NCBI GenBank assembly: GCA_004210455.1
Contig: SEFA01000026.1
Span: forward strand, 1-64,000
DNA: 64,000 nt
Origin: Rubrivivax sp.
GTDB lineage: Bacteria > Pseudomonadota > Gammaproteobacteria > Burkholderiales > Burkholderiaceae_C
Reading direction: 5' to 3'
Both the position numbers and the translations under genes were made by a program. The notes beneath the pieces were generated by a model. The model saw only the letters and a program-made list of their open reading frames with translations. It had not been told where the DNA came from and did no database searches. How positions within the stretch are numbered: the first letter of the stretch is position 1; every line of letters begins with the position of its first letter. Below, one piece after another: positions 1 to 64,000 of this stretch.

Positions 1-2
1 GG

Positions 3-2336
3 GTGGAACGACCGGAGCCGGTGTCGCTGCCCCCGGGCATCACCACGCGCGTGCTCGAGGACCGCGAGGGCAACGTCTGGGTCTCCACCCGCAGCGGGCT
101 GGAGCGTGTCCGCGCCCCCGCGCTGCGCAAGCTGCCGCTCGAACGCGAGGCCATGGAGTTCGCGATGGCGCCGGCGGGCGATCGCGGCGCCTGGATCGGC
201 TCCTCGCGCGGCACGGTCGTTCGCGCGATGCCGGAGGGGCTGGAGACGCTGAAGTCGGATCCGCTCTTCCGGGGCGGCATCGACGCCCTCTACGTCGATC
301 CCGCCGGCAGCCTGTGGGTCGCGGCGAGCGATTCGATCTGGCAGTGGATGCCCGATCGCCGGTGGCGGCGATCGACGCGCGGCACCGCTTCATCGACCGG
401 CAACGGCTACGTCTACTCCAGCATCGAGACGATGACCCAGGACACCCACGGCGCAATGTGGGTGTCGGTCCTGCGCGTGGGCGTGTTCCGCGTCGTCGGC
501 GACCAATGGACCTTGTGGGGAGGCCGCACCGACATGCCGACGCACAACGTCACGGCGCTCTTCACCGATCCCCGCGGTCGCATCTGGTTCGGCTACGGTG
601 ACGGTCTGGTGACTGTGCTGGACGGCGATCGACTGGCGACGGTGATCCCGGCTCCGGCCCCGGCCTCGACTGCGACTGCGAGTGCGAGTGCGAGTGCGAG
701 TGCGAGTGCAAGTGCGACGGCGAGTGCGAGTGCGGGTGCGAGTGCGAGTGCGAGTGCGAGTGCGAGTGCGACGTCAGCATCCGCCGCCGCGGGGCCCGAC
801 CTCGGCGAGGTCTCCGTTTTCGAGCAGCAGGGAGAGGCGCTCTGGATCGGCAGCGAGAAGGGGCTGTGGCGTCTGCACGAGTCGGGCCGCGTCCAGGCCA
901 TCGAGGGCGCGCAGGGGCCCTTCACCGGCGTGACCGGCGTCGTGCCAGCGGCCGACGGCGACCTGTGGCTCAGCGCGGTGGACGGCGTGGCGCGCCTCGG
1001 CGCCGATGAACTCGCCCAGACCCTGGCGCATCCCGGCCGCCGCCTGCGCCATGAGTGGCTGAACCACCTCGACGGCATGCCCGGCGTGCTCGACGGCGCC
1101 ATCGGCAACCACGGACGCCTGTGGTTCGCCACGGTCGACGGCGTGGTCTGGATCGATCCCGCGAAGCGGCCCCGCAACACGGTCGCACCGACGGTGCTGG
1201 TGAAGTCGATGCTCGCGGACGGCCAGGCGTATCCCGTGTCCGCCGACACGCCCACCGCGCTGCCGATGCGCACGCGCGATCTGAAGATCACCTTCACCGC
1301 GGCCAGCCTCACGATGCCGGAGCGGGTGCACTTCCGCTACCGCCTGATCGAGGCCGACAGGACGGACAAGGCGGACAAGGCGGACAAGTCCGATGACACC
1401 GACGGCGCCTGGCAGGACATCGGCACCCATCGCGAGGTGTACTTCAAGGACCTCGCCCCGGGCCGTTACCGATTCCAGGTGACGGCCGCCAACAACGACG
1501 AGGTCTGGAGCGACGCCGGCGCCGGTGTCGACCTCGTCATCCCGCCCGCCTTCGTGCAGACGCCCTGGTTCTTCGCGTCGTGCGCGGCGGCGGCGCTCGG
1601 CGGCCTGTGGTGGCTGTACCTGCTGCGCCTGCACTCGGTCAACGACCGGCTGCGTCTGCGGATGGAAGCCCGCATGGTCGAGCGCGAGCGCATCGCGCGC
1701 GAGCTGCACGACACCTTCCTCCAGGCCGTGCAGGGGCTGATGCTGCGCTTCCACTCGGCGATGGAGCGCATCCCGCCGCACGAGCCCGCGCGCGAGCTGA
1801 TGGAGCACGCGCTGGACAGCGCCGACGAGGTGATCGCCGTGGGCCGCGACACGGTGCTGAACCTGCGCGAGCCGGCGGACCTCCCGAACGATCTGGCCGC
1901 GGACCTGCAGCTGATCGGCGACCGCTGGTCGCAGGAGACCGGCGTGGCGTTCTCGGTCGAGGTGCAGGGCGAGCCGCGGCCGCTGGATCCGCTGGCGCAG
2001 CAGGAATGCCAGCGCCTCGCCACCGAGGCGATGAGCAACGCCTTCCGCCACGCGGAGGCCGGGACGGTGCGCCTGATCGTCGGCTACGCGGCCCGGAGTT
2101 TCACCGTGGACGTCGGGGACGACGGCCGCGGTTTCGACACGGCCGTCCGGCACCCCGGCCGCTGGGGCCTGATCGGCATGCGTGAGCGCGCGGCGCGCCT
2201 GCGGGCGAGGCTCGAGGTCCGCTCGGCTGCGGGCGGCACCTCGGTGCGGCTGCGGGTGCCGGCGCGCGTCGCGTACCGTCGGACACGCGGCGGCTGGTGG
2301 CGGCGCTTGGCCGGCGTGCTCAGAGCTCCTCGCTGA
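3..2336 (+). CDS. Two-component sensor histidine kinase with beta-propeller sensor (5' end outside window)
   Basis: Membrane sensor kinase of the propeller/Y_Y_Y/HisKA_3 class; 777 residues are visible. The N-terminal half has repeated D-x-x-G-x-[LIV]-W-[VF] blades (for example [35 protein letters not shown]), followed by a Y_Y_Y-type beta domain around residues 420-505. One membrane segment lies near residues 520-545. The dimerisation/phosphoacceptor motif RELHDTFLQ has its His at about residue 569, and the C-terminal HATPase domain has [10 protein letters not shown] and DDGRGFD. The blades run to the window edge, so the GTG at position 3 is probably not the true start. An (Ala-Ser)n stretch encoded by 670-770 and an Asp-Lys-Ala repeat near 1361-1388 interrupt the periplasmic part. 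The gene converges on, and overlaps by 17 nt, the response regulator that is its likely partner. Confidence 0.9.
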
Positions 2337-2961
2337 GGATCCCGCGCCGCATGGCGATGACGACGGCCTGCAGGCGGTCGCTGGCGCCCAGCTTGACCAG
2401 GATGTTCTTCATGTGGGACTTGACCGTCTCCTCGGAGACCCCGAGCCGGTCCGCGACCTGCTTGTTGGCGCCGCCCGCCGCGACTTCGCCCAGCACTTCG
2501 ATCTCGCGCAGGGACAGCGACTCCTCGGTCACGTGGCGCGACAGCTCCAGCGCCACCTCCGCGGCGACGTAGCGCCTGCCCGCGTGGACGTCGCGCACGG
2601 CGCAGACCAGCTCCTTGCGCAGCGTGTTCTTGAGCAGATACCCCCAGGCGCCGATCTTGAGCGCACGCAGCGCCTGCACGTCGCCGCGGTAGGTGGTCAG
2701 CACCACGATGCGGGCCGCAGGGTGGCGCTTGAGGATCGCGTCCATCGCGACCATGCCGTTCATGCGCGGCATCTGCAGGTCCATCAGCGTCACGTCGGGG
2801 CGGTGCCGCTCGTACATCTCGACGGCCTCGACGCCGTCCTCGGCCTCGCCGACCAGGGTCATGTCGGGCTGCCCCGAGATCACGAAACCGATGCCGGTGC
2901 GGACCATCGGATGGTCGTCGACGACCAGCAGGCGGATGGGGCGCTCGGGATTCAGGGACAT
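2320..2961 (-). CDS. NarL/FixJ-family response regulator
   Basis: 213-aa response regulator with an intact receiver: acidic pair D15-D16, phosphoacceptor Asp about D61 in TLMDLQMP, and Lys in YLLKN near residue 110. A LuxR-type helix-turn-helix follows at about residues 148-205 (LSLREIEVL, ANKQVADRLGVSEETVKSHMKNIL). It is encoded opposite the propeller kinase and their 3' ends overlap, which suggests a cognate pair although they are not one operon. No clear Shine-Dalgarno sequence is seen before the ATG. It resembles the regulator at 60777-61445 closely in length and sequence. Confidence 0.93.
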   Translation of the reverse strand: MSLNPERPIRLLVVDDHPMVRTGIGFVISGQPDMTLVGEAEDGVEAVEMYERHRPDVTLMDLQMPRMNGMVAMDAILKRHPAARIVVLTTYRGDVQALRALKIGAWGYLLKNTLRKELVCAVRDVHAGRRYVAAEVALELSRHVTEESLSLREIEVLGEVAAGGANKQVADRLGVSEETVKSHMKNILVKLGASDRLQAVVIAMRRGILSEEL

Positions 2962-3044
2962 GGACGACGCGCGGCGGCGCGGTTCGGAAACGATCGGAAA
3001 CCTTAACGCCGCCGTCGCGCCGCGGTCAAGGAGAACACCGCGAC

Positions 3045-3064
3045 GCTCACTCGATCGAGTGAGC
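3045..3064. promoter_or_regulatory. Perfect 20-bp palindrome
   Basis: The half site GCTCACTCGA is followed directly by its exact reverse complement. It lies between the response regulator start (2961) and the first STAND regulator (3212), so it could be an operator for either or both. A structural hairpin is also possible. The rest of this 250-bp gap is GC-rich and ends with a CCACCG/CCGCCA-type repeat at about 3168-3192. Confidence 0.4.
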
Positions 3065-3211
3065 CGGCCGTCCCTGCGTCGCGGCTGGTGGGCGCGACAC
3101 GCTCCTCCTAGAGTTCACGCACATCGGGTTGGCACGCGCGGTCGCCACCGAAACGCCGGCGCCCCTCCGCCGCCACCGCCACCGCCACCGCCTGTGAGGA
3201 GTAGGGAAGTG

Positions 3212-4654
3212 ATGGACCATGCCGCCCGGCCGGCCCGCAGGACATTCTCGTTCGGGCCTTTCACGCTGTTTCCCGAGCGCCAGCTGCTGATGCACGGCGC
3301 GACGCCGCTGCGCATCGGCGGGCGGGCGCTCGACCTGCTCATCGCGCTCATCGAGCGGCCCGGCGAAGTGGTGACCAAGCGCGAACTCATGGCCCGCGTC
3401 TGGCCGACGACGGTCGTCGACGAGAGCAACCTGAAGGTCAACATCGCCGGTCTGCGGCGCGTGCTGGGCGAAGGCGGCGGCGATCCCGAGTACATCGCCA
3501 CCGTCACCGGCCGCGGCTACCGTTTCGTGGCCGACGTGCTGTCGCCGGGGACCGCCCCGCCGCTTCCCCCGGGGACGCCGGCGCCGCCTCCGCACAACCT
3601 GCCCACGGGCACCGCCCGCATCGTCGGCCGCGACGAGGTGATCGCGGCGCTCGGACACGAGCTCGACAGCGCGCGGCAGGTGTCGCTCGTCGGCCCGGGC
3701 GGCATCGGCAAGACCACCGTCGCGCTGGCCGTCGCGCAGGGCGCGCTGGCCTCGTTCCGGGACGGCGTCTGGCTGGTGGATCTGGCGCCGCTGCAGGACG
3801 AGCGCCTCGTTCCCGACGCCGTCGCGACCGCCGTCGGGATGACCGCGCGTCCGGCCAACAGGCTGGCCGCGCTGTGCGGGTTCCTGCGCGACCGCGAGCT
3901 CCTGCTGGTGCTCGACAGCTGCGAGCACCTCATCGATGCGGTGGCCGCCTGCGTGACGCGCCTGCTCAAGGAAGCCCCGGGGGTGCGCATCCTCGTGACC
4001 AGCCGCGAGCCGCTCTGTCTGCAGGGTGAGCGGGTGCGGCGGCTGCCGGGTCTGGCCTCGCCCGCCGCGGGCGCCGTGCTCGACCGGGATCGCGCCTTGC
4101 GTTTCCCGGCTGTCGCGCTCTTCGTGGAGCGCGCCGCCGACCGCCTCGACGCCTTCCAGCTGGACGACGCGGACGCGCCGGCCGCCGCCGAGATCTGCCG
4201 GCGCCTGGACGGGCTGGCGCTGGCCATCGAGCTGGCCGCCACCCGCATCGACGCCTTCGGCGTCGGCGAGATCCTGGCCCAGTTGAACGACCGCTTCCGG
4301 CTGCTGCGCGGGCGGCGCTCCGGGCCCGACCGGCATCAGACGCTGATGGCCACGTTCGACTGGAGCTTCGATCTGCTGTCGCCCGAGGATCAACGACTGC
4401 TGTGCCGGCTGTCGGTCTTCGCCGGGGCGTTCAGCCTGGACGACGCGCTGGCGGTCGCCGTCGACGAGGCGCTGGGCGCCGGTGCCGTCATCGATGGCGT
4501 GGCCAATCTGGTGGCCAAGTCGCTGCTCGTCGCCGAGCCCGGCGACATCGATCTGGACTACCGGCTGCTGGACACGACGCGCGGCTATGCGCTGGAGAAG
4601 CTGGCCGCGGCCCGCAGCGCGCCCCTGGGCACCCGGGTCGTTAACCGCATTTAA
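3212..4654 (+). CDS. OmpR-type winged-helix / NB-ARC-like STAND regulator, short form (copy A)
   Basis: 480-aa predicted transcriptional regulator. Residues 10-105 form an OmpR/PhoB-type winged helix (typical signature TVTGRGYRFVA). A Pro-rich linker leads to a STAND NTPase with Walker A GPGGIGKTT at 161-169, Walker B LLLVLDSCEHL near 230-240, the TSREPL motif and the GLALAIE motif. The protein stops right after the winged-helix part of the NTPase module, just where its full-length paralogue (8965-11904) continues into a helical-repeat sensor. The start is the ATG preceded by GAGGAG about 10 nt upstream; the open frame extends further 5' but without family-like sequence. First of four tandem paralogues on the same strand. 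Confidence 0.85.
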   Translation: MDHAARPARRTFSFGPFTLFPERQLLMHGATPLRIGGRALDLLIALIERPGEVVTKRELMARVWPTTVVDESNLKVNIAGLRRVLGEGGGDPEYIATVTGRGYRFVADVLSPGTAPPLPPGTPAPPPHNLPTGTARIVGRDEVIAALGHELDSARQVSLVGPGGIGKTTVALAVAQGALASFRDGVWLVDLAPLQDERLVPDAVATAVGMTARPANRLAALCGFLRDRELLLVLDSCEHLIDAVAACVTRLLKEAPGVRILVTSREPLCLQGERVRRLPGLASPAAGAVLDRDRALRFPAVALFVERAADRLDAFQLDDADAPAAAEICRRLDGLALAIELAATRIDAFGVGEILAQLNDRFRLLRGRRSGPDRHQTLMATFDWSFDLLSPEDQRLLCRLSVFAGAFSLDDALAVAVDEALGAGAVIDGVANLVAKSLLVAEPGDIDLDYRLLDTTRGYALEKLAAARSAPLGTRVVNRI

Positions 4655-4655
4655 C
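4640..4655. promoter_or_regulatory. GTTAA-N6-TTAAC inverted-repeat element (site A)
   Basis: The sequence GTTAACCGCATTTAAC spans the stop codon of copy A and lies 60 nt upstream of the TTG start of copy B. It matches related elements at 15086-15101, 15203-15218 and 19235-19250, which sit at similar distances from start codons. The recurrence supports a regulator binding site; the regulator is unknown. Confidence 0.45.
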
Positions 4656-4715
4656 TTGAGCCGGGGCCGCCGACGAGGTACACCCCGGGCTTCGTGTATC
4701 CCTTTGGGAGCGACC

Positions 4716-6254
4716 TTGACGGCGCTTGTTTCCGAGGCGGCCAACGCCTTCGCGTTCGGGCCGTTCCTCCTCATCCCCGAACGGCAGCAGCTCCTGCGGC
4801 ATCAGGAGCCGCTGCGCGTGGGCGGTCGCGCGCTGGACCTGCTGACGGCGCTGGTGCAGCGTCCCGGCGAGGTCGTGTCCAAGCGTGACCTGATCGCGCG
4901 CGTCTGGCCCGGCCTGGTCGTGGAGGAGGGCAACCTCAAGGTCAACATCTCGGCCTTGCGCCGCCTGCTCGAGGACGGCGGCGACCCGTCGGGCTACATC
5001 GAGACCGTGGTCGGCCACGGCTACCGTTTCAACGGGGCGGTGCGCTTCGTCGCCTGCCGTGCGGCGCCGCCGCGCCTCCCGTCGCCGGCGCGCATCGACA
5101 ACCTGCCGGCGCTCGACCGCCCGCTGCGGGGCCGCGACGACACGATCGCCTCGGTCCTGCAGGACATCGAGGACTCGCGCCTGGTGTCCATCGTCGGCGC
5201 GGGCGGCATCGGCAAGACCACGGTGGCGGCGGCCGTCGCCCGGCAGGGCGCGGCCGCCTTCGAAAGAGGCGCCCGGTGGGTCGACCTGGCCGCGCTCGAA
5301 GACCCGGCGCTCGTGCCCGGCACGATCGCCGACGCCCTGCGCGACAGCGCCGGTCCGGCGCCGCCGGCGCGTCTGAGGACCGGGCCGGGCTGGGACCACG
5401 GCGTCCTGCTGGTGCTGGACAACTGCGAGCACCTGATCGCCGCGGTCGCGGCGTGCGCCGATCAGCTGCTGGCCACGACACGGCAGGTGAAGCTGCTCGC
5501 CACCAGCCGCGAGCCGCTCTCCATCCGCGGCGAACTGGTGCGGCGCCTGCCCGGACTGGCGCTCCCGCCCGAGCCGTCGACCTGGCTCGCGGCGCAACCA
5601 CCGGCAGCGGCGCAGGCGTTGAGCGCGGCGCAGCCATTGACCGCCGCGCAGGCGCTGTCCTGGCCTGCCGTGCAACTGCTGGTCGACCGGGCGCTCGCGG
5701 CGTCCGACGGGTTCCGTCTCGACGACACGAACGCCGCGGACGTCGTCGAGATCTGCCGCCGGCTCGACGGTCATGCGCTGGCGATCGAACGGGTCGCGCG
5801 CCGCCTCGGCACGCTGGGCGTGGCCGGGACGCTGGACCATCTGTCCCGGCGCTTCCACATGCTGGACGGCCATCACGAGGGGCCGGCGCGTCATCGGACG
5901 TTGACGGCGACGGTCGCCGCGAGCCACGACCTGCTGTGCGCCGGCGAGCAGGCCCTCCTGCGCCGTCTGGCCGTGTTCGACGGCCCGTTCCGGTTGGCCG
6001 ACGCGCGCGAGATCGGCGGCGGGGCGGACATGGCGGGCGCGCTCGTCGTCGACCACATCGGTCAGCTGGTGGCCAAATCGCTGCTGGTCGCCGAAGCCCG
6101 CGACGGCGAGATGCAGTACCGCCTGACCCAGCTCACACGGGCCTTCGCCATGGAACAACTGATCGCCCAGGGCGAACTCGACGACGTGCGGCATCGCCTG
6201 GCCGTGCTTCTCCCGAGCGTCCCGCGCCCGTCGTCGAAAGACGCGGCGACATGA
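4716..6254 (+). CDS. OmpR-type winged-helix / NB-ARC-like STAND regulator, short form (copy B)
   Basis: 512-aa paralogue of copy A with the same plan: winged helix at about residues 8-105, then Walker A GAGGIGKTT, Walker B VLLVLDNCEHL, ATSREPL and a degenerate HALAIE motif. It also ends at the boundary where full-length relatives begin their helical repeats. The start is inferred as TTG at 4716 because family homology begins there (FAFGPFLLIPERQ) and GGGAG lies 6 nt upstream; the longer upstream frame overlaps copy A and is not family-like. The linker near 5590-5660 is Ala/Gln-rich with repeated AAQ units. Its TGA overlaps the ATG of copy C by 4 nt, which implies translational coupling. Confidence 0.82.
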   Translation: MTALVSEAANAFAFGPFLLIPERQQLLRHQEPLRVGGRALDLLTALVQRPGEVVSKRDLIARVWPGLVVEEGNLKVNISALRRLLEDGGDPSGYIETVVGHGYRFNGAVRFVACRAAPPRLPSPARIDNLPALDRPLRGRDDTIASVLQDIEDSRLVSIVGAGGIGKTTVAAAVARQGAAAFERGARWVDLAALEDPALVPGTIADALRDSAGPAPPARLRTGPGWDHGVLLVLDNCEHLIAAVAACADQLLATTRQVKLLATSREPLSIRGELVRRLPGLALPPEPSTWLAAQPPAAAQALSAAQPLTAAQALSWPAVQLLVDRALAASDGFRLDDTNAADVVEICRRLDGHALAIERVARRLGTLGVAGTLDHLSRRFHMLDGHHEGPARHRTLTATVAASHDLLCAGEQALLRRLAVFDGPFRLADAREIGGGADMAGALVVDHIGQLVAKSLLVAEARDGEMQYRLTQLTRAFAMEQLIAQGELDDVRHRLAVLLPSVPRPSSKDAAT

Positions 6255-8968
6255 CCGAGCCGGGGGAGGGCGGCCCGCCCGTGGCGTCGGCCAGGCTGTT
6301 CGAGTTCCCCGCCGCCCTCCGGCCCCGGACCAACCTGCCGACATCGATCGCCCGCGTCGTCGGACGCGAGGCCGTCGTCGACCGCCTGCTGCGCCAGGTG
6401 GCGCATGCGCGGCTGATCACCCTCGTCGGCCCGGGCGGCATCGGCAAGACCACGGTGGCGCTGGCCGTGGCCGAGCGCGCGATCGACGACTTCCCGGACG
6501 GCGTCTGGTTCGTCGACGTCGCGCCGCTGCGCGACGGCACCCTGGTGCCGCAGGTCGTCGCCGGCGCGACCGGACTGACCGTGCACTCGGCCGACATCCT
6601 GCCGGCCTTGTGCCGCGCGCTGCGCCACGGCAGGACGCTGCTGGTGATCGACAACTGCGAGCACCTGGCCGCGCCGGTGGCCGCCTGCGTCTCGCTGCTG
6701 CTGCGCGAGGCGCCGGGTCTGCGCGTGCTGGCGACCAGCCGCTGCGCACTGCAGGTCGACGGCGAGCTGGAGCACCGGCTGGAGGGCCTCGCGTCGCCGC
6801 CGCCGTCGACCGGCCTGACCGCGGCCCTGGCGCTGACCTTCCCCGCAGTGGCGCTGTTCGTCGACCGCGCCACCGACCGGTCGGCCACCTTCGCCCTCGC
6901 CGACGACGACGCCGCCGTCGTCGCCGACATCTGCCGCAGCCTCGACGGCATCGCGCTGGCGATCGAACTGGCGGCGATGCGCGTCGACGTCTTCGACCTG
7001 AAGGAGCTGCATCGGCAGCTCAATGGCAGGCTCAACGTGCTGGCCGGCCGGCGCGCGGGCCTCGAACGGCACCGCACGCTGGCCGCCACGCTCGACTGGA
7101 GCTACAGCCTGCTGCCCGACGCCGAGGCACGCCTGCTGCGCGCGGTGTCCGTGTTCACGGGGGGATTCCATTGCGCGGGCGCCGCGGCCGTGGCGGACCT
7201 CCCCGTGCCGCTCACGGCGCGGCTGCTGGCGGAACTCGCCGCCAAGTCGCTGCTGGCCCCCGAGGTCGACGCGCACGGCTTCGTGAACGGGGAGGGCGCC
7301 GGAGACCCCACGCGCGGCGCATCCTACCGGCTGCTCGACACCACGCGCGTGTACGGCGCCGAGAAGCTGGCCCAGGCCGGCGAGGAGCGTCCGGCCCGGA
7401 TGCGTCATGCGCAGTACGTGTGCGCCACGCTCGAGCGGGCGACCGCCGAATGGGGCCGGCAGCTGTCGCGCGACTGGGGACACATCTACGGCCGCTACCT
7501 CGACGACCTGCGGGCCGCGCTCGCCTGGGCCGATGCCGAGACCGCCCACCACGACCTGATGGTGAAGCTGACCTCCGCCGGCACGCTGCTCTGGAACCAC
7601 TTCTCGCTGACCGACGAGAGCCGCGTCCGCCTGACGCAGGGCATCGCGCGGCTGGACGCCTCGCGGGGCCGGGCGCCGGGGACCTGGTCCGCGGAGACGG
7701 AACGCGCGCACCAGCGCACCGAGATGCACCTGCAGTTCGCGCTGGCCGGCGCCATCATGTACACGCGCGGCATGACGTCCGAGGCGCGCCGCGTCGTGCG
7801 CCGGGCGCTGGAACTCTCGGAGCGGCTGGGCGACACCGACTTCCGGCTGCGCTGCCTGCGGCTGACGGCGACGATCGAGCTCTTCGCCGGCGAGAACATC
7901 GCGGCGATGCGGACGCTGGAAACCTTCCTGTCCATCGCCGGCGCGGAGGATCCGTCGGCGCTGGCGGAGGGCGAGACCCACCTGGGCGTGGGCGAGACCT
8001 TCGTCGGCCGGCTGGCGAGCGCCCGCCGCCGCATGGAGCGCGTCTGCGCGCAGCGCCCGCTGGACCTCACCGAGGCGGGCATCGCCCGCTTCCAGTACAG
8101 CAACAGCGTCAACATGCTGGTCGTGCTCTGCCACGCGCAATGGCTGACCGGACAACCCGACGCCGCGGCGCGCACCGCAGAGAAGATCCTGGCCTTCGGC
8201 CGCCAGTCCACGCATGAGCTGTCGCTGAGCATCGGCCTGGCGTGGAACGCCTTGACCTACCTGTGGCTCGGACAGGACGAGGACTGCCGTCGCCACGCCG
8301 CGATGCTCGACGACCTCGTCGCGCGGCACGGCATCGTGACCTGGCGGCCGATCGCGACCTTCTGTCGCGGTGCCGTGGCCGCCCGACAACCGGACGGACG
8401 CGCGCAAGGCATCGCGGCCATGCGCCAGGCGGTCGCCGAGTTCCGCCAGATCGGCCACCTGTCGCGGTTGCCGTTCTACCTGGCGGTGCTGGCGGAGGCG
8501 CTGGGCGCGGACGGGCGTTTCGACGACGCCGAGGCGACCCTGCACCAGGCCCACGCGCTGGCGGTGGGGCAGCATGATCAATGGTGCCTGCCGGAGATCC
8601 ATCGCATCCATGCGGGGCTCGCGTCCGCGCAGGGGCACACGCGCGTGGCCGAAGCCTTCCTGCATCGCGCGATCGAGCGCGCGGCCGCCATCGGTGCGCT
8701 GAGCTGGGAACTGCGCGCCTCGCACGACCTCGCGCAAGCATGGCGCGCGCAAGGACGGCGGCTGGAGGCGCAGCGGCTGCTGCGGGCCGTGCTGGACCGT
8801 TTCGACGAAGGCTTCGGCACGCGCGATCTCGTGGCCGCGGCGAGCTTGCTGGCGCTGCTGCAGGCCGAGATCCAGACCGGTAGCCAGCCCGGCAGCCAGC
8901 CCGGCAGCCAGAGCGGGAGCCAGAGCGGGGATCAGACCGGGAGCCAGGACGGCGGAGGGCGGGCATGA
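6251..8968 (+). CDS. NB-ARC-like STAND protein with C-terminal helical repeats, no own DNA-binding domain (copy C)
   Basis: 905-aa paralogue that lacks the N-terminal winged helix. After about 30 residues it enters the NTPase (Walker A GPGGIGKTT at about 60-68, Walker B LLVIDNCEHL, ATSRCAL, GIALAIE). From about residue 400 to 885 it has a long alpha-helical, TPR-like region typical of MalT/LuxR-type STAND sensors. The C-terminus is a repeated Gln-x-Gly-Ser tail encoded by 8879-8948. The start is the ATG overlapping the copy B stop. Copies B and C together hold all parts of a full-length protein, so a two-subunit regulator is possible (inference). It overlaps the next gene by 4 nt. Confidence 0.82.
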   Translation: MTEPGEGGPPVASARLFEFPAALRPRTNLPTSIARVVGREAVVDRLLRQVAHARLITLVGPGGIGKTTVALAVAERAIDDFPDGVWFVDVAPLRDGTLVPQVVAGATGLTVHSADILPALCRALRHGRTLLVIDNCEHLAAPVAACVSLLLREAPGLRVLATSRCALQVDGELEHRLEGLASPPPSTGLTAALALTFPAVALFVDRATDRSATFALADDDAAVVADICRSLDGIALAIELAAMRVDVFDLKELHRQLNGRLNVLAGRRAGLERHRTLAATLDWSYSLLPDAEARLLRAVSVFTGGFHCAGAAAVADLPVPLTARLLAELAAKSLLAPEVDAHGFVNGEGAGDPTRGASYRLLDTTRVYGAEKLAQAGEERPARMRHAQYVCATLERATAEWGRQLSRDWGHIYGRYLDDLRAALAWADAETAHHDLMVKLTSAGTLLWNHFSLTDESRVRLTQGIARLDASRGRAPGTWSAETERAHQRTEMHLQFALAGAIMYTRGMTSEARRVVRRALELSERLGDTDFRLRCLRLTATIELFAGENIAAMRTLETFLSIAGAEDPSALAEGETHLGVGETFVGRLASARRRMERVCAQRPLDLTEAGIARFQYSNSVNMLVVLCHAQWLTGQPDAAARTAEKILAFGRQSTHELSLSIGLAWNALTYLWLGQDEDCRRHAAMLDDLVARHGIVTWRPIATFCRGAVAARQPDGRAQGIAAMRQAVAEFRQIGHLSRLPFYLAVLAEALGADGRFDDAEATLHQAHALAVGQHDQWCLPEIHRIHAGLASAQGHTRVAEAFLHRAIERAAAIGALSWELRASHDLAQAWRAQGRRLEAQRLLRAVLDRFDEGFGTRDLVAAASLLALLQAEIQTGSQPGSQPGSQSGSQSGDQTGSQDGGGRA

Positions 8969-11904
8969 GCGCGCCGCTGGCCTTCGGTCCGTTCGTGCTG
9001 CTGCCCGATCGGCAGGTGCTGCTGCACGACGATCAGCCGGTGCGCATCGGCGGCCGCGCGCTGGAGATCCTGCTGCTGCTCGTCCAGCGTCCGGGCGACG
9101 TCGTCAGCAAGCGCGAGCTGATCGAGCGCGTCTGGCCCGGCGCCGCCGTCGGCGACGGCAACCTCAAGGTCAACATGACCGTGCTGCGGCGTGCACTCGG
9201 CGACGGCCCGAACGCCAGCCGCTACATCGCGACGGTAACGGGGCGGGGCTATCGCTTCGTCGCGCCCGTTCAGGCCGGCGAGGCCGCCCTTCCATCGCCT
9301 GCGACCGCGTCACCGCCTGCGACCGCGTCGCCAGGTCCGGACGCGGCGGTCGCGGCGGCCGCGCGGGCCGCCGCCGCGCCGCGCCGCGACAACCTGCCCA
9401 CGCGCGGCTCCCGCGTCTTCGGCAGGACGGACACGATCGCCGCGATCCGCAAGGACCTCGACCGCTCGCGGCTGGTGTCGCTGGTGGGCGCGGGCGGCAT
9501 CGGCAAGACCACCGTGGCGCTGGCCGTGGCGGAGCAGGTGCGCGACAGCTTCTCGCACGGCGTCTGGCTGATCGATCTGGCGCTGCTGAAGGACGGCGCG
9601 CTGGTGCCGGATGCCATGGCGACGGCGATCGCCACGACGATCGGTCTCAAGGCGCACTCGATGAACATGCTGGCGCCCCTGTGCGAATCGCTGCGGGATC
9701 GCTCGATGCTGCTGGTCCTCGACAACTGCGAGCACGTGATCGCTGCCGCGGCCGCCTGCGTGAACCGGATCCTGGCGGAGACGACCGGCGTGCGTCTCCT
9801 GGTCACGAGCCGCGAACCGCTGCTGGTGAGGGGCGAACGCGTCCGCCGCCTGCCCGGCCTGGCGGCGCCGGCCGCGTCCGACCACCTGAGCGCGGCGCAG
9901 TCCCTGGCCTTCCCGGCGATCCAGCTTTTCGTCGAGCGCGCGACCGAGCGGATGGAATCGTTCGCGCTCAGCGACGGCGACGCGCCGCGCGTGGCGGAGA
10001 TCTGCCGCCGGCTGGACGGCCTGGCGCTGGCCATCGAATTCGCCGCGACGCGCGTCGATGCCTTCAGCGTCGGCGGGCTGCTGCGGCAGCTGGACGACCG
10101 CTTCAGCCTGCTGCAGGGCCGACGTGCCGGACCGGAGCGGCAGCGGACGCTGACGGCGACGCTGGACTGGAGCTACGGCCTGCTGTCGGAGGCCGAGTCG
10201 GCGCTGCTGCGCGCGGTGTCGGTCTTCGCGGGAGGCTTCGACGGCGAAGGCGCCGCGGCCGTCGCGGGCGTCTCACCGGAGGCCGCCGCCGAGGGGCTCT
10301 CGCATCTGGCGGCCAAGTCGCTGCTGGCGTCCCACCGCGATGCGTCCGGCGTGGGCTACCGGCTGCTGGAAACCACGCGCCGCTACGCCACGGCGCGTCT
10401 GCGCGCGGCGGGCGAGGAGGCGGACATCCGTCAGCGCCACGCGCGGCAGGTCTGCGCGACGCTGGAGCGCGCCGGCGACGAGTGGGCCAAGCGCCCCGCC
10501 GGCGAATGGACCGCCGCCTACGGCGGCGTCATCGACGACCTGCGCGGCGCCCTGGACTGGACCGGCGCCGACCCGGCGCAGCGGTCCTTGCGGATCCGCC
10601 TGACCGTGGCAGGGCTGCTGCTCTGGAACCACTTCTCGCTGACGGCCGAGTGCCGCCGCCATGCCTCCGCGGCGGTCGAGGAACTCGAGGCCGCCGGGCT
10701 GACGGGCACTGCCTTCGAGATGAAGCTCAAGCTGTGGCTGGGCGGCTCGCTGATGTTCACGGCCGGGCTGCATCCGCAGGCGATGGCCGCTTCCCGCCGC
10801 GCGCTGGCGATCGCGCAGCAGCTCGGCGACTCGGACCACCACCTGCGCTGCCTGATCATGATCGGCATCCATCAGCTCTTCACCGGCGCGCACCGGGAGG
10901 GCCTGCGCACGCTGGAGGCGTTCATCAGCGTCGCCGCGCGCAGCGACGTGTCGGTGCTGCCCGAGGGCGAGGTGCACGTCGGCATCGGCGAGCTCTTCCT
11001 CGGACGGATCGACAGCGCCCGGCGCCGGCTGGAGAACCTGCAGCGGCGCGACCTGCGCTACTTCGGCTCGTATGTCGTGCGCTACCTGTCCGACCCCGTC
11101 ATCCTGGTGCGCAGCGTGCTGAGCCAGGTGCAATGGCTCAACGGTTCGGCGGACGCGGCGCTGCGCACCGCCGAGGTCGTGCAGGGCAATGCGCGGTCGC
11201 TGGGCCACGAGCTCTCACTGAACAACGTCCTGTCCTACCTCTGCCCGGTCTACTTCTGGAGCGGGGCATACGAGCGCTGCGAACAGTGCGTGGCCCTGCT
11301 GGAGGAGCACGTGACGCGCAACGGACTGGTCGCGCGGCGGCCGGTCGCCCGCTTCTTCCGCGCGGCGCTGCTGCACGTGCGAGGCGACCCGCCAGGTGAC
11401 GGGGCCGGCGTCGCGTCCGGAGCCGCGCCTGGCGCTTCCACGGCCGCCATCGACGGACTCCGCGCCGCCATCGAGGACTTCCGGGCCATCAACCACCACG
11501 CGCGCATGCCCTACTACCTGAGCGTGCTGGCGCAGGCGCTGGCCGATCGCGGCCGGCTGGACGAGGCGCTTGCGACCCTGATGTCGGCGCGCGAGGTGGC
11601 GTCGGCGAACGAGGAGGGCTGGTGCCTGCCCGAGGTGCTGCGCGTGCATGCGGCCGTCGAGCAGGCCCGGGGAGATGTCGACGCTGCGGAGCGCCTGCTC
11701 CGGGAGTCGATGGCGATGTCGTCGGCCAACGGCACCTTGGCCTGGCGGCTGCGCGCGGCCACCGACCTCGCCGCGCTGTGGCGGACGACATCGCGGATCG
11801 AGGAAGCGCGGGTGCTGCTGCAGGGCGCGCTCGGCGAGTTCAGCGAGGGATTCGGGACCCGCGACCTGCGCGTCGCCGCCGGGCTGCTGTACGCGCTCGG
11901 CTGA
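8965..11904 (+). CDS. Full-length OmpR-type winged-helix / NB-ARC-like STAND regulator with helical repeats (copy D)
   Basis: 979-aa complete version of the family. The winged helix is at about 5-102, followed by an Ala/Pro linker, the NTPase with Walker A GAGGIGKTT at about 175-183, Walker B LLVLDNCEHV, VTSREPL and GLALAIEFA, and a C-terminal TPR-like helical region from about 470 to 979. STAND proteins of this type typically bind an inducer through the repeat region, oligomerise with ATP and then activate transcription; the inducer here is not apparent. The ATG overlaps the stop of copy C (ATGA), so B, C and D look like one translationally coupled unit. Confidence 0.88.
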   Translation: MSAPLAFGPFVLLPDRQVLLHDDQPVRIGGRALEILLLLVQRPGDVVSKRELIERVWPGAAVGDGNLKVNMTVLRRALGDGPNASRYIATVTGRGYRFVAPVQAGEAALPSPATASPPATASPGPDAAVAAAARAAAAPRRDNLPTRGSRVFGRTDTIAAIRKDLDRSRLVSLVGAGGIGKTTVALAVAEQVRDSFSHGVWLIDLALLKDGALVPDAMATAIATTIGLKAHSMNMLAPLCESLRDRSMLLVLDNCEHVIAAAAACVNRILAETTGVRLLVTSREPLLVRGERVRRLPGLAAPAASDHLSAAQSLAFPAIQLFVERATERMESFALSDGDAPRVAEICRRLDGLALAIEFAATRVDAFSVGGLLRQLDDRFSLLQGRRAGPERQRTLTATLDWSYGLLSEAESALLRAVSVFAGGFDGEGAAAVAGVSPEAAAEGLSHLAAKSLLASHRDASGVGYRLLETTRRYATARLRAAGEEADIRQRHARQVCATLERAGDEWAKRPAGEWTAAYGGVIDDLRGALDWTGADPAQRSLRIRLTVAGLLLWNHFSLTAECRRHASAAVEELEAAGLTGTAFEMKLKLWLGGSLMFTAGLHPQAMAASRRALAIAQQLGDSDHHLRCLIMIGIHQLFTGAHREGLRTLEAFISVAARSDVSVLPEGEVHVGIGELFLGRIDSARRRLENLQRRDLRYFGSYVVRYLSDPVILVRSVLSQVQWLNGSADAALRTAEVVQGNARSLGHELSLNNVLSYLCPVYFWSGAYERCEQCVALLEEHVTRNGLVARRPVARFFRAALLHVRGDPPGDGAGVASGAAPGASTAAIDGLRAAIEDFRAINHHARMPYYLSVLAQALADRGRLDEALATLMSAREVASANEEGWCLPEVLRVHAAVEQARGDVDAAERLLRESMAMSSANGTLAWRLRAATDLAALWRTTSRIEEARVLLQGALGEFSEGFGTRDLRVAAGLLYALG

Positions 11905-11952
11905 GCGGCGCGGGCCGCGGGTCGATGGTCGAGGGTCGCGGACCCGGCGGCC

Positions 11953-12942
11953 TTACTTCGCCTTCACGTTGCGCTTCAGGAAGTCGCGCATCAGCTCGGC
12001 GATCCGGGCGCCTTCTTCCTCCAGCGCGAAGTGGCCGGTGTCGAGCAGGTGCAGCTCCGCCTTGGGCAGGTCGCGCAGGTAGGGATGCGCGCCTTCGGCG
12101 GGGAAGATCTTGTCGCCCTTGCCCCAGACGATCAGCATCGGCGGCTGATGCTTGCGGAAGTAGGCCTGCCACGACGGGTACAGCGGCGGGTTGGTGCCGT
12201 AGCTGTAGAACATCTCGAGCTGGATGTCCTTGTTGCCCGGCCGGTCCATGTAGAACTGGTCGGTGGCCGCGGCGTCGGGGCTGATGTGCGTCGCGTCCCG
12301 ATAGCCTTCCGAGTACTGCCACTTCGTCGCGCTCAGTTCGAACAGGCCGCGCAGCTTGTTGCCGTTGGCGACGGACTTGTCGGCCCAGTACGCCTTGGCC
12401 GGCACCCAGAACGGGTTGTCCAGGCCTTCGTCGTAGGCGTTGCCGTTCTGGACCACGATCGCGCTGATGCGCTCCGGATGCGCGGCCGCGAGGCGGTAGC
12501 CGATGGGCGCGCCGTAGTCCTGCACGTACATCGCGTACTTCGTGGCGCCGACGGCCTCGGTGAACTTGTCGATCACCTTGGCCAGGTTGTCGAAGCTGTA
12601 CTGGAACTTGTCCATCGGCGGCATGTCGCTCTGACCGTAGCCCGGATAGTCCGGCGCGATCACGCGATACCGGTCGGCCAGGCGCGGGATCAGGTTGCGG
12701 AACATCTGCGACGAGGTCGGGAAGCCGTGCAGCAGCAGCAGCACGGGCGCATCCTTGGGACCGGCCTCGCGGTAGAAGATGTTGAGACCGTCGACCTTCA
12801 CGGTGCGATAGCTCACCGCCGCGGAGGCGGCGACGTTGTCGCCCTTGGCGGCGGCGGTGGTTGGAGCGGCATGGACGGCGTGCGGCGCGAAGGCCAGCAG
12901 CATCGAGGACGCCAGGAGCCAGGCGTGGGTGGAGTGCTTCAT
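11953..12942 (-). CDS. Exported alpha/beta-fold hydrolase with Asp nucleophile (epoxide hydrolase / haloalkane dehalogenase type)
   Basis: 329 aa. A signal peptide is visible (about residues 1-25, ending VHAAP), so the protein is probably periplasmic. The core has the [10 protein letters not shown] oxyanion motif and the nucleophile elbow VQDYGAPIG with Asp rather than Ser. It ends with [12 protein letters not shown] supplying the catalytic His. Asp at the elbow is the mark of epoxide hydrolases and haloalkane/haloacetate dehalogenases; the substrate cannot be told from sequence. Two more Asp-nucleophile exported relatives lie at 18011-19120 and 61741-62712. GGGGA about 7 nt before the ATG supports the start. 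Confidence 0.85.
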
Positions 12943-13014
12943 GAGAGTTCCCCTCAGGGGTGGATGAAGTCCCCCGAGGGGGACGGAAGAAACGCGGAAG
13001 ACAGAACGGAGGAA

Positions 13015-13050
13015 GGGGCGGCAGGAGGAGCGGCAGGAGGAGCGGCAGGA
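13015..13050. repeat. Short tandem repeat, about 12-bp GCGGCAGGAGGA units
   Basis: About three copies of a 12-bp purine-rich unit lie in the 130-bp gap between the isochorismatase stop (13073) and the start of the exported hydrolase (12942), in the upstream region of the latter. Confidence 0.6.
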
Positions 13051-13072
13051 AAGACGGAAGGACCGGTGTCGA

Positions 13073-13726
13073 TCAGCCTTCGGTCGCGCCGAACATCGCG
13101 TTGGCGTAGGCGATGCCCACGCCGTACGCGCCGGCGAGCTGGCGCGCGATGCCGGTGGTCAGTTCGTAGGTCTCGGCGCGACCCCAGTCGCGCTGGAGTT
13201 CCAGCAGGTACTGCAGCGAGGTCATCGGCTGCGCGCCGGCCTGCACCATGCGGGCGACGGCGCGCTCGTGCGCCTCGGTGGTGACGTCACCGCAGGCGTC
13301 GGTCAGCACGCAGACCTCGAAGCCCTGTTCCAGCGCGGACAGGGCCGGACCCACGATGCACACCGAGGTCCACAGCCCCGCCAGCACCACGCGGGGCTGG
13401 CCGATGGCGTTGATGGCGCGGATGACGTTCTCGTCTTCCCAGCAGTTCATCGTGCTGCGGTCGATCAGTTCGTGGCGGGGGAAGGCGTCGGTGACCTCGT
13501 CGAACATCGGGCCGGAGAAGCTGCGCGCGGCGACCGTGGTGAGGAGGGTCGGCACCTGGAAGCCGGCGGCCGCGCGCGACACCAGGGCCGTGTTGTTGCG
13601 CAGGCTGAGGCCGTCGATGGACTGCGTGGCGAAGGCCATCTGGGCCTGGAAGTCGATCAGCACCAGGGTGTGATTCGACGGCGTGATCAGGCGGGATGCA
13701 GGACCGGCGTGAGCGGTGAGGGACAT
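13073..13726 (-). CDS. Isochorismatase-family cysteine hydrolase (YcaC-like)
   Basis: 217-aa cysteine hydrolase. The catalytic Asp sits in [12 protein letters not shown], and the nucleophile Cys in [19 protein letters not shown], the usual elbow of YcaC-like enzymes. Lengths and motifs parallel the second copy at 25049-25714. The open frame extends much further upstream, but homology and AAGGAGA 6 nt before it pick the ATG at 13726. That ATG lies inside the 3' end of the LuxR regulator gene (40-nt same-strand overlap), so the two are probably cotranscribed and coupled. The natural substrate is unknown. Confidence 0.87.
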
Positions 13727-14505
13727 GGGTTCTCCTTGGAGACGGTGGGCGTTGCGGGATGAGCTTCCAGTCTCGACATCGGCGGTCGCGGCGCCAACGT
13801 TCTTGCGGCCATGAGCGACCTGTCCGTTCGGACAGGTGCGGGGTCGCTGGGGGCCGGCCGCGTGAGCAGGCCGCGTTCGGCGGCGATCCACAGCGCCTCG
13901 GTGCGGCAGCGCGCGCCGAGCTTGGAGAACAGCGTGCGCATGTGCGCCTTGATCGTGCCCACGGAGATCGCCAGCGAGCGCGCCATCTCCTTGTTGCTCT
14001 GGCCGCGCAGCACCAGCGAGAGCACCTCGCCTTCGCGCAAGGTCAGGCAGGGCTGGCCCAGCGTGTCGGCCAGGCGCAGCGTCGCGGCCGCGCAGAGATG
14101 GCGGTGACCCGCGGCCACCGCGCGGGTGGCGCGCACGATCTCGTCGACGCTGCAGCTCGCGAGCAGCACGCCGCGCACGCCCGACGCCACCGCGGCGCGC
14201 ACGTCGAGCTCCTGGCCGTCCATGGCGACGATCAGGCGCTGCGGCCAGAGAGTCGCGACGGGGCCGACCGGGCCGATGGACCCGATGGACCCGATGGATC
14301 CGTTGGGGGCCACCACGGGCCGGAGCGCGCGCTCCGGGTCGAGGATGAGGACGTCCGGCGCGCGCGGGGGATCGCGCGCCGGATCCGTCCCTTCGAACGG
14401 CGGTCTCACCTCGAATTCCGGCCACGCGCCGAGGATCTGACGAAGCCCCGCTTCGACGACCGGTAGCTCGTGGGACAGCTCGATCACGATGGATCTGACG
14501 GACAT
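13687..14505 (-). CDS. LuxR-type regulator with atypical receiver domain
   Basis: 272 aa. The N-terminal part is receiver-like, with an Asp in VLILDPERAL, but the usual N-terminal acidic pair and the conserved Lys motif are not recognisable (GVLLAS in place of GYLLK). The LuxR helix-turn-helix is clear (LTLREGEVL, SNKEMARSLAISVGTIKAHMRTL). A Gly-Ser-Ile repeat encoded by 14272-14303 interrupts the receiver. The C-terminus runs about 50 residues past the DNA-binding domain, into the isochorismatase gene. ATG 14505 has GAGGAG 8 nt upstream and is preferred over a TTG 15 nt earlier. Related regulators lie at 15286 and 21182. Confidence 0.8.
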   Translation of the reverse strand: MSVRSIVIELSHELPVVEAGLRQILGAWPEFEVRPPFEGTDPARDPPRAPDVLILDPERALRPVVAPNGSIGSIGSIGPVGPVATLWPQRLIVAMDGQELDVRAAVASGVRGVLLASCSVDEIVRATRAVAAGHRHLCAAATLRLADTLGQPCLTLREGEVLSLVLRGQSNKEMARSLAISVGTIKAHMRTLFSKLGARCRTEALWIAAERGLLTRPAPSDPAPVRTDRSLMAARTLAPRPPMSRLEAHPATPTVSKENPCPSPLTPVLHPA

Positions 14506-14533
14506 CGCAGTGCTCCTCAAGCGGGTCGTGGAC

Positions 14534-15001
14534 TCAGAGACCGAGCTCCGTCAGACCGGGGTGGTCATCGGGCCGGCGGCCGAGGTCCCAGCGGAACAGC
14601 CGCGCGCTCTCGTCGATGGGCAGGTCGTTGATGCTGGCGTGGCGGTGGGCCATCAGGCCGTTGGGCTCGAACGCCCAGTTCTCGTTGCCGTAGCTGCGAT
14701 GCCAGGCGCCGTCGGCGTCGCGCCATTCGTAGGCGAAGCGCACGGCGATGCGGTGCTCGTGGAAGGCCCACAGCTCCTTGATCAGGCGGTATTCGGACTC
14801 GCGCTGCCACTTGGCGGTGAGGAAGGCCTGCACCTGTTCGCGTCCGCGCGGGAATTCCGAACGGTTGCGCCACACGGTGTCGACCGTGTAGGCCAGCGAA
14901 ACGCGCGCGGGATCGCGGGAGTTCCATCCGTCCTCGGCGGCGCGCACCTTCTGCAGGGCGGTCTCGAGGGTGAAAGGCGGGAAGGGCGGTCGTTGTTCCA
15001 T
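14534..15001 (-). CDS. DUF1348 / SnoaL-like (NTF2 superfamily) protein
   Basis: 155-aa single-domain protein. Its features match the DUF1348 branch of the NTF2/SnoaL fold: [13 protein letters not shown] near the N-terminus, [40 protein letters not shown], and a C-terminal R[16 protein letters not shown]. Such proteins are small cone-shaped alpha+beta barrels, often of unknown substrate. It lies just upstream of, and on the same strand as, the LuxR regulator (28-nt gap), so an operon with the regulator and isochorismatase is likely. Its promoter region carries one of the GTTAA-type elements (15086-15101). Confidence 0.87.
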
Positions 15002-15072
15002 GAAGGTCTCCGGCGGGTTGCGGTGAGACCAGTATGGAAGTGGAGCGGCCGTTCAATGCGGCCGAGGGGGCG

Positions 15073-15101
15073 GTGTCTCACCCCGTTTGACCACGATTAA
15101 C
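15073..15101. promoter_or_regulatory. GTGTCTCAC + GTTAA-type element (site B)
   Basis: GTGTCTCAC at 15073-15081, a 4-nt spacer, then TTTGACCACGATTAAC at 15086-15101. The same composite (9-mer, 4-nt spacer, related 16-mer) recurs 117 bp downstream at 15190-15218. Read toward the DUF1348 gene, the 16-mer is GTTAATCGTGGTCAAA, 15 of 16 identical to the site at 19235-19250. Confidence 0.45.
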
Positions 15102-15189
15102 CGGAGCCGCGGGCGGCGCATCGAAAAGAGGCGCGCGGGAAGATCGACGCCGCGGAAGTCCGATGAAAACGGGCATCACGGCGTTCGCC

Positions 15190-15218
15190 GTGTCTCACGG
15201 TTCTTAACCGCAACTAAC
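15190..15218. promoter_or_regulatory. GTGTCTCAC + GTTAA-type element (site C)
   Basis: GTGTCTCAC at 15190-15198, a 4-nt spacer, then CTTAACCGCAACTAAC at 15203-15218. It lies 67 nt upstream of the LuxR-type gene at 15286. It is a direct repeat of the composite at 15073-15101 and close to the element before STAND copy B (4640-4655). Confidence 0.45.
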
Positions 15219-15285
15219 TCGACGACGTCCGGCGCAGCGACGACCATGACTGTCAGTCGTGCAAAGGCACGAGCAGGAGTGAATC

Positions 15286-15927
15286 ATGGTTCGTGTCCAG
15301 TCCGGTCTCCCGAGAGTCGCCATCGATCACGAGGAACCGCTCCTCGCGATGGGCCTTCGTGCCGTGCTCCAACGCGCGAACACCGTGCAACTGGTCGATC
15401 CCGCGCAGGCGCGCGGGGAGCTCCCGGTGCAGGTGCTCGTCACCGACTGGTCGCAGGGCGTGCAATGGCTGTCGATGGATCGCGCCGATCCGGCGCGGGC
15501 CGGCAGCGTCCTGGTGGTGTCGTCGCAGGCGCGCGAGCAGCCGATGCTGTCGGCCCTGCGCCGCGGCCTGGGCGGCGTGCTGCTGGCGTCGGGCACCGAG
15601 TCGGAGCTGTTGCACGCGGTGGCGTCGCTCGCCGCCGGCCGCAGCTACGTCTGCGCCGAGGTGGCGCAGCGCGTGGCCGCCAACTTCTCGCGTGAGCCGC
15701 TGACCTGCCGGGAGGAGACAGTGCTGCAGCTGCTCGCGCGCGGGCAATGCAACAAGTCCATCGCGACCAACCTCGGCATCGCGCCGGGCACCGTCAAGAG
15801 TCACGTCAAGGCCATCCTCGGCAAGCTCGCGGCGTCCACGCGGACCGAGGCCGCGAGCATCGCCGCGGAACTCGGCATCGTCGAGTTCACCCGGTCGCCG
15901 CGGTTCCAGCTATCGTCGTTGAGCTGA
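15286..15927 (+). CDS. LuxR-type regulator with atypical receiver domain
   Basis: 213 aa. A receiver-like N-terminus (RVAIDHEEPLLAMGLRAVL) keeps an Asp at VLVTDW but lacks the standard acidic pair and the conserved Lys (GVLLASG). The LuxR helix-turn-helix is intact (LTCREETVLQLLARGQ, NKSIATNLGIAPGTVKSHVKAIL). It is transcribed away from the DUF1348/LuxR/isochorismatase operon. No partner kinase is adjacent, so phosphorylation-independent action is possible. The 16 nt to the PNPOx-like gene suggest cotranscription. Confidence 0.85.
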   Translation: MVRVQSGLPRVAIDHEEPLLAMGLRAVLQRANTVQLVDPAQARGELPVQVLVTDWSQGVQWLSMDRADPARAGSVLVVSSQAREQPMLSALRRGLGGVLLASGTESELLHAVASLAAGRSYVCAEVAQRVAANFSREPLTCREETVLQLLARGQCNKSIATNLGIAPGTVKSHVKAILGKLAASTRTEAASIAAELGIVEFTRSPRFQLSSLS

Positions 15928-15943
15928 TCACCAGGAGCCTGTC

Positions 15944-16621
15944 ATGGGACGAGCCTTTTCAGACCTCATGTTCACGCCAGGCGTGCGTGAGGTGCAGACC
16001 GAGCACGGGAGCCGCGAGCACTACGCGTCCTTCGACGACCTGCCGGACCGGCACGATGCGTTGACGCCGCGCGAGGCGCAGTTCATCGCCGAGGCCGACC
16101 ACTTCTTCCAGGCGACGGTGAGCGAGACGGGCTGGCCCTATGTCCAGCACCGGGGCGGTCCCAAGGGGTTCCTGAAGGTCATCGACGCGCGCACGATCGG
16201 TTTCGCGGACTTCCGCGGCAACGTGCAGTACCTGAGCGTCGGTTACCTGCGGAGCGACGACCGCATCTCGATCATCCTCATCGACTATCCCAGCCGGCGC
16301 AGGCTGAAGCTGATCGGCCGGGTGCAGCTGGTCGAGATCGGCGAGAGCGCGCAGGGCGACGCGGCCATCGACGCGGTCAGCGATCCCGCGTATCCCGCGG
16401 TGGTCGAGCGCGCCTTCCTGATCCGCATCGAGGGCTGGGACTGGAACTGCCCGCAGCACATCACGCGGCGCTACACCGAGGCTGAGGTCGAGACGCGGAT
16501 GGCGCCGCTGCGCGCGGAGGTGCTGGCGCTGAAGAAGCAGGTGAGCGAGTTGACGGCCGCTGCCTCGAAGGAGGCGTCCGCGCCGACGCAGACGCAGACA
16601 CCGACGGACCGGCCGGTCTGA
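15944..16621 (+). CDS. Pyridoxamine 5'-phosphate oxidase-like flavin-binding protein
   Basis: 225 aa with a split-barrel PNPOx-like core: LTPREAQFIAEADHFFQATVSETGWPYVQHRGG, then GFLKVIDARTIGFADFRGN and the LIDYPSRRRLKLIGRVQL strand region typical of FMN-binding PPOX family members. The C-terminal 40 residues form a short helix and a Thr/Pro/Gln-rich tail. Function beyond probable flavin binding is unknown. CAGGAG lies 7 nt before the ATG. It follows the LuxR regulator on the same strand. Its stop codon lies in a CTGA tetranucleotide repeat. Confidence 0.82.
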   Translation: MGRAFSDLMFTPGVREVQTEHGSREHYASFDDLPDRHDALTPREAQFIAEADHFFQATVSETGWPYVQHRGGPKGFLKVIDARTIGFADFRGNVQYLSVGYLRSDDRISIILIDYPSRRRLKLIGRVQLVEIGESAQGDAAIDAVSDPAYPAVVERAFLIRIEGWDWNCPQHITRRYTEAEVETRMAPLRAEVLALKKQVSELTAAASKEASAPTQTQTPTDRPV

Positions 16622-16640
16622 CTGACTGACTGACTGACTC
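16617..16640. repeat. CTGA tetranucleotide repeat
   Basis: About six tandem copies of CTGA cover the stop codon of the PNPOx-like gene and the first bases after it. Copy-number change would leave the reading-frame end in place because the first TGA is the stop. Confidence 0.75.
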
Positions 16641-16752
16641 AACCCACACTGCGCCGGGGCGTGCTGCGCACAGTCGACGCCGCGTCGCGAATCCTATTGC
16701 CGTCCGCGCGTCTCTTGTCACCGAGGACTGTTCCTCGCTGAAGAGATCGTCA

Positions 16753-17808
16753 ATGTCAGACAGAAGAAGCTTCCTGGCCGCCGGCGTCGCCACCGCGGCC
16801 GCCGTCGTCCCGCTCGCACCGACGGGCGCGGGGGCGGCCGCCACCGCCACCGCCACCGCCACCGCCGTTGCGCGAGCCACCTCCGACATCGCCGCCCGCG
16901 TGCCGGACGGCCTGAACCCCGTGGGGGTGCGCACGGCCGGCGTGCGGCTGGTGCCGGTGGTCGGCGGCAAGTACAAGGTCTGGACCCGGCGCGTGGGCAG
17001 CGGCAAGACCAAGATCCTGCTGCTGCACGGCGGCCCGGCCTTTTCTCACGAGTACCTGGAAGCGATGGCCGCCTTCCTGCCCGAGGCGGGCTACGAGATC
17101 TATTTCTACGACCAGCTCGGCGTGAACAACTCCGATCAGCCCGAGGATCCGGCGCTGTGGACCCTGCCGCGTTACCTGGAGGAAGTGGAAGAGGTGCGGC
17201 GCGCGCTCGGGCTGGATCAGTTCGTGCTCTTCGGCCATTCGTGGGGCGGCGTGCTGGCGATGGAGTACGCGTTGAAGCATCCGCGGGCGCTCAAGGGCCT
17301 GGTGATCTCCAACATGGTCGCCGGCATGAAGGCCTACCTGAAGCGCGTCAACCATCTGAAGGAGACCTTGTTGCCCGCGCCGCTGCTGCAGCGGGTCAAC
17401 GCGCTGGAGGCGGCCCGCGACTTCGAGAACCCGGACTACGAGCGGATCATCCTGGAGCACCTGTATTCGAAGGTCATCTGCCGCCTGGATCCGTGGCCGG
17501 ATGCGTTGATGCGCAGCTTCAAGCATCTGAACAAGGCCATCTACGTGCAGATGCAGGGCCCGAGCGAGTTCGAGGTCAGCGGCAACCTGAAGGACTGGGA
17601 GCGCTGGGACCAGCTCAAGGACATCCGCACCCGCACGCTGCTGCTCGGCGCGCAGCACGACACCATGGATCCCGAAGACATCCGCCGCATGGCGCGGCTG
17701 ATGCCGAACGCGAAGGCGGCGATCTGCCCGAACGGCAGCCACCTCGCGATGTGGGACGACCAGGCGGTGTACTTCGACCACCTGCTGCGCTTCCTGGCCA
17801 CGCTCTGA
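16753..17808 (+). CDS. Exported proline iminopeptidase-type alpha/beta hydrolase
   Basis: 351 aa. The N-terminus has a Tat-like signal (SDRRSFLAAGVATAAAVV), then an Ala-Thr repeat encoded by 16838-16866. The hydrolase core has HGGPAFSHEY, nucleophile elbow GHSWGGVLAMEY (Ser), and a C-terminal GSHLAMWDD carrying the His. HGGP plus GxSxGG is the pattern of the S33 proline iminopeptidase/tricorn-associated family. The likely role is hydrolysis of small peptides or amides in the periplasm. The upstream gap (16640-16752) shows no clear regulatory element. Confidence 0.84.
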   Translation: MSDRRSFLAAGVATAAAVVPLAPTGAGAAATATATATAVARATSDIAARVPDGLNPVGVRTAGVRLVPVVGGKYKVWTRRVGSGKTKILLLHGGPAFSHEYLEAMAAFLPEAGYEIYFYDQLGVNNSDQPEDPALWTLPRYLEEVEEVRRALGLDQFVLFGHSWGGVLAMEYALKHPRALKGLVISNMVAGMKAYLKRVNHLKETLLPAPLLQRVNALEAARDFENPDYERIILEHLYSKVICRLDPWPDALMRSFKHLNKAIYVQMQGPSEFEVSGNLKDWERWDQLKDIRTRTLLLGAQHDTMDPEDIRRMARLMPNAKAAICPNGSHLAMWDDQAVYFDHLLRFLATL

Positions 17809-17835
17809 GCCGTCCCACTTCCACGGCCGCCGACC

Positions 17836-17966
17836 CTCACCCCCACCCTCTCCCGCAAGCGGGAGAGGGAGTCCGACCGGCGCTCTTCTCCCCCCCCTTT
17901 CCCCTTGCAGGGAGGCATTCTTCTTACGCCTCTCCCGCTTGCGGGAGAGGGCAGGGGTGAGGGGCG
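17836..17966. repeat. Pair of inverted REP-like palindromic repeats
   Basis: Copy 1 has CCCTCTCCCGC at 17846-17856 and its reverse complement at 17859-17869, preceded by CCTCACCCCCA. Copy 2 is inverted: CCTCTCCCGC at 17929-17938 and its complement at 17941-17950, followed by GCAGGGGTGAGGGG. Such CTCTCCCGC/GCGGGAGAG elements are common dispersed intergenic repeats in high-GC Proteobacteria. Here they separate two convergent genes and may also act as transcription-stopping hairpins. Confidence 0.75.
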
Positions 17967-18010
17967 CGCGCAGCGCGCGGGGTCTAGGCAGTCATGCGGC
18001 GCCGGTCGGA

Positions 18011-19120
18011 TCAGCGCGTCGGGCGCCGGACGACTGTCCGATCCAGGAAGTCAAGCATTCGGCGCGCGACCTCGTCGCCATGGGAGACGAGGGCGAAATG
18101 CCCGGCGCCTTCGATCAGATGGATCTCGGCCTGAGGCAGATCGCGCTTGAACGCCTGCGCGCCGGCCGGGAGGAAGAACGGATCGTTGGCGCCCCACACC
18201 GCCAGCAGCGGCGGACGGTGCTCGCGGAAGTAGGCGTGCAGCGCGTCGTACTGCTTCAGGTTGGAGCGGTAATCGAGCAGCACGGCCAGCTGGATGTCTT
18301 CCTGCCCCGGACGGTCGAGGTACTGCTGGTCCATCAGGTACTGCTCGGGAGGAATGCGCGTCTGCTCCTTCACCCCTTCCAGATATTGCCAGGTCGTCGT
18401 GGGCAGCTTGAAGAGGCTGCGCAGGGGCTCGCGATTCGCGGGCGACGGGTCCGCCCAGAACTTGCGCATCGGATCCCAGCCCGGGCTCAGGCCCTCTTCA
18501 TAAGCATTGCCGTTCTGCGACACGATCGCGGTGATCCGCTCGGGATGCGCCACCGCGAGCCGCCAGCCGATCGGCGCGCCGATGTCGAAGACATACAGCG
18601 CATACCGCGCGAGCCCGCGCGAGTCGGCGAAGCGGTCGACGACATGGGTCATCTCCTCGAAGGTGTAGCCGAAGGCGGCGCCGCGCTTCATCTCGGTCAG
18701 GCCGTAACCCGGCAGGTCGGGCGCGACCACGCGATAGCGCGTCGCGAGCTTGGGGATCAGCTCGCGGAACAGATGCGACGAGGTGGGGAAACCATGCAGC
18801 AGCAGGATCGCCGGGGCATCGGCCGGACCGGCCTCCCGATAGAAGACGCGATGACCGTCGATATCGGCGAAGTCGTGGCGCACCACGATTGGCGCGGACG
18901 GCGCCGATGCGAGCGATGCCGGCGATGACCGCGATGACTGCGATGACTGCGATGACTGCGATGACTGCGATGACTGCGATGGTGCTGTTGATGTCGCGGC
19001 CGCATCCTGCGGCGTCGCGGCGCATGCGGTGCCGACGGACAGCATCAGGGTGATGGCCAGTCGGCGCGTCCAGCGGGAAGGGAGCAGTGAACTCGAAGAG
19101 GGAGGCGTGATCGCGCGCAT
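18011..19120 (-). CDS. Exported alpha/beta-fold hydrolase with Asp nucleophile
   Basis: 369 aa. A signal peptide is visible (about residues 17-35, ITLMLSVGTACAA), followed by a low-complexity Ser-Gln-Ser repeat encoded by a 9-bp tandem repeat at 18922-18981. The core parallels the hydrolase at 11953-12942: [20 protein letters not shown], Asp elbow VFDIGAPIGWRLAVAHPE, late Asp region VWGANDPFF and IEGAGHFALVSHGDE with the His. This is the epoxide hydrolase / haloalkane dehalogenase class. AAGGA 8 nt before the ATG supports the start. A GAGATC hexanucleotide repeat lies directly upstream, in the leader. Confidence 0.85.
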   Translation of the reverse strand: MRAITPPSSSSLLPSRWTRRLAITLMLSVGTACAATPQDAAATSTAPSQSSQSSQSSQSSQSSRSSPASLASAPSAPIVVRHDFADIDGHRVFYREAGPADAPAILLLHGFPTSSHLFRELIPKLATRYRVVAPDLPGYGLTEMKRGAAFGYTFEEMTHVVDRFADSRGLARYALYVFDIGAPIGWRLAVAHPERITAIVSQNGNAYEEGLSPGWDPMRKFWADPSPANREPLRSLFKLPTTTWQYLEGVKEQTRIPPEQYLMDQQYLDRPGQEDIQLAVLLDYRSNLKQYDALHAYFREHRPPLLAVWGANDPFFLPAGAQAFKRDLPQAEIHLIEGAGHFALVSHGDEVARRMLDFLDRTVVRRPTR

Positions 19121-19148
19121 GGGCGTGTCCTTTCAATTGGGGCGCCGA

Positions 19149-19178
19149 GGTCGAGATCGAGATCGAGATCGAGATCGA
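19149..19178. repeat. GAGATC hexanucleotide tandem repeat in a gene leader
   Basis: About four to five units lie 29-58 nt upstream of the start codon of the exported hydrolase (19120, minus strand), just beyond its Shine-Dalgarno region. Length changes here would alter promoter or leader spacing, not coding frame. Confidence 0.7.
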
Positions 19179-19234
19179 AGGCGACGCGGCGGGGTGAAGG
19201 TAGCGCCTTGACTGGGGACGGGTCGTAGGGTCTG

Positions 19235-19250
19235 GTTAAGCGTGGTCAAA
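19235..19250. promoter_or_regulatory. GTTAA-type inverted-repeat element (site D)
   Basis: GTTAAGCGTGGTCAAA lies 62 nt upstream of the ECF sigma ATG (19313), in the divergent gap with the exported hydrolase. It differs by one base from the element before the DUF1348 gene read in the same sense. Confidence 0.45.
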
Positions 19251-19303
19251 ACGGGCCCAAGGCGCGTGTCATCCGGGCCCGCGGGTGCCTCCGCGCGGCT
19301 ACC

Positions 19304-19873
19304 GTGACGACCATGGATCGCTCTGAATGGAATGCCCTGGTGGCTGCGGCGCATGGCGGCGATCGCCCGTCGCTGGAGAAGCTGCTGCGCCGCACCCGCG
19401 CCGACGCGCGCCGATACGCGATGCAGCACTGCCATGCGAGCGACGTCGACGACGCCGTGCAGGAGACCTTGCTGATCGTGGCGAGGAAACTCTCCACGCT
19501 GCGGATCATTGCGGCCTACTCGGGCTGGCTGCTGCGGGTGGTGCGACGCGAATGCTGCCGGCTCGCGCGCAGGCAGCGCGACCATGAGGTCTACGACGAC
19601 GAATCGCCGTTGCAAGGTCTTGAGGACCGTCAGGTCCGGCAAGCGAAGCAGGACGACGCGCTCCGGGATTCGCTCGCCGAAGCGATCCAAGCCTTGCCCG
19701 GGCATTACCGCGAGGTGCTGCTGCTGCGCGATGTCGAGGGGCTCGCGCTGTCGGAGATCGCCACGCGACTGGCCCTGACGATCCCGGGTGTGAAGAGCCG
19801 CCTCCATCGTGCACGCGCGCGGACGCGAGAGCATCTCGCGCGCAGTCATCCGGAGCTCTCGGGAAAGGCGTGA
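19304..19873 (+). CDS. ECF-family RNA polymerase sigma factor
   Basis: 189-aa sigma-70 family protein of ECF size. Region 2 includes HASDVDDAVQETLLIVARKL (about residues 45-65). Region 4 has LPGHYREVLLLRDVEGLALSEIATRL and PGVKSRLHRARARTREHL (about 125-180). The ORF opens at GTG 19304; the in-frame ATG at 19313 is an equally likely start, and neither has a strong Shine-Dalgarno sequence. No anti-sigma factor gene is adjacent, so its control is unclear. The target regulon is not known. Confidence 0.88.
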   Translation: MTTMDRSEWNALVAAAHGGDRPSLEKLLRRTRADARRYAMQHCHASDVDDAVQETLLIVARKLSTLRIIAAYSGWLLRVVRRECCRLARRQRDHEVYDDESPLQGLEDRQVRQAKQDDALRDSLAEAIQALPGHYREVLLLRDVEGLALSEIATRLALTIPGVKSRLHRARARTREHLARSHPELSGKA

Positions 19874-20062
19874 GGGCTCGGACGCAAGCTGCGACTGAGC
19901 GGCGCACGCCGGCTGTGTGCAGCGGGTGATGGAAACGTCTCCCCTCTGGAGGATTCGACGCGAGCGTGGACGACGGATATTGCGCGCAGGCCGCAAGCCC
20001 GTGTGTCGCTCCCCGACCGCGCCTCAACCATCGCTCCACCCTCGCTGAACAAGGAGTTCGCC

Positions 20063-20779
20063 ATGTCCTCGCCTCACATCCTGCTGGTCCACGGTGCCTG
20101 GTCCGACGGCTCCGCCTGGCGCAAGATCATTCCCACGCTGCTCGGCCGCGGCCATCGCGTCACGGCGGTGCAGTTGCCGCTGACCTCGCTGGCCGACGAC
20201 GTCGCCGCGACGCAGCGCGCGGTGGATCTGGCGGGCGGGCCGGTGCTGCTCGTCGGGCACTCGTACGGCGGCGCGGTCATCTCGAACGCGGGCAGCGCCC
20301 CGTCGGTGATCGGACTCGTGTACGTCGCGGCTTTCGCGCCGGACGTCGGCGAAGCGGTGGGCGAGCTGGGCAAGGACTTCCCGCCCCCGCCGGGACTCGC
20401 CGAGCTGCGCGCCGACGCGGATGGCTTCCTGACGATGACCGCGGCGGGCATCGCGGAGAACTTCGCGCAGGACCTGCCTCAGGCGGAGGTCGGCATGCTG
20501 CACGCCGTGCAGACGCCGACACATGCCTCGGCGTTCTCGGCGAAGAGCAGTCGTGCCGCGTGGAAGACGCGGCCCTGCTGGTACGTCGTCGCGAGCGAGG
20601 ACCGGATGATCCAGCCGCGCCTGCAACGCAGGTTCGCCGAGGCGATGAGCGCCAGCACGCTCACCTTGCCGGCGAGTCATGTGCCGATGCTGTCCCATCC
20701 GGGCGAGGTCAGCGAGTTCATCGACCGCGCGGCGCGGCAACTGCGGGATCGGCAGGAGGAGAAGTCGGCCGCGCACTGA
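20063..20779 (+). CDS. Alpha/beta hydrolase (EstC-like, Ser nucleophile)
   Basis: 238 aa, no signal peptide. LLVHGAWSDGSAWRKIIPTL near the N-terminus, nucleophile elbow VGHSYGGAVISNAG with Ser, and a C-terminal ASHVPMLSHPGEVSEFID with the His. This is the pattern of small cytoplasmic esterases of the EstC/salicylate-esterase-like group; the substrate is unknown. The start is set by AAGGAG at 20051-20056. The upstream gap of 190 bp from the ECF sigma gene holds no other clear gene. Confidence 0.85.
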   Translation: MSSPHILLVHGAWSDGSAWRKIIPTLLGRGHRVTAVQLPLTSLADDVAATQRAVDLAGGPVLLVGHSYGGAVISNAGSAPSVIGLVYVAAFAPDVGEAVGELGKDFPPPPGLAELRADADGFLTMTAAGIAENFAQDLPQAEVGMLHAVQTPTHASAFSAKSSRAAWKTRPCWYVVASEDRMIQPRLQRRFAEAMSASTLTLPASHVPMLSHPGEVSEFIDRAARQLRDRQEEKSAAH

Positions 20780-21181
20780 GGGTGCATGAGCGGATCGTGC
20801 TGTCGCCAGCAGGATCGATCAGTGACTGTCCAGGACCGAATCGCCAACATCCCCCCGTTCGAACGCACCCCCGCTGCGGAGATCGGCTCGCCGATCGGCA
20901 TCCGCCCGGCGCGTTGCGCTCTCCAATCCAACGGCGGGGGAATGACAGTGAAGCTGAAGCGACGGAACGCATTCATGGTGGTGCTCGGCCCGGCCGGCGG
21001 CATGGACGGCCACGTGGTGTACGGCGCTCAGGACTGCAGCCCGCTGTCACCCGCGTTGCCCACGTTGCCCGCGCTGCCCGCGTTGCCCGCGTTGCCCGAG
21101 ATACTGCCCGCGTGGTCGCCGATCAAGCAGTTCGGCGGCTATCACACGGCTCGATGAACGTCGCCAGGGTTCTGTGTCCCC
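20780..21181. other. Gap with no convincing gene; Ala-Leu-Pro-type repeat
   Basis: A 123-codon open frame (20786-21157) is present, but it has no recognisable domain and ends in a repeated CCCGCGTTG tract at about 21045-21105 (Ala-Leu-Pro units). It may be a small unknown gene or non-coding. The tandem repeat itself is clear. Confidence 0.35.
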
Positions 21182-21184
21182 GTG

Positions 21185-21904
21185 ATGATCGGCAATCTCG
21201 AAGTCAGTCCCGCGAGCCCGCAGGAGGCCGATCCCGTGTTCGCCGATGTCATCGTCGTGCATCGCCATCCGCTCTTGCGGGCGGGGATCGCGACGGCGCT
21301 GTCGTCGGCGTCGATGCGCTGCGATGCCAGCGGCACGGTCGTGCCCGGACCGACCGTTCGAGGCTGTCCGAGACTGCTCGTCGGCGATCATGACGACGCC
21401 GTGTTTGCGCTGCTGGCGCCGCGCGCCGCCGACGTGCCGGCCGTCGACGTCCGTCCGCATTGGCTCATCGTCACCTCGACGGTGACCAGCAGGCGGGTGC
21501 GCGTGGCCATGGCCGCCGGCGCGACGGGATACGTCCATGCCTCGTGCACGCTGGAGGAGCTTCGGGAAGCCGCGTGCACGGTCGCCGCGGGTCGTCGCTA
21601 CCTGTGCCGCACGGCGGCCGCCGCCGTGGCCGAGGGCTGGCCGGGCGACGCCCTGACGCCGCGCGAATTCGACGTGCTCACCATGCTCTGTGTCGGCCTG
21701 GACAACAAGTCCATCGGCCTTCGATTGGGCATCGCGCCGGGAACGATCAAGACGCATGTGAAGACGCTGCTGCACAAGTTGAACGTCAACAGCAGGACGC
21801 AGGCCGTCATCGAAGCCATGCGTCGCGACCTGCTCGACGAATGGCCGACCGACCCGGCGCGTTCCTCTTTGCGCGACACAGTGTGGCAGTCGCCGGGGCT
21901 ATAA
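21185..21904 (+). CDS. LuxR-type regulator with atypical receiver domain
   Basis: 239 aa from ATG 21185 (a GTG lies one codon earlier). The N-terminal half is receiver-like (VFADVIVVHRHPLLRAGIA) with His/Arg where the acidic pair normally sits and HAS instead of the Lys motif; an Asp is kept at LLVGDHDD. The LuxR helix-turn-helix is intact (LTPREFDVLTML, NKSIGLRLGIAPGTIKTHVKTLL). It shares architecture with the regulators at 13687 and 15286, making three related atypical regulators within 8 kb. Confidence 0.83.
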   Translation: MIGNLEVSPASPQEADPVFADVIVVHRHPLLRAGIATALSSASMRCDASGTVVPGPTVRGCPRLLVGDHDDAVFALLAPRAADVPAVDVRPHWLIVTSTVTSRRVRVAMAAGATGYVHASCTLEELREAACTVAAGRRYLCRTAAAAVAEGWPGDALTPREFDVLTMLCVGLDNKSIGLRLGIAPGTIKTHVKTLLHKLNVNSRTQAVIEAMRRDLLDEWPTDPARSSLRDTVWQSPGL

Positions 21905-22004
21905 ACATTCGATTCGCACTCCTACCATCGCCGCTTCAGGTGTGACGGGCGCCGCCATCGACGGCGGGACAGGCCCGTGCCATCACAGCACGGAAGGACG
22001 ATGA

Positions 22005-22745
22005 ATGTTTGATCTGCATGGCAAACGCGCCCTGGTGACCGGGGGCTCCCGCGGCATAGGCGCCGCCATCGCGCAGGCACTGGCCGAACACGGGGCCGAT
22101 GTCGCTTTCACCTACGCCCGCTCGGAGAGCAGGGCCGCCGCGGTGGTGAAGTCCATCGAGGCGACGGGCCGCCGCGCCGTCGCCCTCCAGGCGGACAGCG
22201 CCGACCCGCAGGCCATCGCGCGATCGGTGGCCGACACGGTCTCCGCGCTCGGCGGGCTGGACATCCTGGTCAACAACGCGGCGGTCGGACTCGACGGCCT
22301 GATCGCCGACCTCGACCTCGACGCGTACCAGGCCATGATGGATGTCAACGTGCGGGGCCCGGTGCTGTTCTCCAAGGCCGCCATCCCGCATCTGGGCGCT
22401 GGCGGACGCATCGTCTCCATCGGCTCGGGCCTGGCCGAGCGCGTGCCGTTCCCCGGCGTCACCGCCTATGCCATGTCCAAGGCGGCGCTGCTCGCCCTGA
22501 CCCGCGGGCTTTCGCGCGAGCTCGGTCCGAAAGGCGTCACCGTGAACCTGGTGCTGCCGGGATCCACCGACACCGAATCGAATCCGGCGGACGGCCCCGC
22601 CGCCGATTTCCAGCGGGGACTCACCTCCCTGGGACGTTTCGGTGAACCGCGGGAAGTCGCGAATGCGGTGGTCTTCCTCGCCAGTCCCGCCGCGAGCGTG
22701 ATCACGGGCGCGGTCCTCGCCGCGGACGGCGGCGCCATCGCCTGA
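22005..22745 (+). CDS. Short-chain dehydrogenase/reductase (SDR)
   Basis: 246 aa classical SDR. The cofactor motif TGGSRGIGAAIA is at about residues 12-23, VNNAAVG in the middle, catalytic Ser in SIGSGLAE, and the Tyr/Lys pair in YAMSKAALLALTRG. It ends with the usual LASPAASVITGAVLAADGGA, as in FabG-like 3-oxoacyl reductases. Cofactor preference (probably NADPH) and substrate are inferred only. AAGGA lies 7 nt before the ATG. A LysR regulator follows after 33 nt on the same strand. Confidence 0.92.
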   Translation: MFDLHGKRALVTGGSRGIGAAIAQALAEHGADVAFTYARSESRAAAVVKSIEATGRRAVALQADSADPQAIARSVADTVSALGGLDILVNNAAVGLDGLIADLDLDAYQAMMDVNVRGPVLFSKAAIPHLGAGGRIVSIGSGLAERVPFPGVTAYAMSKAALLALTRGLSRELGPKGVTVNLVLPGSTDTESNPADGPAADFQRGLTSLGRFGEPREVANAVVFLASPAASVITGAVLAADGGAIA

Positions 22746-22778
22746 TGGGCCCGATCGCGCCCACGGAGGAATCACGCG

Positions 22779-23651
22779 TTGGACATTGAAGAGTTCCAGA
22801 CCTTTGTCGAGGTCGCCGACGCCGGCGGCGTGTCGCCCGCCGCGCGGCGACTGGGGGTCGCGAAGTCCGTGATCAGTCGCCGGCTTCAGCGCCTGGAGGC
22901 CCAGCTCGGCGCGCAGCTGCTGGCGAGAACGACGCGCGGCGCCGCGCTCACCGAAGCAGGGACGGCGTTCCGGGATTACGCCGCGCGCATCGTCGCCGAG
23001 TACGAAGCGGCCACCGATGCCATCCGTCCCGCCGGCGATCTGCGCGGCCGATTCCGCATCGCCGCGCCGATCTCCTTCGGACCGACGCACCTCGCGCCCG
23101 TGCTGGCGGAGATGGCGAAACGCCATCCCCAGCTGCATCTCCATGCCAACTACAGCGACCGCACCGTCGACCTGATCGGCGAGGGTTACGACTGCGGCAT
23201 CCGCGTCGGGCATCTGCAGGATTCGGCGCTGATCGCGCGGCGCGTGGGCAGCATCCACGGCAAGCTCGTGGCCAGTCCGGCGTACGTGGCGGCGCACGGC
23301 GCGCCGGAGACGCCGGACGAGCTGCTGAATCATCAGTCCCTGATGCAAGGCACGGAGAGTTGGCGCTTCATGGACGGCGACAAGGCCATCACCGTCCATC
23401 CGCAAGGACGCTTCAAGGCCGACAACCCCATCGCGCTCGCCGCCGCGGCGGTCGCGGGCATCGGCCTGGGTTATCTGTCCGACACCGTCACCGATGAACA
23501 CATCGAGCGGGGCGCGTTGGTGCCGGTGATGACGCGTTTCCCGCCGCAGCCGGCCGGCATCTATGTGATCCGCTCCCGGAGCCAGCACCCCACGCGAAAG
23601 ATCCGGGCGTTGATCGAACTTCTCGTGGAGTGGCTGGATCCCTCCCACTGA
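22779..23651 (+). CDS. LysR-family transcriptional regulator
   Basis: 290 aa. The N-terminal winged helix (EEFQTFVEVADAGGVSPAAR, VAKSVISRRLQRLEAQLG) is followed by a substrate-binding domain from about residue 88. The start is a TTG, supported by GGAGG about 9 nt upstream and by the family N-terminus. It is very close to the LysR protein at 27024-27914, with near-identical runs such as QLLARTTRGAALTEAG, suggesting duplication. It probably controls the SDR gene or neighbouring genes. Confidence 0.9.
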   Translation: MDIEEFQTFVEVADAGGVSPAARRLGVAKSVISRRLQRLEAQLGAQLLARTTRGAALTEAGTAFRDYAARIVAEYEAATDAIRPAGDLRGRFRIAAPISFGPTHLAPVLAEMAKRHPQLHLHANYSDRTVDLIGEGYDCGIRVGHLQDSALIARRVGSIHGKLVASPAYVAAHGAPETPDELLNHQSLMQGTESWRFMDGDKAITVHPQGRFKADNPIALAAAAVAGIGLGYLSDTVTDEHIERGALVPVMTRFPPQPAGIYVIRSRSQHPTRKIRALIELLVEWLDPSH

Positions 23652-23804
23652 CGCAGATCGCCAGGAAACACCGCGCTTTCAGACTGCCCATCGCATCTTC
23701 AGACAGTGCATCGCTCCGGGTCGCTGGACATACTGGTCGCGCAATGACACGCGCCGTCCATTGCCGCGAAAGCGCCAGGCGCCATGGCCATCCGAGGAGA
23801 CCTG

Positions 23805-24149
23805 ATGCGATCCGAATCCCCCGTCGCCGAGGCGGCGGCCTATCCCGTGGGACTGGTCTTTGATGTGTCATTCAAGGAGTTTTCCGTCCGGCTGAGCGTC
23901 CTTGCCGCCGACAGGCTCCGGTTCGAGATCGCCGACGGTCCTTTCGCCAAGACGGAAGAGGTCGCGATCGTCGCCACCCCGATCCGTCCGGGACTGTTCC
24001 TCGTGAGCTGGATCGAGCACAGCGGCGCCACGGTGGTGCACGTCGAGGACTTCGCGAGCGGACAGCTGCATTCGCAGGCCACGCTGCCGGACGGCACCTT
24101 CCTCCGCATGGCGGGACCGCTGCGCGTCGTCGACGCGGGGAGTCATTGA
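23805..24149 (+). CDS. Small MoaF-like domain protein
   Basis: 114 aa from the ATG with GAGGAG 5 nt upstream; an ATG 21 nt earlier is less likely. The pattern of short beta strands (YPVGLVFDVSFKEFSVRLSV, EEVAIVATPIRPGLFLVSWIE, ATVVHVEDFASGQLHS, TFLRMAGPLRVV) resembles the lipocalin-like MoaF-related fold. Function is unknown. It is directly followed, with no gap, by the tandem SnoaL gene, so the two are cotranscribed. Confidence 0.68.
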   Translation: MRSESPVAEAAAYPVGLVFDVSFKEFSVRLSVLAADRLRFEIADGPFAKTEEVAIVATPIRPGLFLVSWIEHSGATVVHVEDFASGQLHSQATLPDGTFLRMAGPLRVVDAGSH

Positions 24150-25022
24150 ATGAGCGGCAACATCGAACACAACAAGGCGCTGGTCCTCGAAGCGATGACG
24201 GCCTTGTTCCAGCGCCGGGACGCCTCGGCGGTCGAGCGCCTGTACGCACCCGACTACATCCAGCACAACCCGTCCATTCCTCAAGGGCGCGAGGCGCTGG
24301 CCGGGCTGGTGGCGCAGCTCCCGTCCGATCTCTTCTATGAGCCCGGCCTGATGGTCGCGGAAGGCGCCTACGTCGCGATCCACGGCCGCATCCGCGGCTG
24401 GGCGCCGACGCCGCAGGTCGTGGTCGACCTCTTCCGCATCGAGAACGGCCTGCTGGCCGAGCACTGGGATGTGCTGCAGGACGAGGTCACCACCGACACC
24501 ACGCAGTCGGGCCTCTCGATGTTCTCGCCGGACGAGCGCACGACGCAGCTGCAACGGCAGCCCACATCGTTCGCTTCGCCGCAGGTCGGCATCGGCAGCT
24601 CCGCCGTCAACGCCAACGCCAACGCAAATGCAAATGCCAACGCCAATGTCGAAGCCGCCGACTACGACGGCCTGATGCAGGCCAACCTGACGCAGGTCTT
24701 CGGTGAGCGGGACGCCGGCAGGCGTCTGGTGGCGATCCGGCGCATCTACGCCGCCGACGCGCTGCTGAACGAGCCTCACGCGACGGTCCAGGGCCATGCG
24801 GCGATCAACGACGCCGTGTCGGCGCTGCTGGTCGAGCTGCCGCCCGACTTCGCGTTCCGTGCCCGTGGCAAGGCAATCGGGCATCACGGCATCGGCGTCC
24901 TGCAGTGGGCATCGGGCCCGCGCGACGGCGCGGTCGCGGTCACCGGCATGGACGTCGCCCGGTTCCAGGGCGGACGCATCCAGTCCCTGTCCGTCTTCCT
25001 CCATCCCTCTCCCGACGCGTGA
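24150..25022 (+). CDS. Tandem SnoaL/NTF2-like two-domain protein
   Basis: 290 aa made of two SnoaL-like domains. The first (about 1-125) has RRDASAVERLYAPDYIQHNP, the hallmark of SnoaL-like polyketide-cyclase-type proteins. The second (about 170-290) has IRRIYAADALLNEP. They are joined by an Asn-Ala repeat encoded by 24607-24648. The ATG abuts the TGA of the MoaF-like gene. Single-domain SnoaL proteins usually dimerise, so this could be a fused dimer (inference). The isochorismatase-family gene follows 26 nt downstream. Confidence 0.8.
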   Translation: MSGNIEHNKALVLEAMTALFQRRDASAVERLYAPDYIQHNPSIPQGREALAGLVAQLPSDLFYEPGLMVAEGAYVAIHGRIRGWAPTPQVVVDLFRIENGLLAEHWDVLQDEVTTDTTQSGLSMFSPDERTTQLQRQPTSFASPQVGIGSSAVNANANANANANANVEAADYDGLMQANLTQVFGERDAGRRLVAIRRIYAADALLNEPHATVQGHAAINDAVSALLVELPPDFAFRARGKAIGHHGIGVLQWASGPRDGAVAVTGMDVARFQGGRIQSLSVFLHPSPDA

Positions 25023-25048
25023 GCGTCAGCACCTTCAAGGAGTTTTCC

Positions 25049-25714
25049 ATGGCCAAGACCGGTCTCCCCGCGCTGCTTCGTCCCGAAGACAGCATCGTCG
25101 TCCTGATCGACCATCAGCCCTACCAGTTCGCGAATCTCCACAGCCATGAGCCGACGATGATCACCAACAACGTGATCGGCCTGGCCAAGGGCGCGAAGGT
25201 GTTCAATGTCCCGACCATCCTGACCACGGTGATCGAGGAGCGCGGCGGCTACCTGATCAAGGGGCTGCAGGACGTGTTCCCCGATCAGAAGCCGATCAAC
25301 CGCACCTTCATCAACACCTGGGAGGACCCGGCGGTCACCGACATCGTGAAGAAGAGCGGCCGCAAGCAGCTGATCCTGGCCGCGCTGTGGACGGAAGTCT
25401 GTCTCGCGATGCCGGCCATCCAGGCGCTGGGCGAGGGCTACGACGTGTTCGTCGTCACCGACGCTTCCGGCGGCGTGTCGGCGGAGTCGCACGACATGGC
25501 CGTGCGCCGCCTGGTGCAGGCGGGCGCCGTGCCGATCACATGGATGGCGGTGGTCGCCGAATGGCAGCGCGACTGGGCGCGCGAGGCGACCGCGGTCCCG
25601 CTCACGGAAGTGATCCGCGACCACGGCGGCGCCAGCGGCATCGCCTACGCCTGGGAAGTCCAGCTGCTCGAATCGGCGGCCAAGGGCGCGAAGGCCGGCA
25701 AGGCAGGCGTGTAA
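25049..25714 (+). CDS. Isochorismatase-family cysteine hydrolase (YcaC-like)
   Basis: 221 aa. Catalytic Asp in VVLIDHQPYQFANL, nucleophile Cys in ALWTEVCLAMPAIQALGEGY, followed by VFVVTDASGGVSAESHDMA, as in E. coli YcaC-type hydrolases. AAGGAG 7 nt upstream supports the ATG. The C-terminus has a short Lys/Gly/Ala tail. It is the second member of this family in the window (other copy 13073-13726). It lies in a same-strand run with the SnoaL, pirin and small unknown genes. Confidence 0.9.
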   Translation: MAKTGLPALLRPEDSIVVLIDHQPYQFANLHSHEPTMITNNVIGLAKGAKVFNVPTILTTVIEERGGYLIKGLQDVFPDQKPINRTFINTWEDPAVTDIVKKSGRKQLILAALWTEVCLAMPAIQALGEGYDVFVVTDASGGVSAESHDMAVRRLVQAGAVPITWMAVVAEWQRDWAREATAVPLTEVIRDHGGASGIAYAWEVQLLESAAKGAKAGKAGV

Positions 25715-25758
25715 GGGTCAGGCCGTGCCAGCGGGAGACACATCGACAGGGAGCCCTC

Positions 25759-26661
25759 ATGAATGCCTTTGAAGCACTGCAGGGCCCCGTCGACGCGGTC
25801 CCGCGCCGCGTGAGCCTCCGGACGCGCGGCCACATGCATGGCCCGATCACCCGGCTGATGAGTCCGTCGGACCTCGGTCACACGCTCAAGCCGTTCGTGT
25901 TCCTCGATCTCTTCGACATCGACCTGCACGACCCGCGCGCCGGTTTCTCCATCCATCCGCATTCCGGCCTCGCCACCATCACCGTCATCGTGGACGGCGA
26001 TCTGCGGTTCGACGATCCGACCGACGGCACGGGGCATATCGGCTTCGGCGGCTTCGAATGGATGCGCGCCGGCGGCGGCGTCTGGCACGGCAAGGAGTTG
26101 TCCGGCGGACGGTCGCCGCGGGCCCGGGGTTTCCAGCTCTGGATCGCGCTGCCGCCGGCACTGGAACAGGCGAAGGTCGAGAGCCAGTATGTCGAGGCGC
26201 CGCGCGTGCCGACGGCCGGTCCCGCGCACGTGATCCTCGGCAGCTATGGCGGCGCACGCAGCCCCGCGCGATCGCCCGACGGCGTCACCTACCTGCTGGT
26301 CCGGCTGGCGGCCGGCGCCGCCTGGACCTTCGTTCCGCCGGACGGGCAGACGGTGGGCTGGCTCGCGGTGGCCAGCGGTCGCCTGGTGGGCGAGACGACG
26401 GCGGAAGAGGGCCAGATGGTCCTCTTCGATCCGTCGGCCCAGCCCATCGCGCTGCAGGCCGGTGCCGACGGGGAGGTCGTGTTCGTGATCGGCTCCGCCG
26501 TGCCGCATGCGCATGAACTGCATCTGGGCAACTACTCGGTGCACACGTCGGCGGAGGCGCTCGTCCAGGGCGAGGCCAACATCGAGCGTCTGCGCAAGCT
26601 GCTGATCGCGGCGGGTGATCGACGCAACGACAGCGGGTCCATCCCGGTCTTCAGCGAGTAG
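25759..26661 (+). CDS. Pirin-family protein
   Basis: 300 aa bicupin. The N-terminal cupin has FSIHPHSGLATITVIVDGD, the metal-binding His pair of pirins, and GGFEWMRAGGGVWHGKEL. The C-terminal cupin ends near HELHLGNYSVHTS. Pirins bind Fe or similar metals, and some act as quercetinases or redox-responsive cofactors. Its precise role here is not evident. GGGAG about 7 nt upstream supports the ATG. It probably belongs to the same operon as the isochorismatase gene 44 nt upstream. Confidence 0.9.
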   Translation: MNAFEALQGPVDAVPRRVSLRTRGHMHGPITRLMSPSDLGHTLKPFVFLDLFDIDLHDPRAGFSIHPHSGLATITVIVDGDLRFDDPTDGTGHIGFGGFEWMRAGGGVWHGKELSGGRSPRARGFQLWIALPPALEQAKVESQYVEAPRVPTAGPAHVILGSYGGARSPARSPDGVTYLLVRLAAGAAWTFVPPDGQTVGWLAVASGRLVGETTAEEGQMVLFDPSAQPIALQAGADGEVVFVIGSAVPHAHELHLGNYSVHTSAEALVQGEANIERLRKLLIAAGDRRNDSGSIPVFSE

Positions 26662-26693
26662 GCGATCCGCGACCACTCACGAGAGGGAGCCGA

Positions 26694-27011
26694 ATGCTCG
26701 ACAAGAAGCAGTATCACGAGGTGCTTCTCGGCCTCAAGGCGATCGCCACCATCGAGGCGACGCACAAGAGGCTGACGAAGATCGAGACCCTGACGCAGGA
26801 CGCGCAGCTCAAGGCTTTGCTGAAGCCCTGCCTGGAGCTGCAGCACAAGGCCTTCGTCGTGGCGCAGATCCGCAAGCTGCAGGGGCAGAAGAGCCAGTTG
26901 AACCTCGGCGTGGCACCGTACCGGGAGCTGGCCGCCTACTGTGAACGCTGCATCGCCTCGGCGACGCCCGAGTGGCAGATCATCGCGACGCAGAACGGCT
27001 GGAAACGCTGA
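26694..27011 (+). CDS. Small protein of unknown function
   Basis: 105 aa, charged and helical, with two Cys-containing stretches (LKPCLELQHK and AAYCERCIASATPEW). No family is recognised. GAGAGGGAG just upstream of the ATG and the coding-like composition support a real gene. It follows the pirin gene by 32 nt and ends 12 nt before the convergent LysR gene. Confidence 0.65.
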   Translation: MLDKKQYHEVLLGLKAIATIEATHKRLTKIETLTQDAQLKALLKPCLELQHKAFVVAQIRKLQGQKSQLNLGVAPYRELAAYCERCIASATPEWQIIATQNGWKR

Positions 27012-27023
27012 GGCCGTCGCCCG

Positions 27024-27914
27024 TCACCTCGTCGCCACGAGGTTGGGCGTCTGGTCGAAGTACTCGCGCAGCAGGTCGGTCAGCACGCGGATCTTGCGCG
27101 CGGGATGCGAGCCCGGCGCGCGCACCACGTAGGCGCCGGCCGTCCGCAGCGGGTAGTTCTCCATGATGGGCACCAGGGCGCCGGACGCGAGATGGCTGTG
27201 CGTGAGGCCGTCGGGCAGATACCCGATGCCCAGCCCCGCGACGGCTGCGGCCGCCAGCGCTGTCCCGTTGTCCGCCTTGAAGCGGCCTTGCGGACGCACC
27301 GTGACGATCTGGTCGCCCTCCATGAAATGCCAGCTCTCGGTGCCTTGCATGAGCGCTTCATGCGACAGGAGTTCCGTCGGATTCGTGGGCGCGCCGTGCG
27401 CCGCGATGTAGTCGGGGCTCGCCACCAGCTTCGCGTGGATGGACCCGAAGCGCGTCGCGATGAGGTTGGAGTCCGGCAGGTAACCGACCCGGATCGCACA
27501 GTCGTAGCCCTGCGTGATGAGATCGGCGAAGTGGTCGCTGTAGCAGGTCTGGATGTGCAGCTGCGGATGCCGGCGCGCCATCTCCGCCAGCACCGGCGCG
27601 AAGTGCGTCGGGCCGAAGGACAGCGGCGCGGTCACCCGCAGTCGCCCGCGCAGGTCACCGGCCGGCAGGACCGTCTCCCGGGCGATGTCGAGTTCCGCGC
27701 AGATCCGGGCCGCGTAGTCCCGGAAGGTCAGCCCCGCTTCCGTGAGCGCCGCGCCGCGCGTCGTGCGCGCCAGCAGCTGCACGCCCAGGTCGGCCTCGAG
27801 CCGCGCGAGGCGCCGGCTGACGATGGATTTCGCGACCCCCAGGCGAAGTGCGGCGGGGGTGATCCCGCCCGCGTCCGCCACTTCCACGAAGGTTCTCAGC
27901 TCATCCATGTCCAT
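27024..27914 (-). CDS. LysR-family transcriptional regulator
   Basis: 296 aa from ATG 27914, chosen because MDMDELRTFVEVADAGG begins the LysR helix-turn-helix and GAGG lies about 8 nt upstream; the open frame extends further without homology. The effector domain starts near residue 90 (GRLRVTAPLSFGPTHFAPVL). It is a close paralogue of the LysR protein at 22779-23651. It is divergent from the AraC-type gene at 27994 across an 80-bp shared promoter gap, a typical layout for control of the neighbour. Confidence 0.9.
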   Translation of the reverse strand: MDMDELRTFVEVADAGGITPAALRLGVAKSIVSRRLARLEADLGVQLLARTTRGAALTEAGLTFRDYAARICAELDIARETVLPAGDLRGRLRVTAPLSFGPTHFAPVLAEMARRHPQLHIQTCYSDHFADLITQGYDCAIRVGYLPDSNLIATRFGSIHAKLVASPDYIAAHGAPTNPTELLSHEALMQGTESWHFMEGDQIVTVRPQGRFKADNGTALAAAAVAGLGIGYLPDGLTHSHLASGALVPIMENYPLRTAGAYVVRAPGSHPARKIRVLTDLLREYFDQTPNLVATR

Positions 27915-27993
27915 GTCGCGTTCCTCGTTGTGCAACACAGCTGCACGTGCAGCGGGACTACCGTACCACGGAGAGGAATGCGAACATCTTTGG

Positions 27994-28869
27994 ATGTCCA
28001 GCCCGCCGCCCGAGCTTCCCGAGAACCTGCTGGACCGGAGGACCGCCAGCCGCGCGTGGAACGGGGTGCAGGTCGATCTGACCGAGTTCACCTGCGCGGG
28101 ACGCGTGCTGCATCAGATGCCGCATGGGCCGGAGACCCGGCTGGGCGTCATCGTGGAGGAAGTGGGCCGCGGCCGCTGCGAGCCGCGCCTGAACGCGAAC
28201 ACGCCGTGCGCGGTCGACTACAAGCCGCGCCACATGCACTTTGCGCCGGCGGGGATGGAACTCTGGGGTTACTCGGCGGACGTCCGTTTCGTGAAGGACG
28301 TGAGCCTGAGCTTCGACATGCCCGCGCTGTGCGAGCGTCTGGAGATCCCCTCCGGTACGGCTCTGCTGGACGTGCCGCGATTGCGCTTCACCGATGACCG
28401 CGTGTGGACGTTGGCGAAGCTGCTGGGCGACGCCGTGGAGGATGCGGATCCCGGCGCCCAGCTGTACGGCGACTCGCTGATCGCGGCGATGGCGGCCCGG
28501 CTGCTGGAGCCGCCCAGGACCTCGGACAAGGCGGCGGCCGGGCTGTCGCCGCAGCAACTGAGGGATGCGATCAGCTTCCTGGATTCGCAGTTGCCGGCGC
28601 GCGTGGCCCTGTCGACCCTGGCCGCCTTGGCGGGCCTGTCCCAGTCGCACTACAGCCGCGCCTTCAAGGTGTCGACGGGCGTGGCGCCCTATCAATGGCA
28701 GCTGCAGGCGCGCATCGAGCGCGCGAAGGCCTTGCTCGTGGGCACCTCCAGCTCGCTGGAAGACGTCGCGGAAGCCACCGGCTTCGCGGACGCGGTGCAC
28801 TTCGGCCGGACGTTCCGCAAGCTCACGGGCGCGACGCCCGCGGCGTGGCGCGTGGATCGGCTGACCTAG
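27994..28869 (+). CDS. AraC-family transcriptional regulator
   Basis: 291 aa. The C-terminal 100 residues hold the two AraC helix-turn-helix motifs (VALSTLAALAGLSQSHYSRAFK and SLEDVAEATGFADAVHFGRTFRKLTG). The N-terminal 180 residues are a sensor region without a recognisable ligand motif. The start at ATG 27994 is uncertain: the only Shine-Dalgarno-like GGAGAGG is about 16 nt upstream. It is divergent from the LysR gene. The 28870-29143 gap downstream leads to the dehydrogenase operon. Confidence 0.87.
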   Translation: MSSPPPELPENLLDRRTASRAWNGVQVDLTEFTCAGRVLHQMPHGPETRLGVIVEEVGRGRCEPRLNANTPCAVDYKPRHMHFAPAGMELWGYSADVRFVKDVSLSFDMPALCERLEIPSGTALLDVPRLRFTDDRVWTLAKLLGDAVEDADPGAQLYGDSLIAAMAARLLEPPRTSDKAAAGLSPQQLRDAISFLDSQLPARVALSTLAALAGLSQSHYSRAFKVSTGVAPYQWQLQARIERAKALLVGTSSSLEDVAEATGFADAVHFGRTFRKLTGATPAAWRVDRLT

Positions 28870-29055
28870 CCCGGCTGATCTGGCGCGGTTGATCTGAAGC
28901 GGCTCATGCGGCTCATGCGGCTTGACGCGATCTTCACGCGCCGCGCCCCGAAATGGCCAATCTGTGCGAAGAGGGGGAGTCGCCCGGCCGCCGGTGCGAC
29001 TGCCGCTCGTCCTCTTCGCTTTAGTGAACTCATTCGTATGCAAAATCCGTCTATC

Positions 29056-29079
29056 TGAATTGGTACCGGTACCAATTCA
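29056..29079. promoter_or_regulatory. Perfect 24-bp palindrome, probable operator of the dehydrogenase operon
   Basis: The half site TGAATTGGTACC is followed at once by its exact reverse complement. It ends 64 nt before the cytochrome c gene. Size and symmetry are typical of TetR-type operators, and the operon ends with a TetR gene (32951), so that protein is the likely ligand (inference). The flanking 28870-29055 sequence has imperfect GGCTCATGC repeats and no gene. Confidence 0.6.
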
Positions 29080-29143
29080 TTGAAAGCGGGGCATCGGCGA
29101 ACCATCGATCGTCCCCGCACCAACAACGATCGGGATCGAACGG

Positions 29144-30613
29144 ATGAATTTCAGGAGCTTGATACCGCGGAGCGCGGCGACGCTGTCGCTCGCGTTGCTG
29201 GGCGCGTGCGTGTGCCCGGGGCTGGCGTTGGCGCAGGAGACGCCGCAGCCGCAGCCGATCGACGCGGCGCTCGTCGCGCGGGGCCGGCAGTTGGCGGTCG
29301 CGGCCGATTGCGCGGCCTGCCACACCACGCCCAAGGGCGGCGCGCCTTTCGCCGGCGGCTACGCGATCGAGTCGCCCATGGGCGCGATCGTCGCGACCAA
29401 CATCACGCCGTCGACGACGCACGGCATCGGCGGCTACACGCTGCCCGAGTTCCAACGCGCGCTGCGCCAGGGCGTGCGCCGCGACGGCACGCACCTCTAC
29501 CCGGCGATGCCTTACACCGCGTATACCCAGCTGTCGGACGACGACACCGCGGCGCTCTACGCCTACTTCATGCACGAGGTGAAGCCGGTGGACCAGCCGG
29601 TGGCGGAGACGAAGCTGCCGTTCCCGTTCAGCGTGCGGGCCTCGATGGCGGTGTGGAACGCGCTGTTCCTGAAGGACGAGCGCTTCAGACCTGACCCCGG
29701 CAAGTCCGGGCAGGTGAACCGCGGCGCCTACCTGGGCAACGCGCTGGCGCACTGCAGCACCTGTCACACGCCACGCAACACCCTGATGGCCGAGGAGCTG
29801 GGCAAGCCCTTCCTGTCGGGCGCCAACGTCGGTCCCTGGTTCGCGCCCAACATCACCTCGGACCCGCGGCACGGGATCGGCGGGTGGAGCGACGATGAGC
29901 TCGTCCAGTACCTCCGGACCGGGCAGGTGCACGGCAAGGCGCAGGCGGCGGGCCCGATGGCCGAGGCGATCGAGCACAGCCTGCAGTACCTGCCCGAATC
30001 GGACCTCCGCGCCATCGTGGCCTATCTCAAGCAGACCCCGCCGGTGAGCGGCGGCACCGCATCGGGCGGCGGCGCCGCCCAGGGCGGTGGCACCGCGCGG
30101 CACGCGTTCGGCGAGGCGTCACACGATGAAGTCGCGCTGCGCGGCCTGAAGGACGTCGATCCCGGCTGGCGGGTCTTCAGCGCCAGCTGCGCGCACTGTC
30201 ATCAGGAGAACGGCACCGGCACGTCGAACGGCGAGTACCCCTCGCTGTTCCACAACAGCGCGACGGGCGGCGACCGCGCCGACAACCTGATCGCCACCAT
30301 CCTGCACGGCGTGGACCGCACGGTGGACGGCAAGCCGCACTTCATGCCGGCCTTCGGCGACGTCGCGTCCTTCACCGACCGCCTCAGCGACCAGGAAATC
30401 ACCGATCTCTCCAACTATGTGCTCACCCGCTACGGCAACGCCGCGGTGAAGGTCAGCCTCGAGGACGTCCGCATCGCCCGCGCCGGCGGCCCCAAGCCCT
30501 TGCTCGCGACAGCGCAGCCCTTCATGGTCCCGGCCGGTGTGCTGGTGCTGCTGGTGCTGATCGCCCTCGTGCTGCGCCGCCGCCGCGCGAAGCGCGCGCG
30601 CCGCACCTTCTGA
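29144..30613 (+). CDS. Three-haem cytochrome c subunit of a membrane sugar/polyol dehydrogenase
   Basis: 489 aa. A signal peptide is visible (about residues 1-30, ending LALAQE). Three haem-binding CxxCH motifs follow (CAACH, CSTCH, CAHCH), as in the cytochrome subunits of gluconate, sorbitol and fructose dehydrogenases. A C-terminal membrane anchor (VPAGVLVLLVLIALVLRRRR) holds it on the periplasmic face. It passes electrons from the flavoprotein subunit to ubiquinone. A Gly-rich insert lies between the second and third haem domains. First gene of the operon; the palindrome at 29056-29079 lies just upstream. Confidence 0.92.
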   Translation: MNFRSLIPRSAATLSLALLGACVCPGLALAQETPQPQPIDAALVARGRQLAVAADCAACHTTPKGGAPFAGGYAIESPMGAIVATNITPSTTHGIGGYTLPEFQRALRQGVRRDGTHLYPAMPYTAYTQLSDDDTAALYAYFMHEVKPVDQPVAETKLPFPFSVRASMAVWNALFLKDERFRPDPGKSGQVNRGAYLGNALAHCSTCHTPRNTLMAEELGKPFLSGANVGPWFAPNITSDPRHGIGGWSDDELVQYLRTGQVHGKAQAAGPMAEAIEHSLQYLPESDLRAIVAYLKQTPPVSGGTASGGGAAQGGGTARHAFGEASHDEVALRGLKDVDPGWRVFSASCAHCHQENGTGTSNGEYPSLFHNSATGGDRADNLIATILHGVDRTVDGKPHFMPAFGDVASFTDRLSDQEITDLSNYVLTRYGNAAVKVSLEDVRIARAGGPKPLLATAQPFMVPAGVLVLLVLIALVLRRRRAKRARRTF

Positions 30614-30625
30614 ACGGAGTTCGAC

Positions 30626-31282
30626 ATGACGCCAGAACATGATTCCTCGTCGCCACGAGCGCCCGAGTCTGAGACCTCGACCGCGCTGACGCGCACCCTC
30701 TCGCGGCGCAGCCTGCTGGAGATGGCCTCGCTCGCCGGCACCGCGCTGGCGCTGGGCGGTGCCGGCCTGCTGGCGGCGCGCGAAGGCCTCGCCGCGGAAG
30801 TCGCCGGCGTGGCCGGGGCCGCCGGCTCTGCCCCTGCCACGTCCGCGGCCTTGCCGGTCGCCGACTTCCTGCGCCTCTCGGTCTTCCTGACCGGTGGGCA
30901 GCCGCTGGATGCCACGCTGGCCGGCCGCTACCAGGTGGCGCTGGCCAAACGCGATCCGCAGTTCGGCGACAGCGCCCGCGCGCTGCTCGCGCTGATCCGG
31001 TCCTCCCAGGCCGCGACCGTCGAGCAGCTGCTCGACGCGCCCGAGCTCAAGGACCGCCTGCGCGCGATGACGACGCAGATCGTCTCCGCCTGGTACCTGG
31101 GCATCGTCGGCCAGGACGCCGACGCCGAGCTGATCAGCTACGCCGAGGCGCTGATGTACCGCCCGACCAGGGATGTCCTGGTGGTGCCGACCTACGGCGC
31201 CGGCCCCGACTCCTGGGGCGACCAGCCGGGCGTGACCTCGCCTGTGACCCCGACCGCCACCCACGAAGGCAAGACCGCATGA
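30626..31282 (+). CDS. Small subunit of FAD-dependent sugar/polyol dehydrogenase (FAD-SLDH type), Tat-exported
   Basis: 218 aa. The Tat signal SRRSLLEMASLAGTALALGG is at about residues 27-46. The mature part (FLRLSVFLTGGQPLDATLAG through SYAEALMYRPTRDVLVVPTYG) matches the small subunit of membrane sorbitol dehydrogenases. It is thought to carry the GMC subunit across the membrane by Tat hitch-hiking and to stabilise it. The TGA overlaps the ATG of the GMC gene by 4 nt. Confidence 0.88.
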   Translation: MTPEHDSSSPRAPESETSTALTRTLSRRSLLEMASLAGTALALGGAGLLAAREGLAAEVAGVAGAAGSAPATSAALPVADFLRLSVFLTGGQPLDATLAGRYQVALAKRDPQFGDSARALLALIRSSQAATVEQLLDAPELKDRLRAMTTQIVSAWYLGIVGQDADAELISYAEALMYRPTRDVLVVPTYGAGPDSWGDQPGVTSPVTPTATHEGKTA

Positions 31283-32910
31283 GCACACAGTACGACGCCG
31301 ACCTGATCGTCATCGGGTCCGGGGTGATGGGCGGGCTGATCGCCAGCCGCGTCGCCCAGGCGGGCAAGTCCGTCATCATTCTCGAAGCCGGTCCGCGCGT
31401 GCGCCGCGCGGACATCGTCGAGACCTTCCGCAACGCGCCGGTGAAGCTGTCGCTGGCCAACATGAAGCTGCAGGGCGCGGGCTCGCCGTTCCCGAATCCG
31501 CCGCACATCCCGTCGACCTACGGCGACTACCTGCGCCAGACCGGGCCGGTGTCCTATCCGACCAAGTACCTGCGCGTGGTCGGGGGCACGACCTGGCACT
31601 TCGGCTCCGCGCTGTGGCGCATGATCCCGAACGACTTCAAGCTCAAGTCCCTGTACGGTCGCGGCCGCGACTGGCCCATCGGCTACGACGAGCTCGAGCC
31701 CTACTACTGCCAGGCGGAAGCCGAATTGGGCGTGTCCGGCGTCGACGGCCAGGACGAGAGCGGCCACGGCGGCGAAGCCAGCCCGCCGCGCTCGCAGCCC
31801 TTCCCGATGAAGCCGCTCAACGAGCCCTACTTCATGAAGCGGGTGGCGGAGATGCTGAAGCCCGGCGGCTACCACCCGGTGATCGAGCCGCACGGCCGCG
31901 CCTCGCGGCCCTACGGCAACCGGCCGGTCTGCGCGGGCAACAACAACTGCAACCCGGTGTGTCCGATCGGCGCGAAGTACGACGGCTCGATGCACATCGA
32001 CGTCGCGGAGCGCGCCGGCGCGAAGCTGCTCGACAACGCGGTGGCCTATCGCATCGAGGCGGGCCCCGACGGCAGGATCACCCGCGTCCATTACAAGAAG
32101 CCGGACGGCAGCTCACATGCGCTGACGGCGCGGCACTTCGTGCTGGCGGCCTACGCCATCGAAGGGCCGAAGCTGCTGCTGATGTCGACCTCGGAGAAGT
32201 ACCCGAACGGCATCGCCAACTCCTCCGACCAGGTGGGCCGCAACCTGATGGGCCACACCGGCATCAGCATGAACATCATGATGAACGAGGACGTCTGGCC
32301 GGGGCAGGGGCCGACGGAGCTGCTGGTCTACCTGAACTACCGCGACGGCGCGTTCCGCAAGGACATCCCCAGCTACAAGACCAAGTTCCGCAACACCGTG
32401 ACGACGCAGCAGATCGCGTCGGAGCTGCTGGCCAAGGGCGTGATGGGCGCCAAGCTGGACGAGGAGATCCGCAAGCGTTCGGCGCGCTCGCTGAACGTGG
32501 CGGTGGACTTCGAGACCGAGGCGCAGCCGCAGAACCGCATCGTGCCCAGCAAGACGCACAAGGACGCGATCGGCATCCCGGTGCCGGAGATCTATTACAG
32601 CGTCAACGACTACTGGAACGCCGGCCGCGACTTCGCGGTCAAGGACCTGGAGCGCATGGCCAGGCTGATGGACGCCGACGTCCTGAAGATGGACACCAAG
32701 CACCAGGACCGGCAGCACATCATGGGCACGACGCTGATGGGCGACGATCCGAAGGACTCGGTGGTGGACCGCGACTGCCGCACGCATGACCACCCCAACT
32801 TCTTCATCGCCGGGACGGGCGTGATGCCGTCGGCCTCGTGCATGAACCCGACGCTGACCGGTGCGGCCTTGAGCCTGCGCATCGCGGACACGCTGCTGAA
32901 GGAGATCTGA
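31279..32910 (+). CDS. GMC-family FAD-dependent dehydrogenase, large catalytic subunit
   Basis: 543 aa. The N-terminal FAD motif is DLIVIGSGVMGGLIASRVA. Middle motifs include RVVGGTTWHFGSALWRM, and the Cys-rich segment CAGNNNCNPVCPIGAKYDG is typical of gluconate/sorbitol-type dehydrogenases that hold an Fe-S cluster. The C-terminal NPTLTGAALSLRIADTLL is the usual GMC end. It has no signal peptide, consistent with export along with the small subunit. It oxidises a sugar, sugar acid or polyol in the periplasm; the exact substrate is not assignable from sequence. Confidence 0.92.
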   Translation: MSTQYDADLIVIGSGVMGGLIASRVAQAGKSVIILEAGPRVRRADIVETFRNAPVKLSLANMKLQGAGSPFPNPPHIPSTYGDYLRQTGPVSYPTKYLRVVGGTTWHFGSALWRMIPNDFKLKSLYGRGRDWPIGYDELEPYYCQAEAELGVSGVDGQDESGHGGEASPPRSQPFPMKPLNEPYFMKRVAEMLKPGGYHPVIEPHGRASRPYGNRPVCAGNNNCNPVCPIGAKYDGSMHIDVAERAGAKLLDNAVAYRIEAGPDGRITRVHYKKPDGSSHALTARHFVLAAYAIEGPKLLLMSTSEKYPNGIANSSDQVGRNLMGHTGISMNIMMNEDVWPGQGPTELLVYLNYRDGAFRKDIPSYKTKFRNTVTTQQIASELLAKGVMGAKLDEEIRKRSARSLNVAVDFETEAQPQNRIVPSKTHKDAIGIPVPEIYYSVNDYWNAGRDFAVKDLERMARLMDADVLKMDTKHQDRQHIMGTTLMGDDPKDSVVDRDCRTHDHPNFFIAGTGVMPSASCMNPTLTGAALSLRIADTLLKEI

Positions 32911-32950
32911 AGACGATCTGACGGCGATCCGGAGGCGCTCTAATCGGAGG

Positions 32951-33634
32951 ATGCGAAATCCGTCGAAGACCGGAGCGGCCGGCGAAGCTGCCCCTGACCG
33001 GGAGGGCGAGGGCGACGAGGCCCCTCGGGGACGAGGGCGTCCGCGCGATCCCGGCAAGCGGGCCGCCATCCTGGCGGCGGCGCGCGAGCACTTCGCGGAG
33101 TTCGGCTTCGACAAGGGCAGCGTGGACCGGGTCGCGGCGGCGGCGGCGGTTTCCAAGGTCACGGTCTACAAGTACTTCCCGTCCAAGGAGGTGCTGTTCA
33201 ACGCGGTGGTGAACGAGCCGCTGCGCCAGGCCTTCGACCTGGACCTGGCCGCGCTGGATCCGGCGACGCCGCAAGCCTCGCTGGAGAAGATCGCCGAGAC
33301 CTACCTGGCGTTGATCACCGCGCCGGAGATCCTCGCCCACATCCGCCTGCTGCATGCGCGGGTATCCGTCTCGCCCGAGCTGGGGCAGGACTTCTTCGGT
33401 TCCGGCCCGGAGGCCCTCCTGCAGAAGCTGGCGCGCTTCCTGGATGCCTGCCGGAAGGCGGGCTCGCTGGAGATCCGCCACGCGCCGCAGGCGGCGGAGC
33501 AGTTCCTGACCATGGTGCGCGGCAACGAGCAGGCCCGGCTGTTGATGGGTCAACCGGCGCTGCGCGGCAAGGCGGCGACGCGGACGTACTGCCGTTCGTG
33601 TGTGAACGTGTTCGTCAGGGCCCATGCGCCATGA
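32951..33634 (+). CDS. TetR/AcrR-family regulator
   Basis: 227 aa. After a charged 30-residue lead, the TetR helix-turn-helix is clear (KRAAILAAAREHFAEFGFDK, VDRVAAAAAVSKVTVYKYFPSKEVLF). A long helical ligand domain follows. It is 40 nt downstream of the GMC gene on the same strand, so it is probably the operon's own regulator acting at the upstream palindrome. CGGAGG just before the ATG supports the start. Confidence 0.9.
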   Translation: MRNPSKTGAAGEAAPDREGEGDEAPRGRGRPRDPGKRAAILAAAREHFAEFGFDKGSVDRVAAAAAVSKVTVYKYFPSKEVLFNAVVNEPLRQAFDLDLAALDPATPQASLEKIAETYLALITAPEILAHIRLLHARVSVSPELGQDFFGSGPEALLQKLARFLDACRKAGSLEIRHAPQAAEQFLTMVRGNEQARLLMGQPALRGKAATRTYCRSCVNVFVRAHAP

Positions 33635-33703
33635 TCCAGGACCTGTCGACCGGGGTCGTCGGGAAGCAAACGAAAAAGGATTTGGAAGAACCGCAATCTG
33701 TCG

Positions 33704-34031
33704 ATGGCCAGCGACGCATGGACCGGGGCGCTGGTGAAGGCGCAGATGCCGGTCGTGACGGTGGCGCCCAACGACACGCTGCTGGAAAAGCTCAAGAGCA
33801 ACATGCAGGAAGTGCGCGCGCGGCGGCGAGTTGTTGGCGTTCGCCGACGGCGATACGAAGATCGTCAGCGAGCCGGAGCGCCACGACCTCCGCATGCTGG
33901 AACACCACGGCGCACTGGGCCTGATTCTGCGCACGGTGCCGCTTCAGCTGCTGACGTATCACACGGCCTGCGCACGCGGGACGGACGTGGCCAAGCCGCA
34001 TAACTTGGCGAAGAACGTGCCGGTGGAGTGA
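33704..34031 (+). pseudogene. glmS: Frameshifted 3' fragment of glmS (glucosamine-6-phosphate synthase)
   Basis: Only about the last 105-110 codons of GlmS are present. The first frame gives [20 protein letters not shown] and [13 protein letters not shown] +/-1 shift near 33815-33830 then leads to a second frame with [36 protein letters not shown] and the terminal NLAKNVPVE of the GlmS sugar isomerase domain. The N-terminal glutaminase and most of the isomerase domain are missing, so this cannot be functional. It sits at the left edge of a low-GC island, and the glmS 3' end is a classic integration landmark. Confidence 0.85.
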
Positions 34032-34293
34032 TCCCAAGGGGAGGAGGGGCCATGCGGTCCACTCCAAGTCCACCATCTGCTGGCGATTCCCGGCCCCGGG
34101 CCTGCGAGGTCCACGAGAAGAAAGGATGTCGGAACGGCCGTATTCCGATGGCTCCAATCGTTCACGTCATCAAAAGAGCTATTGACCTGACCTTCCGCTC
34201 GACTTCCGCACAACGCTGCTGGCCCATTCTGATCGGCCTCCTCTCAGAGTAGGGGGTCTGCGCAGAGAGCTTTCTTGCACTGCCGCACCGCCA

Positions 34294-37200
34294 TCAAGCT
34301 GCGTCTGCTGCTGGGCGCGGCAATGCGGGAGGGGGCACCGCCTTTGGAGGCACTAGAGCCGTATCCCCGATCGAAAGCTGGATGCTTCGCGTCATGAAGT
34401 ACAGAAGTTTGCGGTCTGCGGTGAGGATGCCGGACATGAAGCCTTGGCCAAGCAGCGGGAGCAGTTGCGTGATGAACCGACGCTCGACGGCAACTTGGTC
34501 TTTGAGGCGCCAGACGAGAGAGCTCTGTCGGAAAAGCTCAAGCATGTTGTCAACAGACTTCGACGACATGAAGTGCCGCCAGAGAATGTCGTGGCACTTG
34601 TTGAACAGCCAATCCATGCGCTGATTAAACAAGTATGAATACGCTCGCGTGCAATCCAATAACGCTTCCTGAGTCAGTGAGCCCGTCTGATTCAAGGACA
34701 ACTGCGCAAGCTCAAGAGATGCACGAATGAAGTTGTACGCTTCGTTCTCGCGGCGCGCGTTTTGCACAGCCTCCTGCAGGATAGCTTTCTTGCGCTCAGG
34801 GTCCTTGACTTTTGCTGCGCGCTCGATGGCTAGATTGTTGGACACGACGAACGCCTTACGCTTTATGGCTTCTTCTTGCAGGCGCAGCAGTTGGTTGTCT
34901 CGGTCTGCAAGATTTGCGTCGTCGTTTGAGATCGCGATGGCCTTGGCTTGGAGCCCGAGGTTAGTTTTCGGATCAATACGTTGGGCCCGCTGTGCGATGT
35001 CGACGATCTCAGCGCGGTCAACCTTGAGAGACTGACTTGCCAAGGCCAAGCCTAGGAGAACCTGCTGACGCATTGCTTTGGTCTTCGCAGTCTTCTCACA
35101 GATTTTAAGCAACTCGCGAGAACGTTCGCACTCGCCAATCATCCGCAACGCTTGTGCGTACTGAACCCGCGCCAGCTCTAGGTCAAGATCGACAACCAAG
35201 CCGGAGCGTTCATGCAACGGCAGTAGATCGTCATATAGGCCCGCAACGCTTCGATAGTGATCACCGGAGATCAATTGAGCGACAAATGCCGTCGCCAATG
35301 CAAGGGCCGTTTTGGCCTTAGAGGATAGACCACTACCAAGTGCTGCTCTTGTGGCGCGAAGGATCATCGTGCACGCATTGCCAATCTCCCGTGCGCTACA
35401 CCGAGAGTCTTTAAATTTCAGATCCGCCGGCGTACGAATCCCTCGCAACTCCCATTCATCCCCAAAGTAAAGCGACAGGGCTTTCGAACTCAATGTCCTG
35501 AGCTCAGCATCGGAGAGGGATCGAATGATGTACTCGCGTACGGGTCGCCGTACAACTAGCGCGCGACCGTCCTCCGCGATCGAACCTTGATTGCCGATCA
35601 AACTCACGGAAACCGCCTCGACCAACGCAAGTTCGACCAGTCGAGTCGCGTGACCAGGGAAAAACGCGCGCGTGCCGAAGAAGCGTCGCACCCGTGCATA
35701 CTGTTCTCCCTGAGGGAACATCGCCAGCACCTTGAGCAAGGCGTAGGCGCGGCTGCTGACGTCGTCTCTAGCCTCCGCGAGCTCTTGGATCGTCCTGGCC
35801 AAGCTTGGCGAGACGTCGCGGTTGACGATTTGCTTGCCAGCCACATCGGTGTCTATCTCAAGCAAATCCCGGAGGCCCACGACGTCCATTTCCTTGAGTG
35901 CGATGTCAATCTGGAAGGGGATACCGTCGGTGTGGCGGTGCAGCCGCCCGGCAGCATCAGGCTTGGTCAGGTGTGCGCCGCCCTTCGGGTGTGCTCCAAG
36001 GTACAGGGCCGTATCTGGCTCGTCCAATGCAGTCAGCTCAATTACTTGCAACGAGGTATCGCTTGGCGCCGACCGTGACCGAACGATCACGCAGAGTTCG
36101 GGGCAGTAGTCGAGGATGACCTGTACGAGTCCTTGTATCTGCTGCGCAATGGCAGAGGTGTCACCTGTCGCGCTAGCCACCTGCTCCAACTCCACATCGT
36201 CCAGAACGAGAATCGCCTCACCTTCGTCCGCCAAGCCCGAGCACAGGCGTGTGAAGCCGCAGCCAATGCGCTCCGACAAGCCTTCCACCACCTCCTCCTG
36301 CGTGTGGAACTTGTGAAGGTCCAAGTAATAAATCGGTCCGCGACGACCGAGTAATTGGAGCTGGACGCCATAGATGAATTCGTCTCCAGCCAGTCCCCAA
36401 TCGGTGACCAGCCATGCCTGGCGTTTCTCTTTCAATGCGGCAAGAAAGACGCTGCGCTCACCCTTTCGCACAGCGGCATGTGCCTCATTGAACGCCACTG
36501 GTCGAGTCAGGCGCGCGAGCACGTCCTTGATGCCGGTAGTGATGGCAAGAGGATCGATTCGGTCCTCGGGAGCAGGTGTGGGGATGAGTCCCTCAGAGAT
36601 AGTCGTTCCGACAACTGGGTCCAAGACCAAGTCGCAGTAGTTGTCCTCGGTCAACAGCCAGTCTTGATCGGCGACCAGACGCGGTGAAGCACCAGATTTT
36701 TTCCGCAGGATGCGAGGCCAGATTCGTATTGACCGTGCTCCCCCAACGGCAGGAATTTGAATCACGGCATATCCATGACTTCTTTCAATCTTGTCCTCGC
36801 CGTACGACTCTAAGCCAAACAAAGATGCGGCCTGAATCTCATGCCGGATCGGCCCCCCCGAGATTGACGTCGACCTTGAACGTGCCTCGTGCATGTGTCC
36901 GAAGAGATGAGCGTCGAACCTGCCGTCCGTGTTGAGTTCTTCTGCCCAGAGCTTTTGCGATGTGGGATGAAGCCACGCAAGTGGGTGATGCGTGATCAGC
37001 AAACGAAAATCATGCCGTGCACACCAGGCGTCAGGAGCGTTGGCCGTGACACCCATCAGTTGACGCGGATGGACGCACAAGCGACCTAGAAAATCTCCCC
37101 CAGCGCATTGCAACCAAGCTGAATTCAGTCCAATGAGGCCGATGCGATTTGAACCCTTCTGGAATGTGGCCGCGACGTCTCCAGGAAGAATGCCTCTGAC

Positions 37201-37683
37201 GGTCGCTAGGAAGGGTATTGCCGTCCCGACTTGGTCGACCCATGCCTCGTAATTCTCGAACCACTTGGCTACCGCTTGCCGGTAGTGAGAGTCGCTTGAT
37301 TTCCAGAAGTCAGCCTGTACCGCTGCGTCGTCCCACCAGGCGGTCATGACTTTCCCAGCGGGATCCATCTTGGCTGGTCGCGCGAGGTCATGATTGCCAG
37401 GAACGACAAAGAGCTTGGGAACAGAACCCAAGCCCTTGATATGTTCCCAAAGATCGATCAGAAGCCGAGTCAGTTGATCGAATTCATCCGAGCCCGCCTG
37501 CTGCGTCAGGTCGCCCGAGAAGATCACCAGATCCCATGGCCCGGTGCGGGCATGCATGTTTCGCAGGTCTTCGTACAGTGCGGTCCGAAACGTTGGCCAC
37601 ATCCAGTCTTGGCCAATCAATCCCAGGTGCAAGTCGCTCAGATGAAGCACGCGAGTCGGTTCACCAGCACTCTTGTTCTCCAT
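34294..37683 (-). CDS. Metallophosphoesterase / STAND-like NTPase / helical-repeat protein, candidate defence protein
   Basis: 1129 aa. Residues 10-330 form a calcineurin-like metallophosphoesterase with all metal motifs: SDLHLG (D17, H19), SGDLT (D58), PGNHD (96-99), ITHHP (232-233) and FGHMH (262-265). A STAND-like core follows at about 385-680, with TDWGLAGDEF where a Walker A loop is expected (no GK[ST]), a Walker B-like AILVLDDVE near 490, VIVRSRS near 535 and a TDGIPF motif. Residues about 700-1100 are alpha-helical repeats of TPR character. Effector-NTPase-repeat order is the plan of anti-phage STAND proteins; function is inferred. GC content is clearly below that of the neighbours. 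It is divergent from the membrane protein at 37914. Confidence 0.82.
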   Translation of the reverse strand: MENKSAGEPTRVLHLSDLHLGLIGQDWMWPTFRTALYEDLRNMHARTGPWDLVIFSGDLTQQAGSDEFDQLTRLLIDLWEHIKGLGSVPKLFVVPGNHDLARPAKMDPAGKVMTAWWDDAAVQADFWKSSDSHYRQAVAKWFENYEAWVDQVGTAIPFLATVRGILPGDVAATFQKGSNRIGLIGLNSAWLQCAGGDFLGRLCVHPRQLMGVTANAPDAWCARHDFRLLITHHPLAWLHPTSQKLWAEELNTDGRFDAHLFGHMHEARSRSTSISGGPIRHEIQAASLFGLESYGEDKIERSHGYAVIQIPAVGGARSIRIWPRILRKKSGASPRLVADQDWLLTEDNYCDLVLDPVVGTTISEGLIPTPAPEDRIDPLAITTGIKDVLARLTRPVAFNEAHAAVRKGERSVFLAALKEKRQAWLVTDWGLAGDEFIYGVQLQLLGRRGPIYYLDLHKFHTQEEVVEGLSERIGCGFTRLCSGLADEGEAILVLDDVELEQVASATGDTSAIAQQIQGLVQVILDYCPELCVIVRSRSAPSDTSLQVIELTALDEPDTALYLGAHPKGGAHLTKPDAAGRLHRHTDGIPFQIDIALKEMDVVGLRDLLEIDTDVAGKQIVNRDVSPSLARTIQELAEARDDVSSRAYALLKVLAMFPQGEQYARVRRFFGTRAFFPGHATRLVELALVEAVSVSLIGNQGSIAEDGRALVVRRPVREYIIRSLSDAELRTLSSKALSLYFGDEWELRGIRTPADLKFKDSRCSAREIGNACTMILRATRAALGSGLSSKAKTALALATAFVAQLISGDHYRSVAGLYDDLLPLHERSGLVVDLDLELARVQYAQALRMIGECERSRELLKICEKTAKTKAMRQQVLLGLALASQSLKVDRAEIVDIAQRAQRIDPKTNLGLQAKAIAISNDDANLADRDNQLLRLQEEAIKRKAFVVSNNLAIERAAKVKDPERKKAILQEAVQNARRENEAYNFIRASLELAQLSLNQTGSLTQEALLDCTRAYSYLFNQRMDWLFNKCHDILWRHFMSSKSVDNMLELFRQSSLVWRLKDQVAVERRFITQLLPLLGQGFMSGILTADRKLLYFMTRSIQLSIGDTALVPPKAVPPPALPRPAADAA

Positions 37684-37913
37684 TTTCCTTCCTCCCCTTC
37701 CAATCGCTCTGAGCGCCTTTTTCGTATGAGCCGAGAGTAGCAGAGTAAATCCAACAGCCTCCCTCGGAGGAAGGGAGAGTCATCACGAACACGCCATTCG
37801 GATGAGACCGCAACTCCTCAGTTGGCGAGGCAGATTCCGATTGGCTGGCTCGCCTGGTGAGCCACCAGGATGCGAAGCTCCCTCCCACATACATTCCGTG
37901 GGAGGAATCATTG

Positions 37914-38846
37914 ATGGACTTCGTATCCTTTGCCGGCGCTCTGAAAGACCTGTTCTCCGCGCTCTCTGGTTTTGGCTTGACCGCAGGCGGCACGGCCATC
38001 GTCGCGGTCTGCGCTTTGCTTTACAGCCGGACGTCCTCGGCCCACCCGGTGCTTGCCCTGTTGTGGATGCGTTTCTTCGGCAAACTGACCATCGATGATG
38101 CGAAGGTCCAGAAGTATGTAGACGAGCTGAACAGTCTTTCCCGCTTCACCTTCTTCACGCGGATCCGCTCCCAGACCTTGCGTGACGCCCATGGCGTACT
38201 GGACTGGTGCCAGCAATGGAACGTGGCACCTTCGCTGGTGCGCGCGTGCGGAGACAACTTTGATCTGACGCTGCCCGGGCTCAGGAACGGCAAGGGCCCT
38301 AAGGGTTGGTCGCTCGTGTTCCTGTTCTTGATCTTCACACTCATGACGACTGCGGGGATCGGCAGCGCCGCGCTCATGGTGCCGGACGCCGCGCTGGTGA
38401 CGTTCAACGATTCCGGCAACTCACTCTGGTTGTCTGAGACGTCGGCGCTGCGCTTCCCAGTGCGCGGGAAGAAGAGACTTGAACAGCACGACTGCAAAGA
38501 GCCGGGAGGCGAGTTGAGTCAACGCACCGGATTTGCCGAAGGCGAGGTGGAGATCCTGTGCTCGTTCTTCTCGGGCAAGGACAAGTCGCCCGCAGAGTAT
38601 GTGGAGCGGAACGTTCAGCAGAACAGGACCGCGCTCGGCGTGGTGGGCGCGATGAGCCTCGTCTTTGCCTTTGTGATCTGGGGTGAAGTGCGCCGCAACG
38701 TCGCGGCAAGCCAACTGGAAAAACATCTCTTGAGGCACGCAGAACGAGTCAAAGGTCCGCTTACTGAGGGCGACAAGGCCGAGCCAGACGCCCCATCGGT
38801 CGGCGTGCTCGCCATGGATGCGAAGCTCTTGGCCCGGCAGGACTGA
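37914..38846 (+). CDS. Membrane protein of unknown function in the low-GC island
   Basis: 310 aa from the ATG with GGAGG 8 nt upstream. Three hydrophobic segments are visible: about 17-37 (TAGGTAIVAVCALLY), about 130-155 (LVFLFLIFTLMTTAGIGSAA) and about 245-265 (ALGVVGAMSLVFAFVIW). The 100 residues between the last two hold two Cys (HDC and ILCSFF) and may be periplasmic. No family is recognised with confidence. It is divergently transcribed from the metallophosphoesterase-STAND gene across 230 bp and ends 15 nt before a convergent gene, so it may be the partner of the former. Confidence 0.75.
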   Translation: MDFVSFAGALKDLFSALSGFGLTAGGTAIVAVCALLYSRTSSAHPVLALLWMRFFGKLTIDDAKVQKYVDELNSLSRFTFFTRIRSQTLRDAHGVLDWCQQWNVAPSLVRACGDNFDLTLPGLRNGKGPKGWSLVFLFLIFTLMTTAGIGSAALMVPDAALVTFNDSGNSLWLSETSALRFPVRGKKRLEQHDCKEPGGELSQRTGFAEGEVEILCSFFSGKDKSPAEYVERNVQQNRTALGVVGAMSLVFAFVIWGEVRRNVAASQLEKHLLRHAERVKGPLTEGDKAEPDAPSVGVLAMDAKLLARQD

Positions 38847-38861
38847 TGCCCGCTCCCGACA

Positions 38862-39377
38862 TTAGCTCGCCGATCCCCCGAACCGCACCCGCTCCGGCTC
38901 TTCCATCGCCTTCGGCGTGCTGCTGGCCAGGCAGTTGGTCGAGTCGTCGAGCGTCAGCACGAAGTTGTTGATCGGGTTGTTGAACTGGTAGCTGAGCGAG
39001 TAGATCGCGCCATACACGCCCGGCGGCGGACGCGACGGATCGAAGTAGGCGCCGAACACCCACTTGCCGTAGATCCCCAGCGGCGACTGCTCGTACCGCT
39101 GGCCCTCGAAGGTCGTCTGCGCCTTCATGATCTGCGTGGCGGGGTTGATGGTGTGCTTGCTCACCGACTTCTTGCCGAGCAGCCTGCCGAACTTCTCGCG
39201 GCAGACCGCGTCCTTCGACGGATCGGCCGAGCCGTTCTTCTGCAGACCGATGATCGACTTGATCTCGGTGGTCGTCATGCCTTCCTTGGGCACGCTCGGT
39301 GGATCCCCGGCCGCCTGGGCCGCGAAGGCCGACAGCAGCAGAGGGAGTGGGGCGACGGAGACGTGACGCTGTGCCAT
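38862..39377 (-). CDS. Secreted protein of unknown function
   Basis: 171 aa from ATG 39377, preceded by AAGGA 8 nt upstream. A signal peptide is visible (SVAPLPLLLSAFAAQAAG). The mature part has FDPSRPPPGVYGAIYSLSYQ and a Cys near each end (AVCREKF, STNCLASS) that may pair. No family is recognised. It is divergent from the GH16 glucanase gene, with a LacI-type palindrome between them, which hints at joint control. Confidence 0.7.
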   Translation of the reverse strand: MAQRHVSVAPLPLLLSAFAAQAAGDPPSVPKEGMTTTEIKSIIGLQKNGSADPSKDAVCREKFGRLLGKKSVSKHTINPATQIMKAQTTFEGQRYEQSPLGIYGKWVFGAYFDPSRPPPGVYGAIYSLSYQFNNPINNFVLTLDDSTNCLASSTPKAMEEPERVRFGGSAS

Positions 39378-39535
39378 GGTGTGAAGTCCTTTCGCGCCGG
39401 CACTTGCCGGCGGGGCCATGGTCGAGGGGCGCCGGACGGCCGCCCATCGGCGCGCGGCTGAATCCGGGGACTCCCGAATCCTGAGCTCACACACCGACCC
39501 CTGCTTTCAAGCCGTTTCAATCCAAAACCCCATTT

Positions 39536-39555
39536 TTCTGAAAGCGCTTTCAGAA
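39536..39555. promoter_or_regulatory. Perfect 20-bp palindrome with AAAGCGCTTT core (LacI-family-type operator)
   Basis: The half site TTCTGAAAGC is followed by its exact reverse complement. AAAGCGCTTT-type cores are typical of LacI-family operators that control sugar genes. It is 129 nt upstream of the GH16 glucanase ATG and 158 nt upstream of the divergent secreted protein. No LacI gene is in the window. The rest of the 307-bp gap shows no gene. Confidence 0.6.
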
Positions 39556-39684
39556 TCCGGATTTCTTGCCTAGGATGGTGGTCGCAGGAGACAAGTACGG
39601 ACCGGACGAGCGACGACAGAGCGCTGGCCGGGCCGCGCCCATCGGTGCCCTGCAGCCACCATCGAAACCTCTTGGAGATCTGGA

Positions 39685-41469
39685 ATGGGATTGCAGAACC
39701 GCTTTGCGGCGCAGGGACTCCTGCGCGCCACCGCGCTGGGCTTGTTGGTCACTGCCGCCGCGCAGGCCAATGCCAGCGTGACCAACCCGACCATCGGCCG
39801 CCTGCTGTGGTCGGAGGAATTCAACGGATCGGCGCTGAATGCCGCGACCTGGACGCCGTACGACGGCAACGGCTGCCAGATCAATCTCTGCGGCTACGGC
39901 AATGCCGAGCTGGAGTACTACAGCCCGAACAACCTCTCGATCGCGGACGTGCCGTTCGAGCCCGGCACGCGGGCGCTGGCGATCCGCGCGCTGCGTCAGA
40001 CCATCGGCAGCAACGAGTTCACCTCCGGGAAGATCGACTCCTTCAACAAGGTGCAGGTCAAGTACGGGATGATCGAGATCCGCATGGCGACGCCGCAGCT
40101 GCAGACCGGCCTGTGGCCGGCCGCGTGGCTGCTGGGCACCAGCCCGCAGGCCTGGCCGCGCAAGGGCGAGATCGACATCGCCGAGCTGGGCCACAAGTCG
40201 TCGGCCTGGGCCGCGGCGGGCGCGCCGGGACCGGACTACTTCGTCGGCGCCAACGTGATCACCTGGGCGGAAGCCGCCTGCGTGCCGGGCAATGAATCCT
40301 GCGCGGCCTCGACGGCGTGGCAGACCAAGAACTGGTACAAGCCGACGACCTCGTTCGCGAACCGCTTCGTCAAGTACCGCTTCTACTGGACCGAGAGCCA
40401 GATGCGCTTCACCGTCGTCGACAACGACGGCGAGCACGACATGTACAACCAGCCGCTGCCGGTGAACACCGAGGCCCTGCGTGCGCCGTACTACTTCCTG
40501 CTGAACCTGGCGGTCGGCGGCAACTTCACCGACGCGGCGAACCCGTCGCAGGTGACGGCGCCGCTGCCGGGCACGATGTACGTGGACTACGTCCGCGTGT
40601 ACGAGCTCGACGGCAAGGGCGAGGTGAAGCTGGGCAACCAGACCGTGCCGGAAGCGGCGGGCAAGTTCGGCGTGTTCACGGACAACACGGCGATCACCAA
40701 CAAGCTGGTGGCGGGCACCACGTCCGACATCTTCCTGTGGAACGGCGCGTCGACCGGCGCGGGCAACATCCAGCCGGCCGAGGGCACCAACGTCATCGCA
40801 TGGAGCTACAACACGCCGGGGCAGTGGTTCGGCGGCGGCATCCAGGCGCGTCAGCTGCGTGACCTGACGAACTACCGCAACGGCAACCTGAAGTTCCGCA
40901 TCAAGATCCCGGCGAACGTGTCGTTCAACATCGGCATCGGCGATACCTACACCAACCAGAACTGGGTCAACTTCCCGGCGAACACGACGGCCTTCGGCCT
41001 GGTGCGCAACGGCGAGTGGGCGACGGCGACGGTGCCGATCTCGACGCTGATCGGACCGAAGGTCGCGCTGCAGTCGATCGCGGACATCTTCATGTTCTCG
41101 GGCGACAACACCAAGCTGCCGGCGCAGGCCTTCCAGTTCGCGATCGACGACGTGTACTGGGACACGGGCACGACGACCACGCCGACCGATCCGAACCCGC
41201 CGACCACCCCGACGACCCCGGACGGCATCAGCCAGCCGACGGCGACCACGGTGAAGTTCTCGCAAGGGACGGGCACCTGGGCCGACGTGCACTACACGGT
41301 CAACGGCGGCGGCCAGCTGAACGTGCGCATGCTCAAGGAAGGCAGCGGCAACGCCTACACGGTGTCAGGTCTGAAGAAGGGCGACATCGTGCGCTTCAAC
41401 TTCACGTACTGGGACCCGGCGCGCAACGGCGCGTACGACACGGCCCAACAGAGCTACACGCTGAAGTGA
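39685..41469 (+). CDS. Secreted GH16 endo-beta-1,3-glucanase with C-terminal carbohydrate-binding modules
   Basis: 594 aa. Signal peptide about 1-30 (LLVTAAAQANAS). The GH16 domain spans about 35-310 with the catalytic ExDxxE motif GEIDIAELG near residue 168. A second beta-rich module (about 320-495) contains QWFGGGIQ and DVYWD and may bind carbohydrate. After a Thr/Pro linker the last 85 residues (VHYTVNGGGQLNVRM, FNFTYWDPA) resemble CBM56, a beta-1,3-glucan binder. It probably degrades laminarin or fungal/algal beta-glucan outside the cell. Two hairpins follow the stop codon. Confidence 0.9.
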   Translation: MGLQNRFAAQGLLRATALGLLVTAAAQANASVTNPTIGRLLWSEEFNGSALNAATWTPYDGNGCQINLCGYGNAELEYYSPNNLSIADVPFEPGTRALAIRALRQTIGSNEFTSGKIDSFNKVQVKYGMIEIRMATPQLQTGLWPAAWLLGTSPQAWPRKGEIDIAELGHKSSAWAAAGAPGPDYFVGANVITWAEAACVPGNESCAASTAWQTKNWYKPTTSFANRFVKYRFYWTESQMRFTVVDNDGEHDMYNQPLPVNTEALRAPYYFLLNLAVGGNFTDAANPSQVTAPLPGTMYVDYVRVYELDGKGEVKLGNQTVPEAAGKFGVFTDNTAITNKLVAGTTSDIFLWNGASTGAGNIQPAEGTNVIAWSYNTPGQWFGGGIQARQLRDLTNYRNGNLKFRIKIPANVSFNIGIGDTYTNQNWVNFPANTTAFGLVRNGEWATATVPISTLIGPKVALQSIADIFMFSGDNTKLPAQAFQFAIDDVYWDTGTTTTPTDPNPPTTPTTPDGISQPTATTVKFSQGTGTWADVHYTVNGGGQLNVRMLKEGSGNAYTVSGLKKGDIVRFNFTYWDPARNGAYDTAQQSYTLK

Positions 41470-41492
41470 GCTGAAGTGAACGCTTGAACGGG

Positions 41493-41516
41493 GCGCCCCG
41501 GAACACTCCGGGGCGC
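41493..41516 (+). terminator. GC-rich hairpin after the glucanase gene
   Basis: A 10-bp stem GCGCCCCGGA (41493-41502) pairs with 41507-41516 around the loop ACAC. There is no T-run after it, so it may be a weak terminator or an mRNA 3' stabiliser ahead of the hairpin at 41541. Confidence 0.5.
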
Positions 41517-41540
41517 TCCCTTCGACAGACGTCTTGTCGC

Positions 41541-41562
41541 AAAGCCGCCTTCGGGCGGCTTT
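41541..41562 (+). terminator. Rho-independent-type terminator
   Basis: Stem AAAGCCGCC (41541-41549), loop TTCG, complementary arm GGCGGCTTT (41554-41562), followed by TGTCATT. It closes the GH16 transcription unit. Confidence 0.7.
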
Positions 41563-41708
41563 GTCATTGGGCGCGGGGTCGTCGCACGGCGTGGCGAAGA
41601 AAATTCTCGAGGCGCTGTAACTTCGGAGGCGGCGGCCCCGAATAGAAGGGTGCGGAACGCGCAGGAGCGCTCCGCTTCATCAACCTGAACCTTCTTTCGG
41701 AGTGCCCC

Positions 41709-41996
41709 ATGATCAGCAAGACCCAATCCGCCGCCCTGGCCGCCGCCGCCGCGATGTTCGCCCTGTCCGTCCAGGCGGCGCCCGCCCCCCAGGGCAGCAG
41801 CGGCCTGGCCGTGGCTGCCAGCGACAAGGTGCACTGCTACGGCGTGCACGAGTGCAAGGGCAACGCGGACTGCAAGACCACGGAAAACGCCTGCAAGGGC
41901 CAGAACGCCTGCAAGGGCCACAGCTTCAAGGGCATGACCGCGGCGTCGTGCCTGAGCGCCGGCGGCACGATCGGCGATCTGGCCGCGAAGAAGTAA
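41709..41996 (+). CDS. bufA: Bufferin-type RiPP precursor (BufA2-like)
   Basis: 95 aa. Signal peptide about 1-24 ([17 protein letters not shown]), then a Cys-rich core with six Cys: [27 protein letters not shown]. This matches the small periplasmic precursors encoded with DUF692 enzymes. In characterised bufferins, selected Cys are converted to a modified heterocycle that binds copper. GGAG 6 nt before the ATG supports the start. The DUF692 gene starts 4 nt after its stop, giving a bufABC operon. Confidence 0.88.
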
Positions 41997-42000
41997 GCCT

Positions 42001-42870
42001 GTGGCGCCCGGACCCGCATCGCGCGTCGCGCGGACCAGCCCGGGCTTCGGCCTGGGGCTGCGCAGCACGCACTATCGAGACTTCCTCGACGCGCCCCAGC
42101 CGGTCGACTGGCTGGAGGTGATCTCGGAGAACTACCTCGTGCCCGGCGGCAAGCCCTTGGCGATGCTGGACGGCATCCGCGCGACGTATCCGATGGTGAT
42201 GCACGGCGTTTCGATGAACCTGGGCGCCGTGGCGGGCCTGGACGCGGACTACCTGCGGCAGCTGGCGTCGCTGGCCCGTCGCGTGGAGCCGCTCTGGGTG
42301 TCCGATCACCTGTGCTGGACCGGCGCCCACGGCCGCAACCTGCACGACCTGCTCCCCTTGCCCTACACCGAGGAGGCCCTGCGGGTGGTGGTGCGCAACA
42401 TCGGTCAGGCGCAGGACGCGCTGGGCCGAAGGCTGGTGGTCGAGAACGTCTCCAGCTATCTGGACTACGCGGACTCCAGCCTGACGGAAGCGCAGTTCGT
42501 GGCCGAGGTCGCGCGACGTGCCGACTGCCTGCTGCTGGTCGACGTGAACAACATCCATGTGAGCGCCGTGAATCACGGATTCGATGCGCTCGCCTACCTC
42601 GATGCCTTGCCCGCGGAACGCGTGCAGCAGATCCACGTCGCCGGTCACAGCGACCACGGCGACCATCTGATCGACACGCACGACCAGCCGGTGGCCGAGC
42701 CGGTCTGGCAGCTGTACGCGGAGGCGCTCCGGCGATTCGGCCCGGTGGCGACGATGATCGAACGGGACGACCACATTCCGCCGTTGTCGGAACTGCTGGA
42801 GGAACTCGACCAGGCCCGCGCGATCACCGCGACCCTCTGGCCTGGCCAAGGCGAAAGGAAGGCCGCATGA
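42001..42870 (+). CDS. bufB: DUF692 / MNIO-family RiPP-modifying enzyme
   Basis: 289 aa TIM-barrel enzyme of the multinuclear non-haem iron oxidase (DUF692) family. Visible metal-ligand motifs include [46 protein letters not shown] and MIERDDHIP. It would oxidise Cys residues of the BufA precursor. The start is GTG 42001, 4 nt after the bufA stop; no good ATG exists upstream. Its TGA overlaps the bufC ATG, so B and C are coupled. Confidence 0.92.
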
Positions 42871-43715
42871 ACACCTTCGAGCCGCCGCTTCAACCGCTTC
42901 AACCGCTTCAACCGCTTCAACCGCTACAGCCTGTTCAGCTCATTGAGCTGCAGCAGTCGCTGCAGGCCTACCTGATCGGGCAACCCAGTCTGATCGACAC
43001 GAGGCTGCGCCGGGGTCCCGGCATTGCCGCGGAGCGTCGCCTGTCCATCTACCACCATGCTTATCGCGCGCGGCTGCACGAGACGCTGGCGGACAGCCAT
43101 GGGCATACGCGGAGATACCTCGGCGACGACTGGTTCGAGCGTGAGGCGCTGGCCTTCATCGAGGGCCACGGGTCAGAACATTTCAGTCTGCGCTGGTATG
43201 GCGCGGACTTCGCCCGGTTTCTGGCGCAGCGGTGGCCGGACGACGGCGAGATCGCGGAGCTGGCCGCGCTGGACTGGGCGCTGCGGAGCGCCTTTGACGC
43301 CGCCGATGCGCCTGCGCTCACGATGGCCGACCTGGCGTCGCTGGCGCCCGAGAACTGGGCCGACCTGCGGCTGCCACTGCCGCCCAGCTATGCGCGCCTG
43401 AAGCAGTCCTTCAATACGCTGGCGCTGTGGCAGGCGCTCGACGGCGACGAGACGCCGCCGGCCGCGCAGCCGCTGACGGCGCCGCTGGACCTGCTGATCT
43501 GGCGGCGCGGCCATTCACCGCACTTCAGAAGCCTGGGCCCGCTCGAGGCTCAAGCGCTGAACGCCTTGGCATCGGGTCGCACGTTTGCCGAAACGTGTGC
43601 GGATCTCGCCGAAGCGCAGCCTGAGCTGAACGTCGCCGGGGAGATGGGCCTGCTGCTGCGTCGCTGGGTGGACGAGGGACTGCTCGCGGCGTTTTCACTC
43701 GGCACAGGCCGATGA
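42867..43715 (+). CDS. bufC: DUF2063-domain RiPP partner protein
   Basis: 282 aa. The N-terminal DUF2063 domain has [20 protein letters not shown] and [11 protein letters not shown]. These proteins bind the precursor and present it to the MNIO enzyme. A Leu-Gln-Pro repeat encoded by 42887-42925 (9-bp units) precedes the domain and is unusual. The ATG overlaps the bufB stop by 4 nt. The gene ends 1 nt from the convergent PEP-CTERM gene. Confidence 0.9.
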
Positions 43716-43716
43716 A

Positions 43717-44793
43717 TCAGCCTTGACGCTTGCTTGAGCGCGCGCGCACGCCCACCAGCACGAGGCCGACCAGCATCAGCGCGTAGGTTGAAGGCTCCGG
43801 CACGACGGGCAGCGCGGCAAAGAAGATGCCGTTGCGGAGCGTCGAGAACACGTAACTGCCGTCGCCGGCCACTTTGGTGCGGCCATCGACATAGCTCCAG
43901 TTGCCCGTCCAGCTGAAGTCCATGGGCGTGCTGAAGGTGTTCACGACCTGCAGGGTCCGGCTGTCGTATTCGACCAAGCTGTTGGTGGAGGCGAAGGGCA
44001 TGAACAACCGGTCCGACACCGGCGAGTAGGCGGCCCCGATCGGCGTCGCGCCGGCGTAGGTGCCGATCGTCGTCTCCGATTGTCCGGGGGTCACGATGCT
44101 CGTGCCGAAGTAGGTCGGCACGGCGAACTGGGTGCCGTCGCGCGACACGCCGATCTCGAAGGTGAAACCGAGGCCGCCGTGCTGCGACCGGTAGCTGGTG
44201 TCGCCCGGGTGGTAGTAGCCCCAGCCGCTGCCGTTGGCCTCCGCCAGGCCGATCGTGTTGCGGTCGCCGGACGCGGTCAGCATCGCGCTCTGACGCACTT
44301 CGCCGAGCGTGGCCGTCGTCTGGGTGAGCGGGTCATATTGGCGCAGGGGCACCCAACCCGAGCCCTGGAAGCTGGTGGACACCAGCAGCTTGCCCTGTTT
44401 GTCGAAGGCCACCGAATAGCTGCCGCCTTCCATGAAGGCCGGGGCGAAGTTCACGCGCGACGAGGTGCCGCTGGCCAGGTTGACCAGATCGACGTAGGGG
44501 CCGCCGGCGCTGCTGCCGTTGGCGACCGCCAGGGTTTTGCCGTCCGGCGAGATGTCCATGCCCAGCGTCTGACCGCCCAGGTGGATGGGTGTGAGGAAGG
44601 ATTGCGTGCGCATGTCGTAGCGGCGCAGCGAGTCGGTGCCGCTGATGTAGAGCACGTCGCTGGTGGTGTCGAAGGCGACGTCCGCGCGGCCGGCCGCGTT
44701 GATGAAGCCTTGCGAGTCCGCATGCGCGAGACCGCCGAGCAGCAGTCCGGCGACGAGGACGCAGCGCGCGGCTGCGGTCGAGAAGTTGATCAT
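43717..44793 (-). CDS. PEP-CTERM sorted extracellular protein
   Basis: 358 aa. A signal peptide is at about 1-25 (LVAGLLLGGLAHADS). The C-terminal PEP-CTERM signal is clear: VVPEPSTYALMLVGLVLVG, then basic residues RARSSKR. The body looks like a beta-propeller, with repeats such as SGTDSLRRYDM, ISPDGKTLAVANG and YSPVSDRLFMPFAS. PEP-CTERM proteins are processed by exosortase and often depend on exopolysaccharide export. Its specific role is unknown. Confidence 0.88.
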   Translation of the reverse strand: MINFSTAAARCVLVAGLLLGGLAHADSQGFINAAGRADVAFDTTSDVLYISGTDSLRRYDMRTQSFLTPIHLGGQTLGMDISPDGKTLAVANGSSAGGPYVDLVNLASGTSSRVNFAPAFMEGGSYSVAFDKQGKLLVSTSFQGSGWVPLRQYDPLTQTTATLGEVRQSAMLTASGDRNTIGLAEANGSGWGYYHPGDTSYRSQHGGLGFTFEIGVSRDGTQFAVPTYFGTSIVTPGQSETTIGTYAGATPIGAAYSPVSDRLFMPFASTNSLVEYDSRTLQVVNTFSTPMDFSWTGNWSYVDGRTKVAGDGSYVFSTLRNGIFFAALPVVPEPSTYALMLVGLVLVGVRARSSKRQG

Positions 44794-45171
44794 GTGGGAT
44801 CCCTGGGCAACAGTGAGAGCTTGCGTCGTCGTCGCGGTCTGGTGCCGCGCGCGCGATGCGCGGCGAGTCTAGGTGGGGGAGTGGAGCGAGAGTGGCGGAC
44901 AGGTCCCCTCGACCGGGGGGGCGCAAGACTGACCTTGGTCATGCCTGCGCCGGGGGACGCCGACAGCACTGGGACTCTCGTGTCGGCGAGGCAAGGCCTG
45001 TCCCCGGGGCCGATCGGGCCATCTGCCGGTCGCGGTCCAGGCGAATCTCAGGGTTAGCCCGCGATCCTTCCGTCGGAGGTAACGGTCGCAACGGCAGGTT
45101 GATTGATCGCGTCCGGGACGGCTTTGACACTGCGCCGCAAACCGCCACCCATGGCGGACCTGGAGACAAGC
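44794..45171. other. Intergenic region without a supported gene
   Basis: This 378-bp GC-rich gap separates the divergent PEP-CTERM and TRAP transporter genes. Open frames here are overhangs of neighbouring-strand shadows. No palindrome, repeat or terminator stood out. Confidence 0.5.
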
Positions 45172-46191
45172 ATGACCCTGACTCGACGCCAGTTGATGGG
45201 TGCCGCCGCCGGCACTGCCGCAGCCGTCTGGCTGCCCACCGCGCACGCCCAAGCAAGCGCGCTGAAGATCTCCCACCAGTTCCCCAGCGGCACGCTGACC
45301 GAGGGCGACTTCCGCGACCGGCTGTGCCGTCGTTTCGCCGCGGAGGTGGAGAAGCGCTCCGGCGGCGCGCTCAAGGCGGCGGTCTATCCGGGCTCGTCGC
45401 TGATGAAGACCAACGCCCAGTTCTCGGCGCTGCGCAAGGGCGCGCTGGACATGAGCCTGGTGCCGCTGTCCTATGCCGGCGGCGAGGTGGGCGAGACCAA
45501 CGCGGGGCTGATGCCGGCGCTGGTGCCCAGCTACGAGCAGGGCGCGGCCTGGAAGACGGCGGAGGTCGGCAAGCTGCTGTCCAAGGTGCTGGACGACAAG
45601 GGCGTGATGATCGTCAGCTGGGTCTGGCAGGCGGGCGGCGTGGCCAGCCGCGCACGTCCGCTGGTGACGCCGGACGATGCCAAGGGGCTGAAGGTGCGCG
45701 GCGGCAGCCGCGAGATGGACATGATGCTGAAGCAGGCCGGCGCGTCGGTGATCACGCTGCCGTCCAACGAGATCTACGCGGCGATGCAGACCGGCGCGAT
45801 GGATGCGGCGATGACCTCGTCGACCAGCTTCATCTCCTTCAAGCTGGAGGAGATCGCCAAGCACCTGACCTCGGGCCGTGAGCGCACCTACTGGTTCATG
45901 CTGGAGCCGCTGATGATCTCTAAGGAGGTCTTCAACAAGCTGCCCAAGGCGCAGCAGGACATCGTGATGGGCGTGGGCGCGGAGCTGGAAGTGTTCGCCC
46001 GCGATGCGGCGAAGGCCGATGACAAGGCGGCGGCTGCGATCTATGCGAAGGCCGGGGCCAAGGTCTACGACATGGACGAGGCGACGCTGAAGAAGTGGCA
46101 GGCCATCGCGCGCGACACCGCGTGGAAGGATTTCGCCGACAAGAACGAGTCCTGCGCGGCCATCCTGAAGGCCGCCCAGAAGCTGCTGTGA
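45172..46191 (+). CDS. dctP: TRAP transporter substrate-binding protein (DctP type), Tat/Sec-exported
   Basis: 339 aa from the ATG with GGAGA 6 nt upstream; earlier in-frame ATGs are less likely. The N-terminus TRRQLMGAAAGTAAAVWLP resembles a Tat signal, ending AHAQA. The body has family features such as FPSGTLTEGDFRDRLCRRFA, YPGSSLMKTNAQFSALRKGA and LPSNEIYAAMQTGAMDA. It captures an organic acid or similar solute in the periplasm for the DctQM permease encoded next. The ligand is unknown. Confidence 0.92.
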   Translation: MTLTRRQLMGAAAGTAAAVWLPTAHAQASALKISHQFPSGTLTEGDFRDRLCRRFAAEVEKRSGGALKAAVYPGSSLMKTNAQFSALRKGALDMSLVPLSYAGGEVGETNAGLMPALVPSYEQGAAWKTAEVGKLLSKVLDDKGVMIVSWVWQAGGVASRARPLVTPDDAKGLKVRGGSREMDMMLKQAGASVITLPSNEIYAAMQTGAMDAAMTSSTSFISFKLEEIAKHLTSGRERTYWFMLEPLMISKEVFNKLPKAQQDIVMGVGAELEVFARDAAKADDKAAAAIYAKAGAKVYDMDEATLKKWQAIARDTAWKDFADKNESCAAILKAAQKLL

Positions 46192-46198
46192 GGACGGG

Positions 46199-46771
46199 AT
46201 GAGCCACGGCTTTGAACTGAAGCCGGCGGTGGCCGGCATCGACCCCGACACGCCGGCGGTGCTGATGCCGCTGGCGCGGCTGCTGCACTTCTTCAACCAC
46301 GCGATGGTGGTGCTGGGCATGGTCGCGTTGCTGGTCGCGTCCTGCGTGCTGACGTACAGCGTCGTGTCGCGCTATGTGATGAAGGCCTCCACCGACTGGC
46401 AGGACGAGGCGGCGGTGTTCTGCCTCGTCGGCGCGACCTTCATGTGCGGTGCGTTCGTGCAGTCGCTGCGCGGGCATGTCGGCATCGAGGCGATGGCGGG
46501 GCTGCTGCCGCAGGCGGTCAACCGGCTGCGCCTGGCGCTGGTGGACCTGATGTGCACGGCGTTCTGCGCCTTCTTCGCGTGGAAGTCGTGGACGCTGTTC
46601 CACGAGGCCTGGGTGGAGGGGCAGACGACGTCGTCGTCCTGGGCGCCGCCGCTGTGGATCCCCTACGGCCTGATGGCCGCGGGCATGACCTTGCTGAGCC
46701 TGCAACTGCTGGTGCAACTCATCGCCCGCATCAACGGGCTGTTCAAACCTCATCAAGGAGCTGCGGCATGA
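46199..46771 (+). CDS. dctQ: TRAP transporter small permease subunit (DctQ type)
   Basis: 190 aa with four predicted membrane segments (for example MVVLGMVALLVASCVLTYSV and LWIPYGLMAAGMTLLSLQLL). The DctQ-type stretch WQDEAAVFCLVGATFMCGA lies between the first and second. It starts 7 nt after dctP and its TGA overlaps the dctM ATG by 4 nt. Confidence 0.9.
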   Translation: MSHGFELKPAVAGIDPDTPAVLMPLARLLHFFNHAMVVLGMVALLVASCVLTYSVVSRYVMKASTDWQDEAAVFCLVGATFMCGAFVQSLRGHVGIEAMAGLLPQAVNRLRLALVDLMCTAFCAFFAWKSWTLFHEAWVEGQTTSSSWAPPLWIPYGLMAAGMTLLSLQLLVQLIARINGLFKPHQGAAA

Positions 46772-48129
46772 GCATGCTCGTCCTCGGCTCGCTGTTCGGG
46801 ATCGTCACCCTGCTGTTCATGTTCTCGGGCGCGCCGATCGCGTTCGCGCTCGGCAGCGTGGCGGTGCTGTTCATGGCGCTGTTCATGCCCGCGTCCGCGC
46901 TGGACACGGTCACGCAGAACGTCTACGAGGAGATGGCCAGCATCACGCTGCTCTCCATTCCGCTCTTCATCCTGAAGGGCGCGGCGATCGGGAAGTCGCG
47001 CGCGGGGCAGGACCTGTACGCGGCGATGCACGTCTGGATGGGCCGCATCCCCGGCGGACTGGGCATCGCGAATGTTTTCGCCTGCGCGCTGTTCGCGGCG
47101 ATGGCGGGATCGAGCCCGGCGACGTGCTCGGCGATCGGCAGCGCTGGTATTCCGGAGATGCGCAAGCGGGGGTACTCGCCTGGATTCGCGGCCGGCATCA
47201 TCGCGGCCGGCGGCACCTTGGGCATCCTGCTGCCGCCGTCGATCACGATGATCCTGTACGCGGTGGCGGCGGAGCAGTCGCTGGGCCGGTTGTTCCTCGC
47301 AGGCATTGCGCCGGGCCTGCTGCTGGTGGCGCTGTTCGCCGTCTACGCGGCGCTGCGCTATCGCAAGGAGTACGCGCTGGCCGAGGCCGAATTCAATCGC
47401 ACGGGGGCCGCCTCAGCGTTGCTGTCGAAGGAGACCTTCACCACGCGTCAGAAGTTCGAGATGCTGCCCCGAGTGGTGCCGTTCGTGCTGCTGCTGATCG
47501 GCGTGATGGTGGCGCTGTACGGCGGCTTCGCGACGCCGTCGGAGACGGCGGGTCTCGGCGCGCTGCTGGCGCTGGGCCTGATCGCGGTGATCTACGGCGT
47601 GTGGCGGCCGCGCGATGTGGCGCCCATCCTCACGTCGACCTTGAAGGAGTCGACCATGCTGATGTTCATCATTGGCATGTCGCTGCTGTTCTCGTATGTG
47701 ATGAGCTACCTGCACATCAGCCAGGCGGTGGCGGAATGGATCGTGGGGATGCACCTGTCGAAGTGGGTGCTGCTGGCGGCGGTGCTGCTGATGGTCATCC
47801 TGCTGGGGTTCTTCCTGCCGCCGGTGAGCATCATCCTGATGACCGCGCCCATCATCCTGCCGCCGCTGAAGGCCGCAGGGTTCGATCTGATCTGGTTCGG
47901 GATCCTGATGACGATCGTGATGGAGACCGGGCTGATTCACCCGCCGGTGGGGTTGAACATCTTTGTGATCAAGAACATTGCGCCGGATATCGACCTGAGA
48001 GACATCATCTGGGGCGTTTTACCCTTCGTTGTCCTGATGCTGCTGGCGGTGGTGTTGATCTGCATCTTCCCGGGGATCGCGACGGGGTTGCCGGATTTGG
48101 TGATGGGAGCGGTGGCGGCGCCGCACTGA
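46768..48129 (+). CDS. dctM: TRAP transporter large permease subunit (DctM type)
   Basis: 453-aa polytopic membrane protein with about 12 hydrophobic segments. Family signatures include FACALFAAMAGSSPATCSAI and GTLGILLPPSITMILYAV, with a second half repeat near PPVSIILMTAPIILPPLKAAG. It uses the sodium gradient to import the DctP-bound solute. AAGGAG 7 nt upstream and overlap with dctQ fix the ATG at 46768; the longer frame upstream is not coding. Confidence 0.93.
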   Translation: MSMLVLGSLFGIVTLLFMFSGAPIAFALGSVAVLFMALFMPASALDTVTQNVYEEMASITLLSIPLFILKGAAIGKSRAGQDLYAAMHVWMGRIPGGLGIANVFACALFAAMAGSSPATCSAIGSAGIPEMRKRGYSPGFAAGIIAAGGTLGILLPPSITMILYAVAAEQSLGRLFLAGIAPGLLLVALFAVYAALRYRKEYALAEAEFNRTGAASALLSKETFTTRQKFEMLPRVVPFVLLLIGVMVALYGGFATPSETAGLGALLALGLIAVIYGVWRPRDVAPILTSTLKESTMLMFIIGMSLLFSYVMSYLHISQAVAEWIVGMHLSKWVLLAAVLLMVILLGFFLPPVSIILMTAPIILPPLKAAGFDLIWFGILMTIVMETGLIHPPVGLNIFVIKNIAPDIDLRDIIWGVLPFVVLMLLAVVLICIFPGIATGLPDLVMGAVAAPH

Positions 48130-48306
48130 GAGACGACGGGTGAATGCCACCGCCTAAGGGCGCCGAAGCTCACGAGCAATTCTGAGGTCTGAAACGGCTT
48201 GGAGAATGCGAGAGGTTACCGTCTTCGGGCCCTCATTCTCCAGCTAGGACTTGGCGGTCTCAAGTCTGAAGTGCAACACCTCTACGCAAGAAGGCTCATA
48301 GTCTCC

Positions 48307-49191
48307 TTAGGGCGCTTTCTTCCCAAGCCTTTCCTTGAGCCTTTCTGCGTTTTCCGCACCTTTAGTGCGCGCCGCACTACTGATGCCAGACAAATCGAAA
48401 CTTGAATTCGGTACAGCGTAACTTTCCGCGATCTTCAGATAGTTGATGACCCGCGTGCCGATGGCCGGGTCCGCTGACGCCAGCTTCAGGGCGTATCGTG
48501 CTGCATCCTGCTCATCCCGTGTAATGCCGAAGACTTTGGTGTCATACATGGCCACGGTCGACACAGCTTTGACGTCACCGGAACTCGCATCGCTCACGAC
48601 GCGAGCAAGTGTTGCGGGCTCGCGAGAACCAGCTTCAAAGCTCTCGATGGCCGCGCCAACTACACCTTGCTGTACGGCCAGATCCAGCAGACGCAAGCGC
48701 GCCCGGCTACGGTCCCCAGGCACGGTCTGACAGGAAGCGTTAATGCGCTGATACTCCTGCAGTCGCTCCATCCGTAGAGCTTGTATCGCGGGATCAACGT
48801 TAGGCCGAGCACCTTGCGCGCCTTCTACCTCCAGGATCTTCAGGTTGATCTCGCACTCCTTCAACTTGGCCGCGAGGTTTGCGGCCATGGGACCGTCCAT
48901 GGCGGCAAGAGCGCGCTCTACCTGATCGTTCAAGGTTCCAGCTGCCTCATGGCCGCTGGGCAATGCAGTGGTCGGGGGCAATTTGCCCTCACCTGACGCC
49001 AGCGATTCTGAAGTGGAAGCGCCGGCTTCCGCCTTATTGACGCCGACTGACTGGACCCCGTTCAAGGGCGTGACTCCTGACGGGCGGATCGCATCAGAAG
49101 GACTGTCTTCGTTGAGCTTCCACGCGCCGATCAGGATCAGGCATCCTCCTGCAATGACGGCAGGCAGGATGTATTTTTTCTCAAGCGCCAT
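48307..49191 (-). CDS. Membrane-anchored protein of unknown function
   Basis: 294 aa. One N-terminal membrane segment (YILPAVIAGGCLILIGAW) follows a short cytoplasmic lead, so the rest is periplasmic. The middle is Ser/Gly-rich and disordered. The region from about 85 to 290 is helical with a few Cys (LKECEIN, NASCQTV). No family is recognised. GC content is lower than in the TRAP and prp genes. It is immediately downstream of hipA on the same strand (3-nt gap) and may be cotranscribed with hipBA. Confidence 0.7.
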   Translation of the reverse strand: MALEKKYILPAVIAGGCLILIGAWKLNEDSPSDAIRPSGVTPLNGVQSVGVNKAEAGASTSESLASGEGKLPPTTALPSGHEAAGTLNDQVERALAAMDGPMAANLAAKLKECEINLKILEVEGAQGARPNVDPAIQALRMERLQEYQRINASCQTVPGDRSRARLRLLDLAVQQGVVGAAIESFEAGSREPATLARVVSDASSGDVKAVSTVAMYDTKVFGITRDEQDAARYALKLASADPAIGTRVINYLKIAESYAVPNSSFDLSGISSAARTKGAENAERLKERLGKKAP

Positions 49192-49194
49192 ATA

Positions 49195-50583
49195 TCAATC
49201 TTTGTTCCGCGCTGGGTGTTTCGCCATTCCTCCGGATGCTGTGCTGGTCGCCTTCTGATTGAGCTTCTTCTTCATCGTCGGAATGATGATGTGGCGAAGC
49301 GCCCTCACGAATCGCGATTCTCCGCCCGCATTCACTCGCGCCTTCTCCGGCATCGTCGCGTGCGTCTGCGTCATCGACCGTTCTGCGAGTTCGAGCAGCG
49401 CGTCGGACTTGTCGACCATCTCGGTCACGATGCGCTCCGCAGTGCGGGCATTCAATCCGAGTTCGATTCCTGCATTCACGACGACGTCGCGATTGACGTC
49501 GTGGAACGTCTTCGCTCCGGTAAGAGGGATGGTCATCCTCACGTGCGGCCAGGTCGCTCCTTCGTCCGCAACCGACGCGGTATAGAAGTAGCCCGTTGCA
49601 ATCAGGTCGTAATGAGGCGCGAGTTGAATGCCATTCTTGGAGACGAAGAAGGACAGGTTCTTCAGGTGGTTGTCGTCGTTGGCTACGAGGATGTTGAAGA
49701 CGAGCCAGCGGAAGATCCCGACGCGCGTCTTGATCCGACTGGTCGTCGCCGCAATGATTTCCTTCAAGGCCTGCATGCCCGCACCGGAGTGCTTGTAGAG
49801 ACGACTGCGATTCAGTAGTTGGCAGGCGTCGATGATGTGCAGCCGCGCGACGTCGAGTTCCGGGGCGCCTGAATCGCCCACTGCACGCTTGACCACCTTC
49901 CGATCGAATCGCTCGATGATGTACACAGGCTCAGGCACGTAGTGAATGTGCACGGCGGGCACATCAAGCCTCGCCTCTTTGGCCATGAGCATCGTCAGAT
50001 ATTCGTTCATCACCGACGCCGGATAGGTGCTCGGGTCCGGATGGCTCGGCTTGAGGATATGCGTCGATGCGGTAGCACCCGCAGGCTCGTACAGCTCTCC
50101 GTCGACGTAGCTGACCAGCATCTTGTGCTGCGCGCCGGCGAGTGACATTCGCTTCGACGCTTGGTGGGTCAGCGTTTCCTTGGGAAGGTTGGAGATGCGC
50201 TTGCTCAGTTCCGCATCGGAGAGCGGCAGCAGCGCTTGCGGCTGCGGGATCGGCCCATCCGGAGGCAGCAACGTGAGCGAGCCTGCCGACTCTGCGCCGA
50301 GGTATTCCAGAAGGCCGAAAGCATCCTCGCCCCGGATGTCGGCTTCCTTGCTGATGGCCTCGCGCAGCCGCTCCTCCGGGAGCAGGTTGTCGAAGAACCA
50401 CTGGACGGGGCGGCTGGTGCCGCCATCAACGATGGGGTCCTTGGATCGCGGCAGCCCTGGCGCCAAGGCGAAGCCATCGGGTGCGTCGACCCATGCCGAG
50501 TCGTACTGGAGCGTCCAGATGTCGTCGCCCTCAAGCAGCTCGCCAATCAGGCGTGCTCCGATGAAGATATTCAATCGCCTCAT
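49195..50583 (-). CDS. hipA: HipA-family serine/threonine kinase toxin
   Basis: 462 aa. The N-terminal HipA-type domain (about 1-105) includes WFFDNLLPEERLREAI. The kinase core has SLAGAQHKMLVSYVDGELYE (nucleotide loop), the catalytic NDDNHLKNLSFFV and the metal-binding HYDLIATG. A basic, low-complexity tail (MKKKLNQKATSTASGG) extends the usual length by about 30 residues. HipA toxins phosphorylate a translation factor such as a glutamyl-tRNA synthetase, giving growth arrest. The ATG overlaps the hipB stop. Confidence 0.92.
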   Translation of the reverse strand: MRRLNIFIGARLIGELLEGDDIWTLQYDSAWVDAPDGFALAPGLPRSKDPIVDGGTSRPVQWFFDNLLPEERLREAISKEADIRGEDAFGLLEYLGAESAGSLTLLPPDGPIPQPQALLPLSDAELSKRISNLPKETLTHQASKRMSLAGAQHKMLVSYVDGELYEPAGATASTHILKPSHPDPSTYPASVMNEYLTMLMAKEARLDVPAVHIHYVPEPVYIIERFDRKVVKRAVGDSGAPELDVARLHIIDACQLLNRSRLYKHSGAGMQALKEIIAATTSRIKTRVGIFRWLVFNILVANDDNHLKNLSFFVSKNGIQLAPHYDLIATGYFYTASVADEGATWPHVRMTIPLTGAKTFHDVNRDVVVNAGIELGLNARTAERIVTEMVDKSDALLELAERSMTQTHATMPEKARVNAGGESRFVRALRHIIIPTMKKKLNQKATSTASGGMAKHPARNKD

Positions 50584-50864
50584 GGGTTCTTCCCAGGGGA
50601 TCCGTCGGCGCGCCGCGCCTCGATCTTTTTCAGCGTCGGCTCAATGTCGTCAGCAATGTCGACGGTCAAGGTGATCCCAAGCTCGTCGAGCAGTTGAAGC
50701 AGCTTGCCGAATTGCATCGTCGCTTTGCCGCGCTCCGCATCCACCGCAAACTGCTTGCTGACATTGGCTGTCCCAGCGAGGTCGTCTTGGCGAACCCTCG
50801 CGTGCTTCCTCACGGCTCTGATGATCGAGCCGAGCTCTTCCGGGGATCTGATGGACAGCTTCAT
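50580..50864 (-). CDS. hipB: HipB-family antitoxin, XRE-type DNA-binding protein
   Basis: 94 aa. The Cro/CI-type helix-turn-helix is clear (LGSIIRAVRKHARVRQDDLA and NVSKQFAVDAERGKATMQFG). A basic C-terminal tail follows (PTLKKIEARRADGSPGKNP). It neutralises HipA and represses the operon by binding upstream operators, for which the repeats at 50887-51051 are the obvious candidates. It precedes hipA with a 4-nt overlap. Confidence 0.92.
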   Translation of the reverse strand: MKLSIRSPEELGSIIRAVRKHARVRQDDLAGTANVSKQFAVDAERGKATMQFGKLLQLLDELGITLTVDIADDIEPTLKKIEARRADGSPGKNP

Positions 50865-50886
50865 GGCTTGCTCAACTTATGCCTAT

Positions 50887-51051
50887 GCTCGTAGACATTA
50901 TTGGCGCGACGAGGGCTCAAATCAAGAAAATACCTACGCTCGTAGACATTCGGCCTTGCGATCGCTCAAATGGCGACGAAAAGTCTAGGCTCGTAGACAT
51001 TCGAGGCGAAAACGTGACCAGAACTTGAAAAAGTCAGCGCTCGTAGACATT
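50887..51051. repeat. Four operator-like repeats upstream of hipBA, spaced 50-51 bp
   Basis: The 13-mer GCTCGTAGACATT occurs at 50887-50899, 50938-50950, 50989-51001 and 51039-51051, with start spacings of 51, 51 and 50 bp. With its left flank each copy forms an inverted repeat CTANG-CT-CGTAG (less perfect in copy 4). The spacers share weaker similarity (GCTCAAAT in two). The first copy is 23 nt from the hipB start codon. The layout fits a HipB operator array on one DNA face. The remaining 51052-51196 sequence shows no gene. Confidence 0.8.
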
Positions 51052-51196
51052 CCGAAAATTCGGCGCCAAACGAGTGCATCGACTTCACAAGTTTCGCAAA
51101 CACGCGCTCATCCCTTCGCAACCCATCGCAACTTCATCGTTGCCCCAGCTCCGATCCGCTGCGAACATTGTGAACTTCCCCATTTCACAACTTGCA

Positions 51197-51631
51197 ATGG
51201 ACTGGCCTCCTGAGCTTTCGAGCCTTGCTTCGACTGACATGCTCCGCAGCGAGCTGGTGCTGCCGCGGCACGCGAACCACTACGGGACCCTCTTCGGGCC
51301 TGAAGCGCTCTCCTGGCTCGGCCAGAACGCCCACATGGTGGCGACGCGCTTCTGCCACCAGGACATCGTGATGGTGGCCGTCAAGGATGTCCAGTTCCTC
51401 GCCCCGGTCCCCGTCGGCTCGGTCCTCCACATCCATTCCCGCGTGTCCCGCGTCGGCGGCACCTCGATGACCGTCGAGGTCCACGCCCGCATCGACAATG
51501 CGGCCCCTTCCGACGTCCTCCGCGCCACCTTCGAGATGGTCGCCGTCGACGGCGGCAAACCCTGCCGAATCACCCCTCGCACCTCGCCCGCCGCGCAGCC
51601 GCTAACCTCGCAGCCATCGGGCCAGGCGTGA
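51197..51631 (+). CDS. Hotdog-fold acyl-CoA thioesterase
   Basis: 144 aa. The hotdog core is visible: [20 protein letters not shown] (the acidic/Asn helix region), [20 protein letters not shown] and [15 protein letters not shown], as in YciA-type acyl-CoA hydrolases. It probably hydrolyses short or medium acyl-CoAs; propionyl-CoA is suggested only by its place 49 nt upstream of prpC. ATG 51197 is preferred, with 51239 as an alternative. No clear Shine-Dalgarno sequence is seen. Confidence 0.82.
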
Positions 51632-51680
51632 GCCTGCCTTCCCAGATTCCCCCAGATCCCCCCTTCCAGGAGACATCCCC

Positions 51681-52853
51681 ATGAGCGACACCACGACCGC
51701 GAACGCGGCAGCCGCCCCCGCCTTCAAGCCGAAGAAATCCGTCGCCCTGTCCGGCGTCGCCGCCGGCACCACCGCCCTGTGCACCGTCGGCCGCACCGGC
51801 AACGACCTGCACTACCGCGGCTACGACATCCTCGAACTCGCCGAACGCTGCGAGTTCGAAGAGATCGCCCACCTGCTCGTCCACGGCAAGCTGCCCAACG
51901 CCGCCGAACTCCGCGGCTACAAGGCCAAGCTGAAGTCCCTCCGCGGCCTGCCCGCCGCCGTCATGGACGCGCTCGAAACCCTGCCCGCCAACGCCCACCC
52001 CATGGACGTGATGCGCACCGGCGTCTCCGCCCTCGGCTGCTCGCTCCCGGAGAAGGACGACCACAACCTGCCCGGCGCCCGCGACATCGCCGACAAGCTG
52101 ATGGCCTCCTTCGGCTCCATGCTGCTGTACTGGTACCACTACAGCCACAACGGCCGCTCCATCGAGGTCGAAACCGACGACGACTCCATCGGCGCCCACT
52201 TCCTGCACCTGCTCCACGGCGAACCGCCCTCGGAAAGCTGGGAACGCGCGATGCACACCTCACTGATCCTCTACGCGGAGCACGAGTTCAACGCCTCCAC
52301 CTTCACCGCCCGCGTGATCGCCGGCACCGGCTCCGACATGCACTCGGCCATCGCCGGCGCCATCGGCGCCCTGCGCGGTCCGAAGCACGGCGGCGCCAAC
52401 GAGGTCGCCTTCGAGATCCAGAAGCGCTACGACACCCCCGACGAGGCCGAGGCCGACATCCGCCGCCGCGTCGAGGCCAAGGAAGTCGTCATCGGCTTCG
52501 GCCACCCCGTCTACACCGTCTCCGACCCCCGCAACGAGGTCATCAAGAAGGTCGCCCGCGAACTGTCGAAGGAAGCCGGCTCGACCAAGATGTTCGACAT
52601 CGCCGAGCGCCTCGAGAAGACCATGTGGGACGCCAAGAAGATGTTCCCCAACCTGGACTGGTTCAGCGCCGTCAGCTATCACATGATGGGCGTGCCCACC
52701 GCCATGTTCACCCCGCTGTTCGTCATCGCCCGCACCAGCGGCTGGTCCGCCCACGTCGTCGAACAGCGCCAGGACAACAAGATCATCCGACCCAGCGCCG
52801 TCTACACCGGCCCGGAAGACCAGGTCTTCGTCCCGCTGGCCCAGCGCCCCTGA
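51681..52853 (+). CDS. prpC: 2-methylcitrate synthase
   Basis: 390 aa, usual PrpC length. Citrate-synthase motifs: [14 protein letters not shown] with the catalytic His, [16 protein letters not shown] signature, and the C-terminal [19 protein letters not shown]. It condenses propionyl-CoA with oxaloacetate. AGGAGA precedes the ATG. Assignment as methylcitrate rather than citrate synthase rests on the neighbouring acnD, prpF and prpB. Codon use is strongly GC-rich with many CGCC/CACC codons compared with the hip genes upstream. Confidence 0.95.
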
Positions 52854-52952
52854 GGCCACGGCCCCGATACGGCGAACTCGACACGGCGAGCTCGGCACGG
52901 CGACCCGGACGGACCGGGTCGCCCCGTCGACCGCCACGAACGCGATGACCGC

Positions 52953-55619
52953 ATGAGAGAAGTTTCAGCAATGCCAGCCACGACGCCCGCATCCACCATC
53001 GCCTCGGCGATCCCGCTCAATGAGCAATGGCGCAAGCCGCTGGCCGGCACCGCCCTCGACTGGTTCGACGCGCGCGCCGCCGTCGAGGCGCTGCGCCCCG
53101 GCGCGTGGGACCGCATGTCCTACACCGCCCGCGTCCACGCCGAGAACCTGGTGCGTCGCTGCGATCCCGCCACGCTCGACGAGAGTCTGCTGCAGCTCGC
53201 CGACGGCAAGGCCGATCGCGACTTCCCCTGGTACCCGGCCCGCGTGGTCTGCCACGACATCCTCGGCCAGACCGCGCTCGTGGACCTGGCCGGCCTGCGC
53301 GACGCAATCGCCGATCAGGGCGGCGATCCCGCGAAGGTGAATCCGGTCGTGCCGGTGCAGCTCATCGTCGACCACTCGCTGGCCGTCGAGTGCGGCGGCT
53401 TCGATCCGCAGGCCTTCGAGAAGAACCGCGCCATCGAGGACCGCCGCAACGAGGATCGCTTCCACTTCATCGAGTGGTGCCGCACGGCCTTCCGCAACGT
53501 CGACGTGATCCCCCCGGGTAACGGGATCATGCATCAGATCAATCTGGAGCGGATGTCGCCGGTCGTGCACGTGGATCGCGGCGTGGCCTATCCCGATACC
53601 TGCGTCGGCACCGACAGCCACACGCCTCACGTCGACGCGCTCGGCGTGATCGCCGTCGGCGTCGGCGGACTGGAAGCGGAGAACGTGATGCTCGGCCGCG
53701 CGTCATGGATGCGCCTGCCCGACATCGTCGGCGTCGAACTCACGGGCCGCCGCCAGCCCGGCATCACCGCCACCGACCTGGTGCTCGCGCTCACCGAGTT
53801 CCTGCGCAAGGAGAAGGTCGTCGGCGCCTACCTGGAGTTCTACGGTGAAGGCGTCTCCGGACTCACGCTCGGCGACCGCGCCACCATCTCCAACATGGCG
53901 CCTGAATACGGCGCCACCGCCGCGCTGTTCGCCATCGACGAGCAGACCCTCGGCTACCTGCGCCTCACCGGGCGCGAGGAAGCGCAGGTCCAGCTCGTCG
54001 AAACCTACGCGAAGGCCGCCGGCCTGTGGTCAGGGGAGGGCAACACGCTGTCCGGCGTCGTGTACCCGCGCGTGCTGCGCTTCGACCTGGCCAGCGTGGT
54101 CCGCAACATGGCCGGCCCGTCGAACCCGCACCGCCGCCTGCCGACCTCCGCGCTGACCGAGCGCGGCATCGCCGGCCCGTGGACCGAAGAACCCGGCCGC
54201 CTGCCCGACGGCGCCGTGATCATCGCGGCCATCACCAGCTGCACGAACACGAGCAACCCGCGCAACGTCATCGCCGCCGCGCTGCTCGCGCGCAATGCGC
54301 GACGCCTCGGCCTGACGCGCAAGCCGTGGGTCAAGACCTCGCTCGCGCCCGGCTCGCGCGCGGTCACGCTGTACCTGGAGGAAGCCGGCCTGCTCGGCGA
54401 TCTCGAAGCGCTGGGCTTCGGCGTCGTCGCCTACGCCTGCACCTCGTGCAACGGCATGTCCGGCGCGCTGGATCCCGCCATCGATCGCGAGATCGTCGAG
54501 CGCGACCTCTACGCCACCGCCGTGCTCTCCGGCAACCGCAACTTCGACGGCCGCATCCACCCGCGCGCCAAGCAGGCCTTCCTGGCCTCGCCGCCGCTGG
54601 TGGTCGCCTACGCGATCGCGGGCACCATCCGCTTCGACATCGAGCGCGACGTGCTCGGCGTCGTTGAGGGACGCGAGATCCGCCTGAAGGACCTCTGGCC
54701 CGAGGACGACGAGATCGACGCGCTGGTGCGCGCCAGCGTAAAGCCGGAGCAGTTCCGCAAGGTCTACGAGCCGATGTTCGCGATCACCGCCGAGGCGGCG
54801 ACGGCCACCGAGCCGCTGTATGACTGGCGCGCGCAGTCGACCTACATCCGCCGCCCGCCCTACTGGGAAGGCGCGCTGGCCGGCGAACGCACGCTGCGCG
54901 GCATGCGCGCGCTGGCCGTGCTGCCGGACAACATCACCACCGACCACCTGTCGCCGTCCAACGCGATCATGATGGACTCGGCCGCCGGCGAGTACCTCTT
55001 CAAGATGGGCCTGCCGGAGGAGGACTTCAACTCCTACGCCACCCACCGCGGCGACCACCTGACCGCGCAGCGCGCCACCTTCGCCAATCCGACGCTGAAG
55101 AACGAGATGGTCCGCGGCGCCGACGGCGAGGTGCTGGCCGGCTCGTTCGCGCGACTGGAGCCCGAGGGCCAGGTCATGCGCATGTGGGAAGCGATCGAGA
55201 CCTACATGGACCGCCGCCAGCCGCTGATCATCATCGCCGGCGCGGACTACGGGCAGGGCTCGTCGCGCGACTGGGCCGCCAAGGGCGTGCGCCTGGCCGG
55301 CGTCGAGGCCATCGTCGCCGAAGGCTTCGAACGCATCCACCGCACCAACCTGATCGGCATGGGCGTGCTGCCGCTGGAGTTCCTCCCGGGCACGACGCGC
55401 CTGACGCTCGGCCTGGACGGCTCGGAGACCTACGACGTGTCCGGCGCGCTGTCGCCGCGCGCGACGCTGACGGTGATCGTCCATCGCCGCAGCGGCGAGC
55501 GCGTCGAGGTGCCGGTGCGCTGCCGCCTCGACACCGCCGAGGAGGTCGAGGTCTACCAAGCCGGCGGCGTGCTGCAGCGCTTCGCCCAGGACTTCCTGGC
55601 GGCCGCGGAAGCGGCCTGA
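52953..55619 (+). CDS. acnD: Fe/S-dependent 2-methylcitrate dehydratase AcnD
   Basis: 888-aa aconitase-family enzyme. The N-terminal WRKPLAGTALDWFDARAAVE is typical of AcnD. Fe-S ligand Cys are in TSCTNTSNPRNVIAA and ACTSCNGMSG. The C-terminal swivel domain has GADYGQGSSRDWAAKG. It dehydrates 2-methylcitrate to 2-methyl-cis/trans-aconitate and replaces PrpD. ATG 52953 and the in-frame ATG 52971 are both possible; the latter has a weak AGAGAAG upstream. 99 nt separate it from prpC. Confidence 0.95.
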   Translation: MREVSAMPATTPASTIASAIPLNEQWRKPLAGTALDWFDARAAVEALRPGAWDRMSYTARVHAENLVRRCDPATLDESLLQLADGKADRDFPWYPARVVCHDILGQTALVDLAGLRDAIADQGGDPAKVNPVVPVQLIVDHSLAVECGGFDPQAFEKNRAIEDRRNEDRFHFIEWCRTAFRNVDVIPPGNGIMHQINLERMSPVVHVDRGVAYPDTCVGTDSHTPHVDALGVIAVGVGGLEAENVMLGRASWMRLPDIVGVELTGRRQPGITATDLVLALTEFLRKEKVVGAYLEFYGEGVSGLTLGDRATISNMAPEYGATAALFAIDEQTLGYLRLTGREEAQVQLVETYAKAAGLWSGEGNTLSGVVYPRVLRFDLASVVRNMAGPSNPHRRLPTSALTERGIAGPWTEEPGRLPDGAVIIAAITSCTNTSNPRNVIAAALLARNARRLGLTRKPWVKTSLAPGSRAVTLYLEEAGLLGDLEALGFGVVAYACTSCNGMSGALDPAIDREIVERDLYATAVLSGNRNFDGRIHPRAKQAFLASPPLVVAYAIAGTIRFDIERDVLGVVEGREIRLKDLWPEDDEIDALVRASVKPEQFRKVYEPMFAITAEAATATEPLYDWRAQSTYIRRPPYWEGALAGERTLRGMRALAVLPDNITTDHLSPSNAIMMDSAAGEYLFKMGLPEEDFNSYATHRGDHLTAQRATFANPTLKNEMVRGADGEVLAGSFARLEPEGQVMRMWEAIETYMDRRQPLIIIAGADYGQGSSRDWAAKGVRLAGVEAIVAEGFERIHRTNLIGMGVLPLEFLPGTTRLTLGLDGSETYDVSGALSPRATLTVIVHRRSGERVEVPVRCRLDTAEEVEVYQAGGVLQRFAQDFLAAAEAA

Positions 55620-55689
55620 GCAGGACAGGGAAGGGCGCTGAAGGATCTGTGAAAGGCCTTTGGCGCCCGCAACAACGACGGAAGCAGTC

Positions 55690-56901
55690 ATGAGTTTTCT
55701 CCCTCAAGTGAAGATCCCCGCGACCTACCTGCGGGGCGGTACGAGCAAGGGCGTGTTCTTCCGCCTGGACGACCTGCCCGAGGCCGCGCGCGTGCCCGGC
55801 GCCGCGCGCGACCGGCTGCTGATGCGCGTCATCGGCAGCCCCGATCCCTACGGCAAGCAGATCGACGGCATGGGCGGTGCGACGTCCAGCACCAGCAAGA
55901 CGGTGATCATTTCGCGCAGCACGCGGCCCGGCCACGACGTCGACTACCTCTTCGGCCAGGTGGCCATCGACACCGCGCTGGTCGACTGGTCCGGCAACTG
56001 CGGCAACCTGTCGGCGGCGGTCGGACCGTTCGCGATCCAGGCGGGCTTCATCGACGTGGCCACGTTGCCGCGCGACGGCATCGCGACGGTGCGCATCTGG
56101 CAGGCCAACATCGGCAAGACCATCGTGGCGAAGGTCCCGATGCGGGACGGGCAGGTGCAGGAGAGCGGCGACTTCGAGCTCGACGGCGTGACCTTCCCTG
56201 CGGCGGAGGTCGAACTGGCCTTCCTCGATCCGGGCAATGACGACGCCGACGGCGACGATGCCGGCGGCGCGCTGTTCCCGACGGGCAACGTCGTGGACGT
56301 GCTGGCGATGCCGGAGGACCTCGTCCCCGGCGGCCGGCTGCGCGCGACGCTGATCAACGCAGGCATCCCGGCCGTCTTCGTCGACGCGAAGGACCTGGGT
56401 TATTCGGGCACCGAGCTGCAGGACGCGATCAACGGCGACCCCGTCGCGCTGAAGCGGCTCGAGGCCATCCGCGCGCACGCCGCGCTGCACATGGGCCTGA
56501 TCAAGACGCTGGACGAGGCGAAGACGCGTCAGCACACGCCGAAGCTGGCCTTCGTCGCGCCGCCGGCGAGCTACCGCTCCTCGGCCGGCAAGACCGTGGA
56601 GGCCGGCGACATCGACGTGCTGGTGCGCGCGATGTCCATGGGCAAGCTGCATCACGCGATGATGGGCACGGCGGCGGTCGCCATCGGCACCGCTGCCGCG
56701 ATCCCCGGCACGCTGGTGTGCGAGGCCGCGGGCGGCAAGGCGCTGCCGGCGGTGCGCTTCGGCCATCCGTCGGGCACGCTGCGCGTCGGCGCGGAAGCCG
56801 TCCAGGAAGACGGTCAGTGGCGCGTGACGCAGGCGGTGATGAGCCGCAGCGCGCGCATCCTGATGGAAGGCACCGTGCGCGTGCCCGCCGAGGCGCTGTG
56901 A
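55690..56901 (+). CDS. prpF: 2-methylaconitate cis-trans isomerase PrpF
   Basis: 403 aa. The N-terminus VKIPATYLRGGTSKGVFFRL is the PrpF signature, and the middle has DWSGNCGNLSAAVGPFAI. It isomerises 2-methyl-trans-aconitate so that aconitase can act, and accompanies AcnD in PrpD-less pathways. Homology starts at ATG 55690, not at the upstream in-frame GTG. A low-complexity acidic insert (NDDADGDDAGG) lies near residue 187. It is 70 nt after acnD. Confidence 0.94.
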   Translation: MSFLPQVKIPATYLRGGTSKGVFFRLDDLPEAARVPGAARDRLLMRVIGSPDPYGKQIDGMGGATSSTSKTVIISRSTRPGHDVDYLFGQVAIDTALVDWSGNCGNLSAAVGPFAIQAGFIDVATLPRDGIATVRIWQANIGKTIVAKVPMRDGQVQESGDFELDGVTFPAAEVELAFLDPGNDDADGDDAGGALFPTGNVVDVLAMPEDLVPGGRLRATLINAGIPAVFVDAKDLGYSGTELQDAINGDPVALKRLEAIRAHAALHMGLIKTLDEAKTRQHTPKLAFVAPPASYRSSAGKTVEAGDIDVLVRAMSMGKLHHAMMGTAAVAIGTAAAIPGTLVCEAAGGKALPAVRFGHPSGTLRVGAEAVQEDGQWRVTQAVMSRSARILMEGTVRVPAEAL

Positions 56902-56970
56902 TCGGCTCCGGTTGATTCCGCCTTCGACCTCCTTATCGAATTCGACTTCAGACATTCAAAGAGAACTGAC

Positions 56971-57834
56971 ATGACATCGACCCGCAAGACGCTGCGCGCG
57001 CTGGTGAACGAACGCCGCGGCGTGCTGGTGCCGGGCGCGTTCAACGCGCTGTCGGCCAAGGTGATCGAGGACCTCGGTTTCGAGGCGATCTACGTGACCG
57101 GCGCCGGCGTGACCAACATGTGGTTCGGCATGCCGGACCAGGGCTTCATGGGCCTGTCCGAGATTGCCGACCACACCGCGCGCATCCGCGACGCGGTGGA
57201 GCTGCCGCTGATCGTCGACGCCGACACGGGATTCGGCAACGCGCTGAACGTGCGCCACACCGTGCGCGTGCTGGAACGCGCCGGCGCGGACTGCATCCAG
57301 CTGGAGGACCAGGTGGCGCCCAAGCGCTGCGGCCACTTCACCGGGAAGGAGGTCATCTCCACCGAGGAAGCGGTGAGCAAAATCAAGGCGGCGGTGGATG
57401 CGCGCCGCGATCCGGACTTCCTGATCATGGCCCGCACCGACGCCTGCGCGACGCAGGGCTTCGAGGCCGCGATCGAGCGCGCGCAGCGTTTTGCCGAGGC
57501 GGGCGCGGACATCCTGTTCGTCGAGGCGGTCACGAAGATGGAAGAGATCCGCGCGCTGCCGCAGCGTCTGTCGACGCCGCAGCTGATGAACATGGTCATC
57601 GGCGGCAAGACGCCGATTACAGACGCGGGTGAACTGCAGCAGATGGGCTACGGGGTGGTGCTGTATGCCAACGCCGCGCTGCAGGGCGCGGTCGCGGGGA
57701 TGCAGAAGGCGCTGGGCGTGCTCAAGACGCAGCGCCGCATCGACGAAGACCCCAACCTCGTGATCCCCTTCGCCGAGCGCCAGCGCCTGGTGAACAAGCC
57801 GGAGTGGGATGCGTTGGAGAAGAAGTACACCTGA
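56971..57834 (+). CDS. prpB: Methylisocitrate lyase
   Basis: 287 aa of the isocitrate lyase/PEP mutase superfamily. The catalytic loop KRCGHFTGKEVIS is present, with VDADTGFGNALNV earlier and MARTDACATQGFEAA later. It splits 2-methylisocitrate into pyruvate and succinate. It is the last gene of the cluster; prpB is more often first in Burkholderiales operons. A hairpin follows the stop. Confidence 0.95.
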   Translation: MTSTRKTLRALVNERRGVLVPGAFNALSAKVIEDLGFEAIYVTGAGVTNMWFGMPDQGFMGLSEIADHTARIRDAVELPLIVDADTGFGNALNVRHTVRVLERAGADCIQLEDQVAPKRCGHFTGKEVISTEEAVSKIKAAVDARRDPDFLIMARTDACATQGFEAAIERAQRFAEAGADILFVEAVTKMEEIRALPQRLSTPQLMNMVIGGKTPITDAGELQQMGYGVVLYANAALQGAVAGMQKALGVLKTQRRIDEDPNLVIPFAERQRLVNKPEWDALEKKYT

Positions 57835-57857
57835 ACCTTCGCTGTTGGACCGGACCG

Positions 57858-57878
57858 GCAGCGCAATGTTTGCGCTGC
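57858..57878. terminator. Hairpin between convergent prpB and DUF3037 genes
   Basis: A 9-bp stem (57858-57866 with 57870-57878) around the loop TGT; arms are GCAGCGCAA and TTGCGCTGC. It lies in the 54-bp convergent gap and may end transcription from both sides, although the following T content is low. Confidence 0.5.
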
Positions 57879-57888
57879 TCCGGAGGTT

Positions 57889-58308
57889 TCAAGTCACAGC
57901 GTCGGGAGTCTGGTCGACGTAATGGCTGAAAAGGCGTTCCAGCTCCACTTCTGGCGAGTCAGCCAGGATCACCCGGGCTTTGCTGAACTTCACCATGGCC
58001 TCGCGGGCATGCGTGACGTTATCGAACGTCGAGCGCGTCCGCGTGGCAACGTCTTCTCCTGTTCTATGGTCGAGCTGTTCCTTGACTCGATGCAGTTCGC
58101 TGGCCATGACAAGCACCGCGGAGGTGTAGGTCTCGGGAGAAAGTCCGACAAAGAAGTCGGTGATGCGCTTGTGCTTCCGAGCCTCCAGTCGGAACCCGAA
58201 GAAACCGGTTTGGGGACATGCCACGACGATGCCGATGTTCACGAACTCCTCCGTGTCCGAATGCGGCATGAATCGAACGAGGGCGTAGCGGCAGGCCAGC
58301 TGGGTCAT
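57889..58308 (-). CDS. DUF3037 protein, partner of HipA-like kinase
   Basis: 139 aa. The N-terminus CRYALVRFMPHSDTEEFVNIG and the following VACPQTGFFGFRLE are typical of DUF3037 proteins, which are nearly always encoded next to a HipA-like kinase. Its biochemical role is unknown; by position it could be the antitoxin or a regulator of the kinase. The ATG overlaps the stop of the upstream kinase gene by 4 nt, which indicates translational coupling. Confidence 0.87.
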   Translation of the reverse strand: MTQLACRYALVRFMPHSDTEEFVNIGIVVACPQTGFFGFRLEARKHKRITDFFVGLSPETYTSAVLVMASELHRVKEQLDHRTGEDVATRTRSTFDNVTHAREAMVKFSKARVILADSPEVELERLFSHYVDQTPDAVT

Positions 58309-59048
58309 CGCACTCTCCAGAAGTCGGGTTCCACGCAGCGCGCGAGCACCCGCAGTGCGTTCTCAGGGTCGTAGGCGGCAGGCACGTCCTGCTCTGTGTT
58401 GGCCCATCGCCATTCGGCCGGCGCATTTTCGCAAGCCCATCTGGCGACGATCAGCGCCTCGGACAAGCGATGCGTCCAGGCGGCGCGAAGTTCTGCGTCC
58501 GCCATCAGCGCATTCCAATCCGATGCGAACACGTGGTTCTGAACGAAGGCGACTTTGTCGAATGCCTCATCGAAGGCTTGGTTGTGATCGATGATTGCAA
58601 GCTGCCGTGACGAGGAGGTCCAGAGCATGTTCGTATTGCCGACTTGGCGGTCGCCATTCTTGACCCACCAATCAAAGACGAGCACAGCTTGCCGGACACG
58701 CACATCCACCTGATCCCTGAGACTGTTCTCGTACCAGATGACGCTCTCGCGCTCCGCTGAACCGAACGCGGGGGTCGAGCCGAGCAGTCGAAGTTCGACC
58801 GACAGTTCTCGCAGGACCGACTCGTTCGCCTGAACAAGGACGAACGGCGCGATAGGCAAGCCCAGCGCAAGCGCCATGTATCCGGCGATCCATTCCCGCC
58901 AAAGACTGGCTCTGTCTGTCTGCTGCCCTTTGACGTAGTACCGCCGCCCATCCTCTGCGCGGCAGAGAATCGGTCTGGTCATGCCTTGCTCAGCCACCCG
59001 AATCACCTCGGTGAGCTGGATCAAGCTGGGCGGGCTGGAATAGGGCAT
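58305..59048 (-). CDS. HipA-like kinase-domain protein (HipA_2 type)
   Basis: 247 aa. It lacks the N-terminal HipA subdomain. The nucleotide region has GRRYYVKGQQTDRASLWREW, the catalytic segment is DWWVKNGDRQVGNTNMLW, and the metal-binding site is IIDHNQAFDEAF. It is probably a small protein or metabolite kinase with toxin-like action (inference). ATG 59048 is chosen by homology, without a visible Shine-Dalgarno sequence; the open frame runs further upstream. It forms a two-gene unit with DUF3037. Confidence 0.85.
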   Translation of the reverse strand: MPYSSPPSLIQLTEVIRVAEQGMTRPILCRAEDGRRYYVKGQQTDRASLWREWIAGYMALALGLPIAPFVLVQANESVLRELSVELRLLGSTPAFGSAERESVIWYENSLRDQVDVRVRQAVLVFDWWVKNGDRQVGNTNMLWTSSSRQLAIIDHNQAFDEAFDKVAFVQNHVFASDWNALMADAELRAAWTHRLSEALIVARWACENAPAEWRWANTEQDVPAAYDPENALRVLARCVEPDFWRVR

Positions 59049-59178
59049 CGGAAGAAGTCGTCGTTCTTGCGTCGGCTCAGGTTGATCGGCATTGTCGCCG
59101 CACTTGCTCGCGACGAAGACCGCGCCTTTGCGACGAACGCGGGTTGGTGGTCGACCGCCTCGCCAGTAATCTGGCGGC

Positions 59179-59866
59179 ATGAAACAGCGGACCTCACTCG
59201 TCGACCTGGAGCGCGTCCACCCCCAGCATCTGATCTCGGGGCTGTGGGTGGCGATCGCGCTGCTGGGCGTCGGGCTGTGCTTCCTGCCGCCGTCGGCTTC
59301 CGGCGATGCCTGGAAGATCCTGGGCACGTCGGCGGTCGGCCTCGTCCTGTCCTTCGGCGTCACCCGCCTGTCCGAACGCGCGCTCGCCTTGCCGCGCGGA
59401 CGCGGCCTCCCTGAGCGAGGACCTCGCCACGCGCGTCCCGCTGCACCGGGAGTTCGAGACGATCCAGGCCTACCTGGAGATCGAGACGGTGCGCTTCGGT
59501 GAGCGGCTCCAGGTCCGATGGTCCTGCGACGAGACGGCCGCCGACGCGCCGGTGCCCAGCCTCATCCTCCAGCCGCTCGTGGAGAACGCGGTCAAGTTCG
59601 CGGTCGCGCCGGCCGCCGGCGATGTCGTGATCAGCGTCTCGGCCAGCGTGATCGATGGTCAACTGGTCCTCACGGTGGAGGACCGCGCTGCACCTGACTC
59701 GCCGCTCCCGCGACGCCCCACCGCGAACGGCGGCGGGGTGGGCCTCCAGAACGTCGCGAGGCGGCTCGAGGCCCAGCATGGTTCCGCGGCGGCGCTTGAG
59801 ACGAAGGTGCTCGCACACGGCTTCGCCGCCACGATCCGGCTGCCGGTCTCCTTCATCGATCCTCCG
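59179..59866 (+). pseudogene. Decayed LytS/AlgZ-type sensor histidine kinase
   Basis: The first frame (59179 to about 59400) encodes two membrane segments ([16 protein letters not shown] and [15 protein letters not shown]). The second frame then continues with [36 protein letters not shown] and [15 protein letters not shown] of the ATPase domain. The region with the phosphoacceptor His (HFLFN-type motif) is absent, so both a frameshift and an internal deletion have occurred. The C-terminal end is also unclear because the frame runs on into unrelated sequence. Confidence 0.75.
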
Positions 59867-59935
59867 TCCGAGACGCCAAGCGTGCTATATACAAGGGCAG
59901 GGGTGAAGGCCAGCAGCCTCCCGCAAGAACCAGCG

Positions 59936-60421
59936 TCAGGGCTTCAGGAAGTCGTTCTCCACCCACGCCTTGGCGCTGGTCTCGTTGAACTTGAACCCGG
60001 CGGACACCCGCACCTGCGCGAGCTGCTCGCCGTCCTCGTTGACGGCGGTCAGCGTCGCATAGGGGTTGTCTTCATCGGGCACGATGTCGAACAGGATCTG
60101 GAGGCGGCCGTTCTCCGTGTCCAGCTTCAGGCTCTTGTGGAGCTGGGCATGCAGCTGCTGCTCATGACGCCGCAGCACTTCCGACGCCGTCTTCACCAGC
60201 GTGTGGAAGGCCGGCGCGTCCAGCGGCTTCGGGTTCTTCTTGTCGCGGCCCATGGTCCAGGGGCCGACCAGCGCGGGCTCGGCCTCGCCGGCCAGCGTCA
60301 TCGCCACGGCCCAGCCGTCGTCGTCTTCGTTCTTGATGACCTTCGCGGTCCAGCGCTCGTCCTGCCACAGGCGAGGCTCCTGGATGATGGGGCGTTCTTC
60401 GTCGGGGAAATTCGTGCTCAT
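59936..60421 (-). CDS. Conserved protein of unknown function
   Basis: 161 aa from ATG 60421. It is a soluble, acidic protein with [40 protein letters not shown] and [12 protein letters not shown] at the C-terminus. No domain of known function is recognised. Composition and codon use are coding-like, and the longer upstream frame is in the divergent gene region. Confidence 0.75.
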
Positions 60422-60487
60422 GGCGATGAAGTTACCACGCGGGCGGTGCTGCGCCGGCGACGCCCGGGCGCCTCGCGCCGATCCGTG

Positions 60488-60769
60488 ATGAGCAGCGACA
60501 ATCGCGGCATGATCGATTCCGCCCCGCCGCCGCAAGAGCAACCGCGCAACCCGCTGCACGGCCTGACGCTGGAAGCCATCGTGACCGCGCTGGTGGACGA
60601 ATACGGCTGGGACGGCCTCGACGATCGCATCCCGCTGCGCTGCTTCGCCTTCGAGCCGAGCGTCAAGTCCAGCCTGAAGTTCCTGCGCAAGACGCCGTGG
60701 GCGCGCGAGAAGGTCGAGGGTCTCTACCTCTTCATGCTGCGGGAGCGGCGGCGCAATACCCGACCCTGA
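60488..60769 (+). CDS. VF530-family (DUF2132) DNA-binding-like protein
   Basis: 93 aa. The core [20 protein letters not shown] followed by [20 protein letters not shown] matches the small VF530 family, which has a SAP-like helical fold and a proposed DNA-binding role. Start could be ATG 60488 or 60509. It is divergent from the unknown gene at 59936 and ends 7 nt before the convergent response regulator. Confidence 0.85.
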
Positions 60770-60776
60770 GGGCTGC

Positions 60777-61445
60777 TCACAGCTCGATGATCCCGCGCCT
60801 CACCGCGATCGTGACCGCGTGCGTGCGGTCGCTCGCGGCAAGCTTCCCGAGGATGCTCTTCATGTGCGCCTTCACCGTGCCTTCGGCGATGTCGAGCTGA
60901 CCGCCGATGCGCTTGTTCGAACGACCTTCGGCCACGAGCTTGAGCACCGTCGTCTCGCGACCCGTCAGGGACTGATCGCCGACGTGCTCGGCGAGCTGCA
61001 CCGCCAGCGCTGACGGAAAACGCCGGCCGCCGGCATGCACCGCGCGGATGGTGTCGAGCAGGTCCTTGCGCAGGGTCTCCTTCATCAGATAACCCGCCGC
61101 GCCAGCCTGCGCCGCCTCCAGCAACTGCGCGGGCGCGCCGAAGCTGCTGAGCATCACGATGCGCGCCGCAGGGAATTCGCCGCGGATCGCCTTCAACGCC
61201 GCGAGGCCGTCCATCGTCCGCATCCGGACGTCCATCAAGGTCACGTCCGGCACGTGGCGCCGGAACGCGTCCAGCGCCTCCGCGCCGTCCTGCGCCTCCG
61301 CCACCAGACGCATGTCGGGCTGCAGCTCGATGGCGCCGGCCAGGCCCTCCCGCAGCATCGGGTGGTCGTCCACCGTCATCACCCGGATCGGCCGGTCATG
61401 CTTCAGCGGCGTCGTCAGCGGTGTCGTCTGCAGGCGGGTCGTCAT
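60777..61445 (-). CDS. NarL/FixJ-family response regulator
   Basis: 222 aa. Receiver with acidic pair D26-D27, phosphoacceptor Asp about D72 in TLMDVRMR and Lys in GYLMKET. LuxR helix-turn-helix at the C-terminus (LTGRETTVLKLVAEGRSNKR, IAEGTVKAHMKSIL). It is probably paired with the propeller sensor kinase at 62720, which lies on the same strand upstream but separated by an oppositely oriented hydrolase gene. It resembles the regulator at 2320-2961. Confidence 0.93.
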   Translation of the reverse strand: MTTRLQTTPLTTPLKHDRPIRVMTVDDHPMLREGLAGAIELQPDMRLVAEAQDGAEALDAFRRHVPDVTLMDVRMRTMDGLAALKAIRGEFPAARIVMLSSFGAPAQLLEAAQAGAAGYLMKETLRKDLLDTIRAVHAGGRRFPSALAVQLAEHVGDQSLTGRETTVLKLVAEGRSNKRIGGQLDIAEGTVKAHMKSILGKLAASDRTHAVTIAVRRGIIEL

Positions 61446-61636
61446 GGCGCGGATCCTTTCCGCGGGGACTCTGCCCGTTCGTGGATGGGGCGGGATCTCT
61501 CCTTCGGGAGATGCGGCCGTGCGTCGGTGACAGCGCGTGGAAGCCGGCCGCCCGGCCGCCTACCCTGTACGAAAGAGGGAGGCGGTAGCGCCCCCATGCG
61601 GCATGGCGGCCCGCGCCGAGGCTGGCGAACATCGTC

Positions 61637-61702
61637 ACCACTCGGCCACCACCCGTCCACCACCGGCCACCACCGGCCACGACTCGGCCACGTCTTGGCC
61701 AC
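61637..61702. repeat. Imperfect CGGCCACCAC-type repeats upstream of a hydrolase
   Basis: Six or so imperfect copies of a 10-12 bp unit (CCACCACCGG / CGGCCACGACT) fill the leader region 40-105 nt before the exported hydrolase ATG at 61741. No gene is seen in 61446-61740. Confidence 0.6.
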
Positions 61703-61740
61703 CCCGAGCCCCCCACTTTTCTCGCCAGAAGGAATTCCTC

Positions 61741-62712
61741 ATGAACAAGACCCCCATCCGCCGCCGCGCCGTCGCGGCGCTCCTCCTCACGGGAGGTATC
61801 GCCCTCTCCGCCGTCGGCGCGCTGCTGACGGCTTCGCCGGCGATGGCGCAGACGACGGCCGCGTCGGCAAAACCGTCCCCCATCGTCGAACGCGACGCCA
61901 CCGTGAACGGCGTCAAGCTGCACTATCTGAGCGCAGGCTCCGGCGACGCCACGCCCATCGTGCTGCTGCACGGCTACGCGCAGACCAGCCGGATGTGGCG
62001 CCCGCTGATGCCGCGCCTGGCCACCGACGGTCCGGTGATCGCCGTGGACCTGCGCGGTGCCGGCGGCTCCGGCAAGATCGAGCGTCCCGGCGAGAAGAAG
62101 CTGCTGGCCCAGGACATCCACGCGCTGACGCAGCAGCTGGGCTACAAGAAGGTGAAGATCGTCGGCCACGACATCGGCCTGATGGTCGCGTATGCCTATG
62201 CGGCGCAATACCCCGACGAGGTCGAGAAGATCGCCCTGATGGACGCCTTCCTGCCCGGCGTCGGGGACTGGACCACCGTGTGGCTGCTGCGCGACCTGTG
62301 GCACTTCCACTTCTACGGCGAAGTGCCCGAGAAGCTGGTCGCGGGCCGCGAGCGCATCTACTTCGAGCACTTCTGGAACGACTTCGCCGCGGACAGGACC
62401 AGGTCCATCCCGGAAGCCGACCGCAAGTTCTACGCGGCGGCGTACGGGCAGCCCGGCGGCATGCACGCCGGCTTCGGCTACTTCAAGGCCTTCGAGCAGG
62501 ACGCGAAGGACTTCGCGGCGATGTCCAAGACCAAGCTCACGATGCCGATGCTCGTCCTGACCGGCGAGAAGGCCTCCGGTGAGTTCCTGATCGGCCAGGC
62601 GAAGCTCGTGGCGACCGACGTCGACGGCCGCATCGTGAAGGGCGCCGGCCACTGGATCATGGAGGAGTCGCCGGAGTTCACGATGAACGCGCTGGTCGGG
62701 TTCCTGAAGTGA
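61741..62712 (+). CDS. Exported alpha/beta-fold hydrolase with Asp nucleophile
   Basis: 323 aa. Signal peptide about 1-37 (LLLTGGIALSAVGALL, ending AMAQ). VLLHGYAQTSRMWRPLMPRL, nucleophile elbow VGHDIGLMVAYAYAAQYPDE with Asp, and a C-terminal GAGHWIMEESPEF with the His. This is the epoxide hydrolase / haloalkane dehalogenase class; substrate unknown. AAGGA about 8 nt upstream supports the ATG. It is inserted between a response regulator and its likely kinase and is transcribed oppositely to both, so it may be their target. Confidence 0.86.
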   Translation: MNKTPIRRRAVAALLLTGGIALSAVGALLTASPAMAQTTAASAKPSPIVERDATVNGVKLHYLSAGSGDATPIVLLHGYAQTSRMWRPLMPRLATDGPVIAVDLRGAGGSGKIERPGEKKLLAQDIHALTQQLGYKKVKIVGHDIGLMVAYAYAAQYPDEVEKIALMDAFLPGVGDWTTVWLLRDLWHFHFYGEVPEKLVAGRERIYFEHFWNDFAADRTRSIPEADRKFYAAAYGQPGGMHAGFGYFKAFEQDAKDFAAMSKTKLTMPMLVLTGEKASGEFLIGQAKLVATDVDGRIVKGAGHWIMEESPEFTMNALVGFLK

Positions 62713-62719
62713 CCTGAAC

Positions 62720-64000
62720 TCAATTCGGCGCGCGCCGCGGCAGCACGCGCGCGAGCAGCGCCTCCAGCCGGCGTGGCAGTCCGGAGAGTCGCGTGGGACG
62801 GTGCGTCCGGCGATAGGCCTGCGACGCCGGGATGCTCAGCAGCACCTGGGTTCCGCCGCCGGGCGGACAACGCAGCGCGAAGCTGCCGCCGACGCGCGTG
62901 ACGCGCTCGCGCATGCCGCTCAGGCCCCAGTGGCCGGGGCTGCATCCGTCGAGCTGCGTCGCCGTCGGCACGCCGACGCCGTCGTCGGCGATGCCGACCG
63001 TGAGCGCCGCGTCGCTGTAGCCGATCGTCAACTCGATGGTGGTCGCCTTGGCGTGCTGGAAGGCGTTGAACAGACCCTCGCGGCACACGAGCGCCAGCTC
63101 CGCATGCACGCCGGCGTCCAGCGGCCGCGGCGTGCCGTCGACGCGCAGGCCGAAGCGCGCGTCATGGAAGCCGGAGAGGTCCCGGCCCAGCGCCTCGAGC
63201 GTCTGCTCCAGCGTGCCGACGTCCGGTGGCGGCAGGCGCAGATCGGTGACGCGGTTGCGGCCTTCGATCACCACCTCGTCGGCCTGGTCCAGCACGCGCT
63301 CCATCTCCGCGCGGGCGGGCGACTCGGCCGGGATGCCCCAGGCCACGCGCTGGAAACGCAGCAGCAGACCCTGGAAGCCCTGCAGCAGCGTGTCGTGCAG
63401 GTCCTGCGCGATGCGGGTGCGTTCGTCGAGCCGGGCGCGATAGCGCTCGCGCGCCCGCGCCTCGATCTGACGCAGGCGCATGCGCACCGCGAGCGCGATC
63501 AGCATCAGCAGCGCCAAGGCGCACAGCACGCGGAAGGCGGTGGACTGGATGAAGGTCGGCGGGATCTCGATGGCCAGCGTCGCGGGCTTGGCGCTCCAGG
63601 CCCCGTCTTCATTGGTGCCCTGGACTTCAAAGGTGTAGTTGCCAGGACCCAGGTTCGTGTAGAACGCCTGGCGGCGCGAACCGGCGTCGTGCCACGCGGT
63701 CTCCAACCCTTTCAGGCGGTATTTGAAGACCGCACGCTCCGGCATCGCCAGCGACAGCGACGTGTAGTCGACCTGCAGGTCCCTGGTCCCGGCGACGGCC
63801 CGCACGAGGCCGCTCGCCTGCGCAGCCAGCGGAGCGCCGTTCACCAGCACGCGCTGGATGTCGATCAGGGCCGGCGCTGCGCTGCGGGTCAGCCGGGCCG
63901 GGTCCACGGTCACCACCCCGTTGGTCATGGCGAACCAGAGGCGGCCGTCGGGCGTCTGCAGCGCGGTGCGCAGCGGCCAGTTGGTCTCCGCACGGCCAGG
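62720..64000 (-). CDS. Two-component sensor histidine kinase, propeller/Y_Y_Y type (5' end outside window)
   Basis: The C-terminal part of a membrane kinase. The frame stays open to the window edge: codons 63929-64000 read through TPDGRLWFA, a last propeller blade, so the ATG at 63928 is internal. Visible parts are the blade, a Y_Y_Y domain (LQVDYTSLSLAMPERAVFKY), a membrane segment (FRVLCALALLMLIALAVRM), the phosphoacceptor motif AQDLHDTLLQGFQG and a HATPase domain (EGLFNAFQHA, ADDGVGVP, GLSGMRERV). It is the same architecture as the kinase at 3-2336. Confidence 0.9.
   Translation of the reverse strand, partial: PGRAETNWPLRTALQTPDGRLWFAMTNGVVTVDPARLTRSAAPALIDIQRVLVNGAPLAAQASGLVRAVAGTRDLQVDYTSLSLAMPERAVFKYRLKGLETAWHDAGSRRQAFYTNLGPGNYTFEVQGTNEDGAWSAKPATLAIEIPPTFIQSTAFRVLCALALLMLIALAVRMRLRQIEARARERYRARLDERTRIAQDLHDTLLQGFQGLLLRFQRVAWGIPAESPARAEMERVLDQADEVVIEGRNRVTDLRLPPPDVGTLEQTLEALGRDLSGFHDARFGLRVDGTPRPLDAGVHAELALVCREGLFNAFQHAKATTIELTIGYSDAALTVGIADDGVGVPTATQLDGCSPGHWGLSGMRERVTRVGGSFALRCPPGGGTQVLLSIPASQAYRRTHRPTRLSGLPRRLEALLARVLPRRAPN

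Follow-up and report, generated by a model that had tools for sequence, protein, structure and literature searches.

The window, a stretch of 64,000 nucleotides from Rubrivivax sp. (contig SEFA01000026.1 of assembly GCA_004210455.1), contains an inserted island of about 5.86 kb (33638..39493) that is absent from another genome of the genus (G008), in which the bases matching window positions 33637 and 39494 stand 51 bp apart and mark an empty site. Its largest gene (34294..37683, minus strand) encodes a phosphoesterase-STAND-repeat protein of 1129 aa, hereafter the window protein. The GC content is 0.568 in this gene and 0.607 in the DUF6216 gene beside it, compared with flanking values of 0.69 and 0.66; the initial annotation had noted a low-GC island, and the empty site supports its horizontal origin. 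By these comparisons the phosphoesterase gene is recently inserted and horizontally moved. The site comparison covered five of 12 other genomes in which the right flank matched strongly; G015, G014, and G006 retain the right flank only and are thus uninformative on the insertion site. No integrase or att repeats were recognised within the insert, and its ends carry only short, imperfect pairs of direct or inverted repeats, with no recognisable att site.

At the same site, G005, also of this genus, has about 8.95 kb of different DNA (L026:3954-12901), encoding a 1567-aa protein with a match along its length to PDC-S37 (E 0, 1778 bits) and also one to Hhe (6.1e-205), an HNH-type match (7.9e-22), and a 453-aa ORF with no PADLOC family that shares a motif, judged by eye, with L029:8345-10000. 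Within the window, a second low-GC patch (48307-50583, GC 0.58-0.61) holds a 462-aa ORF, with the look of a HipA-type kinase toxin (family assigned by eye only), and a 294-aa ORF.

Passengers of the insert

Three further features travel within the island. The 3′ fragment of a frame-broken gene (33706..34031, plus strand), which we take from its C-terminal sequence to resemble the end of glmS, stands just short of the 3′ end of the phosphoesterase gene and is 87%, 88%, and 84% identical in DNA sequence to more complete copies in G008, G005, and its own genome, respectively. In G005 the more complete copy precedes, by a few kb, the region that corresponds to window position 21229 onward, and that of the own genome is on a separate contig (C126); given these locations, a site beside glmS may be where the island or the surrounding region came from. 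A membrane-type DUF6216 protein (37857..38846, plus strand; Pfam 2.3e-52) was considered as a partner of the phosphoesterase gene and rejected, since DUF6216 was found beside none of the homologues in 50 loci searched (E 0.01) and a plasmid search gave no match; within the genus it occurs in one of 16 genomes, the own genome. Finally, a 210-aa protein that appears by eye to have a signal peptide (38862..39494, minus strand) had no Pfam match and no notable second copy in its own genome.

Domain architecture and the altered ATP site

The window protein begins with a calcineurin-like metallophosphoesterase domain, the predicted effector (residues about 10-340; 36664..37656, minus strand; Pfam 1.7e-12), in which the metal motifs DxH, GDxx, GNHD, TH, and GHxH are all present and whose eight metal-ligand residues are unchanged in all 20 aligned homologues. 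It is followed by a STAND-like nucleotide-binding fold (residues about 386-620; 35824..36528, minus strand), identified from a CED-4 match, Walker B, and GxP, and by a winged-helix-like segment (residues about 626-722; 35518..35808, minus strand), identified from the secondary structure of the model. The CED-4 match of the predicted structure covers residues 390-776 and thus includes the latter segment; an NB-ARC/NACHT-type core, a helical domain, and a winged helix are all present, as in STAND proteins. The C-terminus is modelled as helices, with TPR-like repeats at residues 764-1104 (34372..35394, minus strand) that form the predicted sensor and share C-terminal motifs with SIR2-type proteins. 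Pfam, the model, and the CED-4 match therefore agree with the plan first read from the sequence, an effector joined to a STAND-like core and repeats, and the predicted structure does contain the STAND-like module. Support for STAND homology at the sequence level is modest. The protein alone found no match among PDB sequences, and a profile of the STAND part gave a best E of 0.043, to a Clp ATPase, with the STAND proteins 8yl6 and 6mfv at a non-significant 0.53-0.64.

The P-loop of this core is altered (residues 422-436, LVTDWGLAGDEF region; 36376..36420, minus strand). Alignment with SIR2 relatives (MAFFT) and with NACHT domains (hhalign) placed G433 at the Walker A lysine position and D434 at that of the following Ser/Thr, so that the GxxxxGK[ST] pattern of STAND NTPases is missing from the window protein. 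Lysine was found at this position in none of the 24 phosphoesterase-type sequences, compared with five of the seven readable SIR2-type sequences, three of the five being closely related. The Ser/Thr is mostly replaced by Asp or Glu (15/20), and the P-loop glycines are likewise eroded. Walker B aspartates D495 and D496 are each retained in 15/20 and lost in about a quarter; in the GxP motif (587-589), G587 is kept in 20/20 and P589 in 19/20. Glycine replaces the lysine in just six of the 20 aligned sequences, and lysine-to-glycine is thus not a rule of the family. Where phosphoesterase proteins with other C-termini possess such a domain, its P-loop pattern is intact.

Without the Walker A lysine, the switch of the window protein probably does not go through the usual cycle of ATP hydrolysis; by analogy with the proposal for SAMD9, it may bind nucleotide without hydrolysing it, or it may require none. 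The Avs-type plan suggested in the initial annotation accordingly stands in its domain order but not in a normal Avs-type ATPase, which is not to be assumed of a P-loop without the lysine. A literature search, which reached few subscription journals and preprints, found no paper describing these domains together with a STAND core that lacks the lysine.

Distribution, genomic context, and effector exchange

Full-length matches are rare. Among 60 relatives, the only one was in the own genome, and the remaining 15 genus genomes have no full-length copy of the gene; two of 399 genomes in the order (the own genome and G303) and one of 369 in the class (the own genome) had such a match. When 84,980 species genomes were scanned with a pattern, 37 loci were recovered, of which 21 have the architecture of the window protein (one is truncated at the end of its contig and one has a broken frame), 14 match in the phosphoesterase only, and two are weak. 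Viral contigs yielded two loci, and a phage collection of 50,697 records yielded no match.

Several homologues lie in mobile elements. One with 51% identity (L023) is carried by a P2-like prophage, with the GPD gene on one side and the Ogr/GPA genes on the other; another (L024) adjoins an integrase and an S24-type repressor; the copy on a Pseudomonas plasmid (L006), split into two CDS in the annotation, is followed by a tyrosine recombinase; the three called genes nearest L051 include one resembling a lambda-type integrase and one for an HK97-family capsid; and L042 has a Tn3/gamma-delta-type resolvase nearby. Read by eye, L033 and L035 adjoin transposases, L049 a resolvase, and L050 a relaxase. 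Known defence genes occurred within three called genes at at least four of 23 loci, specifically L046 (HsdS, 2.9e-120; PDC-S18, 6.7e-143; with HsdM, 1.5e-214, and HsdR, E 0, just beyond), L049 (CBASS cyclase, 1.5e-136), L050 (AbiLi, 1.1e-77; AbiLii, 2.4e-21), and L059 (AbiEii, 1.2e-46, partial), although L044/L059 and L005/L040 are near-duplicates and the independent loci are thus fewer than 23. Among neighbours with assignable matches, no defence gene was found at the other 19 loci; several homologues stand alone amid housekeeping genes (e.g., L037, L041, L043), and the neighbours of L038 include the core genes rpoB and rpoC. The neighbours were called by a simple codon script, and 120 of 122 were scanned, with rpoB and rpoC of L038 left out; 124 PADLOC families were matched, and the matches listed represent 25 of the 124, and two Cas8f matches could not be tied to particular genes. 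A control set came from 19 Burkholderiales genomes, chosen irrespective of host lineage, in which 20 stretches were taken at round-number positions; 115 of its 117 called genes were scanned (two long ones were excluded) and matched 24 families, including mad2 (three genes), a DinG type (4.2e-123), IetA, DrmC, AriA, MkoB, TRIP13, and others, which were read as housekeeping look-alikes. Since the control also gave matches, the enrichment of defence genes near the homologues is suggestive. The homologues are mobile (prophage, integrase) and some are defence-associated (HsdS, CBASS, and Abi neighbours), as the initial annotation would lead one to expect, and were not found mainly in conserved housekeeping loci devoid of defence enrichment.

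The effector is exchanged among relatives. Plasmid searches returned 16 records, two of them full-length, and the SIR2-named proteins among them matched query residues 371-1081 (E 2e-7 to 2e-24) and not the phosphoesterase. The SIR2 domain is a separate gene directly upstream in Proteus, Vibrio parahaemolyticus, and Klebsiella, and likewise a separate upstream gene in Enterobacter (PADLOC SIR2 matches), and the order of effector, STAND core, and repeats is retained; the Proteus pair adjoins a CBASS operon with Cap6, Cap7, and NucC. A SIR2 relative sought in E. coli genomes gave no match, nor did Avs models match the SIR2 relatives. In a tree of the STAND-repeat part, the SIR2 sequences formed one clade (support 1.0) that joined near L038/L041 (0.87); the tree is unrooted and long-branched, and no direction was therefore drawn for the swap. 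Conversely, phosphoesterases about 40% identical to that of the window occur with Dynamin_N, AAA_35, caspase, NACHT-TPR, NACHT-FGE-sulfatase, and WD40 domains, examples being fusions to a caspase domain in a Bryobacterales MAG (L057:9986-12142; Peptidase_C14, 1e-22) and to a dynamin-type GTPase in Corallococcus (L052:9989-12943; 2.7e-15). Calcineurin domains had been predicted earlier as interchangeable STAND effectors (PMC8195603). Elsewhere in the own genome, contig C67 encodes a 1241-aa protein (L032:8305-12030, minus strand) whose residues 583-677 resemble the beginning of a phosphoesterase and which also has two TIR-like stretches (ThsB-type matches); the ORF next to it contains a GNPGTGKS P-loop. 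The protein is a candidate second defence protein.

Proposed mechanism, alternatives, and known systems

The window gene is likely to be a single-protein, horizontally moved anti-phage system acting through predicted repeats, STAND switch, and phosphoesterase, a reading that draws on features established here: the domain make-up, conserved metal site, missing lysine, mobility, defence neighbours at some loci, and effector swap. The helical repeats would sense a phage-made signal, the CED-4-like core would relay it by a change of shape or by assembly, as its fold suggests, and the N-terminal phosphoesterase, once switched on, would hydrolyse a phosphodiester, whether of a nucleotide or of a nucleic acid, such that growth would stop before phage maturation. 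SIR2 domains in defence are usually NADases; given the exchange with SIR2, the enzyme is more likely to deplete a cellular nucleotide than to cut DNA, with DNA or RNA as other possible substrates. ATP binding is considered necessary for STAND immune receptors, be they bacterial, plant, or animal; it is tentatively suggested that the switch here needs no nucleotide or has lost hydrolysis, as a pseudo-ATPase that ligand binding alone would trigger, in a family of bacterial immune receptors that trades effectors, phosphoesterase or SIR2 (the latter partly still with the lysine). A mobile family that lacks the lysine and keeps fold and effector would allow a direct test of whether the ATP switch is dispensable, with the SIR2 relatives that still have the lysine as a natural comparison; the missing lysine throughout such a family sets the window protein above one more member.

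It is unlikely, given a lysine absent from 24/24 sequences, a Ser/Thr turned mostly to Asp or Glu, eroded glycines, and a Walker B lost in about a quarter, that the protein has the same defence role with a core still working as an ATP switch, another residue replacing the lysine and ADP-to-ATP exchange driving assembly; the Walker B aspartates retained in 15/20 each, GxP in 19-20 of 20, and the intact predicted fold speak for such a switch, as does the proposal by the SAMD9 authors of possible compensation by another residue (PMC5445408). Plasmid and prophage locations and the lack of a match in the phage collection would also suit mobile-element cargo with another job, in plasmid or prophage maintenance or inter-element conflict and not against virulent phages, but this is still less likely, as many copies stand singly on chromosomes, some neighbours are restriction, CBASS, or Abi genes, and the relative DS-8 is reported to block phage.

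The remaining readings are highly improbable. A two-gene system with the DUF6216 protein is suggested by the divergent placement of both low-GC genes in one insert and is opposed by 0/50 homologue loci and 1/16 genus genomes. An ordinary regulatory or housekeeping phosphoesterase would accord with a chromosomal position in most hosts and core neighbours at some loci (e.g., rpoB and rpoC at L038), but not with the absence of a full-length gene from the other 15 genus genomes, the insert and its empty site, the low GC, or effector swapping.

Among known systems, the likeness to DS-8 (DefensePredictor; metallophosphatase + NACHT; NCBIfam NF053861) and the PADLOC candidate PDC-S60 lies in a phosphoesterase followed by a STAND-class core. 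The N-terminal phosphoesterase is related to that of DS-8 (residues 14-273, E 1.6e-13), and PDC-S60 matches residues 11-310 (2.6e-20); however, the NF053861 match stops after the phosphoesterase and scores 49.3 bits against a curated cut-off of 790. DS-8 was validated against phage, and its defence was lost on mutating a NACHT ATPase residue or metal-site residues (PMC13092281); it thus requires an ATPase site that is altered in the window protein. The proposal of a candidate uncharacterised defence system holds as to mobile, defence-associated homologues, but the phosphoesterase-STAND kind is not wholly uncharacterised, DS-8 having already been validated. Phosphoesterase effectors, known from DS-8, would here be extended to a second receptor type. 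A 1161-aa protein from a genome of the same taxonomic family (L031:7533-11018, minus strand; G028) matches PDC-S60 over most of its length (2.5e-88) and is nearer DS-8 than the window protein is.

The effector-STAND-repeat plan is also common to Avs5 (AVAST type 5; SIR2-STAND-repeats), but Avs proteins need an intact Walker A, which the window protein lacks; in Avs5 (GPAGSGKT), G362A or K363A abolishes immunity (PMC12931631). Recognition of a conserved phage protein is a further trait of Avs systems. Avs models gave no match to the window protein, for which PADLOC returned only PDC-S60, Effector, and PDC-S10. CED-4 and plant NLR NB-ARC proteins share 14-15% sequence identity with it and differ in effector, and the nucleotide site of CED-4 is active, unlike the altered site here. 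The closest precedent for the missing lysine is, by analogy, human SAMD9, which has glycine in its place; SAMD9/SAMD9L and their bacterial homologues are described as antiviral, with a STAND-like P-loop carrying this glycine and then TPRs (PMC5445408, PMC13245274), and SIR2 lies upstream in them, an arrangement also seen among relatives of the window protein. The comparison is at the level of the STAND fold: SAMD9 has GGT/S, AlbA/tRNase, and OB domains, whereas the window protein has a phosphoesterase and lacks the SAMD9-type SIR2-like domain and C-terminal OB fold. If the pseudo-ATPase reading is true, this family would be a bacterial counterpart of SAMD9, with the loss of the ATP site caught in progress.

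Follow-up and report, generated by a model that had tools for sequence, protein, structure and literature searches.

A Mobile Phosphoesterase Protein with a STAND-Like Hub Lacking Walker A Is a Probable Single-Gene Antiphage Receptor in Rubrivivax

INTRODUCTION

Immune proteins of the NLR type are usually portrayed as switches powered by ATP. Several described systems resemble the protein reported here. DS-8, a metallophosphoesterase (MPE)-NACHT protein, protects Escherichia coli from phage, and its defense is lost when either the MPE or the ATPase site of the NACHT is mutated, according to its report (PMC13092281), which also states that SMPDL3A cleaves cGAMP. In Avs5, a SIR2-STAND protein, the P-loop GPAGSGKT is required for defense (PMC12931631). 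iSTAND and iSTAND2, as presented in two reports (PMC7159879, PMC8195603), have a STAND fold with eroded NTP-binding motifs and varied N-terminal effector or signaling domains, and occur in ternary conflict systems as a third component beside MoxR and vWA.

Here we analyze a stretch of 64,000 nucleotides from Rubrivivax sp. (contig SEFA01000026.1), referred to as the window, in which an earlier note had proposed an antiphage protein with a phosphoesterase effector, a STAND-like core and a repeat sensor. The hub and repeats are together termed the chassis. Literature searches on this MPE-chassis family and its close relatives, whose scope left out supplements, subscription journals and bioRxiv proper, found no description.

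RESULTS

Domain architecture of the 1,129-aa protein

The gene and the parts of its product are as follows.

34294..37683, minus strand: MPE/degenerate-STAND/TPR-like-repeat protein of 1,129 aa, a predicted single-gene system (from the open reading frame, Pfam, homologues and structure)
34369..35511, minus strand: helical (TPR-like) repeats, residues 725 to 1105, the predicted sensor
35518..36531, minus strand: STAND/NB-ARC-like alpha/beta core with helical and winged-helix-like parts and without Walker A, residues 385 to 722
36376..36414, minus strand: strand-loop-helix at the expected P-loop position, residues 424 to 436, WLVTDWGLAGDEF, with W424, W429 and G430 invariant
36619..37656, minus strand: calcineurin-like metallophosphoesterase with a complete metal site, residues 10 to 355, the predicted effector
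37686..37697, minus strand: purine-rich, Shine-Dalgarno-like stretch upstream of the ATG, read from the sequence

A protein search in which 7,988 candidates were scored gave 643 homologues at an E value of ≤1e-3. The 120 homologues listed align over 76 to 100% of the query; the family thus comprises at least these 120, the other 523 matches lying outside the list.

When the 1,129-aa protein was compared with Pfam, the calcineurin-like phosphoesterase was the sole domain recognized (Metallophos, PF00149; residues 11 to 266; E = 1.7e-12; 48.6 bits against a cutoff of 21.5). The dimetal site is complete (DxH, GD, GNHD, H and GHxH), which places the protein among the calcineurin-like metallophosphoesterases. 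Each of the 48 aligned relatives has D58, N97, H98, D99, H232, H233, H263 and H265 unchanged; D17 and H19 are shared by the 44 of the 48 rows that have a residue there. The Pfam match and this conservation bear out the five-motif phosphoesterase proposed earlier. Fold searches matched the domain to nucleotidases, SMPDL3A, purple acid phosphatases and Mre11.

Defense libraries recognized only this N-terminal part. At E ≤ 1, PADLOC gave PDC-S60, an "Effector" endonuclease and PDC-S10 and nothing else; the NCBIfam model DS9_1 scored 39.7 bits against a cutoff of 420, and weaker matches were to SbcD and LpxG. PDC-S60, a PADLOC phage defense candidate, carries an N-terminal MPE of this type (E = 2.6e-20, residues 11 to 310), but the remaining 800 residues of the 1,129-aa protein are without a reported match. 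DS-8 is similar in its SMPDL3A-like fold, its central STAND-class module and its single gene, and its model matches residues 14 to 273; the score, however, is 49.3 bits against the NF053861 cutoff of 790, and nothing matched beyond the MPE.

Two AlphaFold2 models (pLDDT 86.2 and 85.8), backed by fold searches, contain a STAND-like module followed by about 380 residues of helical repeats, close to the 400 or so that had been claimed. In the VIA fold list for the whole protein, where families missing from the list may still match, the MPE takes most rows, and the chassis was therefore modeled on its own. Its best solved Foldseek match is 6mfv, an archaeal STAND-TPR protein that is presumably of the PH0952 type (E = 1.1e-9); this differs in that identity is 14% and no MPE appears in the title or alignment of the 641-residue chain. 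A sequence search for solved structures related to the chassis found none.

Foldseek also matched Avs3 (E = 1.6e-7) and EfAvs5 (E = 9e-4), in agreement with the structural comparison to Avs-type proteins that had been suggested. The plan is that of Avs5 and Avs3, an N-terminal effector, a STAND module and a repeat sensor. PADLOC contains Avs models, and its search at E ≤ 1 named no Avs family, so that the proposed Avs-type plan stands as an arrangement of parts but not as membership in a named Avs family.

The STAND-like hub lacks Walker A

In the models an NB-ARC/NACHT-like fold is followed by helical and winged-helix parts, as expected of a STAND fold. None of 120 MPE-type proteins (119 from the list of 120 homologues, together with P0172) has the Walker A motif of STAND NTPases, GxxxxGK[ST]. 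The STAND-like core of the earlier note is therefore present as a modeled fold but without the NTP-binding motif that defines the class. GK alone occurs in 2 of these 120 proteins (P0097 and P0117) and is absent from the other 118. In the alignment W424, W429 and G430 are kept in 48 of 48 relatives, and GK[ST] at that loop in 0 of 48; a single regex match to GK[ST] among the aligned rows, in P0090, falls outside the loop as printed. One listed homologue that was left unclassed, P0051, is also without GK[ST].

The chassis of another group of proteins is partly different in this respect. SIR2-chassis proteins from Enterobacterales and from Vibrio plasmids, annotated as "SIR2 family protein" or "hypothetical," are homologous over residues ~389 to 1081, including a C-terminal YxYLFxQRxDxLFNRCHxLLW region, but carry SIR2 in place of the MPE, either fused or as a separate protein. 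SIR2-fused database relatives from Enterobacterales have GK in 24 of 24 cases and GK[ST] in 7 of 24, so the lysine is kept and the Ser/Thr often lost; in the fused protein from Vibrio (L112) and the split version from Proteus (L117) both are gone. A rule that the SIR2 branch keeps the lysine is hence too simple. Among 35 sequences without a recognized N-terminal domain, a set that includes duplicates and slices, 20 have GK[ST], 3 have GK and 12 have neither. The stand-alone chassis P0123 matches Pfam AAA with E = 2.5e-5, just under the cutoff of that model.

The simplest reading of these sequences is that an ancestral P-loop has been eroding in the SIR2 branch and was lost in the MPE branch, where a conserved W-G stands instead. 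This would be a real departure, since mutation of the ATPase site abolishes the defense of DS-8 and Avs5: DS-8 needs its NACHT ATPase residue and Avs5 has a P-loop, whereas the 1,129-aa protein has no Walker A. The motif counts and models suggest that the hub has lost ATP binding, although it may possess a noncanonical nucleotide site. A protein with the same defense role whose hub still binds nucleotide through a remodeled P-loop, made of W-G-x-G and a Walker B-like DD without Lys-Ser/Thr, seems rather unlikely to us. It would account for a loop that is conserved rather than decayed and for the Walker B-like D495 and D496, positions that hold Asp in 40 and 42 rows out of 48, respectively. The lysine of the Enterobacterales relatives and the ATPase sites that DS-8 and Avs5 require also favor it, but the motif counts in the MPE-type proteins and the lysine-free Vibrio and Proteus chassis speak against it.

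The gene lies on a variable island

The gene is surrounded by the following features.

33638..39493, no strand: inserted island, defined by comparison with the same-genus genomes G304 and G303
33706..34031, plus strand: 3'-terminal glmS fragment, frameshifted, ending at the glmS stop codon
37857..38846, plus strand: gene of a DUF6216 protein, divergent (Pfam E = 2.3e-52)
38862..39494, minus strand: open reading frame of 210 aa that matches no Pfam model, at the island's right edge

In G304 the flanks of the island are about 50 bp apart, and in G303 the same site holds a different island of 8.9 kb, whose genes encode, among others, an HNH nuclease and a 1,567-aa protein that matches PDC-S37 over its whole length (E = 0). 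Together with the window, these genomes represent one site in three states, two of them with defense candidates, and the proposal of a mobile island is thereby supported. The range first assigned to it, 34294 to 38846, contains a real open reading frame, but the island is larger (about 33638 to 39493) and that range includes the divergent DUF6216 gene. The claim of low GC content also holds, with 0.568 for the 1,129-aa gene and 0.678 for the window.

The phosphoesterase gene points toward the glmS fragment. The same genome has an intact glmS on another contig (L073), with an AAA/AbiEii-like open reading frame in the same convergent position. We regard the fragment as the scar of an earlier location or of a rearrangement. 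The 3' ends of glmS genes are classic targets of Tn7-like elements, and for this reason the phosphoesterase gene may formerly have belonged to a glmS island. With a consensus pattern for Tn7 ends, the window gave 3 matches, none in the island and none next to the glmS fragment, and 5 of 100 shuffled sequences reached 3. L073 gave 1 match, a number reached by 40 of 200 shuffles; when one optional extra base was allowed in the regex, a match was found 44 bp beyond the glmS stop. The ends of the island showed no convincing direct repeats. A tRNA lay within 300 bp of the gene at one (L004) of 19 loci scanned, and the window contained none, indicating that there is no common tRNA site.

We also considered whether the phosphoesterase protein and the divergent DUF6216 protein form a system of two genes. 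The DUF6216 gene is adjacent, and its GC content of 0.607, like that of its neighbor, is below that of the window. Among the genes called at the other 19 loci DUF6216 was not found, and no neighboring family is shared by more than 2 of 20 loci. The gene caller used was a crude one that overlooked the family gene itself in L079 and, in L081, its MPE part; a DUF6216 gene could have escaped it for the same reason. We nevertheless find such a partnership unsupported and very improbable; the DUF6216 gene is probably a passenger outside the system.

Distribution and genomic neighborhoods

Family members are rare. With the threshold of E ≤ 1e-60, they were found in 2 of 299 genomes of the family, 2 of 399 of the order, 1 of 369 of the class and 3 of 398 of the phylum, in samples that partly overlap and that each count the genome studied here. 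A viral collection provided three contigs with full-length members, one adjoining tail genes (L102), one adjoining an integrase and an excisionase-like gene (L104) and one with a repressor about 2.5 kb away (L103). Elsewhere, L014 is near terminase genes, L010 and L017 are beside invertase-type recombinases, and members are carried by one Rhizobium plasmid and one Pseudomonas plasmid. Neither the 1,129-aa protein nor a stand-alone chassis had a match in the phage collection.

The presence of members on viral-collection contigs and plasmids raises the possibility of a prophage or plasmid counter-defense or superinfection factor, whose phosphoesterase would destroy cyclic-nucleotide alarm signals of the host and would not act on phage; the fold likeness to SMPDL3A, described as a cGAMP cleaver (PMC13092281), would fit. 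We judge this quite improbable, as SIR2 joined to the same chassis is unsuited to signal removal, a long hub with repeats is unexpected in a scavenger, and DS-8, itself an MPE-NACHT protein, acts to protect its host.

Among 197 proteins at 20 loci, no neighboring gene family recurred in more than 2 loci. This is compatible with a single-gene system and argues against a conserved housekeeping locus, one of the outcomes that would have spoken against the earlier proposal; the other, a predicted structure lacking a STAND-like module, did not occur either. Enrichment of defense genes near family members was not shown. PADLOC was applied at E ≤ 1e-15 to neighbors of ≥120 aa with midpoints within 5.5 kb of MPE-type genes, and identified 26 families among 130 proteins at 20 loci, against 17 among 138 control proteins in 17 stretches from the same contigs or genomes, no clear excess. 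The near-set families (25 of the 26 were shown) include a CBASS cyclase with a 2TM effector, Cas8f/Cas3f, AbiEii, PDC-M19A, PDC-M45B and PifA; the control families include AbiEii, RtcR, DRT, SoFic, mads and PDC-S24. From a reading of the proteins, CBASS was attributed to L017 and the Cas8f/Cas3f remnants to L003; PifA was confirmed at L081. The base rate for such a test is low, because 17% of known defense genes, versus 2% of all genes, lie in defense islands according to the DefensePredictor report (PMC13092281). By eye, several of the neighborhoods listed resemble ordinary chromosome.

These contexts, the lack of a clear PADLOC excess and an MPE-PfkB fusion in one relative would be in line with a nonimmune regulatory phosphoesterase, acting in stress or nucleotide homeostasis and moving horizontally by chance. 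We consider this unlikely given the rare and patchy distribution, the different islands at one site, the exchange of effectors with SIR2, NACHT and caspase proteins and the architecture validated in DS-8.

Exchange of modules between MPE, SIR2 and other proteins

MPE relatives with other partners were present at 27 loci, of which nine, picked by eye, were scanned with Pfam. The chassis is replaced by NACHT in three (L018, L026 and L030), one of which also has DUF4062 and an FGE-sulfatase domain, by NB-ARC and TPR in L021, L028 and L034, by caspase in L022 and L025 and by PfkB in L039.

The chassis, in turn, is found with SIR2. It aligns with a SIR2-fused protein of a Klebsiella variicola plasmid at 23% identity over 713 columns (pairwise E = 1e-36) and with an Enterobacter stand-alone chassis gene at 23% over 702 columns (pairwise E = 5e-36), and the homology is contiguous over the region given above. 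On plasmids of Enterobacter, Proteus and Vibrio, a SIR2 gene is followed by a neighboring chassis gene; on the Pseudomonas plasmid the MPE gene is followed by an overlapping chassis gene, and in G1337 the two form separate open reading frames in that order. The Proteus pair is located just after two integrases, and an annotated CBASS operon (cyclase-cap7-cap6-nucC) follows it at a distance of about 2.3 kb.

A profile built from ten chassis sequences matched 34 proteins at E ≤ 1e-10, each with no precomputed effector domain, with SIR2 or, in one case (P0172), with MPE. In a midpoint-rooted FastTree phylogeny of 175 chassis sequences, one side contains the MPE-type tips, 121 of them fused and 2 split, and the other side holds the SIR2-type tips, 23 stand-alone chassis and two slices of unassigned effector. 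In the five proteins of the SIR2 branch that were scanned, the chassis had no PADLOC or NCBIfam match, and neither the Klebsiella SIR2-chassis gene nor the Enterobacter stretch of SIR2 and chassis had a megablast match in E. coli complete genomes. Judged by sequence homology, the chassis forms a family that occurs with both MPE and SIR2 effectors and has no name in the libraries searched. Unlike iSTAND and iSTAND2, MPE-chassis systems appear to consist of one or two genes.

DISCUSSION

Our results suggest that the 1,129-aa protein is probably a mobile single-gene NLR-like receptor directed against phage or other mobile elements, with a phosphoesterase as its effector. Defense, the role proposed at the outset, is the likeliest one because modules are swapped in two directions, the MPE with NACHT, NB-ARC, caspase and PfkB and the chassis with SIR2; because two-gene SIR2 or MPE and chassis versions exist, one Proteus pair being near CBASS; and because DS-8, of validated MPE-NACHT architecture, protects E. 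coli (PMC13092281). It is further favored by the island site, which is empty in G304 and holds PDC-S37 and HNH in G303, by the patchy distribution with members near phage genes and on plasmids, and by the NLR/STAND fold combined with the lack of a recurring neighbor family. Observations on the other side are the PADLOC result, the ordinary-looking neighborhoods, the 23% identity of the chassis-SIR2 link, the lack of a solved sequence relative of the chassis and MPE fold matches that range from nucleotidases to Mre11.

In the resting state of such a receptor, the C-terminal chassis would hold the phosphoesterase off. The repeats would bind a phage-made or infection-induced trigger, and binding would rearrange or oligomerize the hub without the normal ATP switch. 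This change would free the metal-dependent phosphodiesterase, which might then hydrolyze a nucleotide, either a signal or a pool, or nucleic acid, and so stop the infection, probably through cell arrest. Sister proteins have the same chassis with a SIR2 effector of the NAD-consuming type, fused or encoded by a neighboring gene. The modeled fold, the metal site, the lack of Walker A, the mobility and the shared modules are results of the analysis; the phage trigger, the autoinhibition, the substrate and the ATP independence we infer. By analogy, the mode of working may be like that of DS-8 and the Avs proteins; by the membership features tested, the protein falls outside both.

More tentatively, and with somewhat less than an even chance in our estimate, these proteins may represent a receptor family of NLR-like fold with interchangeable effectors, in which the ATP switch that DS-8 and Avs5 need was given up throughout the MPE branch and is being eroded on the SIR2 side, so that sensing would act on the effector with no exchange of nucleotide. 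As the family seemingly has no ATP motif and its cousins keep one, the need for a nucleotide switch becomes testable among natural relatives. The phosphoesterase effectors newly validated in DS-8 and DS-9 are hereby extended to a family of at least 120 listed homologues. Attention is also drawn to the plasmid-borne SIR2 branch of Enterobacterales and Vibrio, in which the chassis of the five proteins scanned was unmatched in PADLOC and NCBIfam; across the MPE/SIR2-chassis family, the effector is found either within the protein or in a neighboring gene.

Plasmid neighborhoods of related genes

The STAND-like core and helical repeats of the phosphoesterase protein recur as a chassis in proteins or gene pairs in which a SIR2 effector replaces the phosphoesterase. 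On a Proteus plasmid (L117:3994-11899), two integrase genes are followed by a SIR2-plus-chassis pair, regulators, and a CBASS cyclase/cap7/cap6/nucC operon, and this region is a compact defense island. Two plasmids that differ in replicon type (L107 and L114) each carry a gene annotated as a TrlF family AAA-like ATPase 0.5 to 3 kb upstream of the SIR2-chassis genes. It is possible that this ATPase is a partner of SIR2-chassis or that the arrangement reflects common ancestry.

Other phosphoesterase combinations

The same type of phosphoesterase also occurs in a kinase fusion in Geobacter.

L039:9983-12247, phosphoesterase-PfkB-family kinase fusion (PfkB, E=3.1e-35)

On Klebsiella (L120:5995-12115) and Pantoea (L121:4995-10888) plasmids, a phosphoesterase gene is followed by a GASH-annotated gene and further genes, an arrangement resembling GTPase-associated conflict systems as described in PMC7159879. 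In Acidovorax delafieldii, the phosphoesterase gene adjoins fragments (L003:14680-17443) that, read by eye, correspond to Cas8f and Cas3f of type I-F, split by a toxin-antitoxin-like pair.

The insertion site and other possibly acquired regions

In a genome of the same genus (G303), a different island occupies the site between the same flanks.

L067:4955-13900, alternative island

It encodes an HNH_2 protein, a PDC-S37 protein (full-length match), and a 453-aa ORF with no Pfam match. The right edge of the window insertion and a second GC dip (0.58 to 0.61), with the island approximately 10 kb to its left, contain the following genes.

38862-39494, minus strand, 210-aa ORF with no Pfam match
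49195-50583, minus strand, HipA-family kinase (HipA_C, E=1.1e-45; Couple_hipA)

The GC content of the 210-aa ORF (0.662) is close to the genomic value. The kinase may represent a further acquired toxin or defense module. Elsewhere in the source genome (contig C126), the intact glmS is convergent with another ORF.

L073:3631-5457, plus strand, AAA_21/AAA_15 (AbiEii/OLD-like) ORF

A Tn7-end-like motif lies 44 bp past the glmS stop codon, and this region is possibly a Tn7-like island with defense cargo.
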